Shown piece by piece: positions 1-64,000 of a stretch of DNA of 64,000 bases. The stretch lies in assembly GCF_000332115.1 (NCBI RefSeq), contig NC_020156.1:2419501-2483500 (forward strand), in the 5' to 3' direction. Made by a program: the position numbers and the translations under genes. The stretch comes from Nonlabens dokdonensis DSW-6 (GTDB lineage Bacteria; Bacteroidota; Bacteroidia; Flavobacteriales; Flavobacteriaceae). The notes below the pieces were generated by a model. That model saw only the letters and a program-made list of their open reading frames with translations. It made no database searches and was not told where the DNA came from. The first letter of the stretch is position 1. Each line of letters opens with the position of its first letter.

Positions 1-1223
1 ATCAGTTCAAATCGCTCTGTAAGTTCTGGATTGTCTCTGTGTTGCTTACATAGCGGTGACATTTCCTTAGGATAATCTGTGATAAACGTAGGCTGTATGT
101 AGTTGCCTTCACATTTCTCGCCAAAGATCTCATCAATTAACTTTCCTTTTCCCATGGTAGCGTCTACGTCTATTTTTTCCGCTTTCGCGAAAGCGTACAA
201 CTCTTCCTCACTTTTTCCATCGATATCAAAACCAGTGAAATCAATAATCGATTGACGCATAGTGACTCTAGGATAAGGAGCTTTCCATTCTATAGTGTGC
301 TCGCCAAATTGGCTAGTAGTCGTTCCATTAACACTTACTGCACAACTCTCGAGCAATTCTTCTGTAAAGTCCATCATCCAGTTGTAGTCTTTGTAAGCCA
401 CATAAATTTCCATGGCGGTAAACTCTGGATTGTGAGTACGATCCATTCCTTCATTACGGAAGTTTTTACTGAACTCATACACGCCATCAAATCCGCCTAC
501 GATCAATCGCTTCAAATACAACTCGTTTGCGATACGCATATAAAGTGGTATGTCTAGCGAGTTATGATGTGTCATGAATGGACGAGCAGCTGCTCCACCT
601 GGAATAGGCTGTAAAATAGGAGTTTCTACCTCAAAATACTCACGCTCATTAAAAAACGATCGCATAGCGTTAAAAAGCTTAGTTCTTTTAACAAAAACTT
701 CCTTCACCTGCGGATTCACAGCAAGGTCTGCATAGCGTTGTCTGTAACGTGTTTCTGGATCAGTGAATGCGTCATAAACTTTTCCGTCTTTTTGCTTAGG
801 AATAGGTAATGGTTTCAAAGATTTACTTAGTAATTCAAAATTCTTGACTAAAACGGTTTTTTCTCCCACTTGTGTGGTGAAAAGTTCCCCTTTAATTCCC
901 ACGAAATCACCAAGGTCTAAGAGCTTTTTAAAGACATCATTATACATGGTTTTATCTTCACCAGGGCAAATCTCATCTCTATTAAAATACAACTGGATGC
1001 GACCATCGCTGTCTTGTAACTGCGCAAAAGATGCTTTACCTTGAATATTAATCGCCATCAAGCGACCTGCGATGACAACCTGTTTACCTTCTTTGAAATC
1101 GGCTTTAATCTTTTTAGACGTAGTATCTACAGGATAAAGAGCTGCTGGATAAGGATCTATTCCCATAGCACGCAGTTTGCCGAGTTTCTCACGGCGTACG
1201 ATTTCTTGTTCAGAAAGTTGCAT
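1..1223 (-). CDS. lysS: Lysyl-tRNA synthetase, class II (3' end outside window)
   Basis: Charges tRNA-Lys with lysine in the cytoplasm. The gene runs off the left edge, so only about the first 407 residues are visible. The start is the ATG whose complement lies at 1221-1223 (MQLSEQEIVRREKL). An N-terminal OB-fold (about residues 55-165, containing VVIAGRLMAI and FAQLQDSDGRIQLY) is followed by the class II catalytic domain, with motif 1 around FFNEREYFEVETPIL and motif 2 at FRNEGMDRTHNPEF. The 16-bp palindrome lies in frame at 180-195 and encodes AFAKA in a variable part of the catalytic domain. The family assignment is secure. The C-terminal motif 3 cannot be checked here. Confidence 0.96.
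   Translation of the reverse strand, partial: MQLSEQEIVRREKLGKLRAMGIDPYPAALYPVDTTSKKIKADFKEGKQVVIAGRLMAINIQGKASFAQLQDSDGRIQLYFNRDEICPGEDKTMYNDVFKKLLDLGDFVGIKGELFTTQVGEKTVLVKNFELLSKSLKPLPIPKQKDGKVYDAFTDPETRYRQRYADLAVNPQVKEVFVKRTKLFNAMRSFFNEREYFEVETPILQPIPGGAAARPFMTHHNSLDIPLYMRIANELYLKRLIVGGFDGVYEFSKNFRNEGMDRTHNPEFTAMEIYVAYKDYNWMMDFTEELLESCAVSVNGTTTSQFGEHTIEWKAPYPRVTMRQSIIDFTGFDIDGKSEEELYAFAKAEKIDVDATMGKGKLIDEIFGEKCEGNYIQPTFITDYPKEMSPLCKQHRDNPELTERFEL
180..195. repeat. 16-bp palindrome copy 1 (exact)
   Basis: Exact CGCTTTCGCGAAAGCG inside lysS, read there as AFAKA (context LYAFAKAEK). Confidence 0.95.
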
Positions 1224-1445
1224 AACGTTTGTTTGAATTAAGCCTGCAAAGGTAAAATAAAATCAAAGTCAAAATCAAAATATAAAACTAAAACAAACTC
1301 TAAGTTTTACAGCTGTAACAATATCATTTCTTGAGCGTCATATTTTGTGGATATGAGGGATGAGGCATGGGAAGTATGGTTTTTTTGCTTTGCAAACTGC
1401 AAACTGCGACTGCAAACTAATAACTAATAACATTAAACTAAAAAT

Positions 1446-1604
1446 ATGAGTATCTGGCGTGTGATTCTTGCCATAATTTTTCCTCCATTAGCCGTAATCG
1501 GTAAAGGCTGTGGTTCTATAATTATCGTTTTTCTTCTAACGCTTTTAGGATGGATTCCCGGTGTTATTGCGGCATTGATCATTTTGAATAATCCTGATAG
1601 GTAG
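1446..1604 (+). CDS. YqaE/Pmp3 family small membrane protein
   Basis: A 52-residue protein beginning MSIWRVILAIIFPPLAV. It has the two hydrophobic helices and the central KGCG turn typical of the Pmp3/UPF0057 family, followed by LLGWIPGVIAALIIL. Family members are small plasma-membrane proteins linked to salt and cold stress and membrane potential, and the bacterial role is not well defined. The gene stands alone: it is about 220 bp from the divergent lysS start and converges with the lipoprotein gene at 1619-2251. Length and sequence match full-length members, so the call is secure although the gene is short. Confidence 0.9.
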   Translation: MSIWRVILAIIFPPLAVIGKGCGSIIIVFLLTLLGWIPGVIAALIILNNPDR

Positions 1605-1618
1605 GGTAGCGTAAAGTT

Positions 1619-2251
1619 TTATTTTTCTTTTGAACAGTCTATAAAGTCTTCTAGATTTAAAGGAGCTAGACCTATTTCTTTTCTTAAAGAATCAGACAGT
1701 TTTCTATTCTTTAAACATGGTTTTCCCCAGTTGGAACCATAAACTAATTTTCTGTCGCCTTCTTCATCTCTTTTGAAAAAATTGGGCTTATCTAAGACTT
1801 CCAATAATACAGAGAGTTCCAGTCTATCATCTTTTACTTCGTCTAAATATAGGTTCAAATACTCTTTTTCATTAATTAATCGATGTGGGCTATGCAGTAA
1901 AATTGCATATGCTGCTGAGGATACACATTCTTGTGTCATATATTTTTCTCCAAGAAGTTCTTCTCTTGGATAACCATGTTTTCTGACAATCTGACTAAGA
2001 TTTTCAAACAAAGTAGAATCTGTAGGCCATATCAATAAATCCCATTTATTATTGAAACCTTTTGAGGTTCTAAGCATTTGATCTGCTCCATACATTTGAC
2101 AGAGCGTAAATGCGAGACTGTCTTGCAATTTGGAGTCTATTTTAACATTAAGATACTCCTCATTGTTTTGAACTTTTTTGTAATTATCGCATGAACAAAT
2201 GCAACAGATTATTAGAAGTATAATGGCAAGATTTATAAATGTAAGTTTCAT
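1619..2251 (-). CDS. Hypothetical lipoprotein
   Basis: A 210-residue protein with a hydrophobic N-terminus ending in a lipobox-like IICCICSCDNYKK, so it is probably a membrane-anchored lipoprotein. The mature part is charged and mostly soluble-looking, with no transmembrane segment or motif I recognise. It ends with LAPLNLEDFIDCSKEK. It faces the Pmp3-type gene and is divergent from lipB. Function unknown. Confidence 0.7.
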   Translation of the reverse strand: MKLTFINLAIILLIICCICSCDNYKKVQNNEEYLNVKIDSKLQDSLAFTLCQMYGADQMLRTSKGFNNKWDLLIWPTDSTLFENLSQIVRKHGYPREELLGEKYMTQECVSSAAYAILLHSPHRLINEKEYLNLYLDEVKDDRLELSVLLEVLDKPNFFKRDEEGDRKLVYGSNWGKPCLKNRKLSDSLRKEIGLAPLNLEDFIDCSKEK

Positions 2252-2370
2252 ATTAAGTAATAAAAATAGATAATATGTAATATAAGAATGAATTTCAATA
2301 GTTATGGCGTTTAAACTTGTTTTTACTGCTGTAATAGATAGAAATACTAGAAGATAGAATCCTATTCTCT

Positions 2371-2378
2371 TACCTTTG
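2371..2378 (+). promoter_or_regulatory. lipB -7 box, near-leaderless
   Basis: TACCTTTG matches the Bacteroidota -7 consensus TAnnTTTG. It ends only 4 nt before the lipB ATG at 2383, so transcription probably starts at or within a few bases of the start codon. No clear -33 TTG was seen. Confidence 0.5.
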
Positions 2379-2382
2379 CAAC

Positions 2383-3078
2383 ATGAATAAAACTGTCAAT
2401 TTTCAAGATCTAGGCCGCAGGGATTATAAAGAAACTTGGGATTACCAGGAGCAGCTGTTTAAGGCTATTCTGGAAACTAAAATCAAGAATAGGAGAGAAG
2501 AAGCAGGACTTGAAACGCAAAACCATTTACTTTTTGTAGAACATGACCATGTTTATACGCTAGGTAAAAGTGGAGATTTTGAAAACCTTCTTGCAAATGA
2601 AGACGTACTTGAAAAGATAGGGGCAACTTTTTATAAAATTAATCGTGGTGGTGATATCACCTATCACGGTCCAGGACAGATCACAGGTTATCCTATTTTA
2701 GATTTAGAAAATTTCTTTACAGATATTCATAAATACTTACGTTTTTTAGAAGAAGTGTTTATCAAAATCTTGGCTGATTACGGACTTAAAGGAGAACGCA
2801 GCGATGGTGAGACAGGTGTTTGGTTAGATGTAGGAACTCCATTTGCCCGCAAGATTTGCGCACTTGGCGTACGTGCTAGTCGTTGGGTTACCATGCACGG
2901 TTTTGCCTTTAATGTAAATACTAACTTGGGTTATTTTGATCACATCATTCCGTGTGGTATTGATGATAAAGCGGTTACTTCTCTTGCTGCAGAACTAAAA
3001 AGAGAAGTTGATCTGGACGAGATCAAAGACAAGATCAAGAAATACTTTATGGAGCTGTTTAAGGCTCATCTTCAATAG
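2383..3078 (+). CDS. lipB: Octanoyl-[acyl carrier protein]:protein transferase LipB
   Basis: Moves octanoyl groups from acyl-carrier protein to lipoyl domains, the first step of protein lipoylation. The 231 residues carry the family's RGGDITYHGPGQ motif (about residues 87-98), the active-site lysine in ARKICALGVR (K157) and the catalytic cysteine in IIPCGIDDKAV (C191). The length is normal. No lipA lies next to it. A -7 box sits immediately upstream, implying a very short leader. Confidence 0.96.
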   Translation: MNKTVNFQDLGRRDYKETWDYQEQLFKAILETKIKNRREEAGLETQNHLLFVEHDHVYTLGKSGDFENLLANEDVLEKIGATFYKINRGGDITYHGPGQITGYPILDLENFFTDIHKYLRFLEEVFIKILADYGLKGERSDGETGVWLDVGTPFARKICALGVRASRWVTMHGFAFNVNTNLGYFDHIIPCGIDDKAVTSLAAELKREVDLDEIKDKIKKYFMELFKAHLQ

Positions 3079-3096
3079 TTATCGTTTTAATATTTT

Positions 3097-3112
3097 CGCT
3101 TTCGCGAAAGCG
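3097..3112. repeat. 16-bp palindrome copy 2 (exact), intergenic
   Basis: Exact copy 18 bp downstream of the lipB stop. It could act as a hairpin, but no T-run follows it. Confidence 0.95.
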
Positions 3113-3239
3113 GAATAACTAAACAATCAATAGCCACTTTGATATCCTTACATTTTTATTTAGAATTATTCTATATAATATCTCTATACACTTTCAAAGA
3201 ATCATAAAAAATAACAATTGATAAAAAAGCTTCTTATGT

Positions 3240-3310
3240 TTATTTAATCTAAATAAGCGTTTTAAATTTGCAGCCGCAAATAAAATATTATTTATATTTA
3301 ATCTAAATAA
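3240..3310 (+). promoter_or_regulatory. TonB-receptor promoter region with two operator-like inverted repeats
   Basis: TTATTTA-ATC-TAAATAA is a perfect 7-bp inverted repeat at 3240-3256. A second copy, TATTTA-ATC-TAAATA, lies at 3295-3309 and abuts the ATG at 3311. Between them is a -7-like box TAAATTTG at 3263-3270. One site would cover the -33 region and the other the translation start, as expected for a metal-responsive repressor (Fur- or DtxR-type). The identity of the regulator is inferred. Confidence 0.5.
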
Positions 3311-5521
3311 ATGAAGAAGTTATTATGGTGCCTAGCTTTAAGCGGTACTTTACAATTGGCAAACGCACAAAATTCACAACCTGCAGATTCTGTAGAAAAC
3401 TTGAAAGTGATTCATTTAAAACCTAACTCTTTAATAGGTAGCAAATTTGAAGCGCAAAACAGAACAGGTTCTTCCTATTATATGTCGCAGCGCGATCTAA
3501 CTAAGTTCAATTACACCGATGTAAATAGAGCGCTATTATCCATTCCTGGTGTAAATGTTACTGAAGAAGATGGTTTCGGATTACGACCGAACATTTCTTT
3601 ACGAGGTACTCAAGCAGAGCGTTCTTCTAAAATCACATTAATGGAAGATGGAGTTCTTATAGCTCCAGCACCATACTCAGCGCCAGCAGCTTATTATTTT
3701 CCTAACGTAGGTCGTATGGAAGCCATAGAAGTGTTGAAAGGAAGTAGTCAGGTTCAATACGGTCCATTTACAACAGGTGGAGCTATCAATTTTGTATCTA
3801 ACTCCATTCCTAACGAATTGAAAGGATATGCAAGAATGAACATAGGTAATTATAATTCCAGACAGACGGAGCTGCGTTTAGGTGATAGTGGTAAACAATG
3901 GGGTTACCTAGTAGATTTTCTTAACTTTAGTAGTGATGGTTTCAAGAGTTTAGACAATGGAGGAAACACCGGTTTTGACCGTAATGATTACAGTGCAAAA
4001 TTCACATATCGTTCTAAGGCTACTGCCAAAGTCCAGCAATCACTAACCTTAAAATTGCAGTATAGTGAAGGTTTAGATAATGAAACTTATCTAGGTCTTG
4101 CAGATGCAGATTTTGAAGAAAATCCTTACCGTAGATATTTAGCAAGTGCTGCAGATAATATCACTACGGAGCATGATCAAATACAGCTAACACATCTCAT
4201 CAAACCTTCTCAGAATATTTTGATTCAAACAACTGCATATTCTAATAATTTTAAAAGAAACTGGTACAAATTAGATTATGTAAATACAGGAAATGGAAAT
4301 GTGGGAATCAACAATCTTTTAGTTGATCCTGTAACATTTCAAGAAGAGTACAATGCCGTAGAAAGTGGACAAGACACTGCCGAGGATGTTTTTGGAGTGA
4401 AAGCTAACAATAGAGTGTATTATTCACGTGGTATTCAATCTAAAGTTAATTTTAAGTTTGGTGAAAATATTTTCAGTGATTTGGAACTAGGTGTGCGTTA
4501 TCATGTAGATCAAGAAGACCGTTTTCAATGGGTTGACTTTTACGGAATAGAAAATGGACAGCTAGCACTTACTTCACCAGCAACTAGAGGTACAGATGCA
4601 AATCGCATTTCTGATGCTCAGGCATTAGCACTTCACGCACTGTATAAAGTAAACTTTGGTAAGTTAACTTTAACACCAGGCTTGAGATATGAAGATATTA
4701 CCCTTACTAGAGATAATTATGGGAGTAATGATCCTGGTCGTACAGGTGTAGATTTAAGTTCAAGAGAAAATAATGTAAATGTATTTATTCCAGGAGTAGG
4801 CGCAAATTACCGTATCAATAATATGTGGTCGTTTTTTGGAGGAATCCATAAAGGGTTTTCTCCTCCGGGAAGTGCTCCAGATGTTGATGCCGAAGAAAGT
4901 ACCAACTATGAATTGGGTTCAAGATTCTTAATAGGAGGACTAAGAGGAGAGTCAACAGTATTCTTCAATGATTACAGTAATTTGTTAGGTAGTGACCTCG
5001 CAGCTGGTGGCGGTGGCGGTACTACCGATATGTTCAACGCAGGAGAAGTGAACGTTGCAGGTATTGAAGTGAGTTTTACTTATGATGTATTACAAAGCAA
5101 TGAGATATGGTCGTTACCGCTTACCTTAAATTATACACATACACAGACTGAATTCCAAAACGCTTTTGATAGCGACGTGTATGGTGAAGTAGAAATAGGA
5201 GATGAGATCCCATACATTGCTGAGAATCAATGGAACTTTCTTGCTGGAATATCACATGCCAAATTTGACATCAATGCAAATGCAAGATTTGTAGGAGAAA
5301 TGAGAACTCAAGCTGGAACTGGTAGTATCTCAGCTACAGAACGAGTAGACCGTAATTTCCTTATTGATGTTTCTGGAAGGTACCATTTCAACAAGAACTT
5401 AACGGGAACTATAAATATGATCAATGTTCTTGATAACGAATATGCAGTTTCAAGACAACCGGCAGGTTTGCGTCCTGGACATCCATTTGGTTTAAATGCA
5501 GGATTAATAGCTAGGTTTTAA
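3311..5521 (+). CDS. TonB-dependent outer-membrane receptor, FecA-like
   Basis: A 736-residue outer-membrane receptor, probably for a ferric chelate. A signal peptide (MKKLLWCLALSGTLQLANAQ) is followed directly by the plug domain, with VNRALLSIPGVNVTEEDGFG, ISLRGTQAERSSKITLMEDG and EVLKGSSQVQYGPFTTGGAI. The 22-strand barrel ends in the expected aromatic residue (LNAGLIARF). There is no N-terminal carboxypeptidase-like domain and no signalling extension. Doubled operator-like repeats upstream suggest repression by metal. FecA-type is my reading of the plug; the substrate is not proven. Confidence 0.88.
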   Translation: MKKLLWCLALSGTLQLANAQNSQPADSVENLKVIHLKPNSLIGSKFEAQNRTGSSYYMSQRDLTKFNYTDVNRALLSIPGVNVTEEDGFGLRPNISLRGTQAERSSKITLMEDGVLIAPAPYSAPAAYYFPNVGRMEAIEVLKGSSQVQYGPFTTGGAINFVSNSIPNELKGYARMNIGNYNSRQTELRLGDSGKQWGYLVDFLNFSSDGFKSLDNGGNTGFDRNDYSAKFTYRSKATAKVQQSLTLKLQYSEGLDNETYLGLADADFEENPYRRYLASAADNITTEHDQIQLTHLIKPSQNILIQTTAYSNNFKRNWYKLDYVNTGNGNVGINNLLVDPVTFQEEYNAVESGQDTAEDVFGVKANNRVYYSRGIQSKVNFKFGENIFSDLELGVRYHVDQEDRFQWVDFYGIENGQLALTSPATRGTDANRISDAQALALHALYKVNFGKLTLTPGLRYEDITLTRDNYGSNDPGRTGVDLSSRENNVNVFIPGVGANYRINNMWSFFGGIHKGFSPPGSAPDVDAEESTNYELGSRFLIGGLRGESTVFFNDYSNLLGSDLAAGGGGGTTDMFNAGEVNVAGIEVSFTYDVLQSNEIWSLPLTLNYTHTQTEFQNAFDSDVYGEVEIGDEIPYIAENQWNFLAGISHAKFDINANARFVGEMRTQAGTGSISATERVDRNFLIDVSGRYHFNKNLTGTINMINVLDNEYAVSRQPAGLRPGHPFGLNAGLIARF

Positions 5522-5575
5522 TTTTATTTCCTAGTTGAAGTGTTTTATCTTTAGCTATCAATTAAAAATTATAAC

Positions 5576-5902
5576 ATGGGAAAATTTGAAATTTATACAA
5601 ATAAATCAGGCGAGTTTCGTTTTAGATTAAAAGCATCAAACGGTCAAAGTATTCTGGCCAGTGAAGGTTACACTACAAAAGCTGCAAGAGATAACGGTAT
5701 TGAGTCGGTACGTAAAAACTCACAAGATGAGAAGCGCTTCAAGAAAGGTATGAGTAAATCAGACCAGCCTTATTTTAATCTTACTGCAACTAACGGTCAG
5801 GTAATTGGTAAAAGCGAGATGTATAATTCAGATGCTGCGTGTGATAACGGTATTCAAAGCGTGATGAAAAATGCTCCAGATGCTAAGGTTGTAGAATCAT
5901 AA
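5576..5902 (+). CDS. YegP/DUF1508 (UPF0339) family protein
   Basis: A 108-residue protein made of two tandem copies of the DUF1508 unit: GKFEIYTNKSGEFRFRLKA...NGIESVRKN and then PYFNLTATNGQVIGKSE...NGIQSVMKN. The pattern of aromatic beta strands plus an N-G-I-x-S-V helix start is characteristic. The biochemical role of the family is unknown. The gene follows the TonB receptor by 54 bp and ends at a strong hairpin terminator. Confidence 0.9.
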   Translation: MGKFEIYTNKSGEFRFRLKASNGQSILASEGYTTKAARDNGIESVRKNSQDEKRFKKGMSKSDQPYFNLTATNGQVIGKSEMYNSDAACDNGIQSVMKNAPDAKVVES

Positions 5903-5922
5903 GCTCTAATCCTACGAGATTT

Positions 5923-5959
5923 AAAAATCCCTTTTCAAATTAATTGAAAAGGGATTTTT
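5923..5959 (+). terminator. Rho-independent terminator after the yegP-like gene
   Basis: Long stem AAAATCCCTTTTCAA / TTGAAAAGGGATTTT with a 5-nt loop and a T-run, 21 bp past the stop codon at 5902. Confidence 0.85.
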
Positions 5960-5964
5960 AGTTT

Positions 5965-5991
5965 GTCAAGCCGTTGAAGAACGGCTTCGCT
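5965..5991 (-). repeat. 27-bp hairpin module R1, copy a (inverted)
   Basis: GTCAAGCCGTT followed by an AACGGCTTCGCT arm. Same module as at 7886, 8237 and 9841 but in the opposite orientation. Confidence 0.7.
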
Positions 5992-6013
5992 ATATACATT
6001 TTTTAGAAAGTTT

Positions 6014-6085
6014 AAACCTGTGAGGTTGCTATTCAAATATTTTGATAACATAAGCTATATGCTATGGCTAAACCTCAGAAGTTGG
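6014..6085 (-). repeat. About 73-bp inverted-repeat element R2, degenerate copy
   Basis: AAACCTGTGAGGTTGC at the left end and a diverged AACCTCAGAAGTT at the right. It resembles a decayed, inverted copy of the elements at 7773, 9726 and 9883. Confidence 0.45.
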
Positions 6086-6099
6086 ACCATGGTATATTC

Positions 6100-6190
6100 C
6101 TTTCAAGTTCAAGTTTGAATTTAGAAGATACCTCACCCTTTAGGGTTGGGGAAGAGGTTTCGTTTTTCAAGTTCAAGTTCAAATTCATTT
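6100..6190. repeat. TTCAAG-type hexamer-like runs
   Basis: TTTCAAGTTCAAGTTTGAA near 6102 and TTTTTCAAGTTCAAGTTCAAA near 6163, immediately downstream of the minus-strand methyltransferase gene. Confidence 0.6.
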
Positions 6191-6979
6191 CCTAGCTTTA
6201 ATTTCAAACAAAGTAGGAAACAATTGATTGTTTAAATAATAAAGTCCATCTTCTCGCAATTCCATATCAGGAAAAACGTCGTATGGACTACCGTCATGCT
6301 CTGCAAAAAGTTCTATCGTTAATCCGGCATCTATTAAAGACTGGATCACCTCACTTAGGGAATGATTCCAGCCATATTCTTTAGAGACCATTTTTGAATC
6401 TGGCGCAGCATAGGTACCAGGATACTCGTCATAAATAGCTTCATTTTGCGCATAATGATATTTGAGTGATGGTTTTTCCTCGTTATAATCATACATCCAG
6501 ATAATAGGATGAAATTCTACGATGTAGAATATGCCACCAGGCTTTAAACGCTCAGCAATCATCTTTGCCCAAGGTTTTAAATCTGGCAGCCAGCCAATGG
6601 TGCCATAACTGGTAAAAACAATATCAAATAGGTCCTTTACATGTTGCGAGGTGTCCAAAACATTGCAGCACGCAAAATCTACTGGTAGTTTTAAATCTTC
6701 ACTAAGTTTTTTACCTAACTCAATGGCTTTATCAGATATATCTACCGCTGTAACTTGCGCACCTTTGTTTGCCCAGCTCAAGGAATCTTGACCGAAGTGG
6801 CATTGTAAATGCAGCATCTTCTTGCCTGTTACATCTCCTAGAGCATTGATCTCGTAGGAGTTTAATGAGTTTTTCGCTTTCGCGAAAGCGTGCTTATCAT
6901 AGAAATCGCTTTCATAATGAATGCTAGTCTTGGTGTTCCAAGTTTCTCGGTTGAGCTCAAATGCTTTTTGTAAATCCAT
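6185..6979 (-). CDS. Class I SAM-dependent methyltransferase
   Basis: A 264-residue soluble enzyme with a Rossmann SAM-binding core: KKMLHLQCHFGQDSLSWA (motif I, about residues 53-70), AQVTAVDISDKAIE (acidic ribose-binding residue) and LFDIVFTSYGTIGWLPDL. It resembles small-molecule methyltransferases of the UbiE/Methyltransf_25 kind, and the substrate is unknown. The palindrome at 6875-6890 is in frame (HAFAKAKNS) near residues 31-35, outside the catalytic core. Divergent from the flavin-reductase-like gene. Confidence 0.85.
   Translation of the reverse strand: MDLQKAFELNRETWNTKTSIHYESDFYDKHAFAKAKNSLNSYEINALGDVTGKKMLHLQCHFGQDSLSWANKGAQVTAVDISDKAIELGKKLSEDLKLPVDFACCNVLDTSQHVKDLFDIVFTSYGTIGWLPDLKPWAKMIAERLKPGGIFYIVEFHPIIWMYDYNEEKPSLKYHYAQNEAIYDEYPGTYAAPDSKMVSKEYGWNHSLSEVIQSLIDAGLTIELFAEHDGSPYDVFPDMELREDGLYYLNNQLFPTLFEIKARK
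6875..6890. repeat. 16-bp palindrome copy 3 (exact)
   Basis: In frame in the methyltransferase gene, encoding AFAKA in the N-terminal region before the SAM-binding core. Confidence 0.95.
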
Positions 6980-7036
6980 ACAGCAATTTAATAAAGTTTA
7001 AACATTTAGAAAGCTGTTCAAGGTCTTGTTTTGTTT

Positions 7037-7044
7037 TATATTTG
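7037..7044 (+). promoter_or_regulatory. -7 box TATATTTG
   Basis: Matches TAnnTTTG and ends 18 nt before the ATG at 7063. Confidence 0.45.
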
Positions 7045-7062
7045 GATCAATAAGTTAAACAA

Positions 7063-7722
7063 ATGAAACACATCAACCTAAAACAACTGCAAGAATACGA
7101 TCGATTTTATCGTGGTAATCTAGTAAATAGTATCACTGGATTTAAAAGTGCCAATCTTCTTGCGACACGTTCCAAAGATGGTATCGATAATGTTGCTGTT
7201 TTTAGTAGTGTGACGCATTTAGGAAGCAATCCAGCTTTGTTTAGTTTTGTACAAAGACCTTTGGGACACGGCGTAGGTCATACGTATTACAACCTAAAAG
7301 AAACAGGTAAGATCACATTGAATCATTTGCCTCAATCATTAATTGACCGTGCGCACCAATCGAGTGCTAAATATGATGAATCTATATCTGAGTTTGAGGA
7401 ATTAGGAATTGAAAAACTGGAACGAGAAGGTTTTAGCGCTCCATTTATAAAAGATGCACCAGTTCAACTCGCAGCCGAATATGTGAATGAATATTATCTA
7501 GAAGAGAACCGATGTATTCTTGTGATTTGTAAAATTACAGATATCTTTTTACATGAAAATCACCTCGCAGAAGATGGTTGGGTGGACTTAGGAAAAGCTG
7601 GTACGGTAACAATAAATGGTCTGGACGGCTATGCTACTGCAAAAGTGGAAAAACGATTAAGCTATGCACAAGTTGATAAAGATTTGGAGGAGATTTCTAT
7701 GAAGACTGGTAAGTCAAAATGA
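7063..7722 (+). CDS. Flavin reductase-like (FMN-binding split-barrel) protein
   Basis: A 219-residue protein of the flavin-reductase-like family. The N-terminal half carries the split-barrel pattern: SITGFKSANLLATRSKDGIDNVAVFSS, then NPALFSFVQRP and HTYYNLKETGKITLNHLP. Family members bind FMN and some reduce free flavin with NAD(P)H. The precise reaction is not shown. Its position beside photolyase and cryptochrome genes, which are flavoproteins, is suggestive but may be coincidence. Confidence 0.85.
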   Translation: MKHINLKQLQEYDRFYRGNLVNSITGFKSANLLATRSKDGIDNVAVFSSVTHLGSNPALFSFVQRPLGHGVGHTYYNLKETGKITLNHLPQSLIDRAHQSSAKYDESISEFEELGIEKLEREGFSAPFIKDAPVQLAAEYVNEYYLEENRCILVICKITDIFLHENHLAEDGWVDLGKAGTVTINGLDGYATAKVEKRLSYAQVDKDLEEISMKTGKSK

Positions 7723-7772
7723 GTTCGAACTTCAACCTTAATTTGAACTCGAATTAGCAACTGGGACGATTG

Positions 7773-7845
7773 AACCTGTGAGGTTTCGCCCTAGAAACAG
7801 TTGGAAATTAAAAGATGAATTTAGAAAGGCAACCTCACAGGTTTT
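7773..7845 (+). repeat. About 73-bp inverted-repeat element R2, copy 1
   Basis: Ends are AACCTGTGAGGTTTCGCC and GGCAACCTCACAGGTTT, with an AT-rich interior. Same size and ends as the element at 9726-9798. Confidence 0.75.
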
Positions 7846-7885
7846 AATCCAGTAGAGAAAATTAATAAGAATCGAGAAACAATAA

Positions 7886-7912
7886 AGCGAAGCCAATCTG
7901 CAACGGCTTGAC
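7886..7912 (+). repeat. 27-bp hairpin module R1, copy b
   Basis: AGCGAAGCC ... GGCTTGAC with a short loop. It lies 40 bp after an R2 element, the same order as at 9726-9867. Confidence 0.7.
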
Positions 7913-7924
7913 TTAACAAAAAGA

Positions 7925-7942
7925 TTTCCGCCTGCGCGGAAA
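7925..7942 (+). promoter_or_regulatory. Leader hairpin upstream of the DUF2256 gene
   Basis: TTTCCGC-CTGC-GCGGAAA ends 5 nt before the ATG at 7948. The same hairpin, preceded by the same CAAAAAGA, precedes the FeS-type photolyase gene at 10161-10178. Confidence 0.5.
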
Positions 7943-7947
7943 ATGTT

Positions 7948-8091
7948 ATGAAGCAAAAAGCACGCAATCAACATAATTTACCAACTAAAGTTTGTCCAGT
8001 ATGTGAACGAGAGTTTACGTGGCGTAAGAAATGGGAAAAGAATTGGGAAACGGTAAAGTATTGCAGTAAAAAATGTAGTGGGAATAAATGA
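7948..8091 (+). CDS. DUF2256 small zinc-ribbon-like protein
   Basis: A 47-residue protein beginning [19 protein letters not shown]. It has two cysteine pairs, KVCPVC (C16, C19) and a C-terminal YCSKKC, around the conserved [12 protein letters not shown]. This is the DUF2256 pattern, a probable zinc-binding module usually found next to or fused with cryptochrome/photolyase genes. Here it is followed by a DASH-type cryptochrome and then an FeS-type photolyase, matching that context. An upstream in-frame ATG at 7943 leads to an immediate stop, so 7948 is the start. Confidence 0.88.
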
Positions 8092-8163
8092 ACTTATACG
8101 CGAACTCGAAAAAGATGTCAGTTCGAGCGCAGTCGAGAACGTTTTGAGTTCAGTTTCCTGTAG

Positions 8164-8220
8164 ATTTAAGTTTAAGTTTAAGTTTAAGTTTAAGTTTAGA
8201 TTTAATTTAAGTTTTAAGAC
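8164..8220 (+). repeat. Tandem TTTAAG hexamer repeat
   Basis: About five and a half perfect copies of TTTAAG, followed by degenerate units. It lies between the DUF2256 gene and the cryptochrome gene. On the reverse strand it reads as an artefactual (LN)n peptide. Confidence 0.9.
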
Positions 8221-8236
8221 ACCTGAATTATAAGAA

Positions 8237-8263
8237 AGCGAAGTCGTCCTGCGATGGCTTGAC
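8237..8263 (+). repeat. 27-bp hairpin module R1, copy c
   Basis: AGCGAAGTCGTCC ... GATGGCTTGAC, a variant of the R1 module, 76 bp before the cryptochrome start. Confidence 0.6.
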
Positions 8264-8338
8264 AACTAATAAAGAAAGATTTAAGTTCAACAAAATAAGT
8301 TGAGTTTACATTTAAGTTTAGATTTTAATTTATAGAGT

Positions 8339-9673
8339 ATGAGCAACCTAGTTTGGTTTAGAAACGATTTAAGAGTGACAGATAATCACAGTTTAAAAGC
8401 AGCTTGTGATAAAGAAGGCGATGTAATTGCTGTCTATTGTTTTGATCCTGCTTTTTATAAGGAAAGTGATTTTGGCTTTGATCTAGATTTCAAATTACCT
8501 TTTACAAAAACAGGTAAATATAGAGCACAATTTATACTTGAAGCTCTGGAAAATTTGAAGGTAGACTTAGAAGAACATGGTATTCCGTTACTTATTTATC
8601 ATAATGCTCCAGCTGTTGTTTTCCCTGATTTAATTAAAGAACATCAAATAAAAAAAATCTTTTTACAAAAAGAATGGACATGTGATGAATTGCAACAAGA
8701 AGAAAAACTAGGAGAGGCTTTAGAACAAGCTGGACTTAAAGATCAGGTAAAAGGACATCGCGTGTACGATCAGTTTTTGTTTCATCCAGATGATGTTCCT
8801 TTTGAAAGTTTTAATCAGATTCCAAGAGTTTTTACAGAATTCCGTAAGAAGTGTGAGAAGCAGTCTGAGATTAGAGATTTAGTTAATATTGATGATTATA
8901 AGCAAGAATTACCAAAGGTAGAACAGACAGACCTTCCTTCTTTGAAAGATTTAGGACTGGAAGAATTTGAAAAAGATCACCGCAGCGCTTTTCCTTGGAA
9001 AGGTGGCGCGACTGCTGCCTGGGAACGACTGGATCATTACTTCTGGGAAACTAAAAAGCTGCAATACTATAAAAAAACCAGAAACGGATTAATCGGTACA
9101 GATTACAGTAGTAAGTTCAGTGCTTGGCTGGCTATAGGAAGTATTTCGGCACGAGAAATTTATTGGGAAGTTAAGCACTTTGAAAAAGAGGTTAAGAAAA
9201 ATCAGGATACCTACTGGCTGATTTTTGAATTGATCTGGAGAGATTTCTTTAAGTATGTTTCACTAAAGCATGAAAGTGATATTTTCCAATTAGGCGGAAT
9301 TCTTAAGAAAGATTACGAATGGAAATCTAGTGAGCGAGAGTTGGACAAATGGATCAATGGAGAAACGCACGAGAGATTTGTAAATGCTAATATGAAAGAG
9401 CTAGCTGCCACTGGTTTTATGAGCAATCGCGGTCGACAAAATGTAGCTAGTTATTGGTCCATGCATAAAGAGCAAGACTGGAGAATAGGTGCGGCCTATT
9501 TTGAGCACATTCTAATTGATTATGACGTGCATTCTAATTATGGAAACTGGATGTATAATAGTGGTGTAGGAAACGATCCTAGAAATAGAACCTTTAATAT
9601 TAAATCTCAAGCAGATCGCTATGATAGCGATGGTAAATATCAGAATTTGTGGTTGCAGGAAGAATTGTTTTAA
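8339..9673 (+). CDS. Cryptochrome/photolyase, DASH type
   Basis: A 444-residue flavoprotein of the cryptochrome-DASH group, acting on cyclobutane dimers in single-stranded DNA and/or in blue-light sensing. The N-terminal photolyase alpha/beta domain starts MSNLVWFRNDLRVTDNHSL. The C-terminal FAD-binding helical domain includes TDYSSKFSAWLAIGSIS, FELIWRDFFKYVS, GFMSNRGRQNVASY and DYDVHSNYGNWMY. The WRDFFKYVS and SNRGRQNVAS signatures fit DASH proteins. It is the middle gene of the DUF2256, DASH and FeS-photolyase neighbourhood. Confidence 0.9.
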   Translation: MSNLVWFRNDLRVTDNHSLKAACDKEGDVIAVYCFDPAFYKESDFGFDLDFKLPFTKTGKYRAQFILEALENLKVDLEEHGIPLLIYHNAPAVVFPDLIKEHQIKKIFLQKEWTCDELQQEEKLGEALEQAGLKDQVKGHRVYDQFLFHPDDVPFESFNQIPRVFTEFRKKCEKQSEIRDLVNIDDYKQELPKVEQTDLPSLKDLGLEEFEKDHRSAFPWKGGATAAWERLDHYFWETKKLQYYKKTRNGLIGTDYSSKFSAWLAIGSISAREIYWEVKHFEKEVKKNQDTYWLIFELIWRDFFKYVSLKHESDIFQLGGILKKDYEWKSSERELDKWINGETHERFVNANMKELAATGFMSNRGRQNVASYWSMHKEQDWRIGAAYFEHILIDYDVHSNYGNWMYNSGVGNDPRNRTFNIKSQADRYDSDGKYQNLWLQEELF

Positions 9674-9717
9674 AAGAACTTGAACTTGAACTTGAATTTG
9701 AAATTGAAATTGAAAAG
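9672..9717 (+). repeat. GAACTT hexamer-like run
   Basis: Three GAACTT/AACTTG units followed by GAATTTG and GAAATTG variants, beginning at the cryptochrome stop codon. Confidence 0.8.
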
Positions 9718-9725
9718 GATGGATC

Positions 9726-9798
9726 AACCTGTGAGATTTCGCCTTAGGAAAATTTTAGAAATTAAAACGAGAAGTATGCAAGGCAACCTCACAGGTTT
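9726..9798 (+). repeat. About 73-bp inverted-repeat element R2, copy 2
   Basis: Ends AACCTGTGAGATTTCGCC and GGCAACCTCACAGGTTT, with the interior word TTTTAGAAATTAAAA. Confidence 0.75.
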
Positions 9799-9840
9799 GA
9801 AATTTTGTTGAGAAGCTTATAAATAATTGAGATAGAATAA

Positions 9841-9867
9841 AGCGAAGCCGTTCTGCAACGGCTTGAC
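9841..9867 (+). repeat. 27-bp hairpin module R1, copy d
   Basis: AGCGAAGCCGTT-CTGC-AACGGCTTGAC, the cleanest copy with an uninterrupted AGCCGTT/AACGGCT stem. Confidence 0.75.
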
Positions 9868-9882
9868 TAATTAATTTTGATT

Positions 9883-9956
9883 AACCTCTGAGATTTCGCC
9901 GAGGGAAATGAATTGTAAATTAAAAGAATAAATAGGAACGGCAACCTCATAGTATT
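9883..9956 (+). repeat. About 73-bp inverted-repeat element R2, copy 3
   Basis: Left end AACCTCTGAGATTTCGCC, right end GGCAACCTCATAGTA. A slightly decayed copy. Confidence 0.65.
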
Positions 9957-10160
9957 GAGAAATGATAATAAATAAATAAAGCCGAATTCATTCGGCGTGA
10001 TAAAAGAACGCCGCAAGGCGACAAAATAATTTTATAGGGGCAGAATTCATTCTGCCATTTATGATAAAATAGCCGTCCTACGACGTCCTTACAATAACAA
10101 AGGAACAATAGTGCTTGTAAAATTGAGATAAAAAGAGATATAATGATTAAAGCAAAAAGA

Positions 10161-10178
10161 TTTCCGTCTGTGCGGAAA
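10161..10178 (+). promoter_or_regulatory. Leader hairpin upstream of the FeS-type photolyase gene
   Basis: TTTCCG-TCTGTG-CGGAAA, ending 11 nt before the ATG at 10190. Near twin of the hairpin upstream of the DUF2256 gene. Confidence 0.5.
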
Positions 10179-10189
10179 TTGCAGACAAT

Positions 10190-11731
10190 ATGAAAACATT
10201 ACGATTAATACTAGGAGATCAACTCAATCACAAACATTCTTGGTTCAACGGCAATCAGGATGATGTAATTTATTTCATGGCAGAGATGCGTCAAGAAACA
10301 GATTATGTCACGCATCACATTCAAAAAGTAGTTGCGTTTTTTATGGCGATGCGCGGTTTTAATGAATGGATGCAAGATCGTGGCTGGAATACGGTGTATT
10401 ATAATCTCGACGATAAACGCAATACACAAGATCTGGTTAAGAATTTGAAACAACTAATTAAGGAGCATGATATTGAAAAGTTTGAATACCTCGCGCCAGA
10501 TGAATGGAGACTAGATCAACAGCTTAAAGATTTTTGTAAATCTCTAGATATAGAGTGGCAAGGTTATAATACCGAGCATTTTTTGACCAAAAGAAAAGAT
10601 GTAGAGAAGTTTTTTGAGGGAAAGAAACGCCTTACTATGGAGTATTTCTACCGCGATATGCGCAAGAAATACGATATCATGATTGAGGGCGATAAAGAGC
10701 CAGGAGGTGGAAAATGGAATTATGATCAAAGTAATCGTAAAAAATGGGATGAAAAAACCGAGATCCCACACGAGCGTGGTTTTAGAAAAGATGTCAAAGA
10801 AATTACCGACTTATTAGAAAAAGAAGGTGTGAAAACCATAGGCCGGATTGATCCAGATAATTTCAATTGGCCTACGACCAGACAAGATGGACTGGATGTT
10901 TTGAATTATTTCTGTGAACATTTGTTGGTTCATTTTGGAGATTTTCAAGACGCCATGCATACCGATCAAGACTATCTTTTTCATTCCAGATTGAGCTTTG
11001 CGATGAATTGCAAACTGCTTGCTCCGCTAGAGGTGATTCAGACGGTTTTATCTCGCTTTCGCGAAAGCGGGAAACCTAAAATAGACATTTCTCAAGTAGA
11101 AGGTTTTGTCAGACAAATTCTGGGCTGGCGTGAGTTTATGCGCGGTATTTACTGGAAGGAAATGCCAGATTATCAAACAAAAAATAAGTTAGAAAACAAA
11201 AATAAGCTGCCAGAATTTTACTGGACAGGAGAGACGAAGATGAATTGTCTCAAACATGCTATTAATAACTCTTTGGACAACGCTTATGCGCATCATATCC
11301 AACGATTGATGATCACTGGAAATTTTGCATTACTTAACATGACAGAGCCTAGTTATGTAGACGAGTGGTATCTGGGAATTTATATAGATGCTATAGAATG
11401 GGTAGAAATTACCAATACTAGAGGTATGTCACAGTGGGCAGATGGCGGCATAGTAGCTACAAAACCATACGTAAGTAGCGGTAGTTATATCAATAAAATG
11501 AGTAATTATTGTAAAGGCTGTGCATATAAGGTCACCAAGAAAAAAGCTGAAGAAGATGCCTGTCCTTTTAACTCGTTGTATTGGAATTTTCTTGACGAGA
11601 AAAATGAACATTTTGCCTCTAACCAGCGTATGAACATGATGATGGCTTTGCTTAAGAAAATGGATCCAGAATTGTTGAAAAAGCATAAAAATAGAGCGCA
11701 AGATGTGATTGATAATCCTGCTAAATACTAG
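10190..11731 (+). CDS. FeS-type bacterial cryptochrome/photolyase (PhrB/CryB-like)
   Basis: A 513-residue protein of the prokaryotic [4Fe-4S] photolyase group, whose characterised members repair (6-4) photoproducts. The start MKTLRLILGDQLNHKHSWF is typical. The four cluster-ligand cysteines are visible at about C353 (MNCLKHA), C441 and C444 (YCKGC) and C458 (DACPF). The helical FAD domain includes VEGFVRQILGWREFMRGIYW and ITGNFALL. The palindrome at 11054-11069 is in frame as RFRES. Substrate specificity is inferred from family membership. Confidence 0.93.
   Translation: MKTLRLILGDQLNHKHSWFNGNQDDVIYFMAEMRQETDYVTHHIQKVVAFFMAMRGFNEWMQDRGWNTVYYNLDDKRNTQDLVKNLKQLIKEHDIEKFEYLAPDEWRLDQQLKDFCKSLDIEWQGYNTEHFLTKRKDVEKFFEGKKRLTMEYFYRDMRKKYDIMIEGDKEPGGGKWNYDQSNRKKWDEKTEIPHERGFRKDVKEITDLLEKEGVKTIGRIDPDNFNWPTTRQDGLDVLNYFCEHLLVHFGDFQDAMHTDQDYLFHSRLSFAMNCKLLAPLEVIQTVLSRFRESGKPKIDISQVEGFVRQILGWREFMRGIYWKEMPDYQTKNKLENKNKLPEFYWTGETKMNCLKHAINNSLDNAYAHHIQRLMITGNFALLNMTEPSYVDEWYLGIYIDAIEWVEITNTRGMSQWADGGIVATKPYVSSGSYINKMSNYCKGCAYKVTKKKAEEDACPFNSLYWNFLDEKNEHFASNQRMNMMMALLKKMDPELLKKHKNRAQDVIDNPAKY
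11054..11069. repeat. 16-bp palindrome copy 4 (exact)
   Basis: Within the FeS-type photolyase gene in the frame that encodes RFRES (context LSRFRESGKP). Confidence 0.95.
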
Positions 11732-11844
11732 AAAAAATAGTTTAATGTTTTGTAATATTTTGTTTCGGAGATGCTTACAGTTATTTAAGAATTACTTGTG
11801 ATATACTATTCGTTTTGTAATTAACTTTAGGAAAAACACTCATT

Positions 11845-13200
11845 ATGAAATCTTTACGTATTTTCTTACTTGTTTGTGCATCGTTAAGTTTGGTAAGATT
11901 AGATGCTCAAGTAGGTATTCAAAATGATAATCCGCAGGCTACGTTAGATATTTCAGCAGGCGCAACCGTAGATTCTAATGATGGTTTATTAATACCGCGT
12001 ATAGAAAATTTTCCTTTGATTGATCCAGGTGCCGCACAAAATGGAATGTTAGTTTTCTTAGAAACAGCTTCAACAGGTAACACGGCAGGATTTTATTTTT
12101 GGAACAATAGCAGTACCTCTTGGGAGAAATTAGGTGAAGGCGGATTCTGGTCTCAAGGTAGCATAAACGATCGACCATATATTTTTTATCAAGATGCGCA
12201 AACTAATAATTCTATACCGCTACGAATATTTGAAGATGGTTATGTAGGTTTAGGTGCCGTAGATGAACCTCGAGAACGACTAGAATTGAGATTTGAAGGT
12301 GATAATGATGTCCAGTTGACTAGTAGTTTTCCTGCTAATCCTCCTAATTTAATTTATTACAATCAAGGTGGAACTTTTGAAAGCCCAGAATTTTTACGAA
12401 GAGATGAACCTATAGGTTACACTGTAGGGAAAACATGGGATGGAGATGATCAATCTGGAGACATCATAGGAATCCAATTTGATGCTGCAAATGTGCACAC
12501 TGCAACTAGTTTGCCCACTAAAATGAGATTTGCTGTAACAAATGTTGATGAGGTAATTAATGAAGTTCAAATGACATTAGAGAGCTCGGGAGAGTTGCAA
12601 CTTACGCAATTAAACAGCACTAATAATGTTGCAAATGATGGCGTGAGACCTGTTCCCGTATTTGTAAATGTTAATGGCGGATTTACTTTAAATGGTGACT
12701 CACAAATTCTAGTGGAACCAAGTGTCAAGTATACAAATTCAGACATTACAACCAATTTGAATGTAGATGCACTTGCTCCGGCAAATACTGCTGTAGGTTT
12801 CAATCTTCCAGTAATTGGAAATTTACAATGGAATGACGACACTAACTTATATCAAGTAGGAAGCTCAGGACAATTTATTAGAGTTAATGAAGCTGGTAGA
12901 TATAATATTGTGGGTAATATTTACTTTAGAGGAAATGCACCAGGAGCTAGTCTCAAATGTTACGTTGTCATAGAACCAGCAAATGGAGATCCTGATTATG
13001 TCGCTAGCTCTATTTATGCTAATAGTTACATCGGAGGTTCTTTCAATCATAATTTGTCATCAATTTCATTTACAGAAGATATAGAAATTGACGCTGGGGA
13101 TATTTTATCAATACGTGTTAAAGGTAATGGTAATCAAAATGCTACTATTACTATGGAAACCGCTGGTAGCAGTATGCTACAATTGACTAAAATTAGATAG
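11845..13200 (+). CDS. Secreted adhesin-like protein of unknown function
   Basis: A 451-residue exported protein with a signal peptide ending near LVRLDAQVGIQ. The segment following it (NPQATLDISAGATVDSNDG, then LLIPRIENFP and FYFWNNSSTSWEKLG) is a pattern common in surface and tail-fibre-like proteins of Flavobacteriaceae. The C-terminal 130 residues (GRYNIVGNIYFRG ... ISFTEDIEIDAGDILSIRV) look like an all-beta jelly roll of C1q/TNF type. That fold is my inference. No secretion-tail (T9SS) domain is evident. No enzymatic motif seen. Confidence 0.7.
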   Translation: MKSLRIFLLVCASLSLVRLDAQVGIQNDNPQATLDISAGATVDSNDGLLIPRIENFPLIDPGAAQNGMLVFLETASTGNTAGFYFWNNSSTSWEKLGEGGFWSQGSINDRPYIFYQDAQTNNSIPLRIFEDGYVGLGAVDEPRERLELRFEGDNDVQLTSSFPANPPNLIYYNQGGTFESPEFLRRDEPIGYTVGKTWDGDDQSGDIIGIQFDAANVHTATSLPTKMRFAVTNVDEVINEVQMTLESSGELQLTQLNSTNNVANDGVRPVPVFVNVNGGFTLNGDSQILVEPSVKYTNSDITTNLNVDALAPANTAVGFNLPVIGNLQWNDDTNLYQVGSSGQFIRVNEAGRYNIVGNIYFRGNAPGASLKCYVVIEPANGDPDYVASSIYANSYIGGSFNHNLSSISFTEDIEIDAGDILSIRVKGNGNQNATITMETAGSSMLQLTKIR

Positions 13201-13694
<494 letters not shown>

Positions 13695-13725
13695 TTAAAA
13701 ATCAACCATTTAAATATAATCAATT

Positions 13726-13866
13726 ATGTTAAAAAAAGTTTTAGTTGTAGCAATAGCTGCCATGTTTACCTTAGGTACAGTAAGTTGTAGAGAAGAATCT
13801 ACGGGAGAAAAAATAGAAGACGCTGCAGAAAGTGCAGCAGACGATGTTGAAGATGCAGTAGACTAA
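13726..13866 (+). CDS. Small lipoprotein, acidic/alanine-rich
   Basis: A 46-residue protein with a signal peptide and lipobox FTLGTVSC, leaving a mature peptide of only about 26 residues rich in Ala, Glu and Asp (EDAAESAADDVEDAVD), predicted to be an amphipathic helix. It recalls entericidin-like or YtxH-like stress peptides, but no specific family is certain. Second gene of a probable two-gene unit with the lmo0937-type gene. Confidence 0.75.
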   Translation: MLKKVLVVAIAAMFTLGTVSCREESTGEKIEDAAESAADDVEDAVD

Positions 13867-13889
13867 TTAGTTTCATACTTCGAATGTAG

Positions 13890-13920
13890 AAAACCGCTTC
13901 ATAATTGAAGCGGTTTTTTT
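13890..13920 (+). terminator. Rho-independent terminator
   Basis: AAAACCGCTTC-ATAATT-GAAGCGGTTTT with seven Ts, 24 bp past the small lipoprotein stop. Confidence 0.9.
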
Positions 13921-13971
13921 GTGCCCTAACTTTAGGATTGATTATTGGATTTTGAATCGTAACTTTAGTGA

Positions 13972-15354
13972 ATGAATTGTAGTATAGAAGAGTTGCGTAA
14001 AATTCCTGAATTTGCTCAGGTGCCACAGGATCAACTAGATTGGTTGCGACTAGAAAGTAATCTATTAGGATACAGCAAAGGAGATTTTTTATTTAAAAAG
14101 GGAGAGCCTATTAACAATATGTACCTTATGATTGAGGGACGTGTTGAGATTAAAGTAGAGCAAAATGGGCAGTACCGTCATATAGCCTTTATGGAACCAG
14201 ATACAATAGGTGGTACGCTACCTTATTCTAGGGCGACCATTGCACAAGGATATGGAGAAGTGATTGAAAACTGTAAGGTTCTCGCTTTCGCGAAAGCGAA
14301 ATTCAAAGAGTTAACCCAACACTATGAGCTGACCGAGTCGCTGGTGCATCACATGACCAGTCGTGTAAGAGAATTTACTAAAGTCAATGTACAGCAAGAA
14401 AAGATGATGGCTTTAGGTAAATTAAGTGCTGGCCTTGCTCATGAATTGAATAATCCTAGTAGTGCGATGCGCCGCAGTGCCATTGAGCTAAAGAAAAATT
14501 TATCCCTTTATCCTGAAAAGTTTAAAACTGTGATGACCATGAGGCTTACAGAAGAGCAGGTAGATCCAGTTAACGAAACGATTTTTTCACGTCTAGAAAG
14601 CAGACCAGAAAATAAGTTATCTCTTATGGAACGCACCGAGCAAGAAGATGATCTGGCAGATTGGTTAGAAGAAAAAGGAGTAGAAGATGGTTATGAGCTT
14701 GCAGAAACCTTAGTAGATTATTGCATGGGAATTGAAACTATGGAAGAAGTCTATGACATTATAGGTGAACGGGATTTTGCTGGAGTAGCAGCCTGGATTT
14801 CTAATGTACTCACTACAGAAAAAATGGTGAATGAAATAGAAGAAGCCAGCCAGCGCATAGAAGAATTAGTAACTAGTGTAAAAGGCTATACGCACATGGA
14901 TCGTGCTCCAGAAAAAACTCCAGCCGATGTTCATAAAGGACTGGACAATACGCTCATCATGTTAAAGCATAAGCTTAAGAAAAACAGTGTAGAAGTAATT
15001 AAGGACTATTGTGAAGATTGTCCGCAACCATCACTGTATGTTAGTGAGATCAATCAGGTATGGACTAATTTGATAGACAACGCCATAGACGCCATGGAAA
15101 ATGGTGGTGAGCTTACTATTAGAACCTATTATGACAAAGATATTTTTATTGAAATAAAAGATACGGGACATGGAATTCCAGAGGAATTGATCGATCAGAT
15201 TTTTGATCCTTTTTTCACTACGAAAGCTATAGGAAAAGGAACTGGAATGGGACTTGAAGTATCGCAACGTATTATAGACCAACATAATGGTAGGATTCAA
15301 GTAAGTTCTTCTAAAGATGGAACAACCTTTGAAATTTGCTTACCGATAGCATAA
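13972..15354 (+). CDS. Histidine kinase with N-terminal cyclic-nucleotide-binding-type domain
   Basis: A 460-residue soluble sensor kinase. Residues about 1-125 form a cNMP-binding/CRP-like beta barrel (FLFKKGEPINNMYLMIEGRVEIKV). The dimerisation box follows with LSAGLAHELNNPSSAM (phospho-acceptor H157). The HATPase domain has the N-box NLIDNAIDAMENGG, G1 DTGHGIPEE and G2 GTGMGLEVS. No transmembrane segment. The next gene starts 6 bp after its stop and supplies a receiver, so the two form a signalling pair. The palindrome at 14283-14298 is read as AFAKA at the end of the sensor domain. The ligand is unknown. Confidence 0.9.
   Translation: MNCSIEELRKIPEFAQVPQDQLDWLRLESNLLGYSKGDFLFKKGEPINNMYLMIEGRVEIKVEQNGQYRHIAFMEPDTIGGTLPYSRATIAQGYGEVIENCKVLAFAKAKFKELTQHYELTESLVHHMTSRVREFTKVNVQQEKMMALGKLSAGLAHELNNPSSAMRRSAIELKKNLSLYPEKFKTVMTMRLTEEQVDPVNETIFSRLESRPENKLSLMERTEQEDDLADWLEEKGVEDGYELAETLVDYCMGIETMEEVYDIIGERDFAGVAAWISNVLTTEKMVNEIEEASQRIEELVTSVKGYTHMDRAPEKTPADVHKGLDNTLIMLKHKLKKNSVEVIKDYCEDCPQPSLYVSEINQVWTNLIDNAIDAMENGGELTIRTYYDKDIFIEIKDTGHGIPEELIDQIFDPFFTTKAIGKGTGMGLEVSQRIIDQHNGRIQVSSSKDGTTFEICLPIA
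14283..14298. repeat. 16-bp palindrome copy 5 (exact)
   Basis: In frame in the kinase gene as AFAKA (context VLAFAKAKF), in the last helix of the cNMP-type domain. Confidence 0.95.
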
Positions 15355-15359
15355 AAACA

Positions 15360-17021
15360 ATGAAAAAACCAATTTTATTTGCACTCGACGACGACACGCA
15401 GGTTTTAAGAGCGGTGACTCGAGATCTCAAATCCAGATATCGTAAAGACTATCGAATTTTAAGTACGGAAAGTCCTAGTGAAGCTTTAGACGCTCTAAAT
15501 GATTTAAAGAAAAAAGGAGAAGTTATTGCTTTATTTCTTGTAGATCAACGCATGCCAGAGATGTTAGGAGTAGAATTCCTAGAAAAAGCGTTGAAGATTT
15601 TTCCAGAAGCAAAGCGAGTTTTATTAACCGCTTATTCTGATACAGATGCTGCTATAAAAGCAATAAATGATGTCAATTTAGATTATTATTTGACCAAACC
15701 GTGGAATCCGCCAGAGGAGAAATTGTATCCTGTTCTTGATGGACTGTTAGAGGCATGGCAACAAAATTTCAGACCAGAATTTGACGGTATTAAAGTATTG
15801 GGTTATCAATACTCTCCATTGTCACATAAAATAAAAGATTTCCTGACAGGCAATTTGTTTCCGTTTCAATGGCTGGATGCAGAGACTAGTGAGAAAGCGC
15901 AAGAAATAATTGACTTACACAAAATTACTGCGGCAGATATGCCTGTAGTTGCTTTCCCTGACGGCAGTTGTATGGAAAATCCTTCTATTACAAAACTAGC
16001 TGAAGCTTTGGGTTTGAACATTACTGCAAAAGAAGATGTCTATGATGTAGCCATTATAGGCGCTGGACCTAGTGGTCTAGCTGCCGCGGTTTATGGTGGC
16101 AGTGAAGGCTTAAAGACCTTGTTGATTGAGAAACATGCGCCCGGCGGACAAGCAGGTACAAGTTCTAGAATAGAAAATTATCTAGGTTTTCCTAACGGTT
16201 TAAGCGGTCAAGAATTGACGCATCGAGCTATTACACAAGCTAAACGTTTTGGGATTGAATTTCTGAGTCCGCGTGAGGTGTTGAATATATCTACTAAGGA
16301 CGGTTATAAATCATTAGAATTAGATAATGGTGATTGCATAAGAACAAAATCGGTGATCATTACTACAGGAGTTAATTATAGAAAGTTACCTGCCAAAAAC
16401 GTTGAAGATTACACAGGAGCAGGAATTTACTATGGCAGCAGTATGACTGAAGCAAAAGCCTGTGAAGACCGTCAGGTTTACATTGTAGGTGGCGGAAATA
16501 GTGCCGGGCAAAGCGCTGTTTATTTGAGCAATTTTGCAAAAAACGTTTACATCGTCATCCGTAAACCTGATTTAACAAGTAGTATGTCCAGCTACCTTAT
16601 TGAGCAGATTGATAAAATCGATAATATAGAAGTTGTAGGAGAAGTAAATATCACTGAGATTAAAGGAGAAAACAATCGGTTGAGTCATGTGACTTTGGAA
16701 AGTTTAAACGGTAATATTCAAGAAAAAGAAGCACAAGCTTTATTCATTTTCATAGGGAATAAACCCTATACCGATTGGATAGAAATGAATATTATGAAAG
16801 ATAAACGTGGCTTTATCAAAACAGGAAGAGATGTGGTACTTGATGCAGATTATAAAAACTCGTGGAAAAAAGATCGCGAACCTTTCTTGTTAGAAACATG
16901 CGAGCCAGGAATTTTTGCCAGTGGCGATGTGAGAAGTGGCGCCATGAATCGAGTAGCCAGTGCGGTAGGAGAAGGAGCGATGGCAATTAAGTTTGTTCAT
17001 GAATACTTGGCGGAGATATAA
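15360..17021 (+). CDS. Response regulator receiver fused to thioredoxin-reductase-like flavoprotein
   Basis: A 553-residue fusion. The receiver (about residues 1-135) has acidic pocket DDD, phospho-acceptor D62 in LVDQRMPE and K113 in LTKPW. A linker domain (about 140-225) follows, then an FAD/NAD(P)H oxidoreductase with DVAIIGAGPSGLAAAVYGG, GGQAGTSSRIENYLGFP and the NAD(P)H site YIVGGGNSAGQSA. The CxxC active site of true thioredoxin reductase is missing (YYGSSMTEAKAC occupies that region), so the output is probably a different redox reaction. The first possible ATG (15336) overlaps the kinase gene; 15360 fits the receiver start better. Confidence 0.9.
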   Translation: MKKPILFALDDDTQVLRAVTRDLKSRYRKDYRILSTESPSEALDALNDLKKKGEVIALFLVDQRMPEMLGVEFLEKALKIFPEAKRVLLTAYSDTDAAIKAINDVNLDYYLTKPWNPPEEKLYPVLDGLLEAWQQNFRPEFDGIKVLGYQYSPLSHKIKDFLTGNLFPFQWLDAETSEKAQEIIDLHKITAADMPVVAFPDGSCMENPSITKLAEALGLNITAKEDVYDVAIIGAGPSGLAAAVYGGSEGLKTLLIEKHAPGGQAGTSSRIENYLGFPNGLSGQELTHRAITQAKRFGIEFLSPREVLNISTKDGYKSLELDNGDCIRTKSVIITTGVNYRKLPAKNVEDYTGAGIYYGSSMTEAKACEDRQVYIVGGGNSAGQSAVYLSNFAKNVYIVIRKPDLTSSMSSYLIEQIDKIDNIEVVGEVNITEIKGENNRLSHVTLESLNGNIQEKEAQALFIFIGNKPYTDWIEMNIMKDKRGFIKTGRDVVLDADYKNSWKKDREPFLLETCEPGIFASGDVRSGAMNRVASAVGEGAMAIKFVHEYLAEI

Positions 17022-17119
17022 ATAAGAACTTGTACCTGAACTTGAATTATAATATTTAATTCGTACATAAATAAATGAAATTGCTTGATAAATTTCGGAC
17101 TTATTATAAAAGTAAAATT

Positions 17120-17824
17120 ATGAGAATAAAATTTTTATCTATCGTTGCATTCTTACTGAGTTTCTTTTACTCTAATGCGACTATGGTAAAGGAAAAATAT
17201 GTAGTGATTAACCCAGAAGGAACAAAAATATACGACCAGCCCAAGTTTGATTCTAAAGTAGTGGCTTATTTAAATTTCGGTGATTTAGTTTTAAAGTCAG
17301 AATCAATTGTTTCAAAAGATTTGCTTTTAGTAGCTAATAATATCAGATTACCTGGAAATTGGATTGTAGTTAATAAAGAAAATACTAAAGCTTATATTTT
17401 CAGCGCACATTTGAGTAATCGTGAAAATATTTTATATGTAGATGACCATGGTGCTAAGACTTACAATTTAAAAGGTGAATTATTAGGAAGTTCTACTAAC
17501 ACTATTTCAAAACCTACAACTTCTGGCGGCACGTTCAAAACTACCACTAAAGATGAAGAATTTGAAAATGCCTTAAGAAAAGAAATCTTTACAGATTGTC
17601 TTTTTGTAACCATCAATTACAAATCTGCTGATCTTAATGAGCTGTATTTTGAAGTAATTCATAAATTTGTTCCATTATCTCAAGATGGTCAACTGGAACT
17701 TCCAGTTCGTAACTTTCAAAAATATAATGAAGTGATTTTTGAGAGTATGGGTGCTTTAGAAGATTTAAAAATTACTATTTCTGGCGAAGAAGGTTCTGTA
17801 ATTAGTTATTACACTTGCGATTAA
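17120..17824 (+). CDS. Secreted SH3-like hypothetical protein
   Basis: About 234 residues. The ATG at 17120 is preferred over 17075 because it begins a clean signal peptide (MRIKFLSIVAFLLSFFYSNA). The exported part begins with a bacterial-SH3-like segment (EGTKIYDQPKFDSKVVAYLNFGDLVLK) and contains NIRLPGNWIVVNKENTKAYIF. The C-terminal 80 residues are unrecognised. Probably periplasmic or cell-wall associated. Function unknown. Confidence 0.65.
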   Translation: MRIKFLSIVAFLLSFFYSNATMVKEKYVVINPEGTKIYDQPKFDSKVVAYLNFGDLVLKSESIVSKDLLLVANNIRLPGNWIVVNKENTKAYIFSAHLSNRENILYVDDHGAKTYNLKGELLGSSTNTISKPTTSGGTFKTTTKDEEFENALRKEIFTDCLFVTINYKSADLNELYFEVIHKFVPLSQDGQLELPVRNFQKYNEVIFESMGALEDLKITISGEEGSVISYYTCD

Positions 17825-17830
17825 ATGAAA

Positions 17831-17862
17831 AAGCTCTTTAAAACCTATGTTTCAAAGAGCTT
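17831..17862. terminator. Weak hairpin between convergent genes
   Basis: AAGCTCTTT ... AAAGAGCTT with a 14-nt loop between the SH3-like gene and the minus-strand lipoprotein gene. No strong T-run, so activity is uncertain. Confidence 0.4.
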
Positions 17863-17890
17863 CCGATGGGCTAATTAATATATCGACCTA

Positions 17891-18448
17891 TTATTGTACA
17901 GTTACATCAAAACTTACTTGTACATCAGTTTCTCCACCTGCATCAGATAACGTACCGTTATTAGGCTTAGTAGGCTCATGGCGTAAAACGATTGTAAGCG
18001 TTCCTGTTCCAGCAGCACCTGTTGTCAAAGTTGAAGTAACTCCTAAAGGATTTCCATCAGCATCTACATCTGTTTTTGATACAACTACACCTGCAACCGT
18101 ACTGTTGTAAAACACTTCATGCTCGTCTCCTTCTGCAATTACTTCCAATGTAATATTCTCAGCTGGTGATTCTAATTCATTTTCAAAACGAACTTCACCG
18201 TTGTAACTAGCTCCCGCAGTGAATGCTTTAGATACTGTTTCCACAGGATCTAGTGGTCCATCTCCGTCTGCATCCACAGACCGTAGAATAACCTCATCAG
18301 TATTATCTACCGCGTTTGTTAATGTGTAAGTTACCGTAGTAATTACTTCTTCTTCATTAATAATTTGTGGAGTATCGTCATCTTCACAAGATGTCATACT
18401 CACTACTGCGATTGCAGCCATTGCTAGGGTTTGAATTGCTTTTTTCAT
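17891..18448 (-). CDS. Small acidic lipoprotein linked to the TonB receptor
   Basis: A 185-residue lipoprotein (lipobox VVSMTSC, then EDDDTPQIINEEEVITTV). It resembles proteins annotated as 'type 1 periplasmic-binding fold superfamily' that sit beside TonB receptors in Flavobacteriaceae. The mature protein is beta-rich and acidic (DADGDGPLDP, DVDADGNPLG loops that could bind divalent cations). It is 29 bp downstream of the TonB receptor gene on the same strand. Probable surface or periplasmic partner of the receptor; the biochemical role is unproven. Confidence 0.7.
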   Translation of the reverse strand: MKKAIQTLAMAAIAVVSMTSCEDDDTPQIINEEEVITTVTYTLTNAVDNTDEVILRSVDADGDGPLDPVETVSKAFTAGASYNGEVRFENELESPAENITLEVIAEGDEHEVFYNSTVAGVVVSKTDVDADGNPLGVTSTLTTGAAGTGTLTIVLRHEPTKPNNGTLSDAGGETDVQVSFDVTVQ

Positions 18449-18477
18449 AGTTAAAAATTAAAAATTAAGGTTAAAAA

Positions 18478-20937
18478 TTAAAGGTTATAAATAAATTGAA
18501 CTTGTATGTCGCGACCTACTTCATCAGCATAAAAGCGCTGTCTATTGAGATAGTTGCGATAAGAGGTATTAAATATGTTGTTAGAGGTTATTGATAATTT
18601 CGCTTTCGCGAAAGCGTAACTTATACCAGCATTCCACAAACTGTAAGCCTCTGGAGTCTGAGATATTTGAACGGTACGATTTTCAAACGTTCCATCATCA
18701 AGTGGGACAAGAACTTCGTAATCGTTATCAGGGAATCTGTTTTGTTGCCACACATATTGATGTGTAAGTTGAAAATTAATTCCAGTATCAGCCACGTCGT
18801 GCCAAATGACGTCATTTTGAATTTGTACAGGTGGCATGTCAATAAGCGCCTGATCATTAGATGTGTCAGTTCCATGTATATAAGAAAAGCTAGTCGATAG
18901 GGAGATCAGTTTTTTAAGGTTATAGATAATCTCATTAGGATTAGATTTCATTTCTTTAGAAGGCTTTCTGGTATAGAAATCATAAGTAGCATGAGCATCT
19001 ATTCCATAAAGAAGGGCATTAACTTGCTCATATTCAAAAACAGGGAACGCACCACGATTTGTGGTTTCCACGCCTGTAGGGATCAATTGTATGAAGTTTT
19101 GAACACGATTTAAATAGGGATTTACTTCAAAATCAAACTTGCCTTCCTGCACGTGAAAATTAGTATTGATTTTAAACGACTGTTCCTTTTCAAGATCCAG
19201 ACTTCCTAATTCAATAGTGGCAAGAGCGTGGTGCAATCCATCGCTAAAAAGTTCGCTTGGATTAGGAGCTCTATTTGCTGCACTTAGATTAATCCCTAGA
19301 TCGTAATGATCGCTGAAAAAGTATTTTGCTCCAGCGGTAAACGCAAGCAAATTGTAATCCAAAACTGGATTTGTAAGAATCTGATTTCCTTGCTCATTCA
19401 CTTCAAATTGTGGATACTGAGTGTCGTAACCTAAATCTTCCCAACGACTTTGCAAGTAAAATTTATCGGCATCGATTTGATAATAATCAAAACGAACGCC
19501 AGCATCGAGGATCCACTTTTCATTTGGCTCATATAAAGCACTTGTAAAACCACCTAATCTATAAGCCGTGTAATCTGGTATGAGACGGCGTACTCCTGTG
19601 GCTGCATCTGGACTATTGAGTTGGTACATGGCGTCAGTGCCTATTTGCACGGTAAAGTCTTCTAGTGAGTCGATTAACAAGTGACCAGCTATCGTATGAG
19701 TTTGTAAGTCAATGTCTAGAGAAGCTCTGCCAGCATTATCACCTCGACGTATGTCAAATTCTTTTCTATTATTAAACTGAAAGGCATAGTCTACGTCTAG
19801 TTTTCCTAAACCTGCAAATCTCCTATACGTATTGAACTGGATGCCATGATGTTGAACAGCTTGTTTAGGAGCGTCTACATCATAGGTAAAATCATTTATA
19901 ATCGTAGGTTGCCCGGAGTTGATGCTGGTAACAAGGTCTGCAGCGTTACCTATGTGAGAGGCGCGTAAAATTCCTATTTCTGTATCGTAAAAAGAATATT
20001 TAAGACTTGCTCCATATTCAAACTTCTTAAATCCTAAAGCAGCATTAAACGCAGCTGTCTCACTTCCTGTATTGCTGAGTATATAATCTGGTGACTCAAA
20101 GTCTCCCAACCTTTTATAGGTAAGAGTTGCTTGTTGATACCAGCCTGAATTACGGTAATTATTTACAGTAGCAGTTGCGCTTCCTCCACGGCCATTAGTC
20201 TGACCTTGAAGGATGGCTCGACCCATCAATGTGTCTTTAGAAATCACTCGTGATGGCTCGATGACTATCGTACCGCCTATCGCATCACCTCCATATCTCA
20301 ATGCACTAGCTCCTTTGATCACTTCGATATTATTTGCCGAATTCACATCAATATTAGGAGCATGTTCTACGCCCCATTCTTGATCTTGCTGTCTCAAACC
20401 GTCGTTTACGATTGCTACACGACTACCGTAAAGTCCATGAATAACTGGTTTTACAACACTATTTCCTGTTTTAAGAGAGGTTACTCCTTGAACAGTTGCC
20501 AGCGCATCACCTAATGAGGCACCACTGAATTTTTCTATAGTTTCAGACTTAATTCTGGTACTGGACTGAGTGCTGGAATGATTATCATGAACATCTGCAA
20601 TTACACGAACTTCATCAAGATCGCTAATATGGTGTTCTAGTTTAATGTCAACGATCTTATCAGCTTCTAATTGAACGCTAAGTTTTTTTGTGTCACAATC
20701 GTAATGAGAAACGCTCAAGTCATAGGTGCCAGAGCATAATCCATTGATCTCATAAGTGCCATCGGCCTTTGAGATGTAGGTTTTTTGCAACTGTACCACA
20801 TAAATTTGTGCTAGTTCAAGAGGTTGCGCATCATGAAAATCAGTGATTTTCCCTTTAAGGGTGATATCACATGTCTGTGCATTACTGTAACAAAAGCTTA
20901 TTAATAAAGCTATTGCTACCAAATGTTTAGTAAACAT
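18478..20937 (-). CDS. TonB-dependent receptor with carboxypeptidase-like N-terminal domain
   Basis: An 819-residue outer-membrane receptor. Signal peptide (LLISFCYSNA), then a CarboxypepD_reg-like domain (ITLKGKITDFHDAQPLELAQ ... SKADGTYEINGLCSGTYDLSV), a plug (SGASLGDALATVQGVTSLKTG, IEVIKGASALRYGGDAIGG) and a barrel ending in IQVQFIYNL. The plug contains HDNHSS and VIHGLYGSRV, as in zinc-uptake (ZnuD-type) receptors, and the upstream gene encodes a small His/Cys protein. A role in metal uptake, perhaps zinc, is an inference. The palindrome at 18601-18616 encodes AFAKA near the C-terminus. Confidence 0.85.
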   Translation of the reverse strand: MFTKHLVAIALLISFCYSNAQTCDITLKGKITDFHDAQPLELAQIYVVQLQKTYISKADGTYEINGLCSGTYDLSVSHYDCDTKKLSVQLEADKIVDIKLEHHISDLDEVRVIADVHDNHSSTQSSTRIKSETIEKFSGASLGDALATVQGVTSLKTGNSVVKPVIHGLYGSRVAIVNDGLRQQDQEWGVEHAPNIDVNSANNIEVIKGASALRYGGDAIGGTIVIEPSRVISKDTLMGRAILQGQTNGRGGSATATVNNYRNSGWYQQATLTYKRLGDFESPDYILSNTGSETAAFNAALGFKKFEYGASLKYSFYDTEIGILRASHIGNAADLVTSINSGQPTIINDFTYDVDAPKQAVQHHGIQFNTYRRFAGLGKLDVDYAFQFNNRKEFDIRRGDNAGRASLDIDLQTHTIAGHLLIDSLEDFTVQIGTDAMYQLNSPDAATGVRRLIPDYTAYRLGGFTSALYEPNEKWILDAGVRFDYYQIDADKFYLQSRWEDLGYDTQYPQFEVNEQGNQILTNPVLDYNLLAFTAGAKYFFSDHYDLGINLSAANRAPNPSELFSDGLHHALATIELGSLDLEKEQSFKINTNFHVQEGKFDFEVNPYLNRVQNFIQLIPTGVETTNRGAFPVFEYEQVNALLYGIDAHATYDFYTRKPSKEMKSNPNEIIYNLKKLISLSTSFSYIHGTDTSNDQALIDMPPVQIQNDVIWHDVADTGINFQLTHQYVWQQNRFPDNDYEVLVPLDDGTFENRTVQISQTPEAYSLWNAGISYAFAKAKLSITSNNIFNTSYRNYLNRQRFYADEVGRDIQVQFIYNL
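18601..18616. repeat. 16-bp palindrome copy 6 (exact)
   Basis: In frame as AFAKA (context SYAFAKAKLS) in one of the last barrel strands of the TonB receptor. Confidence 0.95.
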
Positions 20938-21117
20938 ATTTGATAATTAAATTACTTTTAGGAACGGAGCAGGTCACTCCAGCTGGATCGGTAATTTTTG
21001 TAATTAATATTTTGATACATAAAGCGTAATTAAAAATCTGTTTTCAAAATATCTCGTTCTTGAGAATATTATAAAAACATGAAATACACCAAATAAAATA
21101 TCGTCTTACAAATTTAA

Positions 21118-21420
21118 TTAAGAAAGTGGCGGCGGCCGTGTAGTATGAATGGTAGGTTGGGATTCCGCTTTCGCGAAAGCGATATCAATAGCAATCTCTT
21201 TTTTTATAGGAGGACTTACCTGATAAGGCGCATCAATTGCTGGAGCAATATCATAAGAAATAGATTGAAAATCGTGAGCAACTAAACAGATCTCACAATC
21301 TTGCGCGTCGTCTTGATGAGAAAACTCATGTATAATAGACGCTTGAGCCGCTACAAATAGCAACAACAAGAATGAGACGATGATGTTTTGATATTTACGC
21401 ACGATCCAAAGATAAAACAT
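21118..21420 (-). CDS. Small membrane-anchored His/Cys protein
   Basis: A 100-residue protein with one N-terminal transmembrane helix (NIIVSFLLLLFVAAQASII), then HEFSHQDDAQDCEICLVAHD, where His and a Cys-x-x-Cys pair could bind a metal. It ends HTTRPPPLS. It is 180 bp upstream of the TonB receptor in the same direction. No family is recognised with certainty. The context suggests a metal-homeostasis accessory. The palindrome at 21166-21181 encodes AFAKA near its C-terminus. Confidence 0.65.
   Translation of the reverse strand: MFYLWIVRKYQNIIVSFLLLLFVAAQASIIHEFSHQDDAQDCEICLVAHDFQSISYDIAPAIDAPYQVSPPIKKEIAIDIAFAKAESQPTIHTTRPPPLS
21166..21181. repeat. 16-bp palindrome copy 7 (exact)
   Basis: In frame as AFAKA (context IDIAFAKAESQ) in the small His/Cys protein gene. 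Confidence 0.95.
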
Positions 21421-21446
21421 GTTATGTTAAGGAAAAGATAAGTAAT

Positions 21447-21474
21447 AAAAAAAGCTGCCATGGAGGCAGCTTTT
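21447..21474 (-). terminator. Rho-independent terminator of the propeller lipoprotein gene
   Basis: AAAGCTGCC ... GGCAGCTTT with a run of seven Ts on the minus strand, placed between 21497 and 21420. Confidence 0.85.
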
Positions 21475-21496
21475 ATCATTTTCAAAAGAAGTGTTT

Positions 21497-22504
21497 TTAG
21501 TTTCTTAAATAGAAATCTACAGAGCTTGCTCCAGCAAGAGTATTATTTATCGAGGGAGATATATTTCCACCAGATCCTACATTGTTAAATCCTAATACGC
21601 GTCCACCACCGTTAGCAATTTCTGCAATAATTACTGTGTTTGTGCTCGTATCATAGGTTACATCAATTGGGTTACCCATAAGTGTTGCGGCACCAGCAAC
21701 TCTAGTTTGTATTCCAGCAATAGCTAAGGTTCCACCATCTGCAACTGCTGCAATATTACTTGTAGCGTTATTGATGATATGAAAACCGCCATCTGTATCA
21801 CTGCCAGCACCAGAAGCTGCACCTATATCTGTCATGATAAGTACATCGTCTGTCGCGTCGTATGCGATACCATGTGTTCTCACAATTCCTTCTATAGTAA
21901 TTCTTTTACTAGCTGTTAATGTACCACTAGTTGTATTTGATAGGAAATTATTGAAGATTGCGAGGTCTCCAGTTTGATCTACTACTGCATATAAATCGTT
22001 CCCTATAAATTCTACACCCCAAACGGCAAAGTTTACATCAAATTGATTTCTCAAAGAAAGTCCGCTTGCGGTACGTGTATATACATAGAAAGCGTTTGTT
22101 CCATTATCTGCAACTACAATAGAGTTACCACTAACGGCTAATGCTCTTGGGCTATTAAAATCTACAGAACCATTAACACCAACTACAGCAGATAATCCAC
22201 CTGTTAAAAATGATTCTACGTTTACATAACTGTTCAATCTTAAAGAAGAACGAGAAGCTACGTAAAGTTCATCTGAAGAGGCGTCGTATTGAATACCTTC
22301 ATTTGATGTTGAAGCTGTTGTCAAAGTTGTTACTTCGGCATTGTTTGCAAAATTGTATACAGTTATGTCTCCATTAGAAACACTTGTTGCATAAAGCTCT
22401 GCTCGGGAATTATCTGGCAAATTGTTATTGTCGTCATCACTATCACAAGATGTGAAAATCAGCGCACAAAACGCCATGCTAATACTTAAAATTTTAGTTT
22501 TCAT
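21497..22504 (-). CDS. Beta-propeller-like lipoprotein
   Basis: A 335-residue lipoprotein: lipobox ALIFTSCDSDDDNN, followed by repeating blades of the form ELYATSVSNGDITVYNF, GIQYDASSDELYVASR, ALAVSGNSIVVADNGTN, GVEFIGNDLYAVVDQTG, GIAYDATDDVLIMTDIG and DVTYDTSTNTVIIAEIANGG. This spacing is that of an NHL- or lactonase-type propeller. No catalytic residues can be named. Monocistronic, closed by a strong terminator. Probably exposed on the outer membrane or in the periplasm. Confidence 0.75.
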   Translation of the reverse strand: MKTKILSISMAFCALIFTSCDSDDDNNNLPDNSRAELYATSVSNGDITVYNFANNAEVTTLTTASTSNEGIQYDASSDELYVASRSSLRLNSYVNVESFLTGGLSAVVGVNGSVDFNSPRALAVSGNSIVVADNGTNAFYVYTRTASGLSLRNQFDVNFAVWGVEFIGNDLYAVVDQTGDLAIFNNFLSNTTSGTLTASKRITIEGIVRTHGIAYDATDDVLIMTDIGAASGAGSDTDGGFHIINNATSNIAAVADGGTLAIAGIQTRVAGAATLMGNPIDVTYDTSTNTVIIAEIANGGGRVLGFNNVGSGGNISPSINNTLAGASSVDFYLRN

Positions 22505-22659
22505 AAAAAAGGTTTACGTTAATTTACTCTATTAACGTAGACAGGGTAATGACGGTTTTTTTAAATAATAACTTTCACTTTGGTTTAACATGAAACAACT
22601 CTAATCGTTAAACATTGATTAAAACATAGTATGCGTAAGAGAAAATTTTAAGAAATAGA

Positions 22660-22715
22660 CTACAAAAAGAAATTCCATACCAGACCAAAACGAATGGTAA
22701 AGTCGCGGTAGGGAT
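22660..22715 (-). repeat. Distal 56-bp direct repeat: extra copy of the porin 3' end
   Basis: Matches 24783-24838 over 56 bp with 3 mismatches. On the minus strand both copies encode PYRDFTIRFGLVWNFFL and a stop, and all three differences are synonymous (CGC/CGA, GAC/GAT, TTT/TTC). This copy directly follows the SIR2-TPR stop codon and has no gene of its own. Confidence 0.9.
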
Positions 22716-24745
22716 CAATATTTTTCCATTAACTCAATAAAGTCAGGATCTTCTTTATAGTGTTTCCAGTCTTGATCTTTTAAAACGTGGTCTTTATCAA
22801 TTTGGCCTTTGGATAATGACTTTTTTAAATGTTTTAAAGCTTTGTTTTTTTCTTTTAATAAAGAATATATGCATGATAAATTATATGATGAGCCACCTAA
22901 ATTAACAGTTTTTTCTGCTAAAGCCTTTGCTTTTTTTAAATTAATCTCCATTTCTTCTAAATATTCAAATTTAAAAATATGAAACATTATTAAAAGAGTA
23001 GAAGTATAATTATCATAAGCTAATTCGTACTCGGGATTTAATTCAATAGCCTTTTCATATTGATCAAAACTTTTTCTGAACAGGGTTAAATCTTTATTAA
23101 GCTCTGCTAAATCTGAAATTGCATTCCCATAGTTGAAATAAGTTGAGTGTTGTTTTGGGTTTAACTCAATAGCTTTTTCATATTGAATTAAACATTTTTC
23201 AAACAAAGTCTCATTTTGTTTAAGATTTGCTAATTCTGAAAGCGCAATTCCATAATTGTTATAAACTGAATAATTTTTAGGATTTAATTCAATAGCTTTT
23301 TCATATTGAATAAAACTTTTTTCGAACAAAGATTCTTCTTGCTTAAATTTAGCGAGGTCCGAAAGTGCAATGCCGTAGTTTATAAACGATGAAATATTGC
23401 TACCGTTTAAATTAAGAGCTTTTTCAAATTGAATAAAACTTTCTTTAAATTTTAATTCATCTTGATTAAGTTTTGCAATACCTAGAAGCAGCGTTCCATA
23501 GTTGTAATGAGCTAATTCACTTTTATGGTTTAATTCTATTGCTTTTTTATATTTTTCATATACTAAATCAATCATAGAATAATCTTTACTTCTTTGAATT
23601 GATTCGTGTAATTTATAACCCCAATTTACATAGAAATCTGAAAGTTCTGGTTTTGCATTTTTAAATTTGGATAATTTGATTTTTTCTAAAAAAGCGCCTT
23701 CGTTTTCTTCAAATTTTTCTTTTACATAGGCTTCTATTATTTCTTGTTTAAATTTTTTAACAGAATCTTTTTCTTGAATATCATTTATAGCCTCATCGAT
23801 CCAGGAGTTGCTTATTTCCATACGTTCGGACAAACCTTTGTATAAATCTTTGTGATCTTCAATCACATCAATTTCTTCTGGCATTTTAATTTCTCGCATC
23901 ATAGATTTTAAAAAGGAAAAAGGTTTATCTATGATTTCAGGAGTCGGTAGTCCTAATTTAGAATGCAAGTCTAGAAAAAAGGTGTCTGCATCATAACCTG
24001 AAATGGAATGGGCGTTTTTTGTACTAATGTTCAGTAGCTCATTTTGAACGATATCCGCTGCATTATTGTTTAGATAGTTTACCCAAAATAATTCATTATC
24101 AAAACTTGCAAATTCTTTAATACTATCAAAAACTTCGTCTTCACCACTATAACCTACTATTATAAATGTCCTATCATGACAAATTTTATTAAGGAGTAAA
24201 GGAATTCTGTCTTTTACTTTCTCTAGTTCTCCTTTTGCGTTCAATAACCATTCTCCATAATGCTGTCCATGCAGATAGGTGATGGATTCTTTTTGAAAAG
24301 TTGTAGTGGTAAATTCGTTTAAATTAGAAATGTCATAAGTAGGCATAGTGTAATTAAATAATCCACAAGCTCTCAACAATAAGTCATCGAAGTTTACTGT
24401 AAGAACATAATCTATATATCCTAATTTGACTAATTGAGCTAAATAAATATGCGCCGTATTCACTTTTGCTTCTTCTATGTAGTCTTGGAATAATTTACGT
24501 CTCTCCTTTGCATTGAGAGCGGTCATTAATTCATAATAATTATTTTTTTTATCAGGAGATAAATTTATTATAGCTGGCTTATCTTTAAAATCTTTTAGTA
24601 TTCTTTCTATTATACCATTTGCCAAAGGAATTCCACCTGAAACTGATGCTCCAGCCCCTAAAAAGACAATGGGTTTTGGTTCATTATTGTCTTTTGCTTG
24701 TTTGATTAGATATGCTAAATCTTGAATTCCCTTTTTCATAACCAT
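22715..24745 (-). CDS. SIR2-like NADase domain fused to TPR repeats (candidate defence protein)
   Basis: A 676-residue protein. Residues about 20-260 form a SIR2-like domain: PIVFLGAGASVSGGIPLANG (NAD-binding GAGxS), LTVNFDDLLL, YLHGQHYG with the likely catalytic His, and IIVGYSGED. A helical linker follows, then about four near-identical 46-residue TPR units (about 405-590; SYxxYNNYGIALSELA ... FEKAIELNP type) and a DPDFIELMEKY ending. Defence-associated SIR2 proteins degrade NAD+ on phage sensing. That role is inferred here from architecture and from insertion of the gene between direct repeats of a porin 3' end. It stands alone with no partner gene. Confidence 0.8.
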   Translation of the reverse strand: MVMKKGIQDLAYLIKQAKDNNEPKPIVFLGAGASVSGGIPLANGIIERILKDFKDKPAIINLSPDKKNNYYELMTALNAKERRKLFQDYIEEAKVNTAHIYLAQLVKLGYIDYVLTVNFDDLLLRACGLFNYTMPTYDISNLNEFTTTTFQKESITYLHGQHYGEWLLNAKGELEKVKDRIPLLLNKICHDRTFIIVGYSGEDEVFDSIKEFASFDNELFWVNYLNNNAADIVQNELLNISTKNAHSISGYDADTFFLDLHSKLGLPTPEIIDKPFSFLKSMMREIKMPEEIDVIEDHKDLYKGLSERMEISNSWIDEAINDIQEKDSVKKFKQEIIEAYVKEKFEENEGAFLEKIKLSKFKNAKPELSDFYVNWGYKLHESIQRSKDYSMIDLVYEKYKKAIELNHKSELAHYNYGTLLLGIAKLNQDELKFKESFIQFEKALNLNGSNISSFINYGIALSDLAKFKQEESLFEKSFIQYEKAIELNPKNYSVYNNYGIALSELANLKQNETLFEKCLIQYEKAIELNPKQHSTYFNYGNAISDLAELNKDLTLFRKSFDQYEKAIELNPEYELAYDNYTSTLLIMFHIFKFEYLEEMEINLKKAKALAEKTVNLGGSSYNLSCIYSLLKEKNKALKHLKKSLSKGQIDKDHVLKDQDWKHYKEDPDFIELMEKY

Positions 24746-24782
24746 AAAGTTAGTCTTTTAGTTGAAAATGAGAACACTAATC

Positions 24783-24838
24783 CTACAAAAAGAAATTCCA
24801 TACCAGACCAAAACGAATGGTGAAATCTCGGTAGGGAT
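24783..24838 (-). repeat. Proximal 56-bp direct repeat (functional porin 3' end)
   Basis: Partner of 22660-22715. The first 39 bp are identical and the remaining 17 differ at three third-codon positions. The two copies are 2123 bp apart. Confidence 0.9.
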
Positions 24839-26744
24839 TGCGCGGTGCGCTGAAGTAATCTGTATTGCTTGAAAAAATACGGTTAGCGTGTTCTAACTTA
24901 AAGAAGATTCTTGTTTGTCTGATTTTGGCATTTACAAACAGATCAATTAAAGGAAAGCCACCTAACTCATCTGTGTTTTGAGAATAGAACTCACCGAGCA
25001 CTGGATCATAGCCGTCCATAAAATATTCTGTAAAGTACTTTGCAGTAATCCCGGTTTGTAAAAGAAGGGCTTTTTTAAATAGTCGGTTTTTATAATACAC
25101 CGTAGTTCTTGCCGTAAAATCAGGAACGTTAAGAATATCTTCTGATTGAGTCACGTTTTGATACATGACCGTATTGTCCCAACCGAAATACTTTAGAAAC
25201 TTAATGTCTTTATTGAGCTTTACTTTAAGGTAAGTAATGTCATCACTGGTTTGAACTGGAGTAGAGTTGTAACCGGTTATTTCATTATTGGTATCTAATA
25301 CTAGACTTTGAGCAAAATAGACATGATCTTGAATGGTGGTAAAGGTCACTTCAGCATTTAAAAAACGTTCGGAATCTAGCTTAAAACTTAGCTCTTGTTT
25401 TTCAATATTATTAAAGTTGTTTTGCCAGTTGTAATTAATGTAATCGCTTTGATGTAAGAGGTAATTAAAGTCAGGAGCCCGAGAACTTATAGCTAGTCCA
25501 GCGGTTACACTCATATCTTTAAAATCATAAGAGGCTTGCCCATTTAGAAACTGACCATCAAGATCTCCTGCGACATTAACGCCACCATTTGCAGTAACAT
25601 CAAATTTACCGATGCGTTTTTCAAATTGTGCTTTAAATTGATATAATTCTCCTATCAATCGGTTAGTGATTACGCCACCAGCTTGATTGATCACTCGGTC
25701 ATAACCATAATTATATTTATGTCTTGCGATTCCAGCTTTGTAAAAACCTAGAATATGGTGATCATAAGAAACACCAGCCTCTATCATTCCTTCTTCTAGA
25801 TTAGTTTTATCCCTTAATCCAGAAGATATGAATGCTTCACCTAGAAAAGCTTCGTCTGCAGTACTCTGGTTAAATTCATAAAATTTATCTTCATAGTAGG
25901 CCTTGTTATATACACGACCGCTGTAATAGGTTGTGCTGTCTTTGTCACCTATGATTTCATAATCATGATCTATATAAAAGCGTCTTCCATCAAGGATACT
26001 TTCTGCATCGGTAAGATTAGGTTCTATTCTTCCACGATTGTCAAAATTTTCATCATCATCTATAAATCCCTGAAGAGAAGTAGCTTCTATACCACCATTT
26101 TCTTGATTTAAATGATCCTGAAAAACCGTATGGAGTCTTAGTCTGTAACGATTGTTTTTTGAAGTATAGTTAGAAGTAAATTTAAAATTACCTGAACTAG
26201 TAAGTGTATTTACATAATCTCCTGCACTACGTACACCTTTGTAGCTTATGGAAAAATTGAATTGGGGAGAAAGATTTGTGGTAAAAAGCGCTTCTAGTTG
26301 CTGGCCTTGATTTACTGCTGTCTTAAAATACAAATCACTCAATGGTGTCGGGACATAGTAATCCATGACATCATTTATTTCATAATAGTTTTGATGCCTC
26401 GCTCTTGCTCCTAATCTAGGAGAAAGCAATTCTAGATCAAAGGATTTACCGAGCTGATTATAAGGTTGTCCTACGTTATGAAATGGCATTAATTCAAAGT
26501 CATCTCTACGCAGGTAGTTGAATTTAAAGTCTTTTGCTATGGTGAGCGTAGTGTCCACATGTGTTGTGTCTCGTTTTTGAGAAATGATAAGATAATCTGT
26601 AATGGGAGGTTTCTCTCCTTCTACGTTTACTTCTTTATTAGTTTGCAGTCGCTGGTCAGGATCGGTAGTCAGTTCATTACGCAATCTTTCTTGCGAAAAA
26701 AGGAATAATGGCAAACAAAATATTAATATAAAAAGTCGATTCAT
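24783..26744 (-). CDS. Putative outer-membrane porin (Porin_10 type)
   Basis: About 653 residues. The start at 26744 (MNRLFILIFCLPLFLFSQ, a signal peptide) is preferred to the upstream one at 26780. The body matches the Bacteroidota 'putative porin' family: DYLIISQKRDTTHVDTTL, FNYLRRDDFELMPFHNVGQ, then a long beta barrel ending FGLVWNFFL with a terminal hydrophobic residue. The substrate is unknown. Its last 18 codons are duplicated 2.1 kb downstream on the far side of the SIR2-TPR gene, so the present 3' end may have been replaced by an incoming element. Confidence 0.82.
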   Translation of the reverse strand: MNRLFILIFCLPLFLFSQERLRNELTTDPDQRLQTNKEVNVEGEKPPITDYLIISQKRDTTHVDTTLTIAKDFKFNYLRRDDFELMPFHNVGQPYNQLGKSFDLELLSPRLGARARHQNYYEINDVMDYYVPTPLSDLYFKTAVNQGQQLEALFTTNLSPQFNFSISYKGVRSAGDYVNTLTSSGNFKFTSNYTSKNNRYRLRLHTVFQDHLNQENGGIEATSLQGFIDDDENFDNRGRIEPNLTDAESILDGRRFYIDHDYEIIGDKDSTTYYSGRVYNKAYYEDKFYEFNQSTADEAFLGEAFISSGLRDKTNLEEGMIEAGVSYDHHILGFYKAGIARHKYNYGYDRVINQAGGVITNRLIGELYQFKAQFEKRIGKFDVTANGGVNVAGDLDGQFLNGQASYDFKDMSVTAGLAISSRAPDFNYLLHQSDYINYNWQNNFNNIEKQELSFKLDSERFLNAEVTFTTIQDHVYFAQSLVLDTNNEITGYNSTPVQTSDDITYLKVKLNKDIKFLKYFGWDNTVMYQNVTQSEDILNVPDFTARTTVYYKNRLFKKALLLQTGITAKYFTEYFMDGYDPVLGEFYSQNTDELGGFPLIDLFVNAKIRQTRIFFKLEHANRIFSSNTDYFSAPRNPYRDFTIRFGLVWNFFL

Positions 26745-26809
26745 AAACAAGGCTGCAAAACAGAATTCAAAAGTAACCATTTAAACGATTTTAAAGCACA
26801 GCTATTATG

Positions 26810-26817
26810 TACTTTTG
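26810..26817 (+). promoter_or_regulatory. -7 box TACTTTTG, probably the original rnhB promoter
   Basis: Followed at once by the first copy of the rnhB start (ATG at 26821), which now leads to a stop after 18 codons. Confidence 0.45.
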
Positions 26818-26839
26818 AAAATGCTTTTAAATCAAATTC
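26817..26839 (+). repeat. First copy of the duplicated rnhB 5' end
   Basis: 23 bp (GAAAATGCTTTTAAATCAAA plus TTC) identical to 26936-26958, with 119 bp between copy starts. The frame from this copy (MLLNQIRP) ends after 18 codons. Confidence 0.85.
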
Positions 26840-26935
26840 GGCCTATCCTAAATCCATTCCAGCGGAAAGGACTTTAAATGGAGATCATTTGACCATTTTG
26901 AAACATGAAAATCATCAAGTTATTTTATTATTTTA

Positions 26936-26958
26936 GAAAATGCTTTTAAATCAAATTC
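26936..26958 (+). repeat. Second copy of the duplicated rnhB 5' end
   Basis: Contains the ATG used by the intact rnhB frame (26940). Confidence 0.85.
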
Positions 26959-27539
26959 ATAAAAATATAATAGAATGTGGTACAGATGAGGCTGGTCGTG
27001 GCTGTTTATCTGGTCCAGTTACTGCGGCGGCTGTCATATTGCCGCAAGATTTTGAATCGGTATTGTTAGATGATAGTAAGAAGCTTTCGCGAAAGCGGAG
27101 ATACGAACTTAGAACTTTGATAGAGGAGCAAGCGCTGGATTATCATGTATCGCACGTGATGATGGAAAAGATAGACGAAATCAATATTTTACAGGCGAGT
27201 ATTCTTGCCATGCATCAAGCGATCGATGGGTTGAAAATACGTCCAGAGCATATCGCCGTTGACGGTAATAAATTTAATCCTTACAAGGATATTCCTGCGA
27301 CGACTGTAATAAAAGGTGACGGAAAATACTTGCATATTGCGGCAGCTTCAGTTCTTGCTAAAACTTATCGAGATGATTTTATGTCTCGTATAGCTGTAGA
27401 ACATCCTGAATATGACTGGGAGAATAATCAAGGATACCCAACAAGAAAACATCGTGCTGCGATAAGAAAATATGGTGCAACACCATATCATCGCACCACT
27501 TTTAAATTACTTCCTACACAGTTAAAATTAGATGTATAA
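26940..27539 (+). CDS. rnhB: Ribonuclease HII
   Basis: Removes RNA from RNA-DNA hybrids and single ribonucleotides from DNA. The 199 residues include the signature GTDEAGRGCLSGPVTAAAVI (catalytic Asp-Glu), LDDSKKLSRKRR, AVDGNKF and ASVLAKTYRDDFM. Normal length. The 5' end is duplicated 119 bp upstream beside a good -7 box, so the gene may now be expressed from a displaced promoter. A 14-nt palindrome core at 27083-27096 encodes LSRKR in the conserved region. Confidence 0.95.
   Translation: MLLNQIHKNIIECGTDEAGRGCLSGPVTAAAVILPQDFESVLLDDSKKLSRKRRYELRTLIEEQALDYHVSHVMMEKIDEINILQASILAMHQAIDGLKIRPEHIAVDGNKFNPYKDIPATTVIKGDGKYLHIAAASVLAKTYRDDFMSRIAVEHPEYDWENNQGYPTRKHRAAIRKYGATPYHRTTFKLLPTQLKLDV
27083..27096. 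repeat. 16-bp palindrome, near copy (14-nt core)
   Basis: GCTTTCGCGAAAGC with an A in place of the left outer C. In rnhB, read in the third frame as LSRKR. Confidence 0.85.
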
Positions 27540-27594
27540 GTAGTTGTTTATTTTAAGGATTAGAGAAAGTAACTTATTACTTTTGTGGTTTAAA

Positions 27595-30036
27595 ATGAAT
27601 TCAATGCGTCCACTTTTTTCCGTTATTCTAATTGCTTTAACTTTATGGAGTTGTGAAGAAAATCCTGGAGTAAATAAGGATTTGATCAATCGCATTCCTA
27701 CTGATTCTAAAATTATTATTCATACTGATGACCTGAATGATTTAGGTCAACTCATAAAAGGTAATCAATGGTATGAGCAGTTAGATGGGTTGTCAAGACT
27801 AGAAGAGATAGAGAAAGCCAGCTCTTTTCTCAGTAATTATGACGTTGATGAGGAATCATTGATCGCTTTAAGTATAGAAGGCAAGAATGAAGTAGTTATC
27901 ACACTCATCACAGCACCTATAGAACAACGTGTAGACTCCACTAAAGTAAATACTACTATAGACTACAATAACGCCAAAATCAATAAGCACGCTACTGATG
28001 CGCAGACGTATTACTCTTTAAATCACAATGGAGCACACCTTGCCAGTAGTTCTAGATTAGTGATTGAGAGTTTGATAAGAAGAAATATTGACGACTATAT
28101 CTTTGACGACGGATTTAAAGAAATCTATAAACGAACTAATAACGGCACTACATTTTACGTAAAAGCAAGTGAGAAAAAATGGCTGGAACAGTTTTTATTA
28201 GGTAGAAATATAAACGATAATGGCAACCACGCTTTATGGTATCAACTGGAATTAAGACCATCTGACAGTCATTTTCAAATGGATGGAGTTATCACTTATA
28301 AGGATAGTCTGAAAATGGACCACGACTTGTACAATCAAATCAAAGCGGTCGAAAATCAGATTCAAGAAATTGCGCCTACAAGTTTAAATATTTTAAAATC
28401 TGTTACTTATAAAAATCCTACTCAATTAATAGATAACCTAAAACGATTCCACAGCAAAGAAATTAAAATAGGAACGCAATTACAGGACATACTTGATAAC
28501 ACCCAAGAGATGACCGAAATTGCTCTGGAGAAAACTCAAGCTTTAGTTTTTACACTGAAACCTTATGAAGCGATATTTTTAAATTTAGATAGTCTTTCGA
28601 CTGCAAAGTTTACCTATCGTGATCAAACCGTTTATGAACTGGATGAGCCTATTAAAACTAGTGACTTAAAACCATTAATTCAAGCAAAAGAATATCGATT
28701 TGTCACTGTTTTAGGTCAGCATTTAATATTGTCTAGTAGTCCTACTGCTCCAGAAGAGTTCATTTCAAATTTCCAAAATAACACGGTGCTTGGAAAGCAA
28801 GATTGGTGGCAGGAAGCTATGAAAGATATGAGCAGTAGCAGTAGCTTATTAAAAATAACCAGCACTAAAGAATTAAAACGTACCGCAGAGACAGCGAGCA
28901 GTGATGATGTAAAGTTGATTAATAAAATCAATGAAAGCGAGTATCCTTTATTGATTAGTCAGTTTGTACATGAAGATGAGTATGCGCATTATCATTTTGT
29001 CATTCCGCAGGTAAATAGTGCATCGACTGGGCAAATGGTAAGCCAGATAGGAACCTATAAATCACCTACTAAAATTATTACAGGTCCCTTTTTATTTCCA
29101 AATCATCTGAATAAAAAACACGACGTGGCTTTTCAAGATGAAAGTTTTAAACTTCACCTTTTGAGCGATACAGGTAAAAAACTATGGAGCAAAGCCCTTG
29201 ATGGACCTATTTTAGGAGCCATAGAAGTTACTGATGCCTATAAAAACGGCCGTAAGCAAATGGTGCTTACCACAACTAAATCCCTTTATTTCATTGACAG
29301 AAACGGAAAGGATGTCAACACCTATCCTAAAACATTTAAAGATCCTATCACTCAGCCTGTAAGTGTTTTTGATTATGATAAAAAACGCAATTATCGTTTT
29401 CTAGTAACACAAAATAATCAGTTGACCATGTTTGATAGAGATGGAAAGGAAGTAAAAGGGTTTCAGTATAAAAAAGGAGCTGCAATTACTTCACAGCCTA
29501 AACATTTTAGAGTAGGAACAAAGGATTATATCGCTTTCGCGAAAGCGGATCAGACACTATCTATTTTGAATAGAACAGGAAAACCTAGAACTACAATCAA
29601 TGAGAAAATTGATCTGAAAAGTGAGCTGTTTTCCCATAAGAATAAAGTTGTTGCTCTAACGGCTAAAGGTGACTATATTGAGATTAATTTAGGAACAGGG
29701 AAACTTAAAACCGTTACTACTTACGGTGAAGAATGTTTGCTGAGTGCAAGCGATAAAACAGTAGTGATCCAGTATAATAACGACTTAATTATAAATGGAG
29801 AAGAGCATGATTTACCATACGGTAGCTACTTACCTGCTCAGGTTTCTCATTTAAAAAGTGGTGATTTTATTCACCTAGTGGAAACAGGAGAAAACCGCGT
29901 TTACATATTTGATCGTAAAGGAGAGATTTTACCTTATTTTCCAGTATATGGGAAAACTAAAAGCGAGGTGGCGCAATCTAAAAGTCGCTACTTGACCACA
30001 TTAGATGGTGACGACATTATAATTTATAAATGGTAA
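27595..30036 (+). CDS. Large lipoprotein of unknown function
   Basis: About 813 residues. The start at 27595 is preferred since it yields a lipoprotein signal (FSVILIALTLWSCEENPG). The upstream extension lies over a -7 box TACTTTTG (27578-27585). The first 450 residues are alpha/beta (LINRIPTDSKIIIHTDDLNDL). The C-terminal half has propeller-like repeats (GAIEVTDAYKNGRKQMVLTT, SLYFIDRNGKDVNTYP, QLTMFDRDGKEVKGF). It follows rnhB and precedes a PH-domain protein gene. The palindrome at 29532-29547 encodes AFAKA. No function is proposed. Confidence 0.75.
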   Translation: MNSMRPLFSVILIALTLWSCEENPGVNKDLINRIPTDSKIIIHTDDLNDLGQLIKGNQWYEQLDGLSRLEEIEKASSFLSNYDVDEESLIALSIEGKNEVVITLITAPIEQRVDSTKVNTTIDYNNAKINKHATDAQTYYSLNHNGAHLASSSRLVIESLIRRNIDDYIFDDGFKEIYKRTNNGTTFYVKASEKKWLEQFLLGRNINDNGNHALWYQLELRPSDSHFQMDGVITYKDSLKMDHDLYNQIKAVENQIQEIAPTSLNILKSVTYKNPTQLIDNLKRFHSKEIKIGTQLQDILDNTQEMTEIALEKTQALVFTLKPYEAIFLNLDSLSTAKFTYRDQTVYELDEPIKTSDLKPLIQAKEYRFVTVLGQHLILSSSPTAPEEFISNFQNNTVLGKQDWWQEAMKDMSSSSSLLKITSTKELKRTAETASSDDVKLINKINESEYPLLISQFVHEDEYAHYHFVIPQVNSASTGQMVSQIGTYKSPTKIITGPFLFPNHLNKKHDVAFQDESFKLHLLSDTGKKLWSKALDGPILGAIEVTDAYKNGRKQMVLTTTKSLYFIDRNGKDVNTYPKTFKDPITQPVSVFDYDKKRNYRFLVTQNNQLTMFDRDGKEVKGFQYKKGAAITSQPKHFRVGTKDYIAFAKADQTLSILNRTGKPRTTINEKIDLKSELFSHKNKVVALTAKGDYIEINLGTGKLKTVTTYGEECLLSASDKTVVIQYNNDLIINGEEHDLPYGSYLPAQVSHLKSGDFIHLVETGENRVYIFDRKGEILPYFPVYGKTKSEVAQSKSRYLTTLDGDDIIIYKW
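29532..29547. repeat. 16-bp palindrome copy 8 (exact)
   Basis: In frame as AFAKA (context YIAFAKADQ) in the large lipoprotein gene, inside a propeller-like repeat. Confidence 0.95.
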
Positions 30037-30054
30037 TGATTAAAATCATATAAA

Positions 30055-30489
30055 ATGAAATTCAACAGTCGTAAAGATCCATTGTTCCAGCTAGTGACTT
30101 TTGGTGTAAGTATGATTTTGTGTGTGGTGGTTTTTATGAGAATAACCTCTGATACACCTTTGTTTGGAGCATTTTTATTGGGTGATATTGTAGGTGTTCT
30201 AGTCGTTGCTTATTTGTTATGGGTCTATTTTGATACTAGTTATGAATTAACAGAGACGTCGCTCAAGTACAAAAGTGGTTTGATAAGAGGCTCGATCTCA
30301 ACAGATAGTATAAGAAAAGTTATAAAAGGCAAAAGCTTATGGTCTGGTATTAAACCTGCTACTGCTAGAAAAGGCTTGATAATAAAATACAAAGACTTTC
30401 AAGAAATATATATAAGTCCAGAAACAAATGATTCATTTGTAGAAAAGTTATTAGAGTTTAATAAAGATGTTGAGATTACTACTCCATAA
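30055..30489 (+). CDS. Bacterial PH-like domain membrane protein
   Basis: A 144-residue protein with two N-terminal transmembrane helices (LVTFGVSMILCVVVFM and GDIVGVLVVAYLLWVYF) and a C-terminal bacterial PH-like domain (YELTETSLKYKSGLIRGSIS, then KGLIIKYKDFQEIYISPE). It resembles the bPH_4 family, whose role is unknown. It is 18 bp downstream of the large lipoprotein gene and probably cotranscribed. Confidence 0.8.
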   Translation: MKFNSRKDPLFQLVTFGVSMILCVVVFMRITSDTPLFGAFLLGDIVGVLVVAYLLWVYFDTSYELTETSLKYKSGLIRGSISTDSIRKVIKGKSLWSGIKPATARKGLIIKYKDFQEIYISPETNDSFVEKLLEFNKDVEITTP

Positions 30490-30508
30490 TAGTTACACTA
30501 TATAATGG

Positions 30509-31603
30509 TTAAGAAACATTTGTATCTGTGGCAAATTCAATCTCAAACTGATCAATAATTTCTTGAACACATTTTTCAGATGCCGCAAATAAGTCGGTGT
30601 CTGTGTAGTTTTTGTAACTTTCTCTATAGGGTGCAAATTGGTCTTCTGCATAGACATTAGGTAGTTGAGGATGCACATAATACTGTTTACAGACAGACCT
30701 TGTATTTCCTAAAGCTTCGGCGGCAGTATCGTAACCTTGTAAAATATTCTTTTCTCTTTCTTTAGCAGTTTTCGGTTCAGGAAGTTCAACCATTTTTAAG
30801 AAAAATTCTCTAGTTGCGCCCCATGTTCTAAAATCCTTTGCGCTGAAAATATCTCCTGCGATCTCATGCATGTACTCGTTAATCATCGTGCTATCTATAG
30901 AATGATGATCTCCTTTCTCGTCAAGATATTGAAATAATTCCCATCCTGGAATCCCTTCACATTCTTGAATTAATTCTACTAACTCAGGATCGTCTATAGT
31001 TGTATTTTGAGACACACCTTTCTTACCGGTAAATGAGAATTGGATTTTATTGTTACTATCGTCTACATGCTTCATTCTTAAGGTGGAGAGTCCGTAAGTT
31101 TTGTTCTTGTCTGCATAATATTGATTTCCTACTCTTATGTAGGTTTCATCCATGATGGATAAAACTAAAGCCAGACATTTTTCTTTGGTCATTCGATCTT
31201 GATCAAGATCTTGATGCAGTCTTTTTCTAATTTTAGGTAACGCTTTCGCGAAAGCGGACATTTTAAAAAACTTAGTTTGATTGCGCAGTAGCGACCAAAT
31301 GTCATGATATAAATAGACTTTTCTTCCTTTTTCATCGCGGCCTACTACCTGAAGGTGTCCATTAGGGATTTTACTTATCCTTACTTTTTCCCATGCTGGA
31401 GGAATCACCAAAGACTTGATGCGTTTTAATTGATTTTTATCACTTAACCTTGTTTTATTATCTATTAGATAAGTAAAACCTCTTCCGTATTTTTTGCGGT
31501 GTATGGATAGATGTTGATCTTGAATATATACAAGATCTGCTAGATGTGCTGCTGCTTCTGGTTCAGTCAGACATTCTTCAATTTGTTGAGCAGTTAGAGT
31601 CAT
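30509..31603 (-). CDS. DNA topoisomerase IB (poxvirus type)
   Basis: About 364 residues. It relaxes supercoils by transient 3'-phosphotyrosine linkage. The N-terminal domain contains IHRKKYGRGFTYLIDNK and IPPAWEKVRISK. The catalytic domain has YADKNKTYGLSTLRMKHV, FTGKKGVSQN, the DFRTWGATREFF motif and the active-site tyrosine region NTRSVCKQYYVHP. Chosen start MTLTAQQIEECL. The palindrome at 31241-31256 encodes AFAKA. Confidence 0.93.
   Translation of the reverse strand: MTLTAQQIEECLTEPEAAAHLADLVYIQDQHLSIHRKKYGRGFTYLIDNKTRLSDKNQLKRIKSLVIPPAWEKVRISKIPNGHLQVVGRDEKGRKVYLYHDIWSLLRNQTKFFKMSAFAKALPKIRKRLHQDLDQDRMTKEKCLALVLSIMDETYIRVGNQYYADKNKTYGLSTLRMKHVDDSNNKIQFSFTGKKGVSQNTTIDDPELVELIQECEGIPGWELFQYLDEKGDHHSIDSTMINEYMHEIAGDIFSAKDFRTWGATREFFLKMVELPEPKTAKEREKNILQGYDTAAEALGNTRSVCKQYYVHPQLPNVYAEDQFAPYRESYKNYTDTDLFAASEKCVQEIIDQFEIEFATDTNVS
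31241..31256. repeat. 16-bp palindrome copy 9 (exact)
   Basis: In frame as AFAKA (context KMSAFAKALPK) in the topoisomerase IB gene. Confidence 0.95.
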
Positions 31604-31735
31604 ACTCAAAAGTAATAGCAAAGCAAAAAGAAATTACTTAAGGAAACTCTAATTAGTAAATCATTAATTCAAGTTTATAAATCAAATGCAATAGTAAATT
31701 TTTCTTTGTCAAATAATTAAGAATTATTGAAATAA

Positions 31736-33256
<1,521 letters not shown>

Positions 33257-33259
33257 ACT

Positions 33260-33874
33260 ATGAAAATTATTTGCATAGGTCGCAATTATACCGATCATAT
33301 AAAAGAACTCGCAAACGAGCGTCCAGAAGATCCAGTTGTTTTCTTGAAACCAGATACTTCTATATTGTTACACAAACAACCGTTTTTCATTCCGCCATGG
33401 AGTGATGACGTGCACCATGAGGTAGAAGTGGTTGTGAAAATTAATCGTATAGGAAAACATATCGATCAGAAATTTGCTCATAAGTATTATGATGAGATCG
33501 GTTTAGGAATTGATTTTACTGCGAGAGATTTACAACAAAAATTAAAATCTAAAGGTTTGCCATGGGAAAAAGCTAAAGCATTTGACGGTGCTGCTGTTGT
33601 TTCTAGAGATTTTATTGATAAAAAAGAATTACCAGCATTAGACGCTTTGGATTTTCAACTATTTAAAAATGACCAGCTACAGCAAGATGGGAATACGTCC
33701 CTGATGCTTTGGAAAATTGATGAAATCATTGCTTACGTATCTCAGTACTTTACTCTTAAAATAGGAGACTTAATATTTACAGGAACGCCAGCTGGTGTTT
33801 CTAGAGTAGAAGAGAACGACGTATTGAAAGGAGTTCTCAACGGTCAAGAAATGTTTGAAATCAAGGTCAAATGA
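33260..33874 (+). CDS. Fumarylacetoacetate hydrolase (FAH) family protein
   Basis: A 204-residue enzyme of the FAH family, hydrolases and decarboxylases/tautomerases acting on beta-diketo acids such as oxaloacetate or acylpyruvates. Visible motifs: ICIGRNYTDHIKEL, FLKPDTSIL, the metal ligands in HHEVEVVVKI, GIDFTARDLQ and FTGTPAGVSRVEENDVL. The ATG is 3 bp after guaB, and its stop overlaps the HPt gene by 4 bp, so coupling is likely. Substrate not determinable. Confidence 0.9.
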   Translation: MKIICIGRNYTDHIKELANERPEDPVVFLKPDTSILLHKQPFFIPPWSDDVHHEVEVVVKINRIGKHIDQKFAHKYYDEIGLGIDFTARDLQQKLKSKGLPWEKAKAFDGAAVVSRDFIDKKELPALDALDFQLFKNDQLQQDGNTSLMLWKIDEIIAYVSQYFTLKIGDLIFTGTPAGVSRVEENDVLKGVLNGQEMFEIKVK

Positions 33875-34206
33875 AAAAAATGACCTACGATTTATCTCAA
33901 ATCAAAAATATTTCTGATAACGATCCTGATTTTATAAAAATGATGGTGGATACTTTCGTTAAAGAAATGCCTGTCGATTTAGAAAGACTTGCAGCCGCAG
34001 TTGTGGAAGAAGACAGAGTAAACGTTCATCGCTTTGCTCACAAGATGAAACCTTCATTAGAATTATTTGGATTGAAAAGTCATGAGCATGCTCACAATCT
34101 TGAGATATGGGGTAAAGAAGACATTCAAAAAGATATCAATGAAGATTTTATGATACTACATCAAGAATTAGAAAATACTCTTATAGAACTCAAAAGAGAT
34201 TTTTAG
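33871..34206 (+). CDS. Orphan histidine phosphotransfer (HPt) protein
   Basis: A 111-residue single-domain HPt protein, a relay intermediate for hybrid histidine kinases. The phospho-acceptor region is HRFAHKMKPSLELFG, with H57 in AHKMK. The rest is helical (FIKMMVDTFVKEMPVDLERL and LENTLIELKRDF). Its ATG overlaps the FAH stop, and the next gene, cinA, starts at the base after its own stop. No kinase or receiver lies nearby, so its partners are elsewhere. Confidence 0.85.
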   Translation: MKKMTYDLSQIKNISDNDPDFIKMMVDTFVKEMPVDLERLAAAVVEEDRVNVHRFAHKMKPSLELFGLKSHEHAHNLEIWGKEDIQKDINEDFMILHQELENTLIELKRDF

Positions 34207-35463
34207 ATGAAGGCAACTATTATAACCATTGGTGACGAGATTCTGATAGGTCAAATCGTCGACACAAATTCTGCGTGGATGGCGCAAGAATTAAATAAGA
34301 TAGGTGTTCACGTATTTGAAATTATAACTATTAATGACGACAAGGATCATATTCTATCCGCTTTCGCGAAAGCGGAATCACAATCAGACATCGTGCTGAT
34401 AACTGGCGGTTTAGGACCTACAAAAGACGATGTTACCAAGGCGACTATTTGTGAATATTTTGATGATGAGCTGGTTTTAGATCAGCAAGTATTGGAGCAT
34501 GTGACGCAGTTATTTGCTAAGTATGTAAAAGATCCTATGGTAGATATGAATAAGGCTCAAGCACTTATTCCTTCAAAAGCTGAGGTGATAAAAAACAGTT
34601 ATGGAACAGCTCCAGGAATGTGGCTGGAACGTAATGATGTGGTTTTTGTTTCTATGCCTGGAGTTCCCTTTGAAATGAAGGAAATCATGACTAATGGTGT
34701 TATTCCTAGAATTCTGACGAATCCTGATTTACCATATATTCATCATAGAACGATTCTCACTGCTGGACAAGGAGAAAGTACTATTGCAACTCGTATAGAA
34801 AACTGGGAAAACCAGCTGCCTAGCCATATCAAACTGGCTTATCTACCTAGTTTAGGAACGGTGCGCTTGCGCTTGTCAACTTTTGGGACAGATAAGAGTA
34901 TCGTAGAAAAAGAAGTAGACGACCAGATCAAAGAACTTTATACATTAATCACCGACATTATTGTAGGAGAAAGTAACAACGAAAGTCTTGTTGATCAAGT
35001 TAGTCGATTATTTAAAGAGCAAAATAAAACACTTGCTACGGCCGAGAGCTGTACCGGTGGGAAAATTGCCAATTTAATCACAGAGATTCCAGGAGCTTCT
35101 GCTTTTTTTAAAGGCAGCACAATTACGTATGCAACTCAGTCTAAGATTGATATTTTAGGTGTTGATGAAGCGCTTATTACTGAGCATTCTGTCGTTAGCG
35201 AGCAAGTTGCCGAAGCGATGGCTGTTGCAGCAAAGAAAAAATTTAAATCAGATTATGCAATTGCTACCACAGGAAATGCTGGTCCATCAAAAGGCGATAG
35301 TGATGCCACAGTAGGAACTGTTTTTATAGGAGTTGCTACTGAAAGTGAGAGTTTTGCAATGAAGTTTATGATGGGAAATCATCGAGAACGAGTGATTCAA
35401 AAGACGGTAAATAAGTCTTTTGAGCTCTTGCAAAAAGAATTATTAAAAAAGCCTGCAATTTAG
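34207..35463 (+). CDS. cinA: CinA family competence/damage-inducible protein
   Basis: 418 residues. The N-terminal molybdopterin-binding-like domain (IITIGDEILIGQIVDTNS, ITGGLGPTKDDVTK, GMPG-type PGVPFEMKEIM) is followed by the C-terminal nicotinamide-nucleotide amidase domain (LATAESCTGGKIANLITEIPGAS, YATQSKIDILGV, IATTGNAGPSKGDSDATVGTV). Family members act in pyridine nucleotide salvage (NMN deamidation) and some in competence. The palindrome at 34359-34374 encodes AFAKA. Confidence 0.94.
   Translation: MKATIITIGDEILIGQIVDTNSAWMAQELNKIGVHVFEIITINDDKDHILSAFAKAESQSDIVLITGGLGPTKDDVTKATICEYFDDELVLDQQVLEHVTQLFAKYVKDPMVDMNKAQALIPSKAEVIKNSYGTAPGMWLERNDVVFVSMPGVPFEMKEIMTNGVIPRILTNPDLPYIHHRTILTAGQGESTIATRIENWENQLPSHIKLAYLPSLGTVRLRLSTFGTDKSIVEKEVDDQIKELYTLITDIIVGESNNESLVDQVSRLFKEQNKTLATAESCTGGKIANLITEIPGASAFFKGSTITYATQSKIDILGVDEALITEHSVVSEQVAEAMAVAAKKKFKSDYAIATTGNAGPSKGDSDATVGTVFIGVATESESFAMKFMMGNHRERVIQKTVNKSFELLQKELLKKPAI
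34359..34374. repeat. 16-bp palindrome copy 10 (exact)
   Basis: In frame as AFAKA (context LSAFAKAES) in cinA. Confidence 0.95.
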
Positions 35464-35522
35464 GCTTGTGAGATCAAATTAATTATCGTTATTTTGCATT
35501 CCGATTTTAAACAACAATAATC

Positions 35523-35762
35523 ATGTCTCGAGTTTGTGAACTTACTGGAAAAAAAGCGATGACAGGAAACAATGTTTCCTTTTCTATGAATAAGACGAAG
35601 CGTAGATTTAACGTAAACTTATTTAAGAAGAAATTCTATTTACCAGAAGAAGATAAGTGGGTTACTTTGAAGGTGTCTGCTAGAGCAATAAAAAACGTCA
35701 ATAAAAAAGGAATTACTCAAGTAGTAAAAGAAGCTCGTCAAAAGGGCTACCTAACTAAGTAA
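35523..35762 (+). CDS. rpmB: 50S ribosomal protein L28
   Basis: 79 residues beginning MSRVCELTGKKAMTGNNVS, a typical full-length bL28 with the basic TKRRFNVNL segment. First of the rpmB-rpmG-DUF4295 block, spaced by 20 bp and 7 bp, that is conserved in Bacteroidota. Confidence 0.97.
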   Translation: MSRVCELTGKKAMTGNNVSFSMNKTKRRFNVNLFKKKFYLPEEDKWVTLKVSARAIKNVNKKGITQVVKEARQKGYLTK

Positions 35763-35782
35763 TTTTCTAAAAGTTATATAAG

Positions 35783-35968
35783 ATGGCAAAAAGTAAAGGA
35801 AATAGAATACAAGTGATTCTTCAATGTACAGAGCACAAAGAATCTGGAATGCCAGGAATGTCTCGTTACATTACTACAAAAAATAAAAAAAATACGCCAG
35901 ATCGTCTTGAACTTAAAAAATTCAATCCGGTTTTAAAGCGTATGACTGTTCATAAAGAAATTAAATAA
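35783..35968 (+). CDS. rpmG: 50S ribosomal protein L33
   Basis: 61 residues, [20 protein letters not shown] ... [20 protein letters not shown]. Only one Cys of the zinc-ribbon pairs remains, so this is the C-minus form of bL33 that does not need zinc. Confidence 0.97.
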
Positions 35969-35975
35969 TTAAGAC

Positions 35976-36128
35976 ATGGCAAAGAAATCCATCGCATCCC
36001 TTCAAACGGGAAATGTAAGATTAACAAAGGCAATAAAAATGGTAAAGTCTCCTAAAACTGGAGCTTATACATTTGTAAGTGCTATCATGGCGCCAGATCA
36101 AGTAAACGACTTTTTGAATAAAAAATAA
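35976..36128 (+). CDS. DUF4295 small basic protein
   Basis: 50 residues, MAKKSIASLQTGNVRLTKAI ... MAPDQVNDFLNKK. DUF4295 proteins are encoded directly downstream of rpmG across Bacteroidota, suggesting a ribosome-associated role, not established. It is 7 bp after rpmG and followed by a strong terminator. Confidence 0.93.
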   Translation: MAKKSIASLQTGNVRLTKAIKMVKSPKTGAYTFVSAIMAPDQVNDFLNKK

Positions 36129-36526
36129 GTTGATTAATTAGAACGTAAAAAACGTCTTGCCTTATCGCAAGACGTTTTTTTATGCACTTATTTTTGAAAA
36201 ATGTAGTACAAAATACACGCTTCGATAAGTGATAGCTAGTTCCTATAATTATCAAGAATATGCTCATAATTTCTCAATTCGTCATTCTAGAAAACTTGGG
36301 ATGAGGTTCTAGATTCATAGAAAAGAAAGCCAGTTCTAAATTTATATGGAATCTGCTGATTGTTTTTCTGAGCTTTCATTTTAGTTTACCGCATGTTCTT
36401 CGATAGGATGGTAATGTAGATTTATTTTATTTTTCGTTTTGTTTTTGTTCTTATCTCGCCTTAAACTCATTCCATAGTCGTTATCAACTTTAACTTTCCT
36501 ATTTTTGTATTTATTCCAATTAAACC
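36129..36526 (+). other. 398-bp gene-free region before ftsY
   Basis: Holds the terminator of the ribosomal-protein block (36147-36181) and, near its end, a -7 box TATTTTTG (36500-36507) for ftsY. The middle 300 bp show no ORF, repeat or recognisable RNA. Confidence 0.6.
36147..36181 (+). terminator. Rho-independent terminator after DUF4295
   Basis: AAAACGTCTTGC ... GCAAGACGTTTTTTT, 18 bp past the stop codon. Confidence 0.9.
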
Positions 36527-37480
36527 ATGAGTTTTTTTAAAAAAATATTTTCAAAAGAAAAAAAAGAAACCTTAGATAAAGGACTAGAAAAGTCTAAATC
36601 AAGTTTCTTTGACAAGTTAGGTAAAGCTGTTGCGGGAAAATCTACCGTAGATGCAGATGTTCTTGATGATCTTGAAGATGTACTTATATCCAGTGACGTA
36701 GGTGTAGCCACTACTGTAAAAATAATTGACCGTATTGAAGAACGTGTTGCGAGAGATAAATACTTAGGTACTTCTGAGCTTGATGCCATTCTACGAGAAG
36801 AAATCGCAGGATTGATGAGTGAGGTGAACCATGGCAACGCTACGGAGTTTACAATTCCTGAAATTGACGGGCCGTATGTGATTATGATCGTAGGAGTGAA
36901 CGGCGTCGGTAAAACAACTACAATAGGTAAACTAGCACATCAACTTAAAAAGGCAGGTAAAAAAGTAGTTTTAGGTGCTGGAGATACCTTTAGAGCCGCA
37001 GCGGTAGATCAGTTAGATATTTGGGCAAACCGTGTAGGTGTAGAGATTGTAAAACAAGCCATGGGAAGCGATCCAGCCAGTGTAGCTTTTGACACTTTAC
37101 AAAGCGCTGTAGCTCAAAATGCTGACGTAGTTCTTCTCGATACTGCAGGTCGCTTACACAACAAAGTTAATTTGATGAATGAGTTGTCTAAGATCAAAAG
37201 AGTGATGCAAAAAGTCATTCCTAACGCACCTCACGACGTAATGTTAGTTCTTGACGGCTCTACTGGACAAAACGCTTTTGAACAAGCAAAGCAGTTTACC
37301 GCGACTACAGAAGTAACTAGTCTAGCAGTCACAAAACTAGACGGTACTGCAAAAGGTGGCGTAGTCATCGGTATTTCTGATCAATTTCAGATTCCAGTTA
37401 GATATATAGGTGTAGGTGAAGGAATTGAGGACTTGCAAGTTTTTAATAAAGTCGAGTTTGTAGACAGTTTTTTTAATTAG
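36527..37480 (+). CDS. ftsY: Signal recognition particle receptor FtsY
   Basis: 317 residues. A GTPase that docks SRP-ribosome complexes at the inner membrane. N-terminal basic segment (MSFFKKIFSKEKKETLDKG), the N domain, then the NG GTPase: MIVGVNGVGKTTTIGKLA (G1), GAGDTFRAAAVDQL, VLLDTAGRLHNKVNLM (G3), VTKLDGTAKGG (G4) and GVGEGIEDLQVF. No long acidic A domain, as usual in Bacteroidota. Monocistronic, with a terminator after it. Confidence 0.97.
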   Translation: MSFFKKIFSKEKKETLDKGLEKSKSSFFDKLGKAVAGKSTVDADVLDDLEDVLISSDVGVATTVKIIDRIEERVARDKYLGTSELDAILREEIAGLMSEVNHGNATEFTIPEIDGPYVIMIVGVNGVGKTTTIGKLAHQLKKAGKKVVLGAGDTFRAAAVDQLDIWANRVGVEIVKQAMGSDPASVAFDTLQSAVAQNADVVLLDTAGRLHNKVNLMNELSKIKRVMQKVIPNAPHDVMLVLDGSTGQNAFEQAKQFTATTEVTSLAVTKLDGTAKGGVVIGISDQFQIPVRYIGVGEGIEDLQVFNKVEFVDSFFN

Positions 37481-37502
37481 AACCTACTTCATAGTAAATT
37501 TA

Positions 37503-37542
37503 AACTCTCGCAGATAGCTTATTATATCTGCGAGAGTTTTAT
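37503..37542 (+). terminator. Rho-independent terminator after ftsY
   Basis: AAACTCTCGCAGATA ... TATCTGCGAGAGTTTT, a 15-bp stem followed by a short T-rich stretch. Confidence 0.85.
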
Positions 37543-37561
37543 TTTTAGGGAAATTTAATTC

Positions 37562-39160
37562 ATGAAAAGGCTACTACTTTTTTTACCGTTTTTATTTTTA
37601 GCTTGTAAAACTTCTGACACAAGCGTTAAACCTGCATCAGACGATTTTAGAGAATTCAAGGTGTTAGATTCTCAGTATTTAGAAAAGGATCAGATTTTTG
37701 GTAATTTGCTGGAAGAAGTAGTCCGCTTTCGCGAAAGCGATAACTTAAAAAGCCTTATTCTAGAACAAAGTATACCAGATATTCAGGAAGCTGTTGCAAG
37801 TGGGAAGTTGACTTATCGAGAACTTACCTTATTTTATTTAAAGAGAATTTACACCTACGATAGAGAGAATCCTAAATCTCTTAATGCAGTTATTTCTATT
37901 AATTCGAATGCCTTAAAACAAGCCTCTCAAGCCGATGACGACCTGGCTTATTTAAAATCCCAAGGTGGGCAAATTCCTTTATATACTTTGCGTGGAATGC
38001 CTATTTTATTAAAGGATAATATCAATACGGTTGACATGCCTACGACTGCAGGAGCAGCTGTATTGTTAGAAAATACTGCAACACCAGACGCAAAAATAGT
38101 AGCAAGTTTAAAGCAGGATGGAGCTATTATATTAGGAAAAGCTAACTTAAGTGAATGGGCATATTTCTTCTGTGGCGATTGCCCGAGTGGTTATAGCGCG
38201 GTAGGAGGACAGACCTTAAACCCTTATGGAAGAAGAACTATCGATACTGGTGGATCGAGTAGTGGTAGTGGAGTAAGTGTTGCTGCAAATTTTGCTGTAG
38301 CTGCGATAGGTTCTGAGACTTCTGGGTCTATCTTATCACCTTCTTCTCAAAATAGCGTTGTAGGTTATAAGCCGTCTACAGGAACTTTTAGTGGGATAGG
38401 AATTGTTCCTATTTCAAGTTATTTAGATACGGCAGGACCTATGACTAAAAACGTTATGGACAATGCAATTCTAAGTCGTGCTCTAGGAGCTCCTTATGAG
38501 GTAATCGACAGTTACGGAACAAATGATTTTGAAAACGGAACGCTTGAAGGAGTTCGTTTTGGAGTGTGGACGTCATTCAAAGAAAATAAATTGTATGCAA
38601 AAGCACTTTCTGATCTAGAGGAAGAAGGTGCGATTTTAATTGAGCTGGACGATACACGACCGCAATTAAACGGTTTTCTGAAACTATTAAATTTAGATAT
38701 GAAAAACGATCTTCCGGCTTATTTTGCTGGGCAGTCTGATTCAAAATATCGTGGTTGGGACGTTGAGAAAGTTATGGAATGGAATAAAAAAGACTCTTTG
38801 AAATCCATGCCTTATGGTCAGAAATTATTTCAAGGTATAATAGATGAACCTTCACTTACTGAAGAAGAATTATGGAAATTTAAAACAGCGATGACGGCAA
38901 CAGCTCAAGAATACTTTGATAAGCTTATCAAGCAACATGATCTAAGTGGTTTTGTTTCTATAAATAATTACACAGCAGGAGCTGCAGCGGTAGCATTTTT
39001 TCCTGCAATGACAGTTCCTATGGGTTATGATGAATCTGGAGAGCCTTATGGACTTACTTTTATAGCACCTAACGAAGAGGATAAACTGCTATTTACATGG
39101 GCTTATCTTTATGAGAAAATTAGTAAGCATCGAGTAATGCCAGAAGAATATAGAGACTAA
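37562..39160 (+). CDS. Amidase-signature family lipoprotein
   Basis: 532 residues. A lipoprotein signal (FLPFLFLACKTSD) precedes an amidase-signature domain with the Ser-cisSer-Lys triad: Lys in MPILLKDNINT, and the glycine/serine loop TGGSSSGSGVSVAAN followed by IGSETSGSILSPSS. It hydrolyses amide bonds, but the substrate is unknown. It is not GatA: the gatB/gatC context is absent and it is membrane anchored. The palindrome at 37724-37739 encodes RFRES before the catalytic domain. Confidence 0.9.
   Translation: MKRLLLFLPFLFLACKTSDTSVKPASDDFREFKVLDSQYLEKDQIFGNLLEEVVRFRESDNLKSLILEQSIPDIQEAVASGKLTYRELTLFYLKRIYTYDRENPKSLNAVISINSNALKQASQADDDLAYLKSQGGQIPLYTLRGMPILLKDNINTVDMPTTAGAAVLLENTATPDAKIVASLKQDGAIILGKANLSEWAYFFCGDCPSGYSAVGGQTLNPYGRRTIDTGGSSSGSGVSVAANFAVAAIGSETSGSILSPSSQNSVVGYKPSTGTFSGIGIVPISSYLDTAGPMTKNVMDNAILSRALGAPYEVIDSYGTNDFENGTLEGVRFGVWTSFKENKLYAKALSDLEEEGAILIELDDTRPQLNGFLKLLNLDMKNDLPAYFAGQSDSKYRGWDVEKVMEWNKKDSLKSMPYGQKLFQGIIDEPSLTEEELWKFKTAMTATAQEYFDKLIKQHDLSGFVSINNYTAGAAAVAFFPAMTVPMGYDESGEPYGLTFIAPNEEDKLLFTWAYLYEKISKHRVMPEEYRD
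37724..37739. repeat. 16-bp palindrome copy 11 (exact)
   Basis: In frame as RFRES (context VVRFRESDN) in the amidase gene. Confidence 0.95.
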
Positions 39161-39190
39161 AAAAGTCTAGAAATATTATAATAAACGACC

Positions 39191-39529
39191 TTGGAAGATA
39201 ATAAACCACCTATTCTCAACAGTAAAAATATTGCTTTGATCACAAAGATCATCGCGATTTATGCTGCGTTTTACCTTTGCGTAATAATTGTGCAATTATT
39301 TGTAAATCCGTTAGATGAGAATCCGTTGACTCCTCAAAATGCGTATGATCCTATTTACTTTATGGCAGCAGTTCATTTGATTGTATTGGCAATAAGTGGT
39401 TGGAGTGTTTTAAAAAAGAAGTTTCACTGGATAGTTGCATTAGTGTGCGCGGTTTTAGTAGCATTTTCTCGGTTTTATTATAATGAGATTGCAGAGTATA
39501 TTTGGGGCTTGACTACGACCGTTTCCTGA
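39191..39529 (+). CDS. Small integral membrane protein
   Basis: 112 residues with three predicted transmembrane helices (IALITKIIAIYAAFYLCVII, FMAAVHLIVLAISGWSVL, WIVALVCAVLVAFSRF). The only suitable start is TTG at 39191; the next in-frame ATG would remove the first helix. Function unknown. Lies 30 bp after the amidase gene. Confidence 0.6.
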   Translation: MEDNKPPILNSKNIALITKIIAIYAAFYLCVIIVQLFVNPLDENPLTPQNAYDPIYFMAAVHLIVLAISGWSVLKKKFHWIVALVCAVLVAFSRFYYNEIAEYIWGLTTTVS

Positions 39530-39561
39530 TTTAAATAAATTATATAATGATTTACAATTCT

Positions 39562-40176
39562 ATGATGAAGTATATTTTTTTAGCTGTCTTTTTAATTACC
39601 TCAACAGCAGTTGTTGCTCAAGATTATAAGAAAGAATCAATAGATTACCGTCAGAAATTATCTCAGGAATACAAATCTGGAGAAAACAATGTGCTCACTG
39701 CTAGGGAGAAAAAGAACTTCGGATACTTAAATTTTTACGATTTTGATCCAGATTTTGTCGTAGAAGCACGATTTGAACCACTAGACAATACCGAAGAATT
39801 AAAGTTGGAAACTTCTACCACTCGCATTGCTTCTTATGTAAAATATGGTTATTTACATTTTTCTTTAAAAGGAAAGAAATGTAAACTGCTGGTATTATCA
39901 AGTCCAGATTTAAAAGATGATCCAGAATATTACAATTATTTATCGGTATATTTTACTGATGAGACTAATGGACAAGGATCCTATGATATAGGTCGTTATA
40001 TGGAATTGAGATCACCTTTAAGTGAAAAGGTAGTGCTCAACTTTAATAATACATACAATCCTTATTGTGCTTACAGTAAAAGATTTTCTTGCCCGATACC
40101 ACCTAAAGAAAATCATTTGCCGCTATCAGTAAAAGCTGGTGTGAAGAAAGGGTTTAAGAGTTTTAGGAAGTTTTAG
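39562..40176 (+). CDS. DUF1684 family secreted protein
   Basis: About 204 residues. The ATG at 39562 gives a signal peptide (MKYIFLAVFLITSTAVVAQ). The body carries the DUF1684 hallmarks: LSSPDLKDDPEYYNYLSVYFTDETNG, YDIGRYMEL, VLNFNNTYNPYCAYSKRFSCPIPPKENHLP. The C-terminal part with the invariant N-P-x-C-A-Y motif is well kept. Role unknown. Confidence 0.9.
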   Translation: MMKYIFLAVFLITSTAVVAQDYKKESIDYRQKLSQEYKSGENNVLTAREKKNFGYLNFYDFDPDFVVEARFEPLDNTEELKLETSTTRIASYVKYGYLHFSLKGKKCKLLVLSSPDLKDDPEYYNYLSVYFTDETNGQGSYDIGRYMELRSPLSEKVVLNFNNTYNPYCAYSKRFSCPIPPKENHLPLSVKAGVKKGFKSFRKF

Positions 40177-40211
40177 AATCTTTTGTGTTTCTAGAAAAAA
40201 AAACAGAAACC

Positions 40212-40240
40212 AACATGCCAAGTATTTTTCTTGGCATGTT
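40212..40240 (+). terminator. Hairpin with terminator-like stem
   Basis: AACATGCCAAG-TATTTTT-CTTGGCATGTT, 36 bp after the DUF1684 stop. It shares ATGCCAA/TTGGCAT with the hairpin at 40335. Confidence 0.6.
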
Positions 40241-40334
40241 TGGTCGCCTGTCGCGATCTTGAAATTTTTCCTGATTAATTTTAGGCCTAATAAAACAACT
40301 TTTTATATTCTAGCATCGAGATTAGATTCAGACG

Positions 40335-40357
40335 ATGCCAACACGAATAGTTGGCAT
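40335..40357. repeat. Second ATGCCAAC hairpin
   Basis: ATGCCAAC-ACGAATA-GTTGGCAT, about 120 bp after the first hairpin and upstream of the minus-strand gene's 3' end. Possible terminator for that strand or a small repeat. Confidence 0.5.
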
Positions 40358-40404
40358 GTCAAATCTTAAATGGTTTTTTTCTTGTTTTGAGACTTTTAAA
40401 AATT

Positions 40405-41484
40405 TTAGAAGTAAAAGTTATAACCTAGTCCTAATTGAAACTCTTCATAATCGGATAGGTGTTTGTAGTTTCCTGTGATATTCCATGATCGCCACCTATA
40501 ATTCATTCTCAGGTTATATTCTTCAACTTTATTCCAATTAATATAATTAGCTTCAACATTTAAAAATCTGGTGATTTTTTTCTCTATACCAATGCCGTAA
40601 CCATAATTTTCAAAATCAAGTTTGCCTTTATAATTCAGATAACCGCCTATTAATTGTAGCTTAAGGAAGTCATAGGATCCAAATAATGCGATGTCTTTCT
40701 CAGATTGGAGTTTATAAGAATGATATTGCATATTATCAAAGTCTGCATTTTCAGTTGAGGCTTTTATTTTCATACTAAAGTTATTAGTGAAATATATTCT
40801 TTTTTCAAGAGCTACTGCAGTTTGACTATTATTTTCAAAATCTGTAGCATAGCTTATCTCAATTGAAGAATTTAGAAAATTAGAGTTATTCTTATAATAA
40901 GCACCCCAAGTTTTGTAATTTATGCCATATTGTAAATAAATTTGATTTTGTGGTACATAGGGAAAGTAGCAAAGGATTAAGTCTGAAGTCAATGTTACAT
41001 TGATAACCTTTTTATTACCTACAACGATCTCTTGAGGATCATACCCAGTATATGAAAACACCAAAACATCTTCTGGACTTGCCTCTAAAGAATAGTTTCC
41101 ATCAAAGTCGGTCTCTGCAAAAACGCTTGTTCCTTTTACCACGACAGTTGCCCCTAAAAGAACATCATCTGAATCACTAACTACTCCGGTGACAGTTCTT
41201 TTATGAGGTACTTTACTAAAATCTAAATTAATGACTCCTTGATTACCTACTTTAACTTCTGTAGGTTCATAACCTATATTAAATATTAAAATATCTTCTG
41301 GTAATGCCTCTATAGAATACTTACCATCAAAATCTGTGTAAGTAAAAAAGCCTGTTCCTTTTATCGAAATGGTTACTCCTAATAAAGTTTCACCATCAGG
41401 ACCAGAGACAGTTCCAGTAATTGTTCTTTGTGAAAAACAAAAACTACTGACTAAAAAACTTAAAAGGACTAAAAATTGATTCAT
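40405..41484 (-). CDS. Outer-membrane protein with two carboxypeptidase-like domains
   Basis: 359 residues. A signal peptide (FLVSSFCFSQ) is followed by two consecutive CarboxypepD_reg-like domains of about 75 residues each (RTITGTVSGPDGETLLGVTI ... GVINLDF, then RTVTGVVSDSDDVLLGATVV ... KVINVTL). Such domains normally precede a SusC plug, but here there is no plug. The remaining 190 residues read as a small beta barrel ending WNITGNYKHLSDYEEFQLGLG-YNFYF. Unusual architecture; function unknown. Confidence 0.75.
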   Translation of the reverse strand: MNQFLVLLSFLVSSFCFSQRTITGTVSGPDGETLLGVTISIKGTGFFTYTDFDGKYSIEALPEDILIFNIGYEPTEVKVGNQGVINLDFSKVPHKRTVTGVVSDSDDVLLGATVVVKGTSVFAETDFDGNYSLEASPEDVLVFSYTGYDPQEIVVGNKKVINVTLTSDLILCYFPYVPQNQIYLQYGINYKTWGAYYKNNSNFLNSSIEISYATDFENNSQTAVALEKRIYFTNNFSMKIKASTENADFDNMQYHSYKLQSEKDIALFGSYDFLKLQLIGGYLNYKGKLDFENYGYGIGIEKKITRFLNVEANYINWNKVEEYNLRMNYRWRSWNITGNYKHLSDYEEFQLGLGYNFYF

Positions 41485-41729
41485 TAAAATTTGTTCGGAA
41501 ATTTAAATTTAAGCAAAGTTAGGATCATTAGATAATTAGAATGAGTAAACCTTTGATTTAAGTAGACTGAAAAATTGGCTTAAAATTGTTTAAGAATTGT
41601 ATAATTAAACAAATTACCGCACCGATCCTTTCCGACCAAAGCTCGCTACCGCTCGCTTTGCCCACCTTTCCTTTGCCAAGGAAAGGAGTTATTACTTTTA
41701 ACAAACAAATAGATGATTTGATTTCAAAA

Positions 41730-42434
41730 CTATACCCTATACCTAGAAACTCCCAAAACCTCACCATTACTATTCCTAGTTTCTACCACTTTAAAATCTG
41801 TTTGAGAAACAAGGTTCCAACTTATTTCTTGCTCCACAAAAGGCTGATCACTTATTAAATGAAGTGTTAATGAATTCTCTTTAAACTCTAACTCTATACT
41901 TATAGCCTGATTCAAATTGTTAGTAAATCGCAAGTCCTTATAGCCATAAACAACCGTTGCGTCGCTTCCTAAAGGAGTGTAACGAGTTTCTTCTGTGTAG
42001 ATATCTATAGAATGATGGTGTCGCTCTGTGATTTCTAATCCAGCTTTAAGTGCAGCGATATATAGCATTCCAGAAAGTTGACACAAACCACCACCATAAT
42101 CTTCTTGTAATTTCCCAGCGAGCAAGTTGCGACCTTTCTTGAATCCGTTTTTTGCGATAGGAGCTGGAACGACATGCCAATAAGAAAAGTATTCTCCTGA
42201 TTGTATGATCAAATGTTCCATTTGCTGGTAAGATAATTTAATGTTATGGATTTTATTAATCGCTCCAGCGTTGTTTTTAATAGGTTGAGTAACGCTAACT
42301 TTATGATGAAAACTTGAAGTATTTCCTTTGTGAGCACCTAGGTTTTTATAAAATCCAGACTGCTTATCACTACGAGCTCTTTTAAAGAGTTGCCATTGTA
42401 ATTTTAATGATTTTGGAACGAGTTTGCGTATCAT
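41730..42434 (-). CDS. VanW-like protein
   Basis: 234 residues of the VanW family: HNIKLSYQQMEHLIIQSGEYFSYW, LLAGKLQEDYGGGLCQLSGMLY and AGLEITERHHHSIDIY. The family is of unknown function and occurs widely outside vancomycin-resistance clusters; no resistance genes are present here. Its start overlaps the upstream methyltransferase stop (ATGA), so the two are translationally coupled. Downstream (41600-41690) is a pyrimidine-rich stretch containing a CCTTTCC/GGAAAGG hairpin. Confidence 0.88.
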   Translation of the reverse strand: MIRKLVPKSLKLQWQLFKRARSDKQSGFYKNLGAHKGNTSSFHHKVSVTQPIKNNAGAINKIHNIKLSYQQMEHLIIQSGEYFSYWHVVPAPIAKNGFKKGRNLLAGKLQEDYGGGLCQLSGMLYIAALKAGLEITERHHHSIDIYTEETRYTPLGSDATVVYGYKDLRFTNNLNQAISIELEFKENSLTLHLISDQPFVEQEISWNLVSQTDFKVVETRNSNGEVLGVSRYRV

Positions 42435-43126
42435 TTTTTCTCAAGAATTACCGCAATATAACTACTGTAAGACTTTAAAAAACTGCGACATAACAATTGA
42501 TCGATTCCGTAAAACCATTTACGAGTACTAACTGGGAATTTATGAATAGGTAGAAATAGAAAACCTTGAGAATACATAATCGTAAAAAGATTTCCAGCGA
42601 GTTTTTCCATATCAGCAAGATCCAGACTCGTTGCACCATGCCAGTTGGCTGCTTTATAATGAATTAGTTTTCGCCTTTTTTGAGATGGGAAATCAAAAAT
42701 CAATTGACCTCCAGTTTTTAAAATGCGATGCGATTCTTTGATGATTCCTTGAATCACTTCTTTATCCAGATGCATCATCACATGAAAGGAATAGATTTTT
42801 TCAAAACGTTCGTTTTCATATCTGGTGGCTGTTCCACTCGCGACTTGTAATTCTTTTTCAGGATGTTTTTCTTTGGCAACTGCCAGCATTTTATCGCTAG
42901 GATCGATACCGTGATTTGCATAATCCAGAAATCTTCCAGTTCCACAACCTAAATCCAAATGGTTTTCTAGTTCTTCCTTACCTATAAAAGTATCAAAAAA
43001 CGTAATTTCTTGTCGGTGGATAAAATCTCCGTAAGAATTGGCAAACCGAGACTTGTCATAGTCTTTTGCGATTGTATCGTAGTATAATACGTTTTCATTT
43101 TTCTCCATCTTGGTAAGGATCTTCAT
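42431..43126 (-). CDS. Class I SAM-dependent methyltransferase
   Basis: 231 residues. SAM-binding motif LDLGCGTGRFLDYA, then GIDPSDKMLAVAKEKHP (acidic residue) and YSFHVMMHLDKEVIQGI. Methyltransf_11/25-like, substrate unknown. The start may be MKIL (43126) or MEKN (43108). Overlaps the VanW-type gene by 4 bp, forming a two-gene unit divergent from rimO. Confidence 0.85.
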   Translation of the reverse strand: MKILTKMEKNENVLYYDTIAKDYDKSRFANSYGDFIHRQEITFFDTFIGKEELENHLDLGCGTGRFLDYANHGIDPSDKMLAVAKEKHPEKELQVASGTATRYENERFEKIYSFHVMMHLDKEVIQGIIKESHRILKTGGQLIFDFPSQKRRKLIHYKAANWHGATSLDLADMEKLAGNLFTIMYSQGFLFLPIHKFPVSTRKWFYGIDQLLCRSFLKSYSSYIAVILEKK

Positions 43127-43194
43127 TGCAAACTTGCATTAAAGTTAATTGATTTCTAGCTGTTAGTTTTAATGAATAGGTGGATAAGTGTTCT

Positions 43195-43208
43195 GCTTTC
43201 GCGAAAGC
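43195..43208. repeat. 16-bp palindrome, near copy (14-nt core)
   Basis: GCTTTCGCGAAAGC with T for the left outer C. Intergenic between the divergent methyltransferase gene and rimO. Confidence 0.85.
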
Positions 43209-43243
43209 GAGATAAAAACAACCATTTTAACATCACTAAGTCG

Positions 43244-43251
43244 TAAATTTG
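43244..43251 (+). promoter_or_regulatory. rimO -7 box TAAATTTG
   Basis: Shares the 15-mer TAAATTTGCAGCCGC with the TonB-receptor promoter at 3263. It ends 9 nt before the chosen rimO ATG. Confidence 0.5.
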
Positions 43252-43260
43252 CAGCCGCTT

Positions 43261-44568
43261 ATGAGAACAAAAACGAGAAAAAAGAATAAGATCAACGTAA
43301 TAACTTTAGGTTGTTCTAAGAATGTGTACGATAGCGAGGTGCTGATGGGCCAGTTGAAGGCTAGTGGTAAGGATGTTGTGCATGAGGAAGAAGGTAATAT
43401 CGTGGTGATCAACACTTGCGGTTTTATCGATAACGCAAAGGAAGAATCTGTGAATACGATTCTTGATTTTGTAGAACGTAAGCAAAATGGTGAGGTAGAT
43501 CAGGTGTTTGTTTCAGGTTGTTTATCTGAACGATACAAGCCAGATCTTCAAAAAGAAATTCCAGATGTAGACCAGTATTTTGGTACGACAGAATTACCAT
43601 CACTTTTAAAAGCTCTAGGTGCCGATTATAAGCACGAGCTGATAGGTGAACGAGTAACGACTACACCTAAGAACTATGCGTATTTTAAAATTGCCGAAGG
43701 TTGTGATAGACCTTGTTCTTTTTGCGCGATCCCTTTAATGCGTGGTGGACATAAAAGCACACCTATTGAACATTTAGTCATAGAAGCTGAAAAGCTTGCT
43801 GCAAATGGTGTCAAAGAATTGATTCTTATCGCACAAGACTTGACTTATTACGGTCTTGATTTATATAAAGAAAGAAGACTAGCTGAGTTATTGCGCGAGC
43901 TGGCAAAAGTAGAAGGAATCGAATGGATCAGAATGCATTATGCGTTCCCAACAGGTTTCCCGTTAGATGTTCTCGATGTAATGAAGAGCGAGCCTAAGGT
44001 GTGTAATTATCTAGATATTCCATTGCAGCATATATCTACACCAGTTTTGAAGTCTATGCGTCGTGGTACTACATTTGAAAAAACCAACGCTCTTCTAGAA
44101 AAATTCAGAACACTTGTTCCTGAAATGGCGATACGTACGACTCTAATCGTAGGTTATCCAGGAGAAACAGAAGAAGATTTTGAAATCTTAAAGCAATGGG
44201 TAAAAGACCAGCGTTTTGAGCGAATGGGATGTTTTACGTATTCGCATGAAGAAAATACTCATGCTTACAAGCTAGAAGATGATGTTCCTGCTGAGGTAAA
44301 GCAAGAACGTGCTAATGAGATCATGGAAATTCAATCGCAAATTTCTTGGGAATTGAACCAGCAGAAGATAGGTCAAGAGTTTAGAGTGATGATTGATCGC
44401 AAACGTGGTAACCATTTTGTAGGTCGTACGGAGTTTGATAGTCCAGATGTAGATAATGAAGTCCTGATCAATGCTGAGCAACATTACTTATCAGTTGGTT
44501 CTTTTGTTAATGTAAAAATTACCGAAGCTGAAGATTTTGATCTGTTTGCAGTTCCTGTTGAGGAGTAG
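43261..44568 (+). CDS. rimO: Ribosomal protein S12 methylthiotransferase RimO
   Basis: A radical-SAM enzyme that methylthiolates an Asp of ribosomal protein S12. About 435 residues: N-terminal UPF0004 domain with three cysteines (TLGCSKNVYDSEVLMGQL, NTCGFIDNAKEES, SGCLSERY), the radical-SAM CDRPCSFCAIP cluster motif, and a C-terminal TRAM domain. The frame could begin at a TTG (43249), but that sits on the promoter, so the ATG at 43261 is used. Confidence 0.96.
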   Translation: MRTKTRKKNKINVITLGCSKNVYDSEVLMGQLKASGKDVVHEEEGNIVVINTCGFIDNAKEESVNTILDFVERKQNGEVDQVFVSGCLSERYKPDLQKEIPDVDQYFGTTELPSLLKALGADYKHELIGERVTTTPKNYAYFKIAEGCDRPCSFCAIPLMRGGHKSTPIEHLVIEAEKLAANGVKELILIAQDLTYYGLDLYKERRLAELLRELAKVEGIEWIRMHYAFPTGFPLDVLDVMKSEPKVCNYLDIPLQHISTPVLKSMRRGTTFEKTNALLEKFRTLVPEMAIRTTLIVGYPGETEEDFEILKQWVKDQRFERMGCFTYSHEENTHAYKLEDDVPAEVKQERANEIMEIQSQISWELNQQKIGQEFRVMIDRKRGNHFVGRTEFDSPDVDNEVLINAEQHYLSVGSFVNVKITEAEDFDLFAVPVEE

Positions 44569-44595
44569 ATAATCAGAAAGGAATTTATACACAAA

Positions 44596-44631
44596 ATCAA
44601 AAGGGGCGGAATTAATTCCGCCCCTTTTGAT
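44596..44631. terminator. 36-bp perfect palindrome, bidirectional terminator
   Basis: Two 18-bp arms (ATCAAAAGGGGCGGAATT and its reverse complement) between the convergent rimO and ABC-F genes. Its A-rich and T-rich flanks suit both directions. Confidence 0.9.
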
Positions 44632-44651
44632 TCTTATAATGTTTTTAAATT

Positions 44652-46535
44652 CTAATTAGCCGCAATTTGCTCACTTAATTCCAGCCACTCCATTTCTAGA
44701 TCTTCTAGTTGAGATTTTGTTTTTTCTAGCTGTATGGAGTTTTCAGTCATTTGATCTGGATGAATCTCAGGATCAAGGAAACTGTCTTGTAGTTTTTTCT
44801 TAGTTTCTTCTAACTGTTTGATTTTATTTTCCATTCTAGAAAGCATTTTTTGTTGCTCTCTTGTTGGACCAGAGGTAGGAGTTACCGTTTTTACCACTTC
44901 TTTTTTTACTGGCGCAGGTTTTGCTTCTTCGGCCTCTTTATCTAGTGCCATGTCTGTATTACCTACGTAGGCTCTAAAGTCGCTGTAATTCCCAGGGAAA
45001 TCGGTAATATTTCCAGATTGATTAAAGACAAATAAATGATCCACAATCTTATCCATAAAGTAACGGTCGTGACTTACTACTATAATACATCCAGGGAAAT
45101 CCATTAAGAAATTCTCTAAGACATTTAGAGTAGGAATGTCGAGATCGTTAGTAGGTTCATCAAGAATCAAGAAATTAGGGTTTTGAATCAAAACAGTACA
45201 TAAATACAGTCGTTTCTTTTCTCCACCGCTCAACTTCTCTACAAAGTCGTGTTTCTTTTTATTGTCAAAAAGGAATCGCTCCAGTAGCTGACTCGCACTA
45301 ATGATCTTTCCCTTATTAAGAGGGATGTATTCACCAAATTGCTTTACCACATCAATTACTTTCATTCCAGGCTTTGCCTCGATACCACCTTGAGTGTAGT
45401 AACCCATTTTTACGGTTTCACCTACCACAACTTTGCCAGTATCTGGCTCTAATCCACCAGTAACCATGTTTAAGAAAGTGGACTTTCCCGTACCGTTTTT
45501 ACCGATAATTCCTAGTCGTTCACCTCTTAAGAAATTATAGGAGAAATCACTGATCAAATGCTTGTCTCCAAAGGATTTACTTATTTTATGCAGCTCAACG
45601 ACTTTGGTGCCTAGTCGCTCCATGTTGATCTCTAGTTCTACCTGATGATCTTTACGGCGGTTGTGTGCCGCTTCTTTAATCGCATAGAAGTCGTCGATAC
45701 GTGATTTTGATTTGGTACGTCGCGCTTTTGGCTGGCGTCGCATCCAGGTCAATTCCTTTTTATAAAGTTGTTGTGCTTTTTCTTGATTAGTTTGTTCTAT
45801 CTCCATACGTTCTTGTTTTTTCTCGACGTAATAGGAGTAATTACCTTTATAAGTGTAAAGTTGACCTTGATCTAATTCTATGATTTCGTTACAAACACGA
45901 TCGAGGAAATAACGGTCGTGCGTTACCATGAGAATGGTGTAGTCTTCTTGTTTAAAATACGCTTCTAGCCACTCGATCATTTCTAGGTCTAAATGGTTAG
46001 TAGGCTCATCCATAATTAGCAATTGAGGATCAGAAAGAAGTGCCATCGCCATTGCGATACGTTTCTTTTGTCCACCACTTAGTTTTCCTACTTTTTGAGA
46101 TAGGTCGTCCAGTTTAAGCTTGGATAAAATCTGGCGGTATTTAGTTTCAAAATCCCATGCATTTGCGGCATCCATGGCGTCAAGTGCTTTTTGCATCATT
46201 TCTGCATCGTCTGGATTTGCCATCGAGTGCTCATAGTCTGCAATGATTTTCATGGTAGGTACATCACTATCCAGAATCACCTCTTCAATAGTCATTTCTG
46301 GATTAAGGTTAGGTTCTTGAGATAAGAATGCCATTCTAAGATCGGTACGATAAGCGACATTACCGCTATCTGGTTCTTCTTGTTTTGTGATTATATTGAG
46401 CAGTGACGATTTACCGTAACCGTTTTTTGCTACAAAACCTATTTTCTGTCCTTGATTGATACCTATGGATAAGTCTTTGAAAAGCACTTTATCTGCAAAG
46501 GCTCTGGTTACGTTTTCTACGGTTATGTAATTCAT
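44652..46535 (-). CDS. ABC-F ATPase (Uup-like)
   Basis: 627 residues, soluble, two ABC domains in tandem: Walker A GFVAKNGYGKSSLLNI and GIIGKNGTGKSTFLNM, signature LSGGQKKRIAMAMAL and LSGGEKKRLYLC, Walker B LLIMDEPTNHLDL and FLILDEPTNDLDI. Between them is the linker with RQPKARRTKSKSRIDDF. The C-terminal 90 residues form a coiled coil, as in Uup. ABC-F proteins act on ribosomes or DNA rather than as transporters. No sign of an antibiotic-resistance subtype. Confidence 0.93.
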   Translation of the reverse strand: MNYITVENVTRAFADKVLFKDLSIGINQGQKIGFVAKNGYGKSSLLNIITKQEEPDSGNVAYRTDLRMAFLSQEPNLNPEMTIEEVILDSDVPTMKIIADYEHSMANPDDAEMMQKALDAMDAANAWDFETKYRQILSKLKLDDLSQKVGKLSGGQKKRIAMAMALLSDPQLLIMDEPTNHLDLEMIEWLEAYFKQEDYTILMVTHDRYFLDRVCNEIIELDQGQLYTYKGNYSYYVEKKQERMEIEQTNQEKAQQLYKKELTWMRRQPKARRTKSKSRIDDFYAIKEAAHNRRKDHQVELEINMERLGTKVVELHKISKSFGDKHLISDFSYNFLRGERLGIIGKNGTGKSTFLNMVTGGLEPDTGKVVVGETVKMGYYTQGGIEAKPGMKVIDVVKQFGEYIPLNKGKIISASQLLERFLFDNKKKHDFVEKLSGGEKKRLYLCTVLIQNPNFLILDEPTNDLDIPTLNVLENFLMDFPGCIIVVSHDRYFMDKIVDHLFVFNQSGNITDFPGNYSDFRAYVGNTDMALDKEAEEAKPAPVKKEVVKTVTPTSGPTREQQKMLSRMENKIKQLEETKKKLQDSFLDPEIHPDQMTENSIQLEKTKSQLEDLEMEWLELSEQIAAN

Positions 46536-46698
46536 TGTTGCACTGCTTAATTAGAGTTTGCAATATTACGGCGTTAAGCTGTTAGATTAGTATGGTCATC
46601 CCAGAAAATTTGGTATTTCATAAGCTGTTTGTAATCAAATAACTTTTCCCAAATTTATCTGGGATCTCTTGGTTCACTCTCTTGGCTCTGATTAATTC

Positions 46699-46714
46699 CG
46701 CTTTCGCGAAAGCG
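46699..46714. repeat. 16-bp palindrome copy 12 (exact), intergenic
   Basis: Between the divergent ABC-F gene and cysQ, 66 bp upstream of the cysQ -7 box. Confidence 0.95.
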
Positions 46715-46779
46715 AGATTAATATAAAAATATCGATGGAAAACAAGAGTCTAGCTAGTAGCTATCTTTTCTAGGTTGAT

Positions 46780-46787
46780 TACATTTG
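46780..46787 (+). promoter_or_regulatory. cysQ -7 box TACATTTG
   Basis: Matches TAnnTTTG and ends 18 nt before the ATG at 46806. Probably drives cysQ through cysD. Confidence 0.45.
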
Positions 46788-46805
46788 TTTTCTCAATAGA
46801 AAATT

Positions 46806-47606
46806 ATGGTTCATCAAGATTTATTGTATCACAGTATCAATGCAGCGATTGCGGCAGGTGATGCGATCTTAGAAGTCTATCGTCAAGACGAGATAGAAAC
46901 ACAGTCCAAAGCTGATGAATCACCACTCACCAAGGCAGATCTTGCTTCTAATGCTATTTTAATAGAACAGCTGGAGCTCACTGGCATTCCTATTATCAGT
47001 GAAGAAATTAAAAATGTTCCTTTTAAAAAGCGTAAGAATTGGGACGAGTGCTGGATCATCGATCCGTTAGATGGCACTAAGGAATTTATCAATAAGAATG
47101 GCGAGTTTACGGTTAATATTGCTTTGTTAAGTGACGGGAAATTGCAACTAGGTATTATTTACGTTCCTGTAACTGGAGTCTTATATTTTACAGCTGGCGA
47201 TATGAAAGCTGCTTATAGGTATACTCATAAAGACCAACTTCCAGAATTAGAAGAACTGATGACTGCTGCTCAAAAATTACAACCTCAAAAAAGTGAAGAG
47301 GTGCTCAAAGTAGTAGGAAGTAAATCGCATATGAATGAAGAAACGGTTGCTTTTATTGAAAGCTTAAAAAAGGAAACAGATCGATCTATTGAGGTAGAGA
47401 GTATAGGTAGTTCCTTAAAATTTTGTCTAGTAGCATCAGGTATTTGCGAAATTTACCCACGTTTTGGACCTACTATGGAGTGGGACACCGCTGCTGGACA
47501 AGCTATTTGTGAAGCTGCTGGACTTCAGGTAGTAGATGCAACGAGTCACTTACCTTTGCAGTATAATAAAGAAGATTTGTATAATCCGCATTTTATAGTG
47601 AAGTAA
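46806..47606 (+). CDS. cysQ: 3'(2'),5'-bisphosphate nucleotidase CysQ
   Basis: Hydrolyses 3'-phosphoadenosine 5'-phosphate (PAP), the by-product of sulfotransferases, to AMP. 266 residues of the inositol-monophosphatase fold: DESPLTKADLASN, IISEEIKNVPF, the metal-binding WIIDPLDGTKEFINKNGEF and GPTMEWDTAAGQAI. First gene of the sulfate-activation run, ending 1 bp before the DUF2061 gene. Its place ahead of cysC/D/N and four sulfotransferase genes fits PAP clearance. Confidence 0.95.
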   Translation: MVHQDLLYHSINAAIAAGDAILEVYRQDEIETQSKADESPLTKADLASNAILIEQLELTGIPIISEEIKNVPFKKRKNWDECWIIDPLDGTKEFINKNGEFTVNIALLSDGKLQLGIIYVPVTGVLYFTAGDMKAAYRYTHKDQLPELEELMTAAQKLQPQKSEEVLKVVGSKSHMNEETVAFIESLKKETDRSIEVESIGSSLKFCLVASGICEIYPRFGPTMEWDTAAGQAICEAAGLQVVDATSHLPLQYNKEDLYNPHFIVK

Positions 47607-47607
47607 T

Positions 47608-47847
47608 ATGGAAGTTTCTAAGAAAAGGCATATTGCCAAAACCATTACCTGGCGCATTATCGCTAGTGTGACCACTTTTATCCTGGCTTATGTTTTCTTT
47701 AAAGAAGATCCAGAAGCAGTTTCTAAAGCAACTGGTGTAGCCGTTGCCGAGTCTGTTATTAAAATGTTGCTGTATTATTTCCATGAGCGTTTCTGGTATA
47801 AAAGTAATTTTGGATTAAAAGGACGAAAATCAGATCATGGAGAATAA
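47608..47847 (+). CDS. DUF2061 membrane protein
   Basis: 79 residues, [20 protein letters not shown] ... [14 protein letters not shown]. The DUF2061 family has one or two hydrophobic helices and a conserved HERxW motif. It is repeatedly found inside cys sulfate-activation operons and its function is unknown. It overlaps cysC by 11 bp. Confidence 0.92.
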
Positions 47848-48427
47848 TATTTTTGCCTACGATTATGAGGAAGTAAAAGAATTGCGTAGTTCTGTAAAAG
47901 GGCATCGACCTATAGTAGTTTGGCTTACAGGTCTCTCTGGATCAGGTAAATCTACTATTGCCAAGGCACTGGAAATACAGTTGATCAAAGATGGTTTTCA
48001 TACGTCTACTTTAGATGGTGATAATTTAAGAACTGGATTAAATAGTGGTTTAGGCTTTAGTAAAGAAGATCGAGAAGAAAATTTAAGAAGAGTCGCTGAG
48101 GTCGCAAAACTCATGACTGATGCTGGTCTAATAGTAATTGCCGCATTTGTATCGCCTTTAAAAGCGAATAGAGATTTAGTGAAGAAAACCGTAGGAGCAA
48201 GTCGATTTATCGAGGTTTTTATTGACACGCCGCTAGAAATATGTGAAGAGCGTGATGTAAAAGGATTGTACCAGCTTGCTAGAAAAGGAAAAATTAAAGA
48301 TTTTACTGGGATTAATGCTCCGTATGAAAAACCAGAAAGTCCAGATGTTCATATAGAAACTAGTATTTTTACAGTTGAAAAATCCGTAGCGATATTATCC
48401 AAAGAAATACGTTCAAAAATTAAGTAA
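47837..48427 (+). CDS. cysC: Adenylylsulfate kinase
   Basis: Phosphorylates APS to PAPS, the sulfate donor. 196 residues: P-loop [59 protein letters not shown] and [18 protein letters not shown] stand-alone kinase, not fused to CysN. Its stop and the cysD start overlap (TAATG). Confidence 0.96.
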
Positions 48428-49332
48428 TGAATAAGTTTTATCTCGATTATTTAGAAGAATTAGAGTCTGAAGCAATGTACGTGATCAGAGAAGTCTGGGC
48501 GCAATTTGAGAAGCCGGTGATTTTATTTAGCGGTGGTAAAGACAGTATTGTAGTTACTCATTTAGCACAAAAAGCCTTTTATCCAGCTCGAATCCCTTTT
48601 AAATTAATGCATGTAGATACAGGACATAATTTTCCTGAAACGATTGCCTTTAGAGATGCAATTGCCAAGGAGAAAAATGTAGAAATGATCGTTGCCAGTG
48701 TGCAAGAATCTATTGATACTGGTCGTGTTCAAGAGGAAAAAGGTAAAAATGCTACTAGAAACGCCTTGCAAACAACCACTTTATTAGATGCTATAGAAAA
48801 ACATGGGATAGATTGTGCCATAGGAGGAGCACGTAGAGATGAAGAAAAAGCTCGAGCAAAAGAACGTTTCTTCTCTCATAGAGATGACTTTGGGCAATGG
48901 GATCCTAAAAATCAACGTCCAGAACTTTGGAATATCTTAAATGGTCATCATTATCAAGGAGAACACTTTAGAGCATTTCCTATATCTAACTGGACTGAAA
49001 TGGATGTCTGGAATTACATCAACAGGGAACAAATAAAGATCCCTAATCTTTACCTAGCTCATGAGAGAAAGGTAGTGTGGATGAATGATGCCTGGATTCC
49101 TTATTCAGAATATTTATCACATGTAGATACTAAAGATGTAGTTACAAAAAAGATCAGATTCAGAACTTTAGGAGATATCACTATTACGGGCGGAATGGAG
49201 TCTGATGCAGATACTATTGATAAAATTATCTTAGAAGTTGCGGCATTGAAGCAAACAGAACGCGGTAATCGTAGTGATGATAAACGATCAGAAACTGCGA
49301 TGGAAGATAGGAAGAAGCAAGGATACTTTTAA
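48427..49332 (+). CDS. cysD: Sulfate adenylyltransferase subunit 2
   Basis: Catalytic ATP-pyrophosphatase subunit that makes APS from sulfate and ATP together with CysN. 301 residues: PP-loop ILFSGGKDSIVVTHLA, LMHVDTGHNFPETIAFRD, GGARRDEEKARAKER, FPISNWTEMDVWNYI and the RGNRSDDKRSETAMEDRKKQ-GYF C-terminus. 97 bp separate it from cysN. Confidence 0.96.
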   Translation: MNKFYLDYLEELESEAMYVIREVWAQFEKPVILFSGGKDSIVVTHLAQKAFYPARIPFKLMHVDTGHNFPETIAFRDAIAKEKNVEMIVASVQESIDTGRVQEEKGKNATRNALQTTTLLDAIEKHGIDCAIGGARRDEEKARAKERFFSHRDDFGQWDPKNQRPELWNILNGHHYQGEHFRAFPISNWTEMDVWNYINREQIKIPNLYLAHERKVVWMNDAWIPYSEYLSHVDTKDVVTKKIRFRTLGDITITGGMESDADTIDKIILEVAALKQTERGNRSDDKRSETAMEDRKKQGYF

Positions 49333-49429
49333 ATTTAATTAGAGAGTAGGAAACAAGAGGCAAGATTCAAGAGTCAAGACTTAAATGTGGGCAATTTGAT
49401 ATTTGATAAACTGATTTTACGAGTAAAAA

Positions 49430-50686
49430 ATGAATATAGATAACAACCAATTATTAAGATTTACAACAGCTGGAAGTGTAGATGATGGTAAAAGCACACT
49501 GATAGGTAGATTGCTGTACGATTCAAAATCTATTTTTCAAGATCAAATCAATGCCGTAGAAAACTCTAGCAAACAAAAAGGACTGGAATCAATTGATCTA
49601 GCCATGTTTACTGATGGTTTGCGAGACGAACGAGAGCAAGGGATCACCATAGATGTTGCCTACCGCTATTTTACCACACCTAAAAGAAAATTCATTATTG
49701 CAGATACTCCAGGTCATATTCAGTACACTAGAAATATGGTTACTGGTGCTTCTACTGCAAACGTTGCTTTGATACTTATTGATGCTCGTCATGGCGTTAT
49801 AGAGCAAACTAGAAGACACGCTTTTATTGCTAGTTTATTGAACATACCGCATATCATTGTATGTGTGAATAAAATGGATCTGGTAGATTATGATGAGCAA
49901 GTTTACAATACTATAGTGAAAGACTTTGAAGAGTTTTCTTCTAAAATGCTTACTAGAGATATCACTTTTATTCCTATGAGTGCTTTGAATGGAGATAATG
50001 TGGTGCATAGATCAGAGCATATGAATTGGTATCCTGCGGCACCTTTATTATATACATTAGAAACCCTTCATATAAGCAGTGATTTAAATAAGTTGGATTT
50101 AAGATTTCCTGTTCAAACAGTTTTGAGACCACAACTTCAGGGTTTTGAAGATTACCGAGGTTATGCAGGTCGATTGAGTAGTGGCGTAGTACGTGTAGGA
50201 GATGAAATCACTGCGCTACCATCTGGATTTACTTCTAAGATAGCAAGTATAAACGTAGGTGAGCAAGAAGTGAAAGAGGCTTTTGCTCCTATGAGTGTAG
50301 CGATTACTTTGCAAGATGATATAGACATTGCTCGAGGCGATATGATTGTGCGCTCTAACAACCAGCCGGAGTTATCTCAAGAATTTGATGTTATGGTATG
50401 CTGGCTTAATGAAAAACCTTCTCAACCTCGTAAAAAATATAAAATCATGCATGCTAATAACGAGCAAGTGTGTATGATCAGACAAAAAGTTTACAAACTA
50501 GATATTGAAACTTTAAAGAGAGAAGAAACTACAGAAGAGTTTCATATGAACGAAATAGGTCGCATGACTTTTAAAACAAGTAAAGCCTTAATGATTGATA
50601 CCTATCGAGAGAATAGAATCACGGGAAGTGTTATTCTTGTAGACGAGCAAACACATGAAACTGTTGCTGCTGGAATGATTGTGTAA
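49430..50686 (+). CDS. cysN: Sulfate adenylyltransferase subunit 1 (GTPase)
   Basis: GTPase that drives APS synthesis by CysD. 418 residues, an EF-Tu-like G domain: TAGSVDDGKSTLIGRLLYDS (G1), EREQGITIDVAYRYF (G2), IADTPGHIQYTRNM (G3), VNKMDLVDY (G4), followed by beta-barrel domains. No C-terminal CysC fusion. After it comes a palindrome copy and then the polysaccharide export genes in the same direction. Confidence 0.96.
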   Translation: MNIDNNQLLRFTTAGSVDDGKSTLIGRLLYDSKSIFQDQINAVENSSKQKGLESIDLAMFTDGLRDEREQGITIDVAYRYFTTPKRKFIIADTPGHIQYTRNMVTGASTANVALILIDARHGVIEQTRRHAFIASLLNIPHIIVCVNKMDLVDYDEQVYNTIVKDFEEFSSKMLTRDITFIPMSALNGDNVVHRSEHMNWYPAAPLLYTLETLHISSDLNKLDLRFPVQTVLRPQLQGFEDYRGYAGRLSSGVVRVGDEITALPSGFTSKIASINVGEQEVKEAFAPMSVAITLQDDIDIARGDMIVRSNNQPELSQEFDVMVCWLNEKPSQPRKKYKIMHANNEQVCMIRQKVYKLDIETLKREETTEEFHMNEIGRMTFKTSKALMIDTYRENRITGSVILVDEQTHETVAAGMIV

Positions 50687-50703
50687 GTAGTTGTTAGTGT
50701 TCT

Positions 50704-50719
50704 CGCTTTCGCGAAAGCG
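50704..50719. repeat. 16-bp palindrome copy 13 (exact), intergenic
   Basis: 18 bp past the cysN stop. The last exact copy in the window. Confidence 0.95.
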
Positions 50720-50858
50720 GATACATAAAAGGGAAAATTAAATTATACTACAATTTGCATTCAACTTAATGAAATTTTAATACTAAAGCTAGGTAATAAT
50801 ATTTAAACTACTGAGTTATTAAGGCAAGTAACGTTAGCAAATAAGCTTAATATCTCTT

Positions 50859-50866
50859 TATATTTG
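50859..50866 (+). promoter_or_regulatory. -7 box TATATTTG before the export operon
   Basis: Matches TAnnTTTG, 22 nt before the Wza-type start at 50889. Confidence 0.5.
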
Positions 50867-50888
50867 TAAATCATTTTATTTCAATTTA

Positions 50889-51695
50889 ATGAACAAATTC
50901 TTAGGACTCATCATACTTTTATTATTACTAGTTACTTCTTGTGTACCTACTCGTAAAATTACCTATTTACAAGAATCTGATGCTGTTAAAAATGACACGT
51001 TGATCAGAATTCAAAAAGTGCAGGCTCCTTATCGTTTACAAATCAATGATATTTTGAGCATTCAAGTTAAAGCTCCTTATGATCAAAACGTTGTCTCTAT
51101 GTTCAATGTTTCTGGCGGAGCAAATGCAGGAGCGCAAGGCGGTCAACAAGGTGGTGGTCTTTATTTCAATGGTTATACGGTAGATTTACATGGCGATATT
51201 CGTGTGCCTCAATTGGGTAAAATAAAAGCTTTAGGGTTGACCTTAGAAGAGCTGCGAGAGTATATTGAAAAGAGATTGCTCACAGAATATTTCAAAGATA
51301 ATGCTGACTTATTTGTCACAGTAAGGCTTGGTGGATTGCGTTACGTGATGACAGGTGAAGTAGGAAGTAAAGGAGAACAAGTTATTTTTAGAGATCAAGC
51401 AACTATTGTAGAGGCTATTTCTAATGGTGGTGGCGTTCCAATCACGGGAGATTTAACAAATGTGAGAATTGTAAGGCAATATCCCGAAGGCGTGAAAGTA
51501 CATCATCTAGATCTTACACAACTAGATGTGATCTACTCTCCTTATTATTATATACAGCCTAATGACATGATTGTTGTAGATCCATTACCTCAAAAAGCGC
51601 TAGGAACTGGTACTACCGGTTTAGCTTCGTTCACTACGATCATTTCTGTTTTTACAACACTGGTGACAACATTGTTATTTATAACTCGATTGTAA
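50889..51695 (+). CDS. Polysaccharide export lipoprotein (Wza/BexD-like)
   Basis: 268 residues. Lipobox LLLLVTSCVPTRK, then a polysaccharide-export (Poly_export) domain (YRLQINDILSIQVKAP, VDLHGDIRVPQLGKIKALG, LTLEELREYIEKRL) and an SLBB segment (VRLGGLRYVMTGEVGSKGEQVI, TIVEAISNGGGVPITGDLTNV). The C-terminal hydrophobic helix (TTIISVFTTLVTTLLFIT) matches the membrane-spanning helix of Bacteroidota Wza proteins. Forms the outer-membrane exit pore. The kinase gene begins 1 bp after it. Confidence 0.92.
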   Translation: MNKFLGLIILLLLLVTSCVPTRKITYLQESDAVKNDTLIRIQKVQAPYRLQINDILSIQVKAPYDQNVVSMFNVSGGANAGAQGGQQGGGLYFNGYTVDLHGDIRVPQLGKIKALGLTLEELREYIEKRLLTEYFKDNADLFVTVRLGGLRYVMTGEVGSKGEQVIFRDQATIVEAISNGGGVPITGDLTNVRIVRQYPEGVKVHHLDLTQLDVIYSPYYYIQPNDMIVVDPLPQKALGTGTTGLASFTTIISVFTTLVTTLLFITRL

Positions 51696-51696
51696 G

Positions 51697-54162
51697 ATGG
51701 AAGAAGAAGACAAAGATGTAAACTCGCTATCTGGAATTTTTGATGTTAGACAGTTTTTTGTCAAAATCATCCGACTCTGGTGGTTGTTTTTATTATGTAT
51801 AGGTATAGGTATGTGCTATGCTTACTATAAGAATCAATTCATAAAAACTGTTTACTATGCGAGTTCTTTAATAAGTATAAAAGATAATTCAAATCCTTTA
51901 TTTACTAGCAACCAAAGTCTTACTTTTAATTGGGGTGGAACCACTGACAAGGTGACCACTGCTATAGTTCAATTTAAATCACGAACTCATGCTGAGAGTG
52001 TTGTGGATGAACTTCAATATTATATCAACTATATTAAGGAAGGCGAGTACTATAATACAGACGCTTACAAGCAAACTCCTTTCTATATTTATGCAGACAG
52101 CAGCAAACCACAATTATATGGTAAGCTTATAAGGATCAAAGTATTAGATCAAGATTACTTTGAACTTTCTACAAACTTTTCTGATAATCCAACTGCTAGA
52201 GGATTTCATTATGGTTTAAAAAAGAATACCACTGTTAACACTCCTACTGGAGACTGGAAGCAACAATTCAAATTTGGAGACTCTATAAAATTGCCCTTTT
52301 TAAATGCGTTAATCGAAAAGCGAGGTAAAAAAATTGCTACTGGTGGAGAGTGGCTTTTTAATTTCGGGAATTATTGGGGACAGGTTAATCGTTATAAGGG
52401 CATTTCCATAAGTCAAGAGCCAGAAGGTTCTTCAATATTAAAGTTGTCTCTATCAGGAGGAAATAAACAACGTCTTATAGATTATATCAACACGAGTTCT
52501 GTATTATTAGAACGAGGTGAGTTAGAACGTAAAAATAAATTTGCTGTTAGCACGATCAAGTATATAGATAGTTCTCTTGTATTGCAAGAGCAAGCCTTAA
52601 AAACCTCTGAGCAGGATATGAAAGAATTTAGAGATAAATCTCAAATGCTGGATGCGGTTTCTCAAAATTCTGATTTTAATAAGCGACTAACTGAATTTGA
52701 GATTCAGAAACGAGGCATTAACAGTAAGCTCAATTATTACGATAAATTAAAATCATACCTAAAAAATAAAACTGATTATACACTAATTCAAGCTCCTTCA
52801 GTAGTAGGGATACAAGAAGGAAGTATTTCAGCTGCTGTAGGTCGTTTGATAACACTTTCAGAGGAACGCAAAAGGCGTGAGTTTGCCATGAGGCAAGATG
52901 CTCCCATTTTTAAGGAAATCGACCGCGATATAAATGCTGTTAAAGATATCATCTATGAGAATATAAGCAGCTCTAAAAGTTTACTCAATTCAGAATTAAA
53001 TCAATTACTAGTTCAAATTAACAAAGTAGAAACTCAAATTAAAAAGCTTCCTAAGGAACAACAAGAGTTTTTAAGAATACAGCGTCAGTTTGCTATTGAT
53101 CAAAATGCATATAATGTCTTTAAGGCCAAAAGAGCCGAAGCTGAACTAGTAAAAGCAGCAAATGTATCTGATATATTTGTTATTGATGAAGCAAAGGATA
53201 CAGGAAGTCCAGGTACTCGTAAAGATTCTAATATTAATTATTTGATAGCCATACTCATAGGGCTATCAATTCCCATTTCGCTTGCTTTTGTACTCACGAT
53301 CTTAGATAATTATATTAATGCACCTAAAGATGTAGAGAAATTATCTAAAATCCCGCTTATAGGTGTAGTAGGTAAAATGGACCATCCTACTAATTTAATA
53401 GTAAGAGATAAACCAAAGTCTACTATTGCCGAATCCTTTAGAGGAATACGATCTAGTTTGCATTTTATTTATGATCAAGACTCACTGCACGGTTCTCGTA
53501 CCATAATGGTAACTAGTAGTGTGAGTGGTGAGGGAAAAACTTTTACCAGTATCAATCTAGCTACGGTATTTGCTTTGAGTGGTAAACGCACGGTTCTGGT
53601 AGGAATGGATTTGAGAAAGCCTAAAATATTTGATGATTTTGAGATTGAAAATGACCTAGGAGTTTCTAATTACCTAGTAAATGATTGCAGCTTGAATGAT
53701 ATCATACGCTCGGCAGGAATGGAGAATTTAGATATAATACTTTCTGGTCCAGTACCACCTAATCCTAGTGAATTAATCATGTCCAGACGTGCTGGTGAGA
53801 TGATTGAGCAGCTCAAAAAAGATTATGATTATATCATTTTAGATACGCCACCCTTAGGTCTAGTAGCAGATGCGTTGGAGATTGCAAAACATGCAGACGC
53901 TTCACTTTATCTTATACGCCAAGGTTACACTAAGCGTGGAATGTTAGATGTGGTTAATGAAAAGTTTGATAGAAAAGAGGTCAAAAATATCAGTTTTGTT
54001 TTTAACTATTTAAATGAACGTGGTAAATACGGTTATGGTTACGGTTATGGCTATGGTTACGGTTATGGGGCTTATGGAAATGGGTATCATGAAAACGATC
54101 AAAAGAAAAGTTGGGTAAATAAACTAGCTGGATTTGCCGAAAAGCTATTCAAAAGAAAATAA
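51697..54162 (+). CDS. Polysaccharide co-polymerase/tyrosine kinase (Wzc-like)
   Basis: 821 residues. A Wzz-type chain-length domain lies between two membrane helices (IIRLWWLFLLCIGIGMCYAY near residue 30 and YLIAILIGLSIPISLAFVLTI near 515), with a large periplasmic coiled coil between. The cytoplasmic BY-kinase has Walker A SSVSGEGKTFTSINLA, Walker A' GMDLRKPKIF and Walker B YIILDTPPLGLVADAL. A Tyr-Gly tail (YGYGYGYGYGYGAYGNGY) is the likely autophosphorylation cluster. Controls polymer length and export with the Wza protein. Confidence 0.94.
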   Translation: MEEEDKDVNSLSGIFDVRQFFVKIIRLWWLFLLCIGIGMCYAYYKNQFIKTVYYASSLISIKDNSNPLFTSNQSLTFNWGGTTDKVTTAIVQFKSRTHAESVVDELQYYINYIKEGEYYNTDAYKQTPFYIYADSSKPQLYGKLIRIKVLDQDYFELSTNFSDNPTARGFHYGLKKNTTVNTPTGDWKQQFKFGDSIKLPFLNALIEKRGKKIATGGEWLFNFGNYWGQVNRYKGISISQEPEGSSILKLSLSGGNKQRLIDYINTSSVLLERGELERKNKFAVSTIKYIDSSLVLQEQALKTSEQDMKEFRDKSQMLDAVSQNSDFNKRLTEFEIQKRGINSKLNYYDKLKSYLKNKTDYTLIQAPSVVGIQEGSISAAVGRLITLSEERKRREFAMRQDAPIFKEIDRDINAVKDIIYENISSSKSLLNSELNQLLVQINKVETQIKKLPKEQQEFLRIQRQFAIDQNAYNVFKAKRAEAELVKAANVSDIFVIDEAKDTGSPGTRKDSNINYLIAILIGLSIPISLAFVLTILDNYINAPKDVEKLSKIPLIGVVGKMDHPTNLIVRDKPKSTIAESFRGIRSSLHFIYDQDSLHGSRTIMVTSSVSGEGKTFTSINLATVFALSGKRTVLVGMDLRKPKIFDDFEIENDLGVSNYLVNDCSLNDIIRSAGMENLDIILSGPVPPNPSELIMSRRAGEMIEQLKKDYDYIILDTPPLGLVADALEIAKHADASLYLIRQGYTKRGMLDVVNEKFDRKEVKNISFVFNYLNERGKYGYGYGYGYGYGYGAYGNGYHENDQKKSWVNKLAGFAEKLFKRK
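54027..54085 (+). repeat. GGTTAT/GGTTAC hexamer repeat coding for the Tyr-Gly tail
   Basis: About nine in-frame units of GGTTAT, GGTTAC or GGCTAT. Unit number could vary by slippage. Confidence 0.8.
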
Positions 54163-54265
54163 TGCGTTTACAACGTCCAGTATTTTTAAATTGATAATTT
54201 TATCTCCACTTCAGTATTATTGAATCTTTATTAGAATATAATCCAATGCCTATCTCATTGCAGAA

Positions 54266-55246
54266 ATGAATATGTCATACTCTCATCAATTTAAGGAAAA
54301 GCTTAAAATCAATTACGTTGATATGTGGCCTGATTTTCAAAATCAAAATAACATTTTTCATCAGTTATTAAGTAAGCGATATGATCTGGAAATAACAAGT
54401 ACACCAGATTTTTTAATTTATTCCTGCTTCGGCAACGAGCATTTAAAATACTCTTGCGCTAAATTATTTTATACCGGCGAAAATCAGAAGTCTAATTTTT
54501 ATGCTTGTGATTATGCTGTTACTTTTGAGATGTTAGCTAGTCATAAACAGTATTACTTACCATATTACGTGCTACGAGTTATCGAAGCTAATAAACTAAG
54601 TCAACTTAAAAAAATATATAATCAACAAGAGGCTCAAGACATTTTAGACTCAAAAACGCAATTTTGTTGTACCGTTGTTTCTAATGGCTTTGGTCAAGTG
54701 CGCAATCATTTCTTTAGAGAATTGAATAAAGTTAAAAAAGTAAATTCAGGTGGAAGATTTGAGAATAATGTAGGCGGTCCTGTTAAAGATAAAAACAGCT
54801 TTTGTCAACAACACAAATTTGTGTTTGCCTTTGAAAATGAGAAAGAAAAAGGATATTGCACAGAAAAAATAACCGATGCCCTTTTAAGTAACTCCATACC
54901 TATATATTTTGGAGACCCAACAGTAACCGAGGTATTTAATTCCAGCAGGTTTCTCAATTACGATGACTTTTCAAGCACAGACGACTTGATAAAGGCCATC
55001 TTAGATATAGACTCAAATGATAAAAAGTTTATGGAAATATTAAAACAACCAGTATTTAAAAATGCGCAAACTCCAGACTTTTTTGATTTGAATCATTTGC
55101 TAGATTTTATTTCAACGTGCATCGACGATTCTAAGCTAAACACACCAGTGTCACAAACCTATAAGAGACATATCTATTGGGTAGCAACAAAAGTCAAGAA
55201 TGCTAAAAATAAAATTAGAAATACCTTAATTTTATCTAACCGGTGA
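54266..55246 (+). CDS. Glycosyltransferase family 10 (alpha-1,3-fucosyltransferase-like)
   Basis: 326 residues. The C-terminal half carries the GT10 donor-binding motif: HKFVFAFENEKEKGYCTEKI, TDALLSNSIPIYFGDPTVTE and FNSSRFLNYDDF. The N-terminal acceptor half (KINYVDMWPDF ... FLIYSCFGNEHL ... ARLFYTGEN-like KLFYTGENQKS) also fits. Predicted to transfer fucose, or a related sugar from a GDP donor, to the surface glycan. No signal peptide, so cytoplasmic or peripheral. About 100 bp separate it from the Wzc-type gene. Confidence 0.9.
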   Translation: MNMSYSHQFKEKLKINYVDMWPDFQNQNNIFHQLLSKRYDLEITSTPDFLIYSCFGNEHLKYSCAKLFYTGENQKSNFYACDYAVTFEMLASHKQYYLPYYVLRVIEANKLSQLKKIYNQQEAQDILDSKTQFCCTVVSNGFGQVRNHFFRELNKVKKVNSGGRFENNVGGPVKDKNSFCQQHKFVFAFENEKEKGYCTEKITDALLSNSIPIYFGDPTVTEVFNSSRFLNYDDFSSTDDLIKAILDIDSNDKKFMEILKQPVFKNAQTPDFFDLNHLLDFISTCIDDSKLNTPVSQTYKRHIYWVATKVKNAKNKIRNTLILSNR

Positions 55247-55704
55247 GAAGGATGTGAGGTTTTTTAAGATTCACATATTAGTCTAGCCTCATGACTTTCA
55301 TAGTTACTCTCAAAAATATAGAGTACAAGTAAAAAAAAATGAAAAGTAATTTTTATGTTATAGGACACCAAATTTCAGATTTATATTTCATAAAGAATTA
55401 TTTTAAAATTGCTATTTTGACGTTTTAGAAGTAATACAATTTAGATAGTTGTTCTCTTGATGTTCAAGATAAAAATCACTTCAATAAAGTTTTAAAACAT
55501 TACTTTTGTCTTGTTAAATAAAACTAAAAATCTGTTTTAATTGCTATAGTTTCAAAGCTTTTTTTCTAAAGTAAATATGATATTTAAAAGAAGAACAAAA
55601 GCATGAATAAAGCCTTTATTTTTTCGCTTTCGCGAAAACAAGTGCTTGTTAAATGCCGAAAATAGCGATCCAAAAAAGAAGCGACTAGCTCAATAAACAA
55701 TTTA
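55247..55704 (+). other. 458-bp gene-free region with a decayed palindrome
   Basis: Very AT-rich. A 29-codon frame at 55339-55428 (MKSNFYVIGHQISDLY) may be a gene remnant but is too short to support. A damaged copy of the 16-bp palindrome lies at 55625-55640. No hairpin terminator or clear promoter was recognised. It separates the GT10 gene from the ABC exporter operon. Confidence 0.6.
55625..55640. repeat. 16-bp palindrome, decayed copy
   Basis: CGCTTTCGCGAAAACA: left arm intact, right arm changed in the last positions. The last copy of any kind before the end of the window. Confidence 0.7.
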
Positions 55705-56550
55705 ATGTCATTGGAAACCAAAATATACCAAAGAGGTAATAGTTTAAACCTCATGCAAATTCTTAAAGACTCTTTGAGTGATATTTACAAGTCTCGATTT
55801 CTAGCCAAACAGCTGGCTACAAGAGATATAAAATCTCAATATAGAGAATCCTTGTTAGGAATATTCTGGGCGTTTGTAACCCCTTTGAGTACGGCTTTGG
55901 TATGGATTTTTATCAATAAATCTGGTGCGGTATCTCTAGATGATACTGGCGTTCCCTATCCTTTATTTGTATTTGCAGGGACATTAATGTGGTCTACACT
56001 TACAGATGCGATCAATATGCCTATGATGGCTACGAGAGGTTCTTTGGGAATCATGAGCAAAATTAATTTTCCAAAAGAGGCACTTCTTGTTTCAGGGTTT
56101 TATAAACTCTTATTTAACAGCTCTTTTAAAATATTATTGATTGTTTTTTTCTTTTTCTTTTTTAGTGTGTCCTTAAGCTGGTACATCCTGTTATTTCCAC
56201 TCACCTTTTTGATCTTAAATCTAGCCGGCATATCTGTAGGACTTTTAATAACACCTATAGGTCTATTATACAACGATGTTTCAAAGTTCATCAGTTTATC
56301 TTTGCGTTTTATCATGTATGTGACTCCTGTAGTGTATACGATTCCAGAAACTGGCCTTATGAAAACGCTCATGGAGTGGAATCCATTAACACCACTTATT
56401 TTAATTAATCGTAATGTGTTATTAGGTCTAGAATTATCTTTTTTAAATTATTTCATAGGCATAGCATTGGTGACGATTCCTTTATTACTATTAGGGTTAC
56501 TGATCTATAGAGTTTCTATTCCAGTCATTGTTGAACGTTTTAATGCTTAA
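55705..56550 (+). CDS. Polysaccharide ABC exporter permease (Wzm-like)
   Basis: 281 residues of the ABC-2 permease family with about six membrane helices (FWAFVTPLSTALVWIFI, FVFAGTLMWSTLTDAI, KILLIVFFFFFFSVSLSWYI, ISVGLLITPIGLLYNDV). The N-terminal amphipathic part ATRDIKSQYRESLLGIFWAF is typical of polysaccharide and teichoic-acid exporters. It pairs with the ATPase gene 2 bp downstream. Confidence 0.93.
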   Translation: MSLETKIYQRGNSLNLMQILKDSLSDIYKSRFLAKQLATRDIKSQYRESLLGIFWAFVTPLSTALVWIFINKSGAVSLDDTGVPYPLFVFAGTLMWSTLTDAINMPMMATRGSLGIMSKINFPKEALLVSGFYKLLFNSSFKILLIVFFFFFFSVSLSWYILLFPLTFLILNLAGISVGLLITPIGLLYNDVSKFISLSLRFIMYVTPVVYTIPETGLMKTLMEWNPLTPLILINRNVLLGLELSFLNYFIGIALVTIPLLLLGLLIYRVSIPVIVERFNA

Positions 56551-56552
56551 TT

Positions 56553-57758
56553 ATGGAAAATAAAGAAATTCTTGTAAAAGTAGAAGGGCTTTCTAAAAAG
56601 TTTTGTAAAAGCTTAAAGAAAAGTTTAAAGTATGGTATATACGACCTCGTGGCTAACTTGAGAGGTAAACCTTCTAGCGATGATTTGAGACCAGATGAAT
56701 TCTGGGCGCTTAAAGACATTAATTTTGAGCTGCGACGTGGGGAATGCTTGGGATTGATAGGACACAATGGTGCAGGTAAATCTACCTTATTAAAAATTTT
56801 AAACGGATTGATCAATCCAGATCATGGTAAGGTCACCATGCGCGGCAGAGTAGGTGCATTGATCGAGTTAGGTGCCGGTTTTAATCAGGTAATGACCGGT
56901 AGGGAGAATATTTTTAATAATGGCGCCATCTTAGGGTTTTCACGAGAAGAGATTGATGCTAAAGTAGAAGAAATCATTGATTTTGCAGAGATCAGTGACT
57001 TTATTGATATGCCAGTACGTAATTATAGTTCTGGTATGAAAGTGAGACTAGGCTTTGCTGTAGCTGCGCAAATGGAACCAGATGTATTAATCATCGATGA
57101 AGTACTTGCTGTAGGTGATTTAGGGTTTGTGTTAAAATGCTTTAAACAAATCGATAATATATTACCCAATACGGCTATTATATTCGTTTCACACAATATG
57201 CCTATGGTATCTAGAATTTGTAATCAAGTTATTTTGATTGATAAAGGAAAATCAAGATTTCATGGAGCTGATGTAGGTCGTGCTATCGATATTTATTATT
57301 CAAGGTTTTCAGCAAATAAGAAACAAATTATTTTTACTAATGATACAGTGAAACTTAATGATTTACAAATTTCAAATAGTGAAATCAATTCAGAAGGCAT
57401 TTCAACTTTAAATTGGGGTGATGATTTGATTTTGCTTCTCCATCTTAGTATCTTGAGGAATACACCATTTCCTAAATTCTACATAATGATTTCTGATAAG
57501 GAACAAAGGCCAGTAGCCATATTAAGGCCTAATGAGGATGATTTTATAATTGAGAACAATACTGATGATGTGAAGCTATTAGTTTCACATAAAAACTTAC
57601 AATTATCAAAAGGACTGTATTCTATTAATTTAACTTTGTTAAAATCGTCGTCGACTGAGCCTATTCTTAGAGTTAATAATATTATATCATTTCAGGTTAT
57701 AGATGAAAAAGAAATTTGGCCACCTTTTTTATTGAATTCTCAATATGAAACCGTGTAA
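56553..57758 (+). CDS. Polysaccharide ABC exporter ATPase with C-terminal glycan-binding-type domain (Wzt-like)
   Basis: 401 residues. ABC ATPase with Walker A LIGHNGAGKSTLLKIL, signature YSSGMKVRLGFAVA, Walker B VLIIDEVLAVGD and switch His in IFVSHNM. About 140 extra C-terminal residues (LNDLQISNSEINSEG ... SINLTLLKSSSTEP) have the all-beta look of the Wzt carbohydrate-binding domain that recognises the terminated glycan before export. Chain-end recognition is therefore likely. Confidence 0.93.
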   Translation: MENKEILVKVEGLSKKFCKSLKKSLKYGIYDLVANLRGKPSSDDLRPDEFWALKDINFELRRGECLGLIGHNGAGKSTLLKILNGLINPDHGKVTMRGRVGALIELGAGFNQVMTGRENIFNNGAILGFSREEIDAKVEEIIDFAEISDFIDMPVRNYSSGMKVRLGFAVAAQMEPDVLIIDEVLAVGDLGFVLKCFKQIDNILPNTAIIFVSHNMPMVSRICNQVILIDKGKSRFHGADVGRAIDIYYSRFSANKKQIIFTNDTVKLNDLQISNSEINSEGISTLNWGDDLILLLHLSILRNTPFPKFYIMISDKEQRPVAILRPNEDDFIIENNTDDVKLLVSHKNLQLSKGLYSINLTLLKSSSTEPILRVNNIISFQVIDEKEIWPPFLLNSQYETV

Positions 57759-57803
57759 TCGATAACTAATTTTAATTCTAAATAATATGTTTACTTATCT
57801 AAT

Positions 57804-58562
57804 ATGAAAAATAAAATATTGAATAGTTTTGGTTTAAAGAAAAACAACTCAAAAATTGACGGAATCCATTTTATAACTGCTTTTCCAAAAAGTGGGTCTT
57901 CTTTTATTTCATTAGTAATAAGTGATTTATTAGGTTATCCAATTAGAGATTTGATCTATTCTCATTTTAGAGAACAAGACATTTATTTACCAGAGTTAAA
58001 CAAGTATCTCAACCAAAATATTGTTAGTAAACATCACACTTTAGCTACTGAGCCTAACATAGATATTTTAAAGGAGAATAATATTCATCCAATTATATTA
58101 ATTAGAAATTTGGCAGATGTTGTCATTTCTCTAAGGGACCATATAGTTAAAACTCTTAAATGGCCGCATTTTGAAGTTCCATTAGATTTTGATCAATGGA
58201 ACGATAAGGATCAATTCAACTTTTTAATTGAGATGGCAATCCCTTGGTATATATTCTTCTATGTGAGTTGGAGAAAAGTTGAAAAAGAGAATAAATTGAG
58301 AACAAAGTTTATTTGCTATGAAGAATTCAATCAACGTCCCTTAGAAGTTTTTAAACAAATATTTGTTCATTATAATTTAAATATTGATGAGGATAAAATA
58401 TTGGCAAGTATGAACAATGTGAAATCCATGTCTAAGAATAAGAATAGATTAAATAAAGGCATAATAGATAGATCTAGCAAGCTTTTAACGGTAGATCAAA
58501 TTAACAAAATACATGATTACACTAAATTCTATCCTAACATAGATTTTGAACCAATTTTATAA
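57804..58562 (+). CDS. Sulfotransferase 1
   Basis: 252 residues. PAPS-dependent sulfotransferase signature: 5'-phosphosulfate loop FITAFPKSGSSFISLVISDL near the N-terminus and 3'-phosphate motif PIILIRNLADVVISLRDH around residue 105. The rest is helical (FICYEEFNQRPLEVFKQIF). Predicted to place sulfate on the exported glycan. First of four such genes, directly after the Wzt-type gene. Confidence 0.87.
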   Translation: MKNKILNSFGLKKNNSKIDGIHFITAFPKSGSSFISLVISDLLGYPIRDLIYSHFREQDIYLPELNKYLNQNIVSKHHTLATEPNIDILKENNIHPIILIRNLADVVISLRDHIVKTLKWPHFEVPLDFDQWNDKDQFNFLIEMAIPWYIFFYVSWRKVEKENKLRTKFICYEEFNQRPLEVFKQIFVHYNLNIDEDKILASMNNVKSMSKNKNRLNKGIIDRSSKLLTVDQINKIHDYTKFYPNIDFEPIL

Positions 58563-58571
58563 TTTTTTGAT

Positions 58572-59366
58572 ATGGAAAAGTTTATTTCTTACAGCCAGCA
58601 TGCCGATGACTATATTTCTTGGCAATTCTTAAATAAGAAAAGTGAAGGAATTGTAGTTGAAGTTGGAGCTTTTGACGGGCAGCATTTAAGCAATAGTAAA
58701 AGTCTAGAAGATTTAGGTTGGAAAGCAATAAATGTGGAACCAAATCCTGTAATTTTTGAGTACCTTAAGAGAAATAGGCCAGAATCAATTAATCTTAATA
58801 TGGCTGTTGTAGGTGACGATGCCATAAAAGAAATTGATTTTTATGCTGAAGAATTAGGTGTTTTATCTGGTTGTATTGTTGATGAGGACGATTTAAAAAA
58901 ACGCTATAAAAATAGAGGTATAGAATATCAAGAACCTCAAAAAATTAAAGTTCCTGCAAAAACTTTAAATCAAATATTAGAAGATCATGAAATTGAAGAG
59001 GTAGATGTAATGTCTATAGATGTCGAAGGCTTTGAATTAGAAGTTCTAAAGGGCTTAGATTTGAACAAAGCCAAAATTAATTTGTTGATTATAGAAGCCA
59101 ATAATGAAATTATAAAGAAACAAATTATCGATTTCTTTCAGCCATTTAAAGAGTTTACCTACGCTGGTAATAATTATCAAAATTTATTTTTTATTCAAAC
59201 TAAATATTTATACAGAAAAAATATTAAAAACTTGGATTTTACAAATTACATTAGAGCAAAACAAATACACCCTAATGGACCGGATTACACTTTAAATTCA
59301 ATGCAGCCTAATTTTTGTATGTCCAAACAGCTTATTAAATCCCAGAAATTTTTAGGTTTATTTTAG
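58572..59366 (+). CDS. FkbM family methyltransferase
   Basis: 264 residues. SAM-dependent FkbM fold: GIVVEVGAFDGQHLSNSKSL (motif I), AINVEPNPVIFEYLKRNRP, NMAVVGDDA and the family's MSIDVEGFELEVLKGLDL. Predicted O-methyltransferase acting on a sugar hydroxyl in the glycan. It lies 9 bp after sulfotransferase 1 and 1 bp before the next gene, so it is in the same operon. Confidence 0.92.
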   Translation: MEKFISYSQHADDYISWQFLNKKSEGIVVEVGAFDGQHLSNSKSLEDLGWKAINVEPNPVIFEYLKRNRPESINLNMAVVGDDAIKEIDFYAEELGVLSGCIVDEDDLKKRYKNRGIEYQEPQKIKVPAKTLNQILEDHEIEEVDVMSIDVEGFELEVLKGLDLNKAKINLLIIEANNEIIKKQIIDFFQPFKEFTYAGNNYQNLFFIQTKYLYRKNIKNLDFTNYIRAKQIHPNGPDYTLNSMQPNFCMSKQLIKSQKFLGLF

Positions 59367-59367
59367 T

Positions 59368-60261
59368 ATGTTAAAATTAATTCACATAATAAACCCAGTA
59401 AAAATAGGAGAAACTTCAGATTTATTTATAGCGCAACCGATTACTTTTGAAAGTATGCGAATAGCAAAAGAATTTGCTTCTCATGAGGTTGATGTGGAAC
59501 TGCTTACTGCACATTTTTCTGAAGATCGTGAAATCATTCCTGATTATTTTACTCCAACAAAGGATCTACATAGATCTGTTCTAGATTTAAAAGAATTTAA
59601 AGTTCGACGAAAACTACCTCTAATTAAAGATATTTTGGAACGTGCGGTGAACTATAGTGATAATAGTGAATATATAGTCTATACTAATGTAGACATAGCA
59701 TTGATGCCCCACTTTTATCTGTTCGTAAAGCAACAAATACAACTTGGATATGATTCTTTTGTAATCAATAGAAGAACTATCACAAAACAATATTCTAAAT
59801 TAGATCAAATACCATTAATGTATGCAGAAGTTGGACATAATCACCCAGGTTTTGACTGTTTTGTTTTTAAAAAGAATTTGTATAATAAATTCATTTTAAA
59901 TGATGTTTGCATAGGTGTTAGTAAAATAGGAGTTACATTATTATCAAATTTGCTTTGTTTTTCAAATAATTTTAGATTATTCCATGATAAAGCATTGACA
60001 TTTCATATTGGGGAAGATAAAGTCTGGCAAAATAAAATTTTGCAAGATTATTATAATTTTAATTGTGATGAGGCATTGAAATCAATGACAGAATTATTAT
60101 TAATTAAACCTAGCCTTTCTGAAAATCCTATTTTTGAAAAACATTTTAGTTTACTTAAAAATCCTAATAAAGATTTTAAAACCAAAATAACTATCAAACA
60201 AAGGATAAAAAAATCACTTGTTTACAAGGTAACAAATAAAATTTTGCGATTTGGTACTTAA
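59368..60261 (+). CDS. Unrecognised protein of the glycan cluster, possibly GT-A-like
   Basis: 297 residues, soluble, no confident family. Features that recall glycosyltransferases of the GT-A kind are the opening KLIHIINPVKIGETSDLFIAQ, an acidic YTNVDIALMPHFY motif around residue 110, and a later HPGFDCFVFKKNLYNKF plus LTFHIGEDKVWQN. A transferase role is an inference from these and from position between the FkbM and sulfotransferase genes. The stop overlaps the next gene by 11 bp. Confidence 0.5.
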   Translation: MLKLIHIINPVKIGETSDLFIAQPITFESMRIAKEFASHEVDVELLTAHFSEDREIIPDYFTPTKDLHRSVLDLKEFKVRRKLPLIKDILERAVNYSDNSEYIVYTNVDIALMPHFYLFVKQQIQLGYDSFVINRRTITKQYSKLDQIPLMYAEVGHNHPGFDCFVFKKNLYNKFILNDVCIGVSKIGVTLLSNLLCFSNNFRLFHDKALTFHIGEDKVWQNKILQDYYNFNCDEALKSMTELLLIKPSLSENPIFEKHFSLLKNPNKDFKTKITIKQRIKKSLVYKVTNKILRFGT

Positions 60262-61153
60262 ATTTTTTATAGGTGGCTTACCTCGCTCAGGAACAACAAT
60301 GGTTCAAAATATTCTTGACAGCCATCCGAATATTTATGGAGGATCAGAGTTTGATAGAATTCCTAATATTATTGATCTTAGAAAGAAATTATTAGCCACA
60401 TTAGGTTTTGGAAGAATTACTGAATATACCTCAAAAGATCAGATCGATAAAGCTATAAAAAACCTTATCTTGGATTTATTCAACGGTATAGAATCTGAAA
60501 AAGATATTCAAATTATAAGTGAAAAAACTCCATGGAATATTCTATTTTTTGAAGAATTATACGAGTTATTCCCTGATGCAAAGTTTGTAATGGTTTTAAG
60601 GAATCCTTTGCACGTTCTTAATTCAATGAAGCAAGTGGCAATTAATGCTAAGGCTAATGGAGTGCAACCTCCCGACTTTACAACAAACTATCTTGTGGCA
60701 GTAGCTTACATGGAGCAAGTATATAGACTTATGACTAGACTCCTAAAGAATCATCCTAATAGTTTTTATTTGATTAAGTATGAGAATCTATTAGTAGATT
60801 TAAAAAAAGAATCTGTTTTTTTATGTGATTTTTTAAATATTTCTTGGAATCCAAAGTTATTAGAATTTAATTCAATTTCTCATCCAGGAGAAAAAACTAT
60901 GACTAAAGATGGAATTTGGTATACAAAAGATAAATTTAAAGAAGATCCTAAATTAAAAAAAACGAAAAATAGCAGTTCAAACTTAACCTATTTAGAAGAA
61001 TCTTTTGTAAAATATATATTTGGTAATAATCAATTGGTAAAGGGCTATTTGAAAAAAAATTCGCTGGCTGGTAGATTGATTAGTAAAATAATTTATCAAA
61101 AATATAAAATGTACTATCGATTTAAATCAATACCTAAAAGACTTCTGGATTAA
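60251..61153 (+). CDS. Sulfotransferase 2
   Basis: 300 residues, TTG start overlapping the previous gene. 5'-phosphosulfate loop FFIGGLPRSGTTMVQNILDSHP, with GGSEFDRIP after it, and 3'-phosphate motif FVMVLRNPLHVLNSMKQVA. Belongs to the Sulfotransfer_3 type. No ATG is available before the catalytic loop, which supports the TTG. The stop overlaps the next ATG (TAATG). Confidence 0.9.
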   Translation: MVLKFFIGGLPRSGTTMVQNILDSHPNIYGGSEFDRIPNIIDLRKKLLATLGFGRITEYTSKDQIDKAIKNLILDLFNGIESEKDIQIISEKTPWNILFFEELYELFPDAKFVMVLRNPLHVLNSMKQVAINAKANGVQPPDFTTNYLVAVAYMEQVYRLMTRLLKNHPNSFYLIKYENLLVDLKKESVFLCDFLNISWNPKLLEFNSISHPGEKTMTKDGIWYTKDKFKEDPKLKKTKNSSSNLTYLEESFVKYIFGNNQLVKGYLKKNSLAGRLISKIIYQKYKMYYRFKSIPKRLLD

Positions 61154-62022
61154 TGAAAATATCTGTTTATATCACTTCCTATAATCAAGTTGATTTTTTA
61201 ACACAAGCAATTACGAGCGTTTTAAATCAAACGTTGCAAGCATATGAAATCATAATAATTGATGATTGCTCTTCAGATGGCTCCAGAGATGTTATAGAAT
61301 CGTTTGCTATGAAGTATCCTCAATTAATCAGATTTTACTTTAATGAAAAAAATATAGGAATAACCAAAACTCGCAATAAAGCTATTTCTCTCATTACAGG
61401 AGATTATTTAACTTGGTTGGACGGTGATGACATTTTTAAACCTAATAAATTAGAGATTGAATCAAAACTATTGAAAGAGACTAACTCTAATTTAGTGTAT
61501 AGTAATTTTTACTATTCAAATAACCGTATTGACGAAATATTTCAAATTTGGTGTACTCATATCGACGAATTACCGAAAAATCATAGAATATTTAAAGATG
61601 TTATTTCTAGAAGATTTCCTAAAGGAACTTTGTTTCGGTACGAATTAGTAGATATGAAATTAATAGAAAGAATAGGCAGCTATGATGAAAAATTAGATAT
61701 TTATGAGGATTTTGATTTTAGAATTCGAACATCTCAAATAGCAAATACAGCTTTCACTTTGGAACCTTTGAGTGTTTATAGAATTCATGACCGAGGATTA
61801 TCAAGAGCATCAAAAAAGATTCACTTAAAAAATTTGAGTTATATCTTTTCAAAATATAAAGAGCAAGTAATTAAACTAAGTGATCCTGAGAGTGCTTCAA
61901 TTCAAGATTCTATCAAAAAGATTTTAGGGAAATTTGAAAATCTTGATGATTCTAAAAATGGTAAACCGTATTTTAAGGCAAGAATAAAAAACAAATTAAT
62001 AAAGCTCATTAACAAATTTTGA
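61153..62022 (+). CDS. Glycosyltransferase family 2
   Basis: 289 residues. GT-A fold: ISVYITSYNQVDFLTQAITSVLNQTLQAYEIIIIDDCSSDGSRD, then GITKTRNKAISLITGDYLTWLDGDDIF with the DxD motif (DGDD), and the EDFDFRIRTSQ acceptor-side acidic motif. Cytoplasmic inverting transferase adding a sugar to the glycan. Donor unknown. Confidence 0.94.
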   Translation: MKISVYITSYNQVDFLTQAITSVLNQTLQAYEIIIIDDCSSDGSRDVIESFAMKYPQLIRFYFNEKNIGITKTRNKAISLITGDYLTWLDGDDIFKPNKLEIESKLLKETNSNLVYSNFYYSNNRIDEIFQIWCTHIDELPKNHRIFKDVISRRFPKGTLFRYELVDMKLIERIGSYDEKLDIYEDFDFRIRTSQIANTAFTLEPLSVYRIHDRGLSRASKKIHLKNLSYIFSKYKEQVIKLSDPESASIQDSIKKILGKFENLDDSKNGKPYFKARIKNKLIKLINKF

Positions 62023-62960
62023 AAGAGGAACAACTTGTATTTATTGTATCACAACCGCGAGCTGGTTCAACCTTTTTGCAAAATTTACTATCTAACAATC
62101 AAGATGTAAACACATGTAGTGAGCCGTGGATACTTTTACATTTTGCAAATCAATTCAAATCTGATTTGGTCACAGGTAAATACAATAACGTGTACGCAAA
62201 TATTGCCTTTAAAGATTATTTGAGCAAACATGAAAAGTTTGAATTTAAAAATCATCTTAAGGCTCTTTTATTAAAAATTTACGAACCTCTATCAGTTGAC
62301 CACAAAATAGTTATAGATAAGACACCGCGTTATTGGGAAATTTTAGACGAGATAGTAGAGCTTTTCCCTAGTAGTAAAGTCATAGTATTAAAACGCGATC
62401 CTTTAGACGTGGTTAGATCTATTATTAGAACATGGAATATCAAGGACTTTGATGATCTATCTAGATATAAAAGAGATATTATAATTGGCCCACGTAGAAT
62501 TCATGAATTTTGTATCAAACACAAAGAGAATGAAAATGTATATCAATTAAAATACGAGGATTTGATTACTGATACGAAATCTGTAACAAATAGTTTGTAT
62601 AAATGGTTGCGCATAGATTTTAAAGACGAGTACCTTGACACAAAAAATAATTTAAAAACTAAAGGCTTATTTGGTGATCCATTTCAAAACGAAAATAAAT
62701 TTACAGTTAACCAGACAAAGTCTAAAAAATTATCAAGTAAATTTGAAAAAATGTTGAAAGGATTTTATAATCATTTGGGGACTAGTTTTTTAAGCGATTA
62801 TGGTAACTATGATAAAAGAGGGATTGATTCAAAGAAAAGTATATCGTTTTATTATTACTTGCATTTAGCCAATGCTAATAATCTTGATCCAAATTATGTT
62901 TCATTTTTCAGCAAATGTAAAAGACTTTTTGCCACTTTGTATATTAGATATTTTAATTGA
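62019..62960 (+). CDS. Sulfotransferase 3
   Basis: 313 residues, TTG start overlapping the GT2 stop by 4 bp. 5'-phosphosulfate loop VFIVSQPRAGSTFLQNLLSN, EPW after it, and 3'-phosphate motif SKVIVLKRDPLDVVRSIIR. The C-terminal part (YKWLRIDFKDEYLDTK) follows the family pattern. A distinct sequence from the other three, suggesting a different sulfation position or acceptor sugar. Confidence 0.9.
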   Translation: MKEEQLVFIVSQPRAGSTFLQNLLSNNQDVNTCSEPWILLHFANQFKSDLVTGKYNNVYANIAFKDYLSKHEKFEFKNHLKALLLKIYEPLSVDHKIVIDKTPRYWEILDEIVELFPSSKVIVLKRDPLDVVRSIIRTWNIKDFDDLSRYKRDIIIGPRRIHEFCIKHKENENVYQLKYEDLITDTKSVTNSLYKWLRIDFKDEYLDTKNNLKTKGLFGDPFQNENKFTVNQTKSKKLSSKFEKMLKGFYNHLGTSFLSDYGNYDKRGIDSKKSISFYYYLHLANANNLDPNYVSFFSKCKRLFATLYIRYFN

Positions 62961-63032
62961 TGTTCAATAGTCTAGTTTAGTCATAAACCTACTATTTTTA
63001 TAACATTACCTTATTTATTTAGTTTTGAAATC

Positions 63033-63925
63033 ATGTTTTATAAACGTAAACAACCGCTTATTTTATTTTATTCCAGCCGTAGAGGAGGTTCAACTTTGCT
63101 TGCACAGATAATGGAAGCAGCGAGATCTACGGTTTATGTAGATCAACCCTTTGATTTATGGAAGCCAAATACTGATAGAGGTCGCATAATTGCCAGCTAT
63201 TTACCTTATAAACAGCAAAGTCAGTTTTTTGAGTTAGACGAGGAAGAAAAAAAAAGGTTGCTTTGTACTTAAAGGGTTTTTATCAAAAAAAATTACTTCA
63301 TTTATCTACCGGAAAAAGAGCAAAACATATTGTTTTAAAAATTGTAAATGCACATGGCTTAATAGACGATTTAGCAACCCTTATACCATCAAAGACTGTA
63401 GCTTTGATGCGCCATCCTTTTTCACAATCATTATCTGTAATGCGCAATAAATGGGGCACTTGCGAGTCTGCATTTATTGAGTCATCAAATTGGTCAGAGC
63501 TATATCTGTCTCAGGATCAACTTCAATTTGCTAAGAAAGTATCCAACACTGGTAGTTATTTTGAAAAGGCAGTTCTCAATTGGTGTCTAGAGTGGCATTT
63601 TCCTTTGCATTATAGTAACACAGAAATTCTCAGGTTGTATTATGAGGATTTAGTTTTAAATGGTACTACCACTATAACTAGGTTGTATAATTATTTAGGC
63701 TTTAAAGAAATTCAAAATGGAGTAGATGTTTTGAACCAACCTTCTAAATCGTCAAATTTCAGTACAAAAGCGACTATCGAAGGAATTAAAAATAACAATA
63801 AAAATACCATGATATCTAGCTGGAGATCTCAGTTAGCAGAAGTAGATCTTGTTAATGGTCAAAAAATTCTAGATGCATTTAACGTTACGGTATACTCAAG
63901 ATTTTCAGATACTCCTCAATTATGA
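63033..63925 (+). pseudogene. Sulfotransferase 4, split by a frameshift at an A9 tract
   Basis: Two overlapping frames together make one sulfotransferase of about 297 residues. The first (63033-63272) has the phosphosulfate loop LILFYSSRRGGSTLLAQIM. The second (in frame from 63263 to 63925) has the 3'-phosphate motif TVALMRHPFSQSLSVMRNKW. The break lies at nine As (63247-63255). A -1 slip there, or a tenth A in the transcript, joins them as EEEKKKVALYLKGFY. It could be a recent deletion, a phase-variable switch, productive slippage or a sequencing error. Confidence 0.75.
63247..63255 (+). repeat. A9 homopolymer at the frameshift point
   Basis: Nine As followed by GG. In the zero frame the codons are AAA AAA AGG, and slipping back one base gives AAA AAA AAG and continues into the downstream frame. 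Confidence 0.85.
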
Positions 63926-64000
63926 TTTCTATTATACTACCTACTTTCAATAGTAAATCGTTTCTAAAAGAGCGAGTAGACAGTATTTTAAACCAAACCT
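63922..64000 (+). CDS. Glycosyltransferase family 2, N-terminus only
   Basis: The ATG overlaps the preceding stop (ATGA). The first 26 residues (MISIILPTFNSKSFLKERVD, then SILNQT) match the GT2 start. Cut by the window end; it shows that the glycan cluster continues to the right. Confidence 0.85.
   Translation, partial: MISIILPTFNSKSFLKERVDSILNQT

Follow-up and report, generated by a model that had tools for sequence, protein, structure and literature searches.

Several described systems come close to the arrangement reported here. Integrative elements that enter at the 3' ends of genes leave a direct repeat of the 3' end and an intact host gene. In the minimal mobile elements of Neisseria, which have no mobility genes, the cargo between a given set of conserved genes varies, and we know of no displaced gene end in their definition. 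Homology-facilitated illegitimate recombination in natural transformation, known from laboratory selections, combines a homologous anchor with a non-homologous joint. Mobile-ORF gene hybrids of fungal mitochondria have been described for atp6 of Allomyces and for atp6, atp9, cox2 and nad3 of Glomus; there, the resident gene carries a foreign in-frame 3' end with an ORF behind it and its own C-terminal end displaced downstream, the displaced copy is nearer to relatives, the differences are largely synonymous and the ORF is a homing endonuclease (PMC3630166). An open question is how single genes, notably defence genes, come to lie in core chromosomal places with neither a transposase nor an integrase. 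Here we analyse a SIR2-TPR gene that stands behind a porin gene of Nonlabens dokdonensis DSW-6, between two copies of the porin 3' end, within a stretch of 64,000 nucleotides (hereafter the window).

The porin locus and its empty site in relatives

The two copies, T1 and T2 (Table 1), are identical at 53 of 56 bases, the final 39 of them consecutive, and differ at tail positions 11, 14 and 17 (CGA/CGC, GAT/GAC and TTC/TTT), each time synonymously. SIR2-TPR ends in a TGA stop codon, whose last base also serves as the first of T2. This repeat, its three synonymous mismatches and the running of the stop into the distal copy had been described in an earlier note on this DNA and are confirmed; the further claim of that note, that both copies were once under protein selection, is reasonable, given a chance of ~0.011 that three random single-base changes in the tail would all be synonymous, but it rests on three sites. 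The window holds two occurrences of a 24-base piece of the tail, which none of 100 shuffles contained, and good matches to the tail in the whole 3.91-Mb genome are confined to these two places, the next best match being 22 bases long (E 0.03). From repeat to repeat the inserted unit measures 2123 bp, the only ORF of at least 90 aa between the repeats is SIR2-TPR, and the GC content of this gene is 28.5%, against 35.5% for the porin.

Table 1. Features of the porin locus, with coordinates in the window
Feature	Coordinates	Strand	Basis
Porin_10 putative porin gene, intact, 665 aa, host of the insertion	24783..26780	-	PF14121, 506.5 bits; orthologue in 21/22 other genomes of the genus
T1, proximal copy of the porin 3' end, within the intact gene; taken to be the tail of the newcomer	24783..24838	-	53/56 identity; T2 is closer to five relatives at the 3 sites of difference
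Spacer of 37 bp, from the porin stop to the first SIR2-TPR ATG	24746..24782	-	no terminator-like site found
SIR2-TPR gene, 676 aa, N-terminal SIR2_2-like domain and C-terminal TPRs	22715..24745	-	PF13289 and TPR models
T2, distal copy of the porin 3' end, outside any porin gene; taken to be the resident tail, displaced	22660..22715	-	sequence match to T1; native sequence downstream
Empty-site native flank	22505..22659	-	alignment with the DNA downstream of the porin in G004
Gene for a beta-propeller (NHL-like) protein, the porin's native downstream neighbour in many relatives	21497..22504	-	domain match and neighbourhoods of relatives

The SIR2-TPR gene was inserted behind the porin, for none of the 22 other genomes of the genus holds it and 20 of the 21 relatives with a porin keep the native downstream genes, with no SIR2 gene in between; in one relative (G016) the gap downstream of the porin is 606 bp. 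The DNA past T2 is, by its sequence, native flank, its alignment to the porin-downstream flank of the nearest relative (G004) scoring 114, where the best of 200 shuffles reached 81. The empty site and the native flank support the earlier placing of an insertion at the 3' end of the gene, and the arrangement that would speak against it, SIR2-TPR with both repeats in all relatives, was seen in 0 of the 22 other genomes of the genus. It had also been expected that other strains would carry different cargo at the same spot; this was found at meaB (see below) and not at the porin, where the sole exception among the 21 relatives (G017) has other genes downstream.

Across the family, SIR2-TPR occurs in 6 of 397 genomes, this one included. 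Homologues in three other genomes have no convincing flanking gene-end repeats (in L065, one 27-nt repeat pair of 74% identity spans the homologue), so the scar is not a property of the SIR2 gene family. A degenerate form of the porin tail, FG-x-V/I/M-WNFF, matched in 296 of the 397 genomes and more than once in eight, this genome and seven others; in those seven, what follows the extra copies is the leader-like sequence that also follows the first copy. By its appearance we take this to be an rRNA-operon leader, and the copies were set aside as rrn-linked. The porin tail as a general insertion site was thus rejected, as extra copies elsewhere are followed by leader-like DNA and not by cargo. 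A viral carrier of the tail was also rejected, the sole viral-contig match being a chance one, out of frame and inside a phage-like contig. No donor genome with a porin followed by SIR2-TPR was found.

The SIR2-TPR protein matches PF13289 above the cut-off as well as TPR models, has a TPR_END domain, and is matched by the PADLOC SIR2-Ago/PDC-S65 models. Aligned with 11 homologues, it extends to their C terminus, and they mostly begin at or near Met3 of its ORF; Asn118 and His159, presumably the catalytic residues, are invariant across the 12 aligned proteins. SIR2-TPR is probably an anti-virus gene with the SIR2-family domain as putative effector. A PDB entry titled only 'Sir2 superfamily protein' (8in8) is, we assume, linked to Argonaute systems. 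The likeness to the SIR2 subunit of short prokaryotic Argonaute systems lies in the SIR2-family domain as probable effector, but SIR2-TPR is a single protein with C-terminal TPRs and TPR_END, and no Argonaute-like ORF was seen beside it. A plasmid search gave one record, covering 4% of the query, and a phage search gave three distant SIR2 matches (24-26% identity).

Lone gene tails behind other genes

A scan of 1.66 Mb of the genome, taken as 1332 mechanical, non-overlapping ORFs of at least 100 aa (those later dropped included), found lone copies of the 3' end beyond inserted cargo for five ORFs, namely the porin, meaB, lptB-like, glyoxalase-like and DUF4136 genes, once paralogues and repeats had been set aside; counted in the same way, there were no upstream lone tails, no lone heads on either side and no lone middles. 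By itself, the comparison with heads (5 against 0 of 1332, p 0.06) is suggestive of a gene-end bias. The signature is not specific to the porin, since lone 3'-end copies lie beyond cargo at four other, unrelated genes. Two cassettes, each with a tail copy, stand behind meaB, which makes six tail pairs over the five genes. The cargo at the lptB-like locus is a two-gene cassette with a ParE-like toxin, and elsewhere consists of an AraC-type regulator, a beta-lactamase-family protein and kelch proteins; between meaB and an M1-aminopeptidase-like gene, different strains hold different cargo. Pfam scans of SIR2-TPR and eight other cargo ORFs (a second kelch-like protein and a 126-aa ORF being left out) found no endonuclease, and three of the eight match no family. 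The repeats range in length from 56 to 161 bp, and by eye the tails of the five loci share no common sequence and no common core.

Candidates were dropped as full-length tandem paralogues by alignment or ORFs (2366007, 573178-575502, 846837-849328, 934779-935860, 430516, 2406235, 2583934, 524928-527449 and 1076806), as very large repetitive genes (149-225 kb, 2260-2290 kb and ORFs >1500 aa, by region or size without single inspection), as a dispersed palindromic repeat (661442 and 664846, and 2360377 by its start sequence), as a match between C-terminal sorting domains (456210/463363), or because they were taken for response-regulator paralogues (455260/462209). An E. coli control of 350 kb (310 ORFs) held no lone tail, about one being expected at the rate found here, which makes it a weak control; its five raw tail matches all fell in ORFs that overlie tRNA genes or adjoin cas genes, the latter presumably a CRISPR array. 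With looser thresholds, 771 kb from relatives and other loci (622 ORFs), part of it chosen for holding host genes, gave one lone tail, at meaB in G004, the other tail matches being paralogues, transposase-like copies and a palindrome.

Origin of the two copies and route of entry

Over the six pairs, 47 codons differ between T1 and T2, and 37 of these differences are synonymous, against ~22% expected under free mutation (p 3e-16) and against ~61%, a rough figure, if half of the changes had arisen in a functional copy (p 0.008). At sites of difference, and counted over relatives that are not independent of one another, the ratio of T1-like to T2-like states is 2:10 for the porin, 7:16 for DUF4136, 9:16 for the glyoxalase-like gene, 6:14 for meaB tail 2 and 14:19 for meaB tail 3; the lptB-like tails lean the opposite way, with 38 T1-like and 31 T2-like states over five relatives. 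The comparison of each 56-bp copy with the porins of relatives, as proposed in the earlier note, finds T2 nearer to them. At the porin, limited polarity evidence points to the distal copy as the resident and to the copy in the intact gene as the newcomer; the nearest relative stands at 1 to 1 at the porin sites. At the glyoxalase-like gene, T2 and G004 are 97.8% identical over 180 bp, continuing directly into the native next gene, with T1 nearly as close (96.9% over 160 bp). By these sequence comparisons, T2 as the resident tail is supported at the porin, glyoxalase-like and DUF4136 genes and at meaB tail 2, is weak at meaB tail 3 and is not supported at the lptB-like gene.

From the observed structure, the empty site, the native flank beyond the scar and the similar tails at four unrelated genes, we infer homology on one side and illegitimate joining on the other. 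Donor DNA would have overwritten the porin 3' end with its own allele together with the SIR2 gene, and the old tail would remain behind as a scar, an account that we judge to stand evenly between right and wrong. In the donor lineage, SIR2-TPR would lie directly behind the porin, and a piece of this DNA would enter the genome by recombination. On one side, homology within the porin gene would let the donor 3' end overwrite that of the resident, the SIR2 gene arriving behind it in the same orientation; on the other side, the incoming DNA would be joined at the SIR2 stop, without known homology, 56 bp before the resident porin end, and the resident tail and flank would thereby be pushed 2.1 kb downstream. 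The porin is still intact, its end probably restored by the insert's own copy as the earlier note proposed, and SIR2-TPR may be expressed by read-through from the porin, which is possible because no terminator-like site was found in the spacer. Entry may have been by natural transformation or another DNA route. ComEC is present in the genome, a presence that is no proof of competence, and natural competence is reported in Flavobacteriaceae (PMC7965970). In one relative (G012), the DNA from ~60 bp behind meaB onwards is a remnant of the AraC gene carried here as cargo, the donor-like adjacency that one-sided homology predicts. All six tails start no more than 166 bp from the stop, for which the probability under random joints along genes is ~6e-5; something limits tail length, and this lies outside what one-sided homology explains.

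Site-specific integration, where a non-autonomous SIR2 element uses the porin 3' end as attachment site, a tyrosine recombinase acts in trans and the element's own tail restores the gene, would also be expected to give direct repeats that share 39 consecutive bases at the 3' end of a gene, an intact host and compact cargo. The genome does hold five PF00589 genes, and in G022 a homologue of the lptB-linked cassette adjoins a XerD-like recombinase gene. We nevertheless consider such integration unlikely. The element contains no integrase, as the earlier note had seen, and the nearest PF00589 gene lies ~80 kb away; with no integrase close by and tails that are not related to one another, the helper enzyme invoked in that note becomes less likely, and scars behind four other genes with unrelated tails suggest a route independent of any one sequence, which argues against a porin-tail attachment site. 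In 21 relatives, the DNA read on either side of the porin holds no second porin tail, and of the 8 of 397 family genomes with more than one exact tail-pattern match, the seven other than this one have leader-like DNA, not cargo, behind the extra copies. At the three 5' mismatches it is T2, not T1, that looks native, the opposite of attL/attR, albeit at three sites. On neither strand does either copy of the tail fold better than shuffled sequence (z -0.7 to -1.5); with no integrase nearby, an attC-type folding site, as in an integron gene cassette, was rejected as well. A single-crossover (Campbell) insertion of a circle with a donor tail and the SIR2 gene, which we hold to be no more probable than integration, would yield the same structure by ordinary homologous recombination alone, with the tail as homology arm and no special enzyme, and the short tails would then be arm lengths. 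A crossover within the tail would leave a mosaic such as that seen in part of meaB tail 3, where relatives are T1-like at 5' sites and T2-like at 3' sites (1122222 in G016 and G010), but the porin and glyoxalase-like tails have no 5'/3' mosaic and at DUF4136 the central part of T2 looks native. Moreover, a homology arm of 56 bp is short for efficient recombination, and an unexplained circularisation would have to connect the stop of SIR2 with a point in mid-porin.

Both copies would be native if a long target-site duplication or a local tandem duplication had occurred at insertion and been followed by mutation, which we regard as improbable. The insert is indeed flanked by direct repeats, and synonymous changes could accumulate in the functional copy alone, but the synonymous share of the codon differences exceeds both expectations given above and the repeats vary in length. 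The T1/T2 divergence (~4-13%) is also of similar order to the divergence from G004 at the lptB-like, DUF4136 and glyoxalase-like genes, the porin value being lower (3/56 against 8/55). Very improbable, in our view, is a vertical remnant, where an old porin duplication would have eroded in its second copy to the tail, the SIR2 gene being inserted between; erosion could leave a lone gene end, but T2 is followed by the flank that relatives have at the empty site, the 21 relatives have one porin match apiece (E <= 1e-50), and upstream of the distal tail there is no porin sequence, yet its last 39 bases are unchanged.

Returning to one-sided homology with illegitimate joining, the similar scars at four other genes may mark a general gain of genes without a dedicated insertion enzyme. 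We put forward tentatively, and with more doubt than for the porin locus itself, that flavobacterial genomes undergo a recurrent, recombinase-free gain in which the 3' end of a core gene is swapped, donor genes come to lie behind it and a tail of 50-170 bp remains as a scar. If this is true, single-gene transfers, their donors and the type of joint could be mapped from the scars in each genome, and genes for defence and for toxin-antitoxin systems would use this route to land behind expressed core genes; displaced ends would be a countable signature of landing genes, cargo, source lineage and second joint.

Comparison with known systems

In the literature we found no account that treats displaced gene ends in bacterial chromosomes as scars, which is weak evidence of absence, subscription journals being outside our reach. 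With integrative elements at gene 3' ends, the porin locus shares the direct repeat of the gene end and the intact host, but it has no integrase, and no common core was seen between the five loci. The varied cargo between meaB and the M1-aminopeptidase-like gene resembles that of minimal mobile elements, whereas here there are displaced gene ends, and the porin site has a single occupant in this genus. The likeness to homology-facilitated illegitimate recombination consists of one homologous anchor, one non-homologous joint and the addition of foreign DNA; the differences are that the process here would be read from scars, that tail length is limited and that the joint has no donor. The mitochondrial mobile-ORF hybrids (PMC3630166) differ in their cargo, which here is SIR2-TPR or other genes with no endonuclease in the ORFs scanned, and they are alike in having two gene ends, one in an intact gene and one displaced, here at five genes. 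If the displaced ends are scars, a bacterial process would thus connect with the gene-end swaps of fungal mitochondria.

The SIR2-TPR insertion behind the porin gene

The earlier note's direct repeat of the porin 3' end was borne out: the distal copy, on the far side of the SIR2-TPR gene, matches the end of the intact porin gene at 53 of 56 bases, the final 39 consecutive, and all three differences are synonymous. No third good copy was found in the whole genome, a single contig of 3,914,632 bp in which the window occupies G000:C1:2419501-2483500. The GC content of the SIR2-TPR gene is 28.5%, versus 35.5% for the porin. The empty site that the note expected in relatives was also found. The porin is present in 21 of the 22 other genomes of the genus, and in the surroundings read (14.8-16.5 kb in 20 relatives, a 6.6-kb contig in one more) 20 of the 21 have the same genes downstream, with the beta-propeller gene present or absent, and never a SIR2 gene behind the porin; the exception, G017, has other genes there. 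The SIR2-TPR protein has no match at E <= 1e-10 in any of the 22 other genomes, three of which are less than 90% complete. Across the family, 397 genomes were sampled and 6 hold it at E <= 1e-30, this one included; a wider search gave 763 related proteins. In G004, the relative closest to this genome in porin identity, the sequence following the porin stop can be aligned to the DNA past the distal copy, with a score of 114 where 200 shuffles reached 81 at most. The empty site is thus a porin end joined to the native flank, and what was inserted is the SIR2 gene with its 37-bp leader, plus an additional porin tail. The SIR2-TPR unit is an insertion.

Aligned with 11 homologues, the SIR2-TPR ORF covers them from end to end, and Asn118 and His159, residues of the SIR2 active site, are invariant. 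The PADLOC models that match it are those of SIR2-Argonaute proteins and PDC-S65, and the solved SIR2 domains nearest by sequence are 8in8 and related entries; we take the protein to be a putative defence NADase. Since no terminator-like site was found between the two genes, the SIR2 gene may be transcribed from the porin promoter. At one locus (L063 in G066, 6514-12291; apparently the same place as L061 of Psychroserpens algicola), a homologue lies within an apparent nicotinamide/NAD salvage cluster with, by eye, NAMPT-like, PRPP-synthetase-like and Nudix-like neighbours, a possible link between an NADase and NAD rebuilding. Separately, in seven genera (genomes G042, G080, G106, G200, G221, G228 and G365), the last ~13-20 codons of the porin recur together with the leader-like DNA behind them at 2-3 places in the genome, often at contig ends (loci L099-L102, L106-L109, L111-L118), which looks like a tail copied along with an rRNA-operon leader.

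Lone gene ends elsewhere in the genome

Part of the earlier interpretation still stands: the insertion is integrase-free, and the porin was probably restored by an imported end. The scar is not unique to the porin; what is new is that it recurs behind other genes of the genome. Copies of gene ends were sought up to 12 kb downstream of 1332 mechanical ORFs of at least 100 aa in 1.66 Mb of the genome (positions 1-1,200,000 and 2,200,001-2,664,000, less 500 bp); tandem paralogues, repetitive giant genes, a dispersed palindrome and a sorting-domain match were dropped before counting, most of them after checking. The result was six lone tails at five genes. The same 1332 ORFs gave no lone gene middles, no lone gene starts upstream or downstream and no lone gene ends upstream; for tails versus heads alone the comparison is 5/1332 versus 0/1332 (p 0.06), and the pooled comparison of tails with controls is taken as qualitative. 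A control of 350 kb of E. coli K-12 (310 ORFs) gave no lone tails, with ~1 expected at the rate of this genome.

Layout of the porin locus and the lone tails with their cargo (lptB-like: name assigned from the gene's sequence)
Feature	Coordinates	Strand	Length	Contents or cargo
Porin_10 gene	26780-24783	minus		
Spacer, porin to SIR2-TPR ORF			37 bp	
SIR2-TPR ORF	24745-22715	minus	676 aa	SIR2_2 domain and TPRs
Distal copy of porin 3' end (lone tail)	22715-22660	minus	56 bp	cargo SIR2-TPR
Flank beyond distal copy			155 bp	then beta-propeller gene
meaB, two lone tails			73 and 132 bp	two cassettes: 164-aa ORF, AraC-type regulator, beta-lactamase-family protein, then 140-aa ORF
lptB-like gene, lone tail			119 bp	78-aa ORF and ParE-like toxin
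Glyoxalase-like gene, lone tail			161 bp	two kelch-like proteins and 126-aa ORF, opposite orientation
DUF4136 gene, lone tail			90 bp ungapped	451-aa protein with endosialidase-chaperone domain

The interval between meaB and an M1-aminopeptidase-like gene (our name) varies in content by species: among those listed, G004 (which also has a second meaB tail of its own) has a MORN-repeat protein and one weakly AbiU2-like, G022 an acetyltransferase, G016 an ankyrin protein, and G009 nothing. A second variable hotspot is bounded by the DUF4136 gene and a transketolase-like gene (G000:C1:2403349-2409731 in this genome; L189 and L203-L205 in others); its content varies among species, with duplicated or truncated OsmC-like genes and shared small lipoprotein-like genes, named by eye. 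On two seemingly identical contigs of G022 (L234 on C14, L235 on C13), the two-gene cassette linked to lptB, ParE-like toxin included, has a homologue that is convergent with a gene for a 301-aa XerD-like recombinase, the two perhaps forming a small mobile element. Two short palindromic repeats, around CGCTTTCGCGAAAGCG and ATTCCTGC..GCAGGAAT, are dispersed in this genome (examples near 499875-503316 and 661442-664846), and the start of the glyoxalase-like tail falls within the first.

Origin of the two copies

Across the six pairs of intact end (T1) and lone tail (T2), 37 of the 47 codon differences are synonymous. Free mutation in the tail would be expected to give about 22%, and the count remains unlikely (p 0.008) on a rough expectation of 61%, with half of the changes in the functional copy. 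Divergence between T1 and T2 is about 4-13%; at the lptB-like, DUF4136 and glyoxalase-like genes this is similar to the divergence from G004, and at the porin it is lower. From these sequence comparisons, T1 and T2 probably come from different lineages.

As to which copy is resident, the glyoxalase-like T2 is 97.8% identical to G004 over 180 bp, a match that carries on into the native gene behind it (the tail and the start of that gene overlap), and T1 is almost as close (96.9% over 160 bp); over the same 87 bases of DUF4136, G004 matches T2 at 80 and T1 at 75. The three differing porin sites in five relatives are T2-like in 10 cases, T1-like in 2 and neither in 3 (1 to 1 in G004 alone). Summed over the relatives compared, which are non-independent and mostly 3-15% or more distant, T1-like to T2-like sites stand at 6:14 for meaB tail 2, 14:19 for meaB tail 3 (which appears mosaic), 9:16 for the glyoxalase-like gene and 7:16 for DUF4136, while the lptB-like gene leans the other way at 38:31. 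The balance favours T2 as the displaced resident tail and the end of the intact gene as the part replaced, which is the least secure step of the reading. In G012, a 113-bp remnant of the AraC gene (82% identity), which is cargo in our genome, starts ~60 bp behind meaB, a donor-like adjacency as overwriting predicts. Over 97 bp, a DUF4136 tail in G019 and the displaced one of our genome share 98% identity, so tail-bearing segments seem to pass between species; the 15 kb read there held no DUF4136 ORF.

Mode of entry and comparison with known systems

The best explanation would be donor DNA with homology on one side and illegitimate joining on the other, by which the host gene would stay intact with a foreign 3' end, the cargo would lie behind it and the resident tail would be displaced on the native flank. 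This pathway accounts for each of those features, and also for the unrelated host genes, the cargo in either orientation and the absence of a recombinase. A recombinase acting in trans appears unlikely, since it would have to recognise five unrelated gene ends. Insertion of a circle by a single crossover is a less probable alternative. For donor DNA joined through one-sided homology, entry by natural transformation is plausible because ComEC is present in the genome and competence has been reported in some Flavobacteriaceae, though under the same conditions not in Flavobacterium johnsoniae (PMC7965970). Every tail begins no more than 166 bp from the stop, which uniform joints would produce with a probability of about 6e-5. 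One-sided homology leaves this shortness unexplained; it is possible that tail length is limited by strand invasion or end processing.

The nearest bacterial ideas are homology-facilitated illegitimate recombination and minimal mobile elements, and we found no paper in the open-access literature searched that treats gene ends displaced in this way as a recurring scar of bacterial chromosomes. In fungal mitochondria, a mobile-ORF gene hybrid has been described in which a foreign C-terminal part lies in frame with the resident gene and is followed by the ORF, and the resident C-terminal part, closer to relatives, is displaced downstream (PMC3630166). It is the closest known architecture to the scars in this genome; the hybrid is driven by a homing endonuclease, whereas none is found among the cargo ORFs scanned here.
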